A stretch of DNA of 20,056 nt from a virus, in IMG/VR virus record IMGVR_UViG_3300007072_000054, positions 1-20,056 of that record; one strand, written 5' to 3'. The notes beneath the pieces were generated by a model that saw only the letters and a program-made list of their open reading frames with translations, made no database searches and had not been told where the DNA came from. This document shows positions 1 through 20,056 of the stretch, in pieces. The position numbers and the translations under genes were made by a program. Positions within the stretch are counted from its first letter, which is position 1. Each line of letters begins with the position of its first letter.

Positions 1-1
1 G

Positions 2-439
2 ATGATGATGATGATGAAGGATGCTGGATTGGAAGTGAAACACGTTTTGAACTGGGTAAAAAACTCTCCGACATTTTCTCTTGGGAGGCTTGATTATGAA
101 TATCAGCATGAACCTATTTTATTTACGTGGATCAAAACACATAAAAGAAAAAAGGAAGGAAAATTTCAAACGTCAGTCTGGTTAGTTGATAAGCCGATGA
201 AGTCAAAAGAACATCCAACAATGAAACCAGTTGAATTGCCGGAAAATGCCGTATTGAATCACACCGACGATGGCGATATTGTTCTCGATCCTTTCCTCGG
301 TTCCGGGACAACGCTGATTGCCTGCGAAAACCTCAAGCGCAAGTGTCGTGGGATTGAAATTGATCCCGGATATGTGGCCGTCTGCCTTCAGCGGTTTCAG
401 GACGCCTTCGGGAAAGAGCCAAAACTCGCCAAGGATTAG
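2..439 (+). CDS. DNA methyltransferase, beta class (N6-adenine or N4-cytosine), C-terminal part
   Basis: This is the C-terminal 145 residues of a site-specific DNA methyltransferase that transfers a methyl group from S-adenosylmethionine to an adenine or cytosine amino group. The SAM-binding motif I is clear (DPFLGSGTT, residues 96-104), followed by GIEIDPGYV (117-125) and preceded by HPTMKPVEL (71-79) and a YQHEPILF block (34-41). Motif I lies near the C-terminus, so the catalytic DPPY-type motif IV should lie upstream, outside the window; this is the beta-class order. The open frame reaches the window edge, and the run of five ATG codons at the start is probably internal rather than the true start. 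The coding sequence is AT-rich at first (about 32% GC at 121-180) and GC-rich at the end (60% at 361-420). It is the only plus-strand gene and probably protects phage DNA from restriction or modifies it. Confidence 0.9.
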   Translation: MMMMMKDAGLEVKHVLNWVKNSPTFSLGRLDYEYQHEPILFTWIKTHKRKKEGKFQTSVWLVDKPMKSKEHPTMKPVELPENAVLNHTDDGDIVLDPFLGSGTTLIACENLKRKCRGIEIDPGYVAVCLQRFQDAFGKEPKLAKD

Positions 440-603
440 TTTCCACGGTTTCCAGCGTAAAAACGTACAGCTGGCGGTTCCGGTGGTATCAGGACACCAC
501 CCAACTGGTAAAAACGCCGCCTACGCCTATCCTAGGCGTAAATCCTGGCTGTTCTTTCGCCAGCCGTTTTACCACGAAAATGCCGAATCCGTGTTGCACC
601 GGA
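440..603. other. non-coding gap between convergent genes
   Basis: This 164-base stretch separates the stop of the methyltransferase from the stop of the giant minus-strand gene. It is the only real intergenic space in the window. I see no convincing gene in it on either strand. It holds several inverted repeats: a five-base stem at 452-456/470-474, a six-base stem at 482-487/496-501, and the stronger nested set at 506-574 listed separately. Its position between two converging genes makes transcription termination the simplest role. Confidence 0.7.
506..574. terminator. nested inverted repeats, possible bidirectional terminator or structured RNA
   Basis: Three stems nest here. The outer stem pairs TGGTAAAAACG (506-516) with CGTTTTACCA (565-574), with one bulged A. 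Inside it are a perfect 8-base stem with a 3-base loop (TACGCCTA 522-529 with TAGGCGTA 533-540) and a 5-base stem (CTGGC 545-549 with GCCAG 559-563). The right arm of the outer stem gives four T in the plus direction and five T in the minus direction, so both converging transcripts could end here. It does not show the features of a tRNA. The pairing is read directly from the sequence; the terminator role is inferred from position, and the T-runs are short for a classical terminator. Confidence 0.4.
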
Positions 604-3600
604 TCACTCGCCGGCATCTCCAGGAGGCGTTTCTTCCTCCCGGCCTGCCCGTGACAGTGCCCGGCCACGCCCGGCGGTTCCCGGCGCACCTGGGCGCGGA
701 AGCGGGATGCTCTTGACGCCGCTCAAGACTTTGCCTGGGGTGGTCTCCGATGGCATGAATTGTTCACCCTGTTTTCCCGACATGGCTTTCTTCGCGGAAA
801 CCGGACGGCCATTTTCCTCAAGTATCCTGATTTTATTCTCATCAAAGATGACGTAGTTGTAAGTTTTTCTTGAAATTCTCTTAAAGGTTTCAACGGCTTC
901 CGATTCATTTTCTCCCTTGTAAAAAACTTCGCCGTTCGGAATTTCTTTCACAACCCATACTTTCGAGACAGTTTCATCCGGCTTCAAAAGTTGAATATTG
1001 CGCCTGCTGAACTGGTCCAGATACCGGATGCCTTTGATGCCTTTGGAGTTCAGATATTCAGATGCCGCTTTAGGAGAGCCAAGTTGCAAAGATAATGTGC
1101 TATATAATAAATTACCAGTTGCTTCATGGGCTTTTATTCTGTCCGATCTTATTTCATTTGCTTTTTCAATAGTATGAGCGCGGCCATATTCATTAAGACC
1201 ACCAAATATTACAAAATCACGCCCGCGCTTTTCTATCTTAAAATAATTTTCAAGTTCTTGCTTATCAGCCAACCCATATTTCCTGGCAATTTCATTCAAT
1301 ATAATTTGCACTGATTTTTCTTGTTCACTTATCCGCTTATCCCAATCCAAAAATTCCTCCGGCCTAATGTCCAAGTCAACCTTGTAGATGTTTCCCTTTT
1401 GTAATGTAGTAAATTTATTTTTGTTTTCTTCTAAGAATTTAAGAATTTCTTCTGTGCGTTTTGGGTTTTTTAAAAAACCAATCGTTTTATTATTTATTTG
1501 ATATTTTAATGATTTAATTGCTTTATTTACGTCTTGAGCTGAATCAATTTCATAGGCAGCTATACGGACAATAAGCGGCATATCATCGTTTATTGGCTTA
1601 CCATCAAATTCAATTTTAATCCCTCCACCTAAATTTTTTTGATACATCTCAGCAACTAAAGGATTTTCCGAAAAATAGAGCCCGTAGCCGAACACATGCG
1701 ATCCCTCGCCTGTTCCAACCAGCTCCATCTTGAAGCCTTCTTCGATCTTGTGCGGGGTGCCGTGGTATGCTGGTAGGAAATGCTCGCCGGGCGGCGTCAA
1801 CAGTCCGCCGGTCGTTGTCTGAATGGTCGAGAGATTTTCCTTGCGGCTTTTTTCAGAAGGCATGAACATTTTTCTCCATTGTCGGGCTTCGCGGGCCACC
1901 GCCCCCCGCTCGTGCTTTTCTTTGAGAGCCTGAATGCGGTCAGATTCGTTTGCCCACGGCTTGCGATAGAGTCCATTCCTGTAAAGGTTGCGCCCCTTGA
2001 TCCGTAGTTTTTCACCGTTCGGAAGCTCCAGAGTGAATGTGTGCTGCTGTTTCTCTCGACCGTAGGAGTCCGAGATGATTTTTCCAGTCACAAGCCTAGT
2101 TCCAGCGAATTTCGGTCGGCGAAATGATCCAGTGAAGATCGCTTGCTCGAAAGCCACTTCGTCTCCCACGCAGGCGTCGCCGGTGGTGTTGATACTGTAT
2201 TCGGGTGGGATAATTGTTTTTGCCTTCTTCACCGCCTCAACCTGCTCCGGCTTCACGCGGGGCTGTTCATTTGGCCGGTTCTGTTCTGTCGCGTATGCAC
2301 TGAAACCTTCTTTGCCAAGGAAAGCATCCCCGACGCGGCGCTCTTCCGGAAGGAAAGCTGTCTTGAAGTTGTAGTAGTTGAACGGGAGTGGTTCCTCGTT
2401 CAAGAGCGCTATGGTATTCATAGCGTCGACGCGCCTGCTGGCTATCGTGCGGTCTTGATCGGCGAAAGTCGATAACGGGTCTTTCACCTTGTACTGGTTC
2501 GCTTTGTCGACGAGGTTCATGAAGTCGAAGATGCGGTTCGCTTTCTCGGGGCCTATCCCCTCGGCGGCTGGTTTGCCCTGCAAATGGTTCCGGATGACGT
2601 GCTTCATGTCTTCCCAGAACGCCTCGGTGTTTCCGCCCCAGAGGTCGAATGCCTGCGGCTTTTCCCTCTGCCAGTAATTGATCTTGTCGTAAATGCGGCT
2701 GACCGAGATACTCGTCGTGTAAAAGTGGTCATCCTTCGAGAAATGGAAACCGATCACGACCTCGTCGCGGTAGCGCGGTTTGAGGGCGCGGTAACGCTGG
2801 CGGCCCCTCCGTCCTTTGATGTTCTTGGCTTTGACGATCCCCTTTGGTTTCACCGTTTCGAGATGCGGGACGTACTCGAAGTAAAACCTCTGGCCTGGTG
2901 TCCGTTTCCAACCGTCGACGATCGTCTGGATCTTCGCCTTTTCCTGGGCCGTGAGCACGACAGGGTCAACGTTCATCAAAGCCTGCATCTGCCCCTCCGT
3001 CGGGGTGCCTGCATAATAGGTGTTGCCTTTCTCATCACGACCAATCTCTTTCATCCTCGTCGGCACGTGCTGATCGACGCTGTCGATGGCTTCCCGGATC
3101 GCAAGGCCGCGGTTCTTCGCGCGGGCCTCGTATTCCTTCTTGCTCAGGATGCGCGGACTTTTCCCGGTCGGGCTCTTCGGGTCAGGCATGTATTTGATGC
3201 CCATCTCGAAGGTTAGCGTGTTCCCGTTCGGGAGGACTTCTGGTTTGTCCATCCGATGCTTGATGGAGTCGATTCGGTTCTCCGGGACCGTCGAGCGGTT
3301 GAGGATGTTGCCCTGGGAGTCGCGGAGGACCTCCTGCACTTCCATATCGAAGATGTTCGCCCCTTTATATTGCTCGGCCAGCGCCGGGTTGCGCCGGATG
3401 TCTTCCTCGGTGATCTGAAGTCCGGACGGGTCGCGCCCGATGTAGTTGAACGGCGTGTCGAGGCGCCGGACCTCGCGGACGAAGTTCTCGGCGAGCCGGC
3501 GCGCCCTCGGGCTGAAAGACTGACGGAGGAGGCTGCTGTACCCCTCCTCCATCGTCCTCGGGTCAATCCCTGTCTCGAGCTCGAACTGCCTGGCAGCCGC

Positions 3601-6408
3601 GTCGATGTCGGCCTCGTGCCGCTTGATGGCCTCCCAGCGTTCCCGCTCCCGGCTCCCGGGGCTAGGCCATGCACTCATCGGTCCCGGCAGGTGCCGGAGG
3701 TTGGCGACGAGCTCGGCGATGTACTCGCTCTTCATGTATTCGATGCGGGCATCCTGCGGCGTGACTCCTCTGGCCGTCGCTTCGGCATCCATCCTCGCCT
3801 CCATCGCGGCGGCATCGCCAGGAGTCATCCTGGCAAGGTAAGTGTTCCATTTTTCAAGAAGAACGGAATCGGGGACTTCCCCCTTGCTCACAACGAGGTC
3901 GCTCCCGTCGGCCAATCGCACCTTGCGGTCGAACAGGAGGTCCTCCGTCTGCGCGAGGGTTTCCTGTCCCTCCTCGGTCATACGAATCTGGTGCATGAGG
4001 TCGTGCCGTATCGCCCTGACGAGGCCGCGACTTGCGATGTCCACGTTATCGTAGTTGACAACTATGGCCGGTTTGGTGATCCGGGTCTTGAAATCAGTAT
4101 ATTTCCCGGTCCATGCGGATTGACGGAGGCCGATGTAGTCGTCAGCCAGGGCAGGCTCGCTTTTGACGAGCCCGATGGCGTCGAGCTCGGAGACACCACG
4201 ATCAGCCATGACCTTTGCGATCAGTCCTGGGGCAATCTCCGGGTGCTCGCGAATCAGTGCCTTGCCGGATTTCGTGTCAACGATCCTCACGACGACGTCC
4301 GGCGTTCTGGTGATCCCGATGTCGCGTGAAGCCATGTCAAAAACGTCGGCGACATCCATCCGGGCGTGTTCTTCGACGGCCCTCCTGGCCACGGGATCCT
4401 TGCCCATCTCAAGCAGGTGCGCGTAGGACTTCTCGGCGGCGATCATCCGTCGGTCGGCCGTGATCGACTCCTCAGCGGCCACGTTCGGGTCTTCCCGCTT
4501 TGCCTTGGCTTCGGCTCTCCTTGCTTCGAGGTCTTGGCGCGTCCTTTCAACCAGATAGTCGAAGCTCGTCGCGCGGTCGATGGCGGCGGCCGTCTCCGGC
4601 GATCCCTTCCTGACTTTATCAAGGACCTCCCTCGCGTAGTTCCGGCTCGCCTCGAAATCACTCCCGAGCTTGCTCATCGGGTCCATCGCGTCCTGCATCC
4701 TGGCGAACATCCCCATGACGACTCCGGCTCCGAGAGCACGCCCGAGGTCTTCCCCGGTCTCCAGGTCTGGGAACCCGATCAGTGGGGCGATGACCATCCC
4801 GTGCGCCGCACCTTCCGCGGCTCCGCCGATTTTCCTGATGGCCGCGTCGGAAAGTTTCCCGCCGTGGCTCCTGGCGAAAGCCTGCAATGGTTTGCTCTTG
4901 GCCTCAACGTCCCTCGCCACGCGCCCCATGACTCCGACCGGCGTCGGACGTTCTGGGATGTTCCGGCCGATGTCCTTGAGGGCTTTCCCGAGGCCTTCAG
5001 CCGTTCCGAATGTGAGACTCGACAAGATTCCATGCCGCAACGGAAGCCGTCCAGCCGCGGCCTTCGCGAGCATGTCCGCTTCCTCGATCGCCGCGGCATT
5101 TCCCGTGATACTCTCGGAGAGGTTTCCGAGCCTTTCCCTGATCGCGGCTGTCATCGCCTTCCCCTTCGCGCCGAACATCTCAAGGAGCGAGCCGGTCCGC
5201 TCGAGCGTGCTTCCTGTTCCTTTGCGGAGAATCCCCCCCAAAGCCTGTTTTGCCATTCCACTTACGCCCATCTTCGCGAGCGTTTGTCCGCCAAGTCCGA
5301 GCCCGAGGACGAACGGGTTGACAGGACTCGTGATCTCGGCCGTCATTGCCACAGACGGGTTGACGGGCGGTGCCGAGGCCGTCACACTCGCCACGTAATC
5401 GTCGATCCATTTCGACGCGCCGTGTCTTTGTTCCGGCGTGATGAGCCCGGCTGCGACCATCGGAGCGTAAGACAGCTTCGCGGCTTTCCCGACTGTCGTC
5501 ATATAGTCCCCGATCAGCATCGGCTTGTTCTGCCGCAGGTCTTCCGAATACGCACTCCGGAGATGATACCGTCGCTTGAATCTGTCGAATCCTTTGTCCG
5601 TACCGGACTCGCCGAGGAGCCAGTCCGTGAACCGCGTGCCGCCCTCCAGGCTGGTCGCGACCATGCCCATGAAGTTCCGCGTTCCGCGGTAGATACCTTC
5701 TCCGAACGAGTAGATGTTTGACAGCGAACCACTGGCTTCCTCTAAAACAGCCTCTTTCAGTGGTTTCCCTTGCACGACTTTCGCGGCGACCGAGAGCGGA
5801 CTCCCGGTATGTGATATGTCCCACACGCCCTTCGCGATCTCGAATCCTGTCTCTGCGAGTCCACTCAAAAAATTGGTGAGCGTTTCTCCAGCGACCTGGG
5901 TCATTGGCTTGGAGGACTCGTCCCGGTACATGGCTTCGAGGAGGTCGTCCGGGAGCCTGTAGTCTGGGTTCTCAGCCTGGACTCTGGCCTCATACTCGCG
6001 GATCGATTCCGCATCCGGGGCGAGCGGGAGATCCAGCATGGCCCGCCGCGCATATTCCTGATTACCAGTCTCAAGATAGCGGTCTATCCAGTCCTGCCCG
6101 CGCTTCTTCGAGGCTGCAACTGAAAGAGCATTATCATCCCCAGCGAGGAACTCGTCGATGTGGTCTTTCGGGGGTTTCGCCCGGTAGTCCAGGAACATTC
6201 CGACTGGTCCGAGCCGTCCGAGCTTGAAGAAATCTTCTGCCACTTCTGCCGCGCCAAAAACCTTTTTCCTGATGCTGGGTAAAAGGCTTGCCTGTTCCGG
6301 TTCTTTTGCAGGCCCAGTCGCTACGCCTGGAAGCTCATCGACGGGCGCCTTGGCTTCGCCCAGGAGAGCTTCGTCATCGCCTTCGAGAAACTTGTCGAGC
6401 GCATCCAT
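604..6408 (-). CDS. giant multidomain protein with ART-like and metallopeptidase-like domains, candidate ejected virion protein
   Basis: This 1934-residue protein is the last gene of the minus-strand block and sits where T7 has gene 16, its ejected transglycosylase-bearing core protein. From the N-terminus I see: repeated acidic motifs (4-119); a long Gly/Ala-rich helical region with weakly hydrophobic stretches (about 364-394 and 534-571); charged helices (590-690); a metallopeptidase-like site HDLMH (802-806) with ExxxE (895-899); a conserved phage-type block ending in AFLPEE (about 1210-1356); a small beta-rich domain (1400-1485); and an ADP-ribosyltransferase-like domain (about 1546-1866). 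The C-terminal tail is rich in Pro, Gly and Arg. I find no lytic transglycosylase motif. The start ATG follows GGGGAG by four bases. Such combinations are typical of polyvalent phage proteins, which are injected to counter host defences. Injection here is inferred from gene order. Confidence 0.8.
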   Translation of the reverse strand: MDALDKFLEGDDEALLGEAKAPVDELPGVATGPAKEPEQASLLPSIRKKVFGAAEVAEDFFKLGRLGPVGMFLDYRAKPPKDHIDEFLAGDDNALSVAASKKRGQDWIDRYLETGNQEYARRAMLDLPLAPDAESIREYEARVQAENPDYRLPDDLLEAMYRDESSKPMTQVAGETLTNFLSGLAETGFEIAKGVWDISHTGSPLSVAAKVVQGKPLKEAVLEEASGSLSNIYSFGEGIYRGTRNFMGMVATSLEGGTRFTDWLLGESGTDKGFDRFKRRYHLRSAYSEDLRQNKPMLIGDYMTTVGKAAKLSYAPMVAAGLITPEQRHGASKWIDDYVASVTASAPPVNPSVAMTAEITSPVNPFVLGLGLGGQTLAKMGVSGMAKQALGGILRKGTGSTLERTGSLLEMFGAKGKAMTAAIRERLGNLSESITGNAAAIEEADMLAKAAAGRLPLRHGILSSLTFGTAEGLGKALKDIGRNIPERPTPVGVMGRVARDVEAKSKPLQAFARSHGGKLSDAAIRKIGGAAEGAAHGMVIAPLIGFPDLETGEDLGRALGAGVVMGMFARMQDAMDPMSKLGSDFEASRNYAREVLDKVRKGSPETAAAIDRATSFDYLVERTRQDLEARRAEAKAKREDPNVAAEESITADRRMIAAEKSYAHLLEMGKDPVARRAVEEHARMDVADVFDMASRDIGITRTPDVVVRIVDTKSGKALIREHPEIAPGLIAKVMADRGVSELDAIGLVKSEPALADDYIGLRQSAWTGKYTDFKTRITKPAIVVNYDNVDIASRGLVRAIRHDLMHQIRMTEEGQETLAQTEDLLFDRKVRLADGSDLVVSKGEVPDSVLLEKWNTYLARMTPGDAAAMEARMDAEATARGVTPQDARIEYMKSEYIAELVANLRHLPGPMSAWPSPGSRERERWEAIKRHEADIDAAARQFELETGIDPRTMEEGYSSLLRQSFSPRARRLAENFVREVRRLDTPFNYIGRDPSGLQITEEDIRRNPALAEQYKGANIFDMEVQEVLRDSQGNILNRSTVPENRIDSIKHRMDKPEVLPNGNTLTFEMGIKYMPDPKSPTGKSPRILSKKEYEARAKNRGLAIREAIDSVDQHVPTRMKEIGRDEKGNTYYAGTPTEGQMQALMNVDPVVLTAQEKAKIQTIVDGWKRTPGQRFYFEYVPHLETVKPKGIVKAKNIKGRRGRQRYRALKPRYRDEVVIGFHFSKDDHFYTTSISVSRIYDKINYWQREKPQAFDLWGGNTEAFWEDMKHVIRNHLQGKPAAEGIGPEKANRIFDFMNLVDKANQYKVKDPLSTFADQDRTIASRRVDAMNTIALLNEEPLPFNYYNFKTAFLPEERRVGDAFLGKEGFSAYATEQNRPNEQPRVKPEQVEAVKKAKTIIPPEYSINTTGDACVGDEVAFEQAIFTGSFRRPKFAGTRLVTGKIISDSYGREKQQHTFTLELPNGEKLRIKGRNLYRNGLYRKPWANESDRIQALKEKHERGAVAREARQWRKMFMPSEKSRKENLSTIQTTTGGLLTPPGEHFLPAYHGTPHKIEEGFKMELVGTGEGSHVFGYGLYFSENPLVAEMYQKNLGGGIKIEFDGKPINDDMPLIVRIAAYEIDSAQDVNKAIKSLKYQINNKTIGFLKNPKRTEEILKFLEENKNKFTTLQKGNIYKVDLDIRPEEFLDWDKRISEQEKSVQIILNEIARKYGLADKQELENYFKIEKRGRDFVIFGGLNEYGRAHTIEKANEIRSDRIKAHEATGNLLYSTLSLQLGSPKAASEYLNSKGIKGIRYLDQFSRRNIQLLKPDETVSKVWVVKEIPNGEVFYKGENESEAVETFKRISRKTYNYVIFDENKIRILEENGRPVSAKKAMSGKQGEQFMPSETTPGKVLSGVKSIPLPRPGAPGTAGRGRALSRAGREEETPPGDAGE
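811..1773 (-). other. ADP-ribosyltransferase-like domain (ART of the polyvalent-protein type)
   Basis: Residues 1546-1866 of the giant protein. The N-terminal part has YHGTPHK (1548-1554, His1549), then GTGEG (1565-1569) and GYGLYFS (1574-1580, Tyr1578) followed by an AxxY helix. This is the pattern of ART domains seen in polyvalent phage proteins. The C-terminal part has GIKGIRYLDQFSR (1789-1801) and NYVIFDENKIRIL (1851-1863), which resembles the final strand of PARP-like ART folds. In PARPs the Glu of the His-Tyr-Glu triad precedes the Tyr of this strand; here that position looks like Asn1851. The domain may therefore be a mono-ADP-ribosyltransferase with a variant triad, or inactive. The target is unknown. 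About 200 residues between the second and third motifs are encoded by AT-rich DNA. Confidence 0.75.
1085..1690 (-). other. AT-rich insertion within the ART-like coding region
   Basis: The coding sequence changes composition sharply here. By hand count, 1441-1500 is 25% GC and 1501-1560 is 28% GC, while 4741-4800 in the same gene is 67% GC. The tract encodes roughly residues 1573-1775, rich in Lys, Ile, Asn and Glu, and lies between the GLYFS motif and the GIKGIRYL motif. The reading frame stays open throughout. This looks like DNA that came from an AT-rich source, either as an insertion into the ART-like domain or as part of a whole acquired domain whose ends have since adapted. Confidence 0.7.
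1954..2211 (-). other. small beta-rich domain, possibly barrel-like
   Basis: Residues 1400-1485 of the giant protein alternate short predicted strands: VGDEVAFEQAIFTGSF, then TRLVTGKIISDSYG, QQHTFTLELPNG and EKLRIKGRNLYRNGL. The pattern of a Gly-Asp turn followed by strands resembles small SH3 or KOW-like barrels that bind nucleic acid or peptides. The block looks like one I associate with other large phage polyvalent proteins, but I cannot name the family. It sits between the AFLPEE and MFMPSE motifs, so it appears to be one exchangeable module. Confidence 0.35.
3694..4071 (-). other. metallopeptidase-like (zincin-like) core with HDxxH
   Basis: Residues 780-905 of the giant protein show a strand (AIVVNYDNVD, 781-790), a helix with RHDLMHQ (801-807), and a later helix with SEYIAEL (894-900). 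Zinc metallopeptidases of the gluzincin type have HExxH followed downstream by a third ligand Glu, often in an ExxxE or ExxAE helix. Here the catalytic Glu of HExxH is replaced by Asp803. The His802/His806 pair and Glu895 or Glu899 could still bind metal. Metallopeptidase domains are common in polyvalent phage proteins. Activity is uncertain because of the Asp. Confidence 0.5.
6052..6399 (-). repeat. three-copy acidic motif at the N-terminus of the giant protein
   Basis: The N-terminus repeats a short motif: LDKFLEGDDEAL (residues 4-15), IDEFLAGDDNAL (84-95) and a weaker IDRYLETGNQEY (108-119). The consensus is a hydrophobic residue, Asp, any residue, Phe or Tyr, Leu, then an acidic turn. The spacing between copies is not constant. 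Repeated short motifs at the end of an ejected protein could bind a partner in the virion core, but this is only inference. Confidence 0.55.
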
Positions 6409-6418
6409 CGTTCTCCCC
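6409..6418 (-). promoter_or_regulatory. ribosome binding site of the giant gene
   Basis: GGGGAG (complement of 6413-6418) lies four bases before the ATG at 6408 and overlaps the stop codon of the upstream gene (6418-6420). This fixes the start of the giant protein and suggests that its translation is tied to the 585-residue protein upstream. Confidence 0.7.
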
Positions 6419-8175
6419 TACTTGAACCCGAGATCCTTAAGCCGTTTCCTGGCCTCTTCCCGGCTGATCCGGCCAGCCTTCAGATCTTCGCGGATGAGGA
6501 AGGCTGCCTCGTTTTTCCCAGCCGCCGCCTGGCCAGCCGCACGGGACGGAGCTTGAACCTTTTTCCCCATTGGAGTTCTTCCTTCAACGGTCGCCTCGAT
6601 CTCCCGGACGATCGGCATCTCCTCGTCGCCCTCCTTGTACGTCTCAAGCATCCGAAGAACATCTTTCCGGCTTTCGACATACGGTTTGGTGATCTCATGG
6701 GCACGGGTCGTCAGCAGTTTTTTCATCTCATTGAGCGTCGCCTTAAGCTGCGCATCGCTCTGAGTGCTCTTGAGCTGTTCCATCGCCACTTTGAGCTTGT
6801 GATCCGTGAGGGCATTCCCGCCACCTCCGCCCATGACGTTCCCGAACTCTTCGGCGACCGCGAGCGCGGCTGCCTCGTAGGCCTTCACGTCCGGGTCTCC
6901 CGTGTGATAGTAAATCCCTTGAAGGATGTTGTTGATGACCGGAAACCGCGTGCGCGGGACGCGCTTCGAGACATCCTCGAGGTCATTCATGTGACCGATC
7001 AGCGAGAGCATCGATTGGAGCCGTCGAACGTTGTCTCGGACGCTCTTAAGCTCTCCCTCCGAATAAACAGGAACATAATTTGGATTAATTTCTTTCGCCT
7101 TATTGACAAGGCTGATATACTCCCCATACCCTTTCATGCCTCGCGGCCTGAACTGGCTCAATGGCGCCTCATAATTCGCGATCATTGAGGCTGCCAGATT
7201 CATGTTTTCCGGGCTAATAGCTTCCTCCGGTATTTCCTCGACAATGTAGACTGGTTTTTGTGTCTCCGGGTCCGTCTCGATCTTGATCTTCGCGCCTGGG
7301 AATGTCTTGCGTGCCTCCTCCTCGGTGCCGAACGTGAATCCCTTGCTGGATTTCTCGATTCTTTTCTCCTGGGTTTTGATCTGCAATTTTCTTTTCTCAG
7401 CCTCCTCCTCGAAGGCCATCTTGAGGAGCGAGTCGATCTGCGCGGCGCGGTCGGCATTGACCGTCAAATCCTCGTTGGCCAGCCCCTGAGTCGGCCTGCG
7501 CGAGCGCAGGTCGCGGATGGTTTTCGCGTAGTCCTCGTCAGTCTTGTACCGCTCGGAATCGTAGAACGGAGACCCGGTCGCCTTGTCGCGCTCTGTCATC
7601 TTGAGGAAATCTCTGACCTCCCATCCCGTCAGTCCGTACTTCGATCCGATGTTGTCAGCCCACATGAGTTCGGCAGCCTCCATCTCCGCCTCCTTCGGAT
7701 CAAGGTTCTGGACGGTCAGCTTGGTGGTTTTCCTCCAATCGGCGAGCTTCTGCTTCGCCTCCTTCGCTCTGAGCCTTCGCTCGGCCTGCATCTTCTGCTC
7801 GGTTGCCGCTTCTTGTTCGGAAACCTCACGCTTGGCTCTCTCCTCCGGGGTCATCTCGGCTTCGGCCAGCCTGAGTTGCGCTTCCCTGAGCTGGATGTCC
7901 TCAAGAGCCCTGCGTCGCGCTTTCTCATCCTGTGACAGAATCCTCTGCTCTTCGATCATTTCAAGACGACGCGCCTCTTCCGGTATCATAGCCGCCGAAA
8001 GAATCCCCCTGCCGAGCGGTTCAGCGAGCTCTTTCCCGATGGCGAGACCGTGGGAAAGCGTCCCGGTCTTCCCGGCAAGCCCGAAGGCTGAAGGGTCAAT
8101 GTACGAGAGGGTTTGGGGCCGAGCGCCGACAGGTACGACCGCCACTCGCGTCTGGACTTGGGCTCCGTCTGGCAT
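6418..8175 (-). CDS. helical internal virion / ejection protein candidate (T7 gp15 position)
   Basis: This 585-residue protein lies directly before the giant gene, where T7 has gene 15. Residues 62-150 and 255-280 are long charged coiled-coil helices. Residues about 330-500 form a conserved-looking helical block (IGHMNDLEDV at 393-402, then a Gly-rich loop MGGGGGNALTDHK at 448-460, then an Asp- and Lys-rich helix) of a kind I associate with phage internal proteins. The C-terminus (556-585) ends in a short helical hairpin, DLKAGRISREEARKRL, resembling small C-terminal tails called SHOCT-like. I chose the ATG at 8175, eight bases after the stop of the upstream gene; a longer frame reaches 8313 but its first 46 residues overlap that gene and look non-coding. 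The ribosome site is weak. I infer a role in DNA ejection from context. Confidence 0.65.
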   Translation of the reverse strand: MPDGAQVQTRVAVVPVGARPQTLSYIDPSAFGLAGKTGTLSHGLAIGKELAEPLGRGILSAAMIPEEARRLEMIEEQRILSQDEKARRRALEDIQLREAQLRLAEAEMTPEERAKREVSEQEAATEQKMQAERRLRAKEAKQKLADWRKTTKLTVQNLDPKEAEMEAAELMWADNIGSKYGLTGWEVRDFLKMTERDKATGSPFYDSERYKTDEDYAKTIRDLRSRRPTQGLANEDLTVNADRAAQIDSLLKMAFEEEAEKRKLQIKTQEKRIEKSSKGFTFGTEEEARKTFPGAKIKIETDPETQKPVYIVEEIPEEAISPENMNLAASMIANYEAPLSQFRPRGMKGYGEYISLVNKAKEINPNYVPVYSEGELKSVRDNVRRLQSMLSLIGHMNDLEDVSKRVPRTRFPVINNILQGIYYHTGDPDVKAYEAAALAVAEEFGNVMGGGGGNALTDHKLKVAMEQLKSTQSDAQLKATLNEMKKLLTTRAHEITKPYVESRKDVLRMLETYKEGDEEMPIVREIEATVEGRTPMGKKVQAPSRAAGQAAAGKNEAAFLIREDLKAGRISREEARKRLKDLGFK

Positions 8176-8179
8176 GGCA

Positions 8180-8653
8180 TCAGGCGACGAACCGCCTGCC
8201 TCCGGTCTGGTAAGTGTTGAACGCGCCCGGGACAGGCGTAGGCTGGACCTGTCCAAACCCCTGTTGCACACGTTGAAGGTTGCTGGCTTGCCCATATCCG
8301 GGCAACGCCGCAAGGCTCGCCTGAGTCAACTTGAACGGGAGGATGTCAGGCTTTGCGGTAGCCATCGCAGCTTTCTGCGCGGCGAGTTTTTCCTGGGCTT
8401 TGCGCTCCTTCTCTTGGAGCGCGAGGAGTTTCTCTTGAGCCATCGCTTCTTCTCGTGTGGCCTGTTCCTGGCGGAGCCTCTCGGCCTCCTCCTGCATCCT
8501 CCTGGTTTCAGCCATAGCCTGCTCTTGCTGCCACCGGATCTGCTCGAGTTCGGCCTGGCGCAAGGATTGGCGCTCCTGCTCCTGCCGCGCCGCCTCAGCC
8601 TGTTGCATCTGGAGATTTATCACATCTTCGTCGCTTCCGAATAATCCGCTCAT
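8180..8653 (-). CDS. coiled-coil protein, paralog of its upstream neighbour
   Basis: This 157-residue protein is mostly a Gln/Glu/Arg/Ala coiled coil (about residues 12-100), followed by a low-complexity tail rich in Pro, Gly and Gln. The block DILPFKLTQASLAALPGYGQ and then SNL (103-126) matches a block in the next protein upstream, which indicates a tandem duplication. A strong ribosome site, AAGGAGG, precedes the ATG by four bases. It lies between the gp14-like and gp15-like genes in the ejection block and is probably a virion-internal or assembly protein. No membrane segment or catalytic motif is visible, and no named family is recognised. Confidence 0.65.
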   Translation of the reverse strand: MSGLFGSDEDVINLQMQQAEAARQEQERQSLRQAELEQIRWQQEQAMAETRRMQEEAERLRQEQATREEAMAQEKLLALQEKERKAQEKLAAQKAAMATAKPDILPFKLTQASLAALPGYGQASNLQRVQQGFGQVQPTPVPGAFNTYQTGGRRFVA

Positions 8654-8662
8654 GGTTCCTCC

Positions 8663-9124
8663 TTATGACGTGAACCGCGCCGCGTATTTCGCGTAGTAGA
8701 GCTCCGGCGCAGTCATCAAGTTGCTTTGTCCTCCCATTCCGATAACGTTGCTCTGCGGCAGTGCGATCTGCGTCTGTTTCAGGGACGGCAGGATCGGGAG
8801 CCGCGCCGCCCCGGCTGCGATCTGCTGGAGGCGCGCCTCGGCTGCCGGCGCTGCCGATGGGAGGCCTGTTGCCTGCATCGCTTTTCGCTGGGCTTCCGTC
8901 TGCGCAACCCGCGCTTCAGCCTGGCCAGCGATGGTTGCTCGTTCCTGCTCGAGGGCTTTCTGTGCTTCGGCTCGCTGCCTGTCGAGTTCAGCCTGCGCGG
9001 CCTGGGCTTGGGCAAGCTGCGCCTGGAGGGCAGCCTGTTGCTGGGCAAACAGCGCCCGTTCGCGGTTGAGTTGTTCTTGTGTCGGGCCTGATTCGATTCT
9101 CGATCCGCCTGAGTCATCTCCCAT
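8663..9124 (-). CDS. coiled-coil protein, paralog of its downstream neighbour
   Basis: This 153-residue protein has an Ala/Gln-rich coiled coil at about residues 15-85, a Pro/Ala linker, and then LPILPSLKQTQIALPQ with a following MGGQSNL (109-135). That C-terminal block aligns with the one in the 157-residue protein just downstream: both have ILP, a Lys and TQ, then a Gly, GQ or GGQ, and SNL. The two genes are separated by nine bases. GAGG lies about eight bases before the start. The Ala/Gln composition and the place next to a gp14-like gene suggest a helical component of the ejection machinery, but the function is unknown. Confidence 0.65.
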   Translation of the reverse strand: MGDDSGGSRIESGPTQEQLNRERALFAQQQAALQAQLAQAQAAQAELDRQRAEAQKALEQERATIAGQAEARVAQTEAQRKAMQATGLPSAAPAAEARLQQIAAGAARLPILPSLKQTQIALPQSNVIGMGGQSNLMTAPELYYAKYAARFTS

Positions 9125-9145
9125 AGTATTTTCCTCGCTTTCTTG

Positions 9146-9994
9146 TTAATATCCGAACTTGATTCGCGTGAACCGGCTCACTTCTTCCGGCGTCATGCCG
9201 AAAGAGGTTCCGAAGTTGTCTCCTGCCAAAACATCCTGTGCCCTCGAAGACGCTCCGCCAGCAAGCGCACCCGCACCGAGCGTTGTTCCGGCCTGAATAG
9301 CTGATCCAAGGAGGCTCGAGAAAAGCCCCATGTTCGCAGCGGCTGCTTCCTGGGCTGACCGGACGTTCTCCATAGCTTCCTGACTCTGCATCGCTGCCGC
9401 CTGTTGTGCTCGCGTCAAAAAGTCAGCCGTTCTCTGTGCTCGGGCCATCGCCCGGTCTGACGCGAATTGGTTGAGGAGATTGGCAAACATCGCAGACCGG
9501 TCCTTGATCTCCTGGGCTGCCGACGCTGGGGTGATGCCGACTTCCGGCTGGCCGGCCGCCGCGAGCAGACCGGCTCCCCTCTGCATCCCGGATTCCCGGA
9601 GAGCCAAGACGCCGCGCGTCAGGATGTTCGAGAGCCTCGACTCGCCAGCGGTCGAGCCGGTTCCGACTCCGCCAGCGATAGCGCTCGTCACTCCGGCGCG
9701 AGTAAGCTCCCTCTGTATCTCGGGGGGAGTTTCCCCTTTGATGTCCTCGAGGGTCTTGCGCTTGATGAGCCGCTCGATCTCGGCAAGCTCCGGCTCCGTC
9801 CGTTGCCGGACAGCCTTCGAGGCTGCCAGATTCCTCATGTACTGCGCGAGCGTGGCCCGGTTCATATCTTCGACGCCTACGGTCGGCATCTGGAGTGTCT
9901 CCGGGATCATGGCTGCCGATGCCTCGGACGGCATGGCTGCCGCCTCGATCCTCCGGCTGATCGGAGTTGAGAAACTTGTCGGCGTCGTATCCAT
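9146..9994 (-). CDS. internal virion / ejection protein (T7 gp14 position)
   Basis: This 282-residue protein is alpha-helical and rich in Ala, Gln and Met. Residues 222-247 form a Gly/Ala-rich hydrophobic segment (MGLFSSLLG, then GTTLGAGALAGG) that could insert into a membrane, and residues 100-145 hold a second Gly-rich stretch. This arrangement is characteristic of the small ejection proteins of short-tailed phages (T7 gp14 type), which leave the capsid during infection and help form a channel across the host envelope. The gene follows the gp13-like gene, matching T7 gene order. The start ATG at 9994 lies five bases after the upstream stop; GGGAG is present but about 13 bases away. Assignment rests on composition and synteny rather than on clear sequence identity. 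Confidence 0.65.
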   Translation of the reverse strand: MDTTPTSFSTPISRRIEAAAMPSEASAAMIPETLQMPTVGVEDMNRATLAQYMRNLAASKAVRQRTEPELAEIERLIKRKTLEDIKGETPPEIQRELTRAGVTSAIAGGVGTGSTAGESRLSNILTRGVLALRESGMQRGAGLLAAAGQPEVGITPASAAQEIKDRSAMFANLLNQFASDRAMARAQRTADFLTRAQQAAAMQSQEAMENVRSAQEAAAANMGLFSSLLGSAIQAGTTLGAGALAGGASSRAQDVLAGDNFGTSFGMTPEEVSRFTRIKFGY

Positions 9995-9999
9995 AAGTT

Positions 10000-10419
10000 T
10001 TAGTCGTCTCCCTTCACACGATATATTTCTGCATTTTGCCTGTCAAACCCGAGCTTCGCCATAACCTCCGGCGTAAACTTGTTATTTGGTTTGTTCGTCG
10101 GGACAGCGACGAACCCTTCTCCATGCTGGACCTTGGCCCAGCCGACGAAGTGTTGCATGATCTCAGCGGTCTGCCTGGGCGTCACGGCGTCCGGGTTCAA
10201 GGCCGGGAAAACGATCGGCGTCGAGACGATCTGAAAATATCCGAGGATGCGCTCGGTCTCCCGCTCGCTCACGACCATGATCGGGTGCCGGAGCGTCGTG
10301 ATCCTATGGCCGAACGTCGCTGCATACTGGTCGAGGGCCTCGATCTCCTTCAGGTTCGACCTGTCTAGAAGCCTAAACCGGAGGCTCTTGTGGGCCGCTA
10401 TGGAGAGTTCTTTGCTCAT
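10000..10419 (-). CDS. GNAT-like small protein (T7 gp13 position)
   Basis: This 139-residue protein has the layout of a GNAT acyltransferase fold: an N-terminal strand and helix (RFRLLDRSNLKEIEALDQY, 13-31), a strand (ILGYFQIVSTP, 58-68), a helix (TPRQTAEIMQHFVGWAK, about 79-95), a strand (GFVAVPTN) and the typical last unit FTPEVMAKLGF followed by a strand. The usual acetyl-CoA loop (Q/RxxGxG/A) is not evident, so it may not be an active enzyme. T7 gp13 has nearly the same length and a similar fold pattern, and it also sits between the nozzle and gp14 genes, where it acts in particle morphogenesis. The ATG overlaps the nozzle stop codon (ATGA), and AAGGAGG is four bases upstream. Confidence 0.55.
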   Translation of the reverse strand: MSKELSIAAHKSLRFRLLDRSNLKEIEALDQYAATFGHRITTLRHPIMVVSERETERILGYFQIVSTPIVFPALNPDAVTPRQTAEIMQHFVGWAKVQHGEGFVAVPTNKPNNKFTPEVMAKLGFDRQNAEIYRVKGDD

Positions 10420-12476
10420 GCGTCCTCCTTGACTGGCGGTTCAAAAGTATCACGGGCGCACGGCAGACACGCCACGCAATCAGTTTCAAGGTCTTCCCAT
10501 GAAACCGGGATCGAGCTGTAGAAAACCTCGTTGACCCTCGGGCTGATCGGGCTGACGAACGCTGTGCGGTCCGAAGTCGGTGAGCCGTAGGTTTCGGCCC
10601 GTTCGCCGATTGCTTCAAGTTCACCGGGTTCCGAGTTGAAGTGCCTGCTTTCTCCGCGATAGCTCAAAGCCCCTGATCCCTCCTCGTCCTCGGTGCAGTC
10701 GCCGCTCGACGGCTCGCTGAACATGGGTTCAAGATAAATGCGGAACGAATCTATTCCGGCCCGGCCGCACCACTGAAAATACATGGCAAACCGGCTATCA
10801 ACGTCCGGGCTGTTCTGGCTCTCGACGGAAAAGCAGTTGGAGGTGAAACTTTTCCTGGCCTCCTGCGTCCGCAGATATCGGGTCTGGACCCGGAACGGGC
10901 CGTCTGAATCGTAGTAATTTTGGAGTTCCGAGTCGCTCGTCAAACCGGGTTCAGTGAGGCTGTTTAGCCTAACGCGGAGGACCTCGTCGAGGATTCCACG
11001 CATCCCGCAGTATGAAGCTTTAAAAGTGACCTTGTCTCCGATCTCGACGACATATACTTCGGCGAAGCAAAACCGTTTCAGGTCGAGCCCGTCCCCGAGA
11101 TACTTTGAGAGCATGGAACAGTAGATCGGGTTTTTCTTGACGTGGCGCGTGTTCTGGCTGTCGCGGTAATCTATCGTATCCATCCTGTCACTCTGGAAAG
11201 CCTGCCAGACGTGGTTGAAGCTCGTCCCGTTCGGGAGGGCCTGGTAATCGGTCGAGAAAGCCCAGATGCGCTCCTCCTCTTCAACGTATCCCTTCGTCCA
11301 CTCGACCGGCCGGATGCCAGTCCAGATGCCATTCCAGGCTGCCGGAGAATCCTGGCTGAGTTCGTCCGCGACGGCATAGTCCAAAACCTGCGTGTGCGCG
11401 TTGAGTGTGTCTCCGCTCGGGACGCTGACGAGGAGATAGCTCTCGAAGGCCCCGGCGCAAATCCCGGTCAGGTCCGGCGCGAGGTTCCGCTTGGAGACAG
11501 CCATCTCCATGTCTTTGAACTTGATCTGGGACGTGATAAAAAGCGATTCCGCCGAGTCGTTCGCCACGAGTCCCTTCGGCGAGTACCACCAGAGGAGCCC
11601 GGCATGGTTCACGACGCTTTTGCCGGCGATGCACCCGAGGTCGCTGTAGATGACAAACTGGAAGTTTGGAGTATCGGCCCACGTTGAGCGGTCGATGATG
11701 GATGAGAGAAAACCGGTCGTCTGGTTTCGCGTGAAAACAAGAAGGTTCGTCTGTCGGTTGTCGCCATAGGAGAGGCCCATCCCCGTGATGTCCCCCGGGA
11801 GCGTGTAGTCTCCGCGACCCTCACCCTCGAGCCTCTCCTTGAATGAAAGCGGGTCGAGCAGGTCGCTCGCGAGCAGCGTGTTTCCGCGGGCCACCCAGAG
11901 ACGCCCACCAGAATACTCCATCCATGTTCCGCGCGGCGTCTGGAAAAACGGCGCGTTCTCGTTGAGGTGCCCATCGAGGCTGCCGTCCCAGTATCCGCAG
12001 GCGTTCACGCCGTCCTGAATCAGGAGGACACTGTATGTTGGGACGATCTTGATTGTCTCCTGGTTGGCCTCGACGCTCTTCTCGGCGATGGCCCAGTGGA
12101 TCTGCTTGGCGAGCGGGCTGAAGGAGAGGCCCCGGAGCCTGTAAGACTCCCAGTTGTCAGGCTGGATCGGCTGTCCGTTCTCGAACGGGCAGTAGTACAC
12201 CTTGCCGTCAACGGCGAAAACGAGGTACGGGCCGCTCGTGCTGGCATCCTTGTTCGCTTGGAAAAACTTTCCTCCTTGAAGGTTGCCGGGCGGAAGCTCA
12301 AGACGGAGCCTGTATCCCGGTCGCGTCTGGACAACTCCGCCTCGGCAGACGACGTTAACACCCCACTGGTACTGCGTGTCCGGGAGGAGCCAAGGGTTGC
12401 GGACCGAGTTGCATCCGTTGAACCACCCGGCGGCGACTTTTTCCCAGCGCTGCTGTGATAGCTCAGCGTTTTTCAT
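10416..12476 (-). CDS. tail nozzle / tail tubular protein B-like protein
   Basis: This 686-residue protein is beta-rich throughout. Near the N-terminus it has the run CNSVRNPWLL, then GGVVQTRPGYR (46-56), a signature of podovirus nozzle proteins (T7 gp12 or P22 gp10 type), in which the Arg-Pro-Gly follows the first strands of a propeller-like core. Repeated patterns such as SGGRLWVARGNTLLAS and HAGLLWWYSPKGLV look like propeller blades. The protein would form the distal tube of a short tail, below the adaptor. The C-terminus contains a Cys cluster (DCVACLPC), which is unusual for this family as I know it. The start overlaps the stop of the neck-like gene (ATGA), which supports coupled translation of adaptor and nozzle. 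Confidence 0.75.
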   Translation of the reverse strand: MKNAELSQQRWEKVAAGWFNGCNSVRNPWLLPDTQYQWGVNVVCRGGVVQTRPGYRLRLELPPGNLQGGKFFQANKDASTSGPYLVFAVDGKVYYCPFENGQPIQPDNWESYRLRGLSFSPLAKQIHWAIAEKSVEANQETIKIVPTYSVLLIQDGVNACGYWDGSLDGHLNENAPFFQTPRGTWMEYSGGRLWVARGNTLLASDLLDPLSFKERLEGEGRGDYTLPGDITGMGLSYGDNRQTNLLVFTRNQTTGFLSSIIDRSTWADTPNFQFVIYSDLGCIAGKSVVNHAGLLWWYSPKGLVANDSAESLFITSQIKFKDMEMAVSKRNLAPDLTGICAGAFESYLLVSVPSGDTLNAHTQVLDYAVADELSQDSPAAWNGIWTGIRPVEWTKGYVEEEERIWAFSTDYQALPNGTSFNHVWQAFQSDRMDTIDYRDSQNTRHVKKNPIYCSMLSKYLGDGLDLKRFCFAEVYVVEIGDKVTFKASYCGMRGILDEVLRVRLNSLTEPGLTSDSELQNYYDSDGPFRVQTRYLRTQEARKSFTSNCFSVESQNSPDVDSRFAMYFQWCGRAGIDSFRIYLEPMFSEPSSGDCTEDEEGSGALSYRGESRHFNSEPGELEAIGERAETYGSPTSDRTAFVSPISPRVNEVFYSSIPVSWEDLETDCVACLPCARDTFEPPVKEDA

Positions 12477-15400
12477 GTGATATATTGCCTCGTCGTGTTC
12501 ATGTAAATATCATTATTAACCTGAATCCCGCGGCTCTCCGGCCCCGTTCGGGCGAGTTGCTCCTCGAGGAGCCACTGTACCGCTTTCTCTTCGCAGGCCG
12601 TTCCCTGATCTTTGTGGTCCGCCCTGAAGTGCTCGAGGGCCTTGAGCATCATGATGATCGCCATCTTGTTCGAGATTGGGATGAAGTCATTCTCGGAGAG
12701 GAACTTGAACGTCCTCTTACGGTAACGCACGCGCACCCACGCGCACGGTTTTCCGACCTTGATCCGGCGATAGCTTGGTGCTGTCTCGTCGAAGTAGTAG
12801 TGGCCGATCAGAGTGAGGGCAGTCGTCCTGCCGGTGTCCCAAGCGTAGAGGTCGATGAAGCTGTCGCTTAGTTCCTTCTCCACCCTCTCGATCTTTTTGA
12901 CGAGGAACGGGTCGAGGAGTTGCCGGAAGTAGTGCGTTCCATCACCAGATGTCGTGAGGATGATCCGCCCGGCAACGTTCGGGGCTGCGAGGGCTTGGGC
13001 AGCCGTCGCGTAGAGCTCGACCTCATCGTTTCCGATCCGGCGGATGTAGTACGTCGTGCCAGCAACAAGCGGCGTCGGCGGCGTTCCATCAGACAGCACT
13101 TCCACACCGTCACCGGTCTGGTAGTTGTTTGAGACGACCTCGACGCTCGTGTTCAAGACGGCCGTAAAGTCCGACTGGATGATCATGCTGTGCGTCCCGG
13201 CACCTATGTTCGCAAGCACGACCTGCGTGCCAGCCAGCGTATAGACGACGAGTCTCCCGGACTGGACATCGATCTTGTAGTCGGTCGCCAGTGCCAGCGG
13301 GGACGGAAGAGTCCCGGTCGTCGTGAACTGCACGACAGCGTTTTCGAGGAGGTAGCTGGCCGACTCGGGGATGAGGAGGCTGCTCCGTGGCACGACCGTC
13401 GCCGACCGCGAGAACGCCAGGTAAAGTTGACCGGCTCCCAGGGCCAGAAACTTGATGTTGCTCCGTCGAACCTGCCCGTTCGCATCCGCCGTCACTCCTA
13501 CAACCGCGCCGGGGTTTGAATAGGTGAACGTTGTCGGGCCCGTAACAGTGATCTGGACGCGCTCGGTATTGAAGGTCGAGTCCGTCATGTTCCGCACGTC
13601 GACGTAGTCGCCTGTTAGGAGGCCGTGCGCAGCCGTCGTCGTGATGGTTGCTATCCCCGCAGCCCGACTCCTGTTGAGCGTCTGCCGGACGGCCGCATCG
13701 AGGGCGTTCGCGGGCGTATCGAAAACTTCGATGGTGCTACCGTCTATGACGCGGAGGTAATAGGTCGTCGCAGTGTTGATGGTCGGGTCGCAGCTCGGGA
13801 GCGTCCCGTCCGTGTCGAAAGTGAACGGGTCGGCCGTCGCCAGCGCAGATGCGTCCGCCGAGACTTGGCTCGTGAAGCCTATCGTAAACGACCGGCTGAT
13901 GACCAGGTAGAGCTGCCCCGTCCCGGCCGTCGTGATGTTGACGCGCCCACGCGTGATTGTCCCGCCCGCATCGACGAACGGCCCAGCGTTCGGCAGCGCC
14001 TGCGGATACGTGAAAGTGTTGGGTCCAGTCACGGTGATTGTGACCTGGCTCGCGTTGAAGCTCGCGTCGGCTGTGCATCCCTCGATGTCAACAACGTCTC
14101 CCGTCGTGTATCCGTGCGCTGTCGTCGTGGTCATCGTTACGACGGACGCCGCCCGTTGGTATTGGCTCGTTCCAGCGACGAGATAGCTGAGGTAACAGAG
14201 CGTGAACGTCGAGAGGCTGGACGGTGCCTGGGCTTGGTAGATCGTTCCATCCGTGAGCGGATCTGGGAGAATCCCTGTCGTCTCGAAAAGGACGTAATCG
14301 CCTGCCGAGAGATTGTGGCCGGCCGCTGCCACGTTATTCTTCGTTCCAAGGACGACAGAGGCAGCGATCCGCTTGACGATGAGATTCGTCCCGCTCCCGG
14401 CTGTCGTGAGGACGATAGGGTCGGTACCAGCAGATGCCGCTGAGTACGTCAGGTGAAGCGTGATCGTGTTCGAGTTGATGACGTGCGCGTAGTACGTTAC
14501 GCCTGATTGGAGCGGGGCTGGAAGCTCGCCTCCGTTGTTCTGGACCGTCACGGCGTCACCATTAATGAGGTTGTGGTTCGTCGCGGTGACCTCGGTTGTG
14601 ATCGGATAGCATGGGAGCGTCGTGTGCGCCACGACTGCGGCTCCGGCATCCGTGCAGTTGATCGCGTTCACGTCGGCGAGGGCTTCATCCTGCGTCCTGT
14701 AGACGCGGAAGTGTGTCGCGTCTTGGTCCCCGTTCGCGTCCAGGGTGTTCACATAGTAGGTCGTCCCGGAGACGAGAGGTGCAGGCATCGTGCCGGCTGT
14801 GAACCGCACGAGCGAGCCGTTGATCATGTGGTGCGGCGTCGCCGTCTGGATTTGAGTCTCTACGGCCACGTCGCGTGAGTCATTGATGTTGATCGTGCAT
14901 CCTGTCGGGTTCGACGCGATGATGATGGCATTGCGGTCTGCCAGGGCATCCTCCCTGGTCAGGTAGAGGTTGACCGATCGGGCGCTGGTCCGCCGGATGT
15001 AGTAGGTGATCTGCTGGAACGGCTCCGGCAATGTCCCGGCAACCAGAGTCAAGTCGGCGGCCTGCCCGGTTGCGAAACTGTGGTCGGCTGGGCTGTCCCA
15101 TTCCGTCGAAGGAATCTGCGAGAAGATCCGGCGGAACTCGCGGACTCCGGCCGGGGCGATGATTCCGCCAGGGAAATCGCCGACCACATTGACCGGCACG
15201 ATGAACCCATCCCTCCATGTCCCGTCTGGCTCTTGCGTCCTGATCCACTGGTTTGCATCATCCCATCCAAACACGCGGAGGATGCGCCCGAGGTCGGTCT
15301 GGCTCGCAGCCACGGCGATGAGTTCCGCCGGATTGATGATGTCCATGAAGACCGGCCACCAGCCGGTATCGTCCCAAGCCCACGGGACCATGCTGCCTGT

Positions 15401-15673
15401 CCCTAGACCGTTCAGGTGAAACTCATACCACTTGTTCCGAAAGACGGCCGGACGACCGCAGACGTTCACGGCGAGCGGCGTGTCGATCTCCCTCGGAAGG
15501 GTGAGGAAGCACCCGTCGCTCGTCGTGCAGATGTCCGCATAACCGAGGATGCCATCGACCTCGGCCTTGTTGGCAAGGACGGTGACGGCGTCCGAGAGAC
15601 GCTCGAGGACTGTTTCCTCATCACACCTCCCGAGTACCTTCCGGGCTTCCGGCATGATCTCGCTTACAAGCAT
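12473..15673 (-). CDS. neck/adaptor-like structural protein with a seven-unit repeat array
   Basis: This 1066-residue protein has an N-terminal part (1-192, including a helical start MLVSEIMPEARKVL and the block PLAVNVCGRPAVFRNKWYEF), a central repeat array (193-918) and a C-terminal part (919-1066) with NDFIPISNKMAIIMMLKALEHF (995-1016), reminiscent of phage adaptor proteins where long helices contact the portal. It sits directly before the nozzle gene, as T7 gene 11 does. The repeats resemble those annotated in phages as FCCH domains, with the pattern GD, G(T/E)LPxPL, GTxYY. They appear to split an adaptor fold and would decorate the neck or bind host glycans. I chose the ATG at 15673 because the longer frame to 15853 overlaps the upstream gene. 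Confidence 0.7.
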   Translation of the reverse strand: MLVSEIMPEARKVLGRCDEETVLERLSDAVTVLANKAEVDGILGYADICTTSDGCFLTLPREIDTPLAVNVCGRPAVFRNKWYEFHLNGLGTGSMVPWAWDDTGWWPVFMDIINPAELIAVAASQTDLGRILRVFGWDDANQWIRTQEPDGTWRDGFIVPVNVVGDFPGGIIAPAGVREFRRIFSQIPSTEWDSPADHSFATGQAADLTLVAGTLPEPFQQITYYIRRTSARSVNLYLTREDALADRNAIIIASNPTGCTININDSRDVAVETQIQTATPHHMINGSLVRFTAGTMPAPLVSGTTYYVNTLDANGDQDATHFRVYRTQDEALADVNAINCTDAGAAVVAHTTLPCYPITTEVTATNHNLINGDAVTVQNNGGELPAPLQSGVTYYAHVINSNTITLHLTYSAASAGTDPIVLTTAGSGTNLIVKRIAASVVLGTKNNVAAAGHNLSAGDYVLFETTGILPDPLTDGTIYQAQAPSSLSTFTLCYLSYLVAGTSQYQRAASVVTMTTTTAHGYTTGDVVDIEGCTADASFNASQVTITVTGPNTFTYPQALPNAGPFVDAGGTITRGRVNITTAGTGQLYLVISRSFTIGFTSQVSADASALATADPFTFDTDGTLPSCDPTINTATTYYLRVIDGSTIEVFDTPANALDAAVRQTLNRSRAAGIATITTTAAHGLLTGDYVDVRNMTDSTFNTERVQITVTGPTTFTYSNPGAVVGVTADANGQVRRSNIKFLALGAGQLYLAFSRSATVVPRSSLLIPESASYLLENAVVQFTTTGTLPSPLALATDYKIDVQSGRLVVYTLAGTQVVLANIGAGTHSMIIQSDFTAVLNTSVEVVSNNYQTGDGVEVLSDGTPPTPLVAGTTYYIRRIGNDEVELYATAAQALAAPNVAGRIILTTSGDGTHYFRQLLDPFLVKKIERVEKELSDSFIDLYAWDTGRTTALTLIGHYYFDETAPSYRRIKVGKPCAWVRVRYRKRTFKFLSENDFIPISNKMAIIMMLKALEHFRADHKDQGTACEEKAVQWLLEEQLARTGPESRGIQVNNDIYMNTTRQYIT
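13466..13666 (-). repeat. nested module, copy 2, inside the fifth repeat
   Basis: Protein residues 670-736 contain TTTAAHGLLTGDYVDVRN, then FN and VQITVTGPTTFTY. It matches copy 1 in order and length and is followed by the same kind of closing strand (FLALGAGQLYLAFS). The shared architecture points to duplication of a whole compound unit. Confidence 0.65.
13946..14152 (-). repeat. nested module, copy 1, inside the fourth repeat
   Basis: Protein residues 508-576 contain the pattern TTTAHGYTTGDVVDIEG, then FN and VTITVTGPNTFTY. It interrupts the fourth FCCH-like unit before its closing strands (GRVNITTAGTGQLYLVIS). The same module, at the same place, is found in the fifth unit. Confidence 0.65.
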
Positions 15674-15693
15674 GATTGCGTTTTTAACCTCCC
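15674..15693 (-). promoter_or_regulatory. ribosome binding site of the neck-like gene
   Basis: GGGAGG (complement of 15688-15693) lies about 14 bases before the ATG at 15673 and just upstream of the TAA stop of the preceding gene (15684-15686). The spacing is long, but it is the best site available and supports the start at 15673 over the longer frame beginning at 15853. Confidence 0.45.
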
Positions 15694-15995
15694 ATATACT
15701 TCGGTTCCATGCGTTCGATCTCGGCAACCATCTCCTGGTCAGCTGTTGTTCTCCCGACCAGAGGAGCCCGCGCAGATCGTTGGATCTCGCCAACGGCCTG
15801 GTCTGCCTTGGCGACCGCGCCTCCGACCTCCATCGCTCCGACCAAGGTGTCAAGAAGGGACAAGAGCGCGTCGTACTGCGATCGCGGCAGATTGATGGTG
15901 ATCATGTCAGCCTGCCTGACCGTCCGGGCCTCTGGTAGTCCGGGGGCTTGCTGCAAGCCTCCCCCGGCAGGCATCATTGGGATTCCGTTTGGCAT
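15684..15995 (-). CDS. small hypothetical phage protein
   Basis: This 103-residue protein begins with a Pro/Gly/Met-rich segment and continues with a strand (MITINLP, 31-37) and two helices (SQYDALLSLLDTLVGAMEVG and AVAKADQAVGEIQRSA). There is no signal peptide or clear membrane segment. GAGGAG precedes the ATG by about eight bases, and the upstream stop is five bases away. It lies just before the neck-like gene in a tight operon, so a small virion or assembly role is plausible. I do not recognise its family. Confidence 0.6.
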   Translation of the reverse strand: MPNGIPMMPAGGGLQQAPGLPEARTVRQADMITINLPRSQYDALLSLLDTLVGAMEVGGAVAKADQAVGEIQRSARAPLVGRTTADQEMVAEIERMEPKYMGG

Positions 15996-16000
15996 GGATG

Positions 16001-16423
16001 TTACTCCTCTTCTTCGGTTGACTGTTTGCGTCCGAGCCGTTTCTTCCCGATCTGACGCCGGAACTCAGCTTCAATAGCATCAATCCCGGATGAGATTTGG
16101 TCCTCGTCAGATTCTTCCTGATCTGACATTTTCTTTTCTTCCAAATCGGATGATGTTCCAGGAATGTCTGCTTCGTAAAGTTCGATTGAACAGTCGAATT
16201 TTATTCCTTCCTGTGTATTACTTTTCGTCAGTCGAACAACCTTCCCGCGAAGGGTCACATCATCACCAAGTTTCAGATCAGCAAGTTGTTTATCCTGATC
16301 TCCATCAATGTAAACATGAGGATAGAACTTGTTATCTGTTTTTTCTCGCTCAGTCTGCGGTTCTGGCTGGAATGATCCTGCTTTATTCTTTTCGATTGTT
16401 TCTCCGAGTTTTACGGTTTTCAT
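16001..16423 (-). CDS. small beta-domain protein with acidic tail
   Basis: This 140-residue protein has a beta-rich core (about residues 30-85: FYPHVYIDGDQ, LKLGDDVTLRGKVVRLTKS, IKFDCSIELYEAD) and a charged tail with an acidic stretch and a basic patch (RRQIGKKRLGRKQ). The core pattern, with a FYPxxYIDxxQ strand followed by LGDxVTLRGKV, is reminiscent of small phage proteins found near capsid genes and might form an OB-like or stabilising domain. This is a resemblance only. GC content is lower than its neighbours (about 45-47% in 16201-16260 and 16321-16380 by hand count). AAGGA lies before the start with a short spacer. Confidence 0.65.
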   Translation of the reverse strand: MKTVKLGETIEKNKAGSFQPEPQTEREKTDNKFYPHVYIDGDQDKQLADLKLGDDVTLRGKVVRLTKSNTQEGIKFDCSIELYEADIPGTSSDLEEKKMSDQEESDEDQISSGIDAIEAEFRRQIGKKRLGRKQSTEEEE

Positions 16424-16437
16424 GTGTTTTCCTTATG

Positions 16438-17055
16438 TTAGTTGACTATCCCGCGAAGGATCTGGATGTTTAAGAGGTTTGCGCGGACGGCTATCGCGAC
16501 GGGCTTGCTGACATGGCCGATGGTGGTTGGCTCGGTCGTCGTGAGGGCTCCTGCTGTCACCGGGTCAAGCCAGTACCGCTGCCCGGGAACGAGGCCCGCG
16601 AGTCCATCGAACCAGCCACCACAAGCGATGGTGAACGTGTTCGGGTTGATGACAGCCTTGACCAGGCCGACGACCTCGCTTGTCGCGGCGGCATCGGCGC
16701 GTGCTAGGGCGAACTGCGTCCCGTCGTGGTAAATTGCTTGACCGACCGTGAACCCGTGCAGGGCCTGCGTAAACTGCGGTTCGCTCGATGCCGGGACACT
16801 GGATGCGAGGTACTCGTAGAGCCGGATCATGTAGCACAGGAGCCCCTCGTCCGCGTTCCTCGGGAGGGCCGGGATTCCCTGATCGTATGGAGAGCAGAGC
16901 CCTGTCCAGACCGCCCGCCCGTTGACAATGGTCCGGGTGAAGTTCCCGAACATCTGGAATATGAGGTTCTCGATCATCGAAGCGACGCTCTCGTCGTCGA
17001 TATTCGGGCAGCACGGATTCCTTTCGCAGCAGTCGTTGTTCCCACACTCGCTCAT
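16438..17055 (-). CDS. Cys-rich appendage-like structural protein
   Basis: This 205-residue protein starts with a Cys-rich segment (Cys4, 9, 10, 15, 16) that could bind metal or form disulfides. The middle is helical (DDESVASMIENLIFQMFGNF, 20-39). The C-terminal half (about 98-205) is a beta domain with HGFTVGQAIYHDGTQFALA, a Gly-rich turn GLVPGQRYWLDP, and a Ser-Lys-Pro turn before the last strands. This pattern is common in phage fiber or tail appendage proteins (PGQxYYLDPxxxGxLT). The start overlaps the stop of the upstream gene (ATGA), and GGGAGGTGA gives a strong ribosome site. Its place next to the tailspike supports an accessory role at the tail or capsid surface. Confidence 0.6.
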   Translation of the reverse strand: MSECGNNDCCERNPCCPNIDDESVASMIENLIFQMFGNFTRTIVNGRAVWTGLCSPYDQGIPALPRNADEGLLCYMIRLYEYLASSVPASSEPQFTQALHGFTVGQAIYHDGTQFALARADAAATSEVVGLVKAVINPNTFTIACGGWFDGLAGLVPGQRYWLDPVTAGALTTTEPTTIGHVSKPVAIAVRANLLNIQILRGIVN

Positions 17056-17375
17056 GGTTCACCTCCCGGAAGAGGCGGCAGCCATGTGTCAGTCAAGTCG
17101 TTGAACCTGAGTGGCTCCTTTTCGTTGATCGCCGCGCCGGTCCGCTTGTGCCAGCAGATGCCGACGACGCTCTGTTCGGCTCCCTCGACTGCGCGGCTCG
17201 CCTCGATGGACACGACCTCGCGGGTCGCCCCGAGCAGCCCCTCGATGGCGGATTGAAGCGTTGGCAACCAAGCAAGCATCGCCTGGTCGCTTGCAGGCTG
17301 GTCGGTCTCCTTCTGTTTGCCTGGGGTGTAAACCCGCCAGACATCAGGCATGATTCTGTAGTAACACTGGATCAT
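17052..17375 (-). CDS. small hypothetical protein between tailspike and appendage genes
   Basis: This 107-residue protein shows no signal peptide or membrane segment. A helix (SDQAMLAWLPTLQSAIEGLLGATREVV) is followed by a beta region (SVVGICWHKRTGAAI) and a Pro-rich end. Its start overlaps the tailspike stop codon and its stop overlaps the next start, both as ATGA, so it is probably translationally coupled on both sides. A second ATG at residue 9 (17351) is possible; neither has a clear ribosome site. A fiber assembly factor is conceivable from position, but I see no motif for it. Confidence 0.6.
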   Translation of the reverse strand: MIQCYYRIMPDVWRVYTPGKQKETDQPASDQAMLAWLPTLQSAIEGLLGATREVVSIEASRAVEGAEQSVVGICWHKRTGAAINEKEPLRFNDLTDTWLPPLPGGEP

Positions 17376-19489
17376 AAAATGTTCGCATCTTGCACGTCAT
17401 TTGGTGCGGCGATAAGGTTGTTATATGTTGCGTGAGGCGCGTTGTTGTAACGGTTATGCGCTCCGATGGTGTTGACTGCCGGGGTTGCCCCAACTGTCCA
17501 TGTTCCAGACAGACCTCCGACGATGGTCGGCTGCACCGCAGCGCACGTTGCGAAGTGCCCGCTGTTCCCGACTTCAGGAATAGAATAGAAGCCGGCGATT
17601 GGAGGAGGTGACATGGTGAGCGTGGCGAAAATGTTTGCGAATGCCGCATCAAACGCAAAATCAATTTGCACCTGCGCCCCGACAGCGACAGTGCGCCAAT
17701 AGTAGGTAAGCTGGTCGGCTTTCCCGGAGACACTCAGCGTTCCAAGGAGGTTCCCAGGGTCGCCCGTCTTGACATAAGCGTAGTTGTGCGTGCCGGCAAA
17801 GAACGACTCACCTGTCCCGGCCCCGACGATCGTGCAGTTGAAGAAGCGCGTGCCTGCTGTTTTCATGACGACGGCTGGCTCGTTCCCGCCGGACGAGTTG
17901 ACGATGTAGGAGTTGTAGATGCGTCCGCGGCCGGACGGTGATCCCCATACGACGAAGTGCATATCACCGACGAAATGACAATCATGGAATATGCCAAGCA
18001 TCTCCGTCTGAAGTCTGTGTCCCGTTTCACTTGGCAGGACTTGGGCCATGTTCTGTCTGATGCAGAAGTTTCTGTAAGTGCCGTCGTAGATGCCGCCTGC
18101 CTCACCGCCTGCGCTGAGATTTTCAACATAACATCCGTTTTGAAAAACGTTGGATACCATTATTCCGGGAACGTAAATATCCGACAGGACTCCGCCAGAC
18201 ATTAAATTAACCGAACTAAAATCGGAGACTGCTCGACAGTTCCTGATGCAACCGGTAATCGTGGTGTTCCCCGGCGTCAACGGGCAATCGCTGACCTCGC
18301 CGGATATGGTTGACTGATATGAAATTGATGTTTGGCAATTCCAAACACGCCCGCTGACGGTGCATCTCGACACCTGCTCAGTGAAGGTGCCGACCCCCGA
18401 AAAGTCACTCCTCATTCTGCTGAAATAACCGCTCCCCGTGCATCCGAAGAAACAAACACCTCCGTCCAAGCTCGAGAGATCTTCATACCATCCAGAATAG
18501 ATGATCCCAACGCGGGCGCCCCATGAACCAAAATAATTCGGCGCGATGTAGTTGATGGCGCCCTGAAAGTGAACGTTGCGGATCTCCGTTAAAGGATAGT
18601 TCCCTGTTCCCGTTGGAACGTAAGCCGCTTTGTCAGAGCTTGAGAACGTGATGGCTCCCGTGTTATCGGTCGCGGCGATCGTCACGTTCTCGATGCGAAC
18701 ATCGTTGACGCTCTGCGTAACGGTCGAATAGGGTGCCTTGAGAACAGCATCAAGCCGGTTCGAGGATTCGCCAATGAGATCAACAAACTCCGTATCCAAC
18801 ACCAGTGCGCCAGTTGTCAACTCGTATGTGCCAGGCTGGATCAGAACAGTGACTCTGTTTTGGCGCGACTTGGCTGTTCCATTCGGAGACAGGTTCTTTG
18901 CTACGGCGTAGGCCGCAACCAAGTTCGTCCCGTTCTCGGTCGGAGTCGTCCCGCATCTCGGAACAACTTTGCTCATGGATTCGTTGATGAATGGCAGTTG
19001 CGCAGCTTGGAAAGTCAATGACGTTGTGCCAACTACAACGGGCGAGTTTGTCGTGAGAATCCATAGGCTGTCACGCTGGACTGTTCCTTCTGAAACGCCA
19101 ATGACGCTGGCCGGTTTGACGTTTTGTTCCGTGTTAAAGTCGAGCGCGCGTGTCCAAGCCCCGACTGATACCGTGTAAATGCCGTTTTCTGACTGGACGT
19201 TTTGGTTTTTAACGAGCACGCGGTCACCGACTGCGGTCGCCACGCCGTCGATGGTCAAAAGACCAGATAAACTGGCCAAGTTTGCTGTAGTTGCCACCCG
19301 AACGACAAGCATTCCAGACGTGCTGGATAGTGTCCACCCTGTGTTCCCGGTTCCTGACTGTTTGATCCAGAGCTGTCCAGCCCCGGCCGTCTGATCGCGG
19401 TACAGCGTGCCTGGCCCCCCAGAGACGACGCCTTCGGGCGAGCCGGTTCCTTTTCTGATTCCCGTGTCGATGGTGCTGTCAGTGCTCAT
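17372..19489 (-). CDS. tailspike / tail fiber with a parallel beta-helix
   Basis: This 705-residue protein has three recognisable parts. Residues 14-56 are a small module common in phage fibers (GSPEGVV, GTLYRD, QLWIKQSGTGNTGW). Residues 62-165 are a second fiber module (VATTANLA, TIDGV, VGDRVLVKNQ, NGIYTVS, AWTRALDF). From about 175 a pectate-lyase-like right-handed beta-helix begins, with NRVTVLIQPGTYEL (211-224), and continues to about 580. A beta-rich C-terminal domain completes it, probably for trimerisation. Such proteins bind and often degrade host surface polysaccharides. I count 13 Cys from residue 179 onward, many for an extracellular phage protein. AAGGTG lies five bases before the ATG, overlapping the stop of the lysin gene. 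Catalytic residues cannot be assigned by eye. Confidence 0.8.
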   Translation of the reverse strand: MSTDSTIDTGIRKGTGSPEGVVSGGPGTLYRDQTAGAGQLWIKQSGTGNTGWTLSSTSGMLVVRVATTANLASLSGLLTIDGVATAVGDRVLVKNQNVQSENGIYTVSVGAWTRALDFNTEQNVKPASVIGVSEGTVQRDSLWILTTNSPVVVGTTSLTFQAAQLPFINESMSKVVPRCGTTPTENGTNLVAAYAVAKNLSPNGTAKSRQNRVTVLIQPGTYELTTGALVLDTEFVDLIGESSNRLDAVLKAPYSTVTQSVNDVRIENVTIAATDNTGAITFSSSDKAAYVPTGTGNYPLTEIRNVHFQGAINYIAPNYFGSWGARVGIIYSGWYEDLSSLDGGVCFFGCTGSGYFSRMRSDFSGVGTFTEQVSRCTVSGRVWNCQTSISYQSTISGEVSDCPLTPGNTTITGCIRNCRAVSDFSSVNLMSGGVLSDIYVPGIMVSNVFQNGCYVENLSAGGEAGGIYDGTYRNFCIRQNMAQVLPSETGHRLQTEMLGIFHDCHFVGDMHFVVWGSPSGRGRIYNSYIVNSSGGNEPAVVMKTAGTRFFNCTIVGAGTGESFFAGTHNYAYVKTGDPGNLLGTLSVSGKADQLTYYWRTVAVGAQVQIDFAFDAAFANIFATLTMSPPPIAGFYSIPEVGNSGHFATCAAVQPTIVGGLSGTWTVGATPAVNTIGAHNRYNNAPHATYNNLIAAPNDVQDANIL

Positions 19490-19500
19490 GGTTTCACCTT
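19490..19500 (-). promoter_or_regulatory. ribosome binding site of the tailspike gene
   Basis: AAGGTG (complement of 19495-19500) lies five bases before the ATG at 19489. The TGA stop of the lysin gene (19494-19496) overlaps it, so the two genes are probably translated as a pair. Confidence 0.65.
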
Positions 19501-20024
19501 ATCCCATTCACATTATCCCAAAATCTCGAAACAGAATGGATTTGCCGGATTGGGCGTCGTTTTCTATAAACGCCATCCCCTTCACGGCTTCCGGCATCGT
19601 TCGTGTTACCTTCGACTGTGATGACCCACTTGCCGCCGCGCTCGAGGCGCTCGATCAACCCGACATGTGCGATTCGTTTTTTTGACGAGAACCAAACTCC
19701 AAACACGTCTCCACCTGTGGCTCGTCCTTTTTCGACAAGATTTCGCCTGAACCAATCCGGGCTGTATCCTGACCGAACAGCCTCAATGTCTGCCGCACGA
19801 TGCGCCCAATAGACGAAAGCGGCACACCAAGGCTCTCCCTTCCCAAGGCCCACCGAGCGCAGATAGTCTTCAACGCGCGGTCCGTCGTTTCGGCCCGTCG
19901 CCTCTCGGACTCCAACCTCGCCGAGCGCAACGCCAAGAAGCCTATCTCGAGCGGTTTCCGCCGCAGTTCTGGCATCTCTTCTTTCTGCTTCATGTTTGGG
20001 GTCTCCGTTCATCCCACCCGTCAT
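19494..20024 (-). CDS. CHAP / NlpC-P60-type cysteine peptidoglycan hydrolase (endolysin-like)
   Basis: This 176-residue protein cuts peptidoglycan peptide bonds or amide links. It has the sequence pattern of CHAP and related papain-like hydrolases: a helical lead-in (AAETARDRLLGVALGEVGVREATG), the catalytic Cys in EPWCAAFV (Cys67), the His in AHVGLIE (His120), and VEGNTN (Glu138 and Asn140) as the likely third residue. The GNDGP-type substrate loop (GRNDGPRVEDYL) precedes the Cys. No signal peptide or cell-wall-binding repeat is visible. The frame stays open up to the window edge, and no good ribosome site precedes the ATG at 20024, so the true start may lie beyond the window. It could be an endolysin or a virion-borne hydrolase used in entry; its pairing with the tailspike gene fits either. 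Confidence 0.75.
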   Translation of the reverse strand: MTGGMNGDPKHEAERRDARTAAETARDRLLGVALGEVGVREATGRNDGPRVEDYLRSVGLGKGEPWCAAFVYWAHRAADIEAVRSGYSPDWFRRNLVEKGRATGGDVFGVWFSSKKRIAHVGLIERLERGGKWVITVEGNTNDAGSREGDGVYRKRRPIRQIHSVSRFWDNVNGIR

Positions 20025-20056
20025 GGATGGAGCGCAAAAACAGATACAAAGAGCAA

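Follow-up and report, generated by a model that had tools for sequence, protein, structure and literature searches.

A podophage head-tail adaptor with an FCCH-like domain array in its fibre-dock domain, a putative source of adsorption side arms in a clade of uncultured phages

The window analysed here, a virus record of 20,056 bases, encodes a 1066-aa protein (P0001) whose identification as a podophage head-tail adaptor is well supported: as judged from structure models, its two terminal pieces together make one adaptor, and a 724-residue FCCH-like array is inserted within the beta domain predicted to be the fibre dock. The array is a conserved trait of a large clade of uncultured short-tailed phages, not a one-off. 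It probably forms covalent side arms outside the neck that would aid adsorption.

Gene, locus and genome context

The 1066-aa protein is encoded by one unbroken ORF of 1066 codons (Table 1). Its ATG lies just 3′ of the stop codon of the upstream gene, is preceded by the sequence GGGAGG and lines up in alignment with the starts of its relatives; its stop codon overlaps the start of the downstream 686-aa gene as ATGA. A near-identical copy in IMGVR_UViG_3300022554_000020 (35,953 bases) adds upstream head genes. In transcript order there are a portal-sized gene, a scaffold-like gene, glycan-related genes, a capsid gene, small genes, an endolysin gene, a fibre-like gene, more small genes, the 1066-aa gene, the nozzle-like gene and candidates for large internal proteins. 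The labels portal, scaffold, capsid and nozzle are derived from position, size and sequence character; family searches gave no informative match for the head genes. The order portal, scaffold, capsid, adaptor, nozzle is present in L014 (same phage) and the window, and relatives have capsid and nozzle homologues in matching order, with the capsid gene upstream and a nozzle-like gene adjoining the adaptor gene. A 705-aa protein of the same genome has tail-fibre-like matches and is a possible fibre or spike.

Table 1. Features of the adaptor locus, with residues of the 1066-aa protein and coordinates in the window
Feature	Residues	Coordinates	Strand	Basis
Nozzle-like protein, 686 aa, ATG overlaps adaptor stop		10416..12476	minus	Homologue directly after the adaptor gene in near relatives and in the array clade; PHROG 511
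Adaptor gene with inserted array, P0001, 1066 aa		12473..15673	minus	Single ORF; own AlphaFold2 model matches adaptors over residues 1-1055
Adaptor N-terminal piece: two helices and first part of the fibre-dock beta domain (predicted)	1-170	15164..15673	minus	Nearly fully covered by all 37 array-less relatives; pLDDT
Insertion: linker and FCCH-like array	171-921	12911..15163	minus	Not covered by array-less relatives (about 172-920)
A1	195-268	14870..15091	minus	Self-alignment and repeat HMM; ordered domain in relatives
A2	269-356	14606..14869	minus	Self-alignment and repeat HMM; ordered in relatives
A3	357-437	14363..14605	minus	Best match is A3 of relatives (39% versus 20-30%)
A4 with nested second-type domain	438-594	13892..14362	minus	Self-alignment and repeat HMM; order in relatives
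B1, second type	508-577	13943..14152	minus	Pfam E1_FCCH PF16190, best stretch 510-573
A5 with nested second-type domain	595-757	13403..13891	minus	Self-alignment and repeat HMM; order in relatives
B2, second type	668-738	13460..13672	minus	PHROG 9998, best stretch 669-725
A6	758-837	13163..13402	minus	Self-alignment and repeat HMM; order in relatives
A7	838-918	12920..13162	minus	Self-alignment and repeat HMM; order in relatives
Adaptor C-terminal piece: end of beta domain, two helices, stop	922-1066	12473..12910	minus	Alignment; pLDDT

Upstream of the window, between the scaffold-like and capsid genes (L014:8928-12748), lies a sugar-related set that encodes a glycosyltransferase 25, a GH130-type protein, an Anp1-like protein and a methyltransferase; these might act on glycans of the virion or of the host. 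After the capsid gene (L014:5931-7375), two adjoining proteins of 357 and 118 aa, which by eye appear to have a C-terminal domain in common, are a possible capsid decoration pair. The last gene of the window (604-6408, minus strand) encodes a 1934-aa protein with a match to DUF7699 (E 1.7e-17) and a sub-threshold match to ART-PolyVal, and its product is probably an ejected multi-domain protein.

One adaptor in two pieces

The initial annotation proposed that an array of beta domains splits a neck adaptor just before the nozzle gene, and this is borne out by an alignment with 37 relatives, by the protein's own structure model and by the adjoining nozzle-like gene. In the 38-row alignment, the 37 array-less relatives (328-350 aa) align to residues 1-170 and approximately 922-1060 apart from small loops, and none of the 37 covers residues 172-920 or thereabouts; because the array-less rows stop at both ends of this stretch, the insertion is clean. 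It amounts to about 750 aa (a 24-residue linker followed by the array) and is located between two strands of the adaptor beta domain. The annotated array length of about 725 residues was accurate, but the boundary placed near residue 190 was slightly off, as the insert starts near residue 171. The closest single-module relative, L044, has 38% identity over the aligned ends. Array-bearing relatives are 993-1554 aa long with a variable array, so that the search recommended at the outset, for relatives that lack or vary the array, yielded both. Fusion of a separate array gene through a sequencing error was considered and dropped, since the single frame recurs in dozens of independent contigs.

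An AlphaFold2 model of L044, built from a 47-row alignment (pLDDT 82.6), has its best structural matches among the tails of SU10, KHP30, Pa223, GP4, Shigella phage B2, VP1 and Carin 1 and the connector of P1 (best Z 10.6 by VIA-align; top Foldseek match SU10, E 7.3e-3). The AlphaFold2 model of the full 1066-aa protein has confident ends (pLDDT mostly 85-97 up to residue 160 and 85-98 for about residues 921-1040, with low confidence after about residue 1047, where a C-terminal helix or loop embracing the portal would be sought) and an unconfident array (mostly under 50), the latter because relatives of the array came to light only after modelling. When this model was compared with solved structures by VIA-align, the first 25 matches were all adaptors or connectors of phages or GTAs, nearly all spanning both ends (cyanophage A4, Z 10.8; SU10, 10.6; GP4, 10.4; Pa223, 10.2; KHP30, 10.0; N4, 8.7; T7, 5.7), and the next row was an unrelated protein with Z 4.2. 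Both the array-less model and the protein's own model thus agree with the prediction that the termini would adopt an adaptor fold.

At the sequence level, the Pfam family SU10_adaptor is matched by the modules of three of 47 relatives (best E 1.3e-5), the 1066-aa protein itself has no Pfam adaptor match, and hhalign comparisons of the adaptor and nozzle alignments with single SU10 or T7 proteins were not significant. A separate adaptor gene elsewhere in the genome would have spoken against the assignment, and no second adaptor gene was found in the 36-kb record of this phage or among 11 related records (48-94 kb). Each of these 12 records, which may be incomplete, contains exactly one split pair in a single frame.

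The assigned adaptor resembles gp11 of SU10 and gp11 of T7 in having a helix bundle and a beta domain, and those proteins likewise are encoded after the capsid gene and act between portal and nozzle (PMC9509320, PMC6702177). The beta domain is the fibre dock in T7 and SU10 and is absent from P22 and Sf6 (PMC6702177, PMC9509320); because the interrupted domain belongs to the same fold, the array is placed inside the fibre dock. The SU10 and T7 adaptors differ in being only about 200-250 aa long, in having no array, and in that separate trimeric fibres dock on their beta domain.

The array and its conservation across a clade

The array consists of seven domains of one type (A1-A7), in agreement with the seven beta domains of the initial annotation, and of two domains of a second type, 70 aa each, which lie within the tails of A4 and A5. 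Only the second type passes the cut-off of Pfam E1_FCCH (49.5 bits versus 29.5, in two stretches); the type-A domains fall below the models and are related in pattern. A role related to ubiquitin was dismissed, because the family name implies no ubiquitin function here. No solved structure in the PDB matches the type-A domain by sequence. A model built from the seven A domains matched the same domains in dozens of independent contigs, so the array is not due to chance. At the DNA level the array contains only short two-copy matches; its repeats exist at the protein level only, and the array is therefore old. Recent repeat expansion was dropped as an explanation on account of the lack of DNA repeats and the position-specific character of the domains. 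Several type-A domains are also found in a 1736-aa podovirus virion structural protein with no adaptor match (L005:11493-16703; ctQRb9, MW202722).

Direct searches did not reveal the family, since nothing named is close to this phage. With tblastn, queries with both ends of the protein, with the nozzle and portal proteins and with the nearest relative gave nothing useful in 50,697 phage records, among which no member of the array group was found; in IMG/VR, the unaligned protein, its N-terminus, the nozzle and the portal found only the same phage and two weak matches to the array; and sequence searches of the PDB were empty or returned matches at chance level. The family was opened by scanning the degenerate pattern W[YF]EFHxNG through IMG/VR. 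Genomes of bacteria and archaea, scanned twice, yielded no relative, and hence no host is named.

A scan with the nozzle-like protein identified 379 relatives, and the analysis continued with the best 80. An adaptor piece is upstream of the nozzle gene in 78 of these best 80, and in those 78 loci it is split by this array wherever the contig reaches far enough. In a tree of the nozzle-like proteins the array carriers form one group (SH-aLRT 100), the single exception inside it being a fragment at a contig edge; the tree was built quickly and has long branches outside the array group, where the mutual relations of the array-less lineages are unsure.

The 33 nonredundant full-length proteins of the array group have seven domains in a fixed order, three before a centre and four after it. 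Domains in the same position of different proteins are 40-56% identical and domains in different positions 16-28%; this identity test is the evidence for a fixed order, rather than the count of seven matches, which were chosen partly by position. When the 1066-aa protein is compared with the domains of its relatives, domains 3, 4, 6 and 7 match clearly and domains 1, 2 and 5 weakly.

Variation in length is mainly in the centre, between domains 3 and 4, which ranges from 16 to 567 aa in what look by eye like steps of about 80 aa. The centres are composed of GSGYT-type repeats and FCCH domains, types that other phages also have in proteins of the baseplate, tail fibre and neck. Cyanomyoviruses similarly have GSGYT-type repeats inserted in virion structural proteins of the baseplate and neck (Hc2; PHROGs 460, 701, 2885), but they are contractile-tailed, and here the GSGYT-type repeats are confined to the centres of relatives and do not occur in the 1066-aa protein. 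In pairs of proteins selected for adaptor ends with an average identity of 80-100%, identity is 93-94% in the ends, 74-87% in the array domains and 62% in the centre, whose length often differs within a pair; for example, L150 and L152 have adaptor ends that are 99-100% identical and centres of 265 and 422 aa. The present phage has a centre of only 18 aa and extra domains at two other joints.

Such gain and loss of large segments in the centres, together with the occurrence of similar domains in many unrelated structural proteins of phages, is what would be expected if the array were a mobile and mostly neutral decoration, as has been proposed for promiscuous Ig-like domains of phages. Neutral decoration does not predict a seven-domain order in 33 of 33 nonredundant proteins throughout one clade, and is considered very improbable.

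Possible roles of the array

If the protein assembles as solved adaptors do, twelve copies would probably form a ring between portal and nozzle. The chain exits and returns at a single dock loop, so that a covalent side arm is to be expected on every subunit. Three domains would lead out and four would lead back, and the far end would be the middle of the arm, the stretch between domains 3 and 4 in which extra, fast-changing domains are found in most relatives. The arm is most likely outside the neck, helping the virion to adsorb to the host surface. The initial annotation proposed that the array might adhere to host glycans or mucus. The combination of a conserved base and an exchangeable middle resembles that of receptor-binding proteins, and the rapid evolution of the middle, as judged from sequence, indirectly favours a role in adsorption. 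The near absence of this most variable part from the present phage counts against the interpretation of the array as an arm. The arms need not replace fibres, given the tail-fibre-like matches of the 705-aa protein.

Precedents exist for added beta domains in neck and tail proteins. The tail-tube protein of phi29-related phages such as Phanie has inserted Ig-like beta domains, predicted to lie beside the tube like non-trimeric short fibres (PMC11476376), although that protein is the tail knob p9 and its domains are different. Tail tubular protein A of KP32 is an adaptor of the T7 gp11 type with a beta region reported to be lectin-like and active on exopolysaccharide (PMC5440376), but it has a small extra beta sheet and no array. 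In the adaptor of roseophage R4C, a beta domain is added at the edge of the ring (PMC10276861); R4C differs in being a siphophage with one N-terminal Ig-like domain that contacts the capsid, and it has no seven-domain insertion in a dock. No report of a multi-domain array inside the fibre dock of an adaptor was found in the literature searched, from which most subscription papers were missing.

The R4C domain was judged likelier to stabilise than to adsorb (PMC10276861), and by extension the array could be structural, a brace of the neck against the capsid vertex or a collar, with no role in host binding; a fixed order of seven domains would suit defined contacts. A single bracing domain is far smaller than the approximately 725 to over 1100 residues per subunit found here, and faster divergence and length change of the centre beside a near-constant adaptor would be unusual for a packing element, so that a purely structural function seems unlikely. 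Still less probable is an enlarged dock holding a separate tail fibre that binds the host. The location of the array inside the dock domain (PMC9509320) and the possible fibre or spike encoded in the genome are compatible with such a dock, but T7 and SU10 dock their trimeric fibres with one small beta domain, and the repeat types of the centre are found in fibres and baseplates of phages, which points to the array itself as the contacting part.

Adsorption arms therefore remain the preferred interpretation. A more specific version, in which the adsorption organs of the clade are twelve single-chain hairpin arms of the adaptor ring, each with a fixed seven-domain frame and an exchangeable tip, is put forward tentatively and may well be wrong.

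Other adaptors of the wider family are elaborated in different ways. Tandem double adaptors range from about 610 to 990 aa in the family; those of L016, L018, L019, L020, L028, L034, L038, L042, L063, L064 and L106 (about 610-870 aa) have two full modules in one protein and adjoin the same nozzle-like gene. They could form either two stacked rings or a single ring of fused pairs. In L050 (5080-8037) and also in L031, a calcineurin-like phosphoesterase domain (Pfam Metallophos, E 2.4e-9 in L031) breaks up the second adaptor module. The loop after the next dock strand, neighbouring the loop of the array, contains CHB_HEX_C_1-type repeats in L028 (9068-11674) and an insert of no identified family in L038 (1348-3654). 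Both loops look like insertion hot spots. In a distant subgroup (L074, L083, L103, L109, L111, L118 and similar loci), the nozzle-like gene is located about 1-2 kb before the adaptor gene instead of after it, and adaptors of the L109 type have a small insert at the array's own loop.

Adaptor rings are usually treated as plain connectors. In a clade with at least 78 detected contigs, the fibre-dock domain has become the support of a large array whose middle can change, while in cousins a neighbouring loop contains a phosphoesterase or a chitobiase-type domain. Hairpin arms, if real, would add a second way of building side fibres to the usual one, in which the fibres are separate trimers. Should the arms bind hosts, part of the host range of this clade would be encoded in a neck protein, where host-prediction tools would overlook it.
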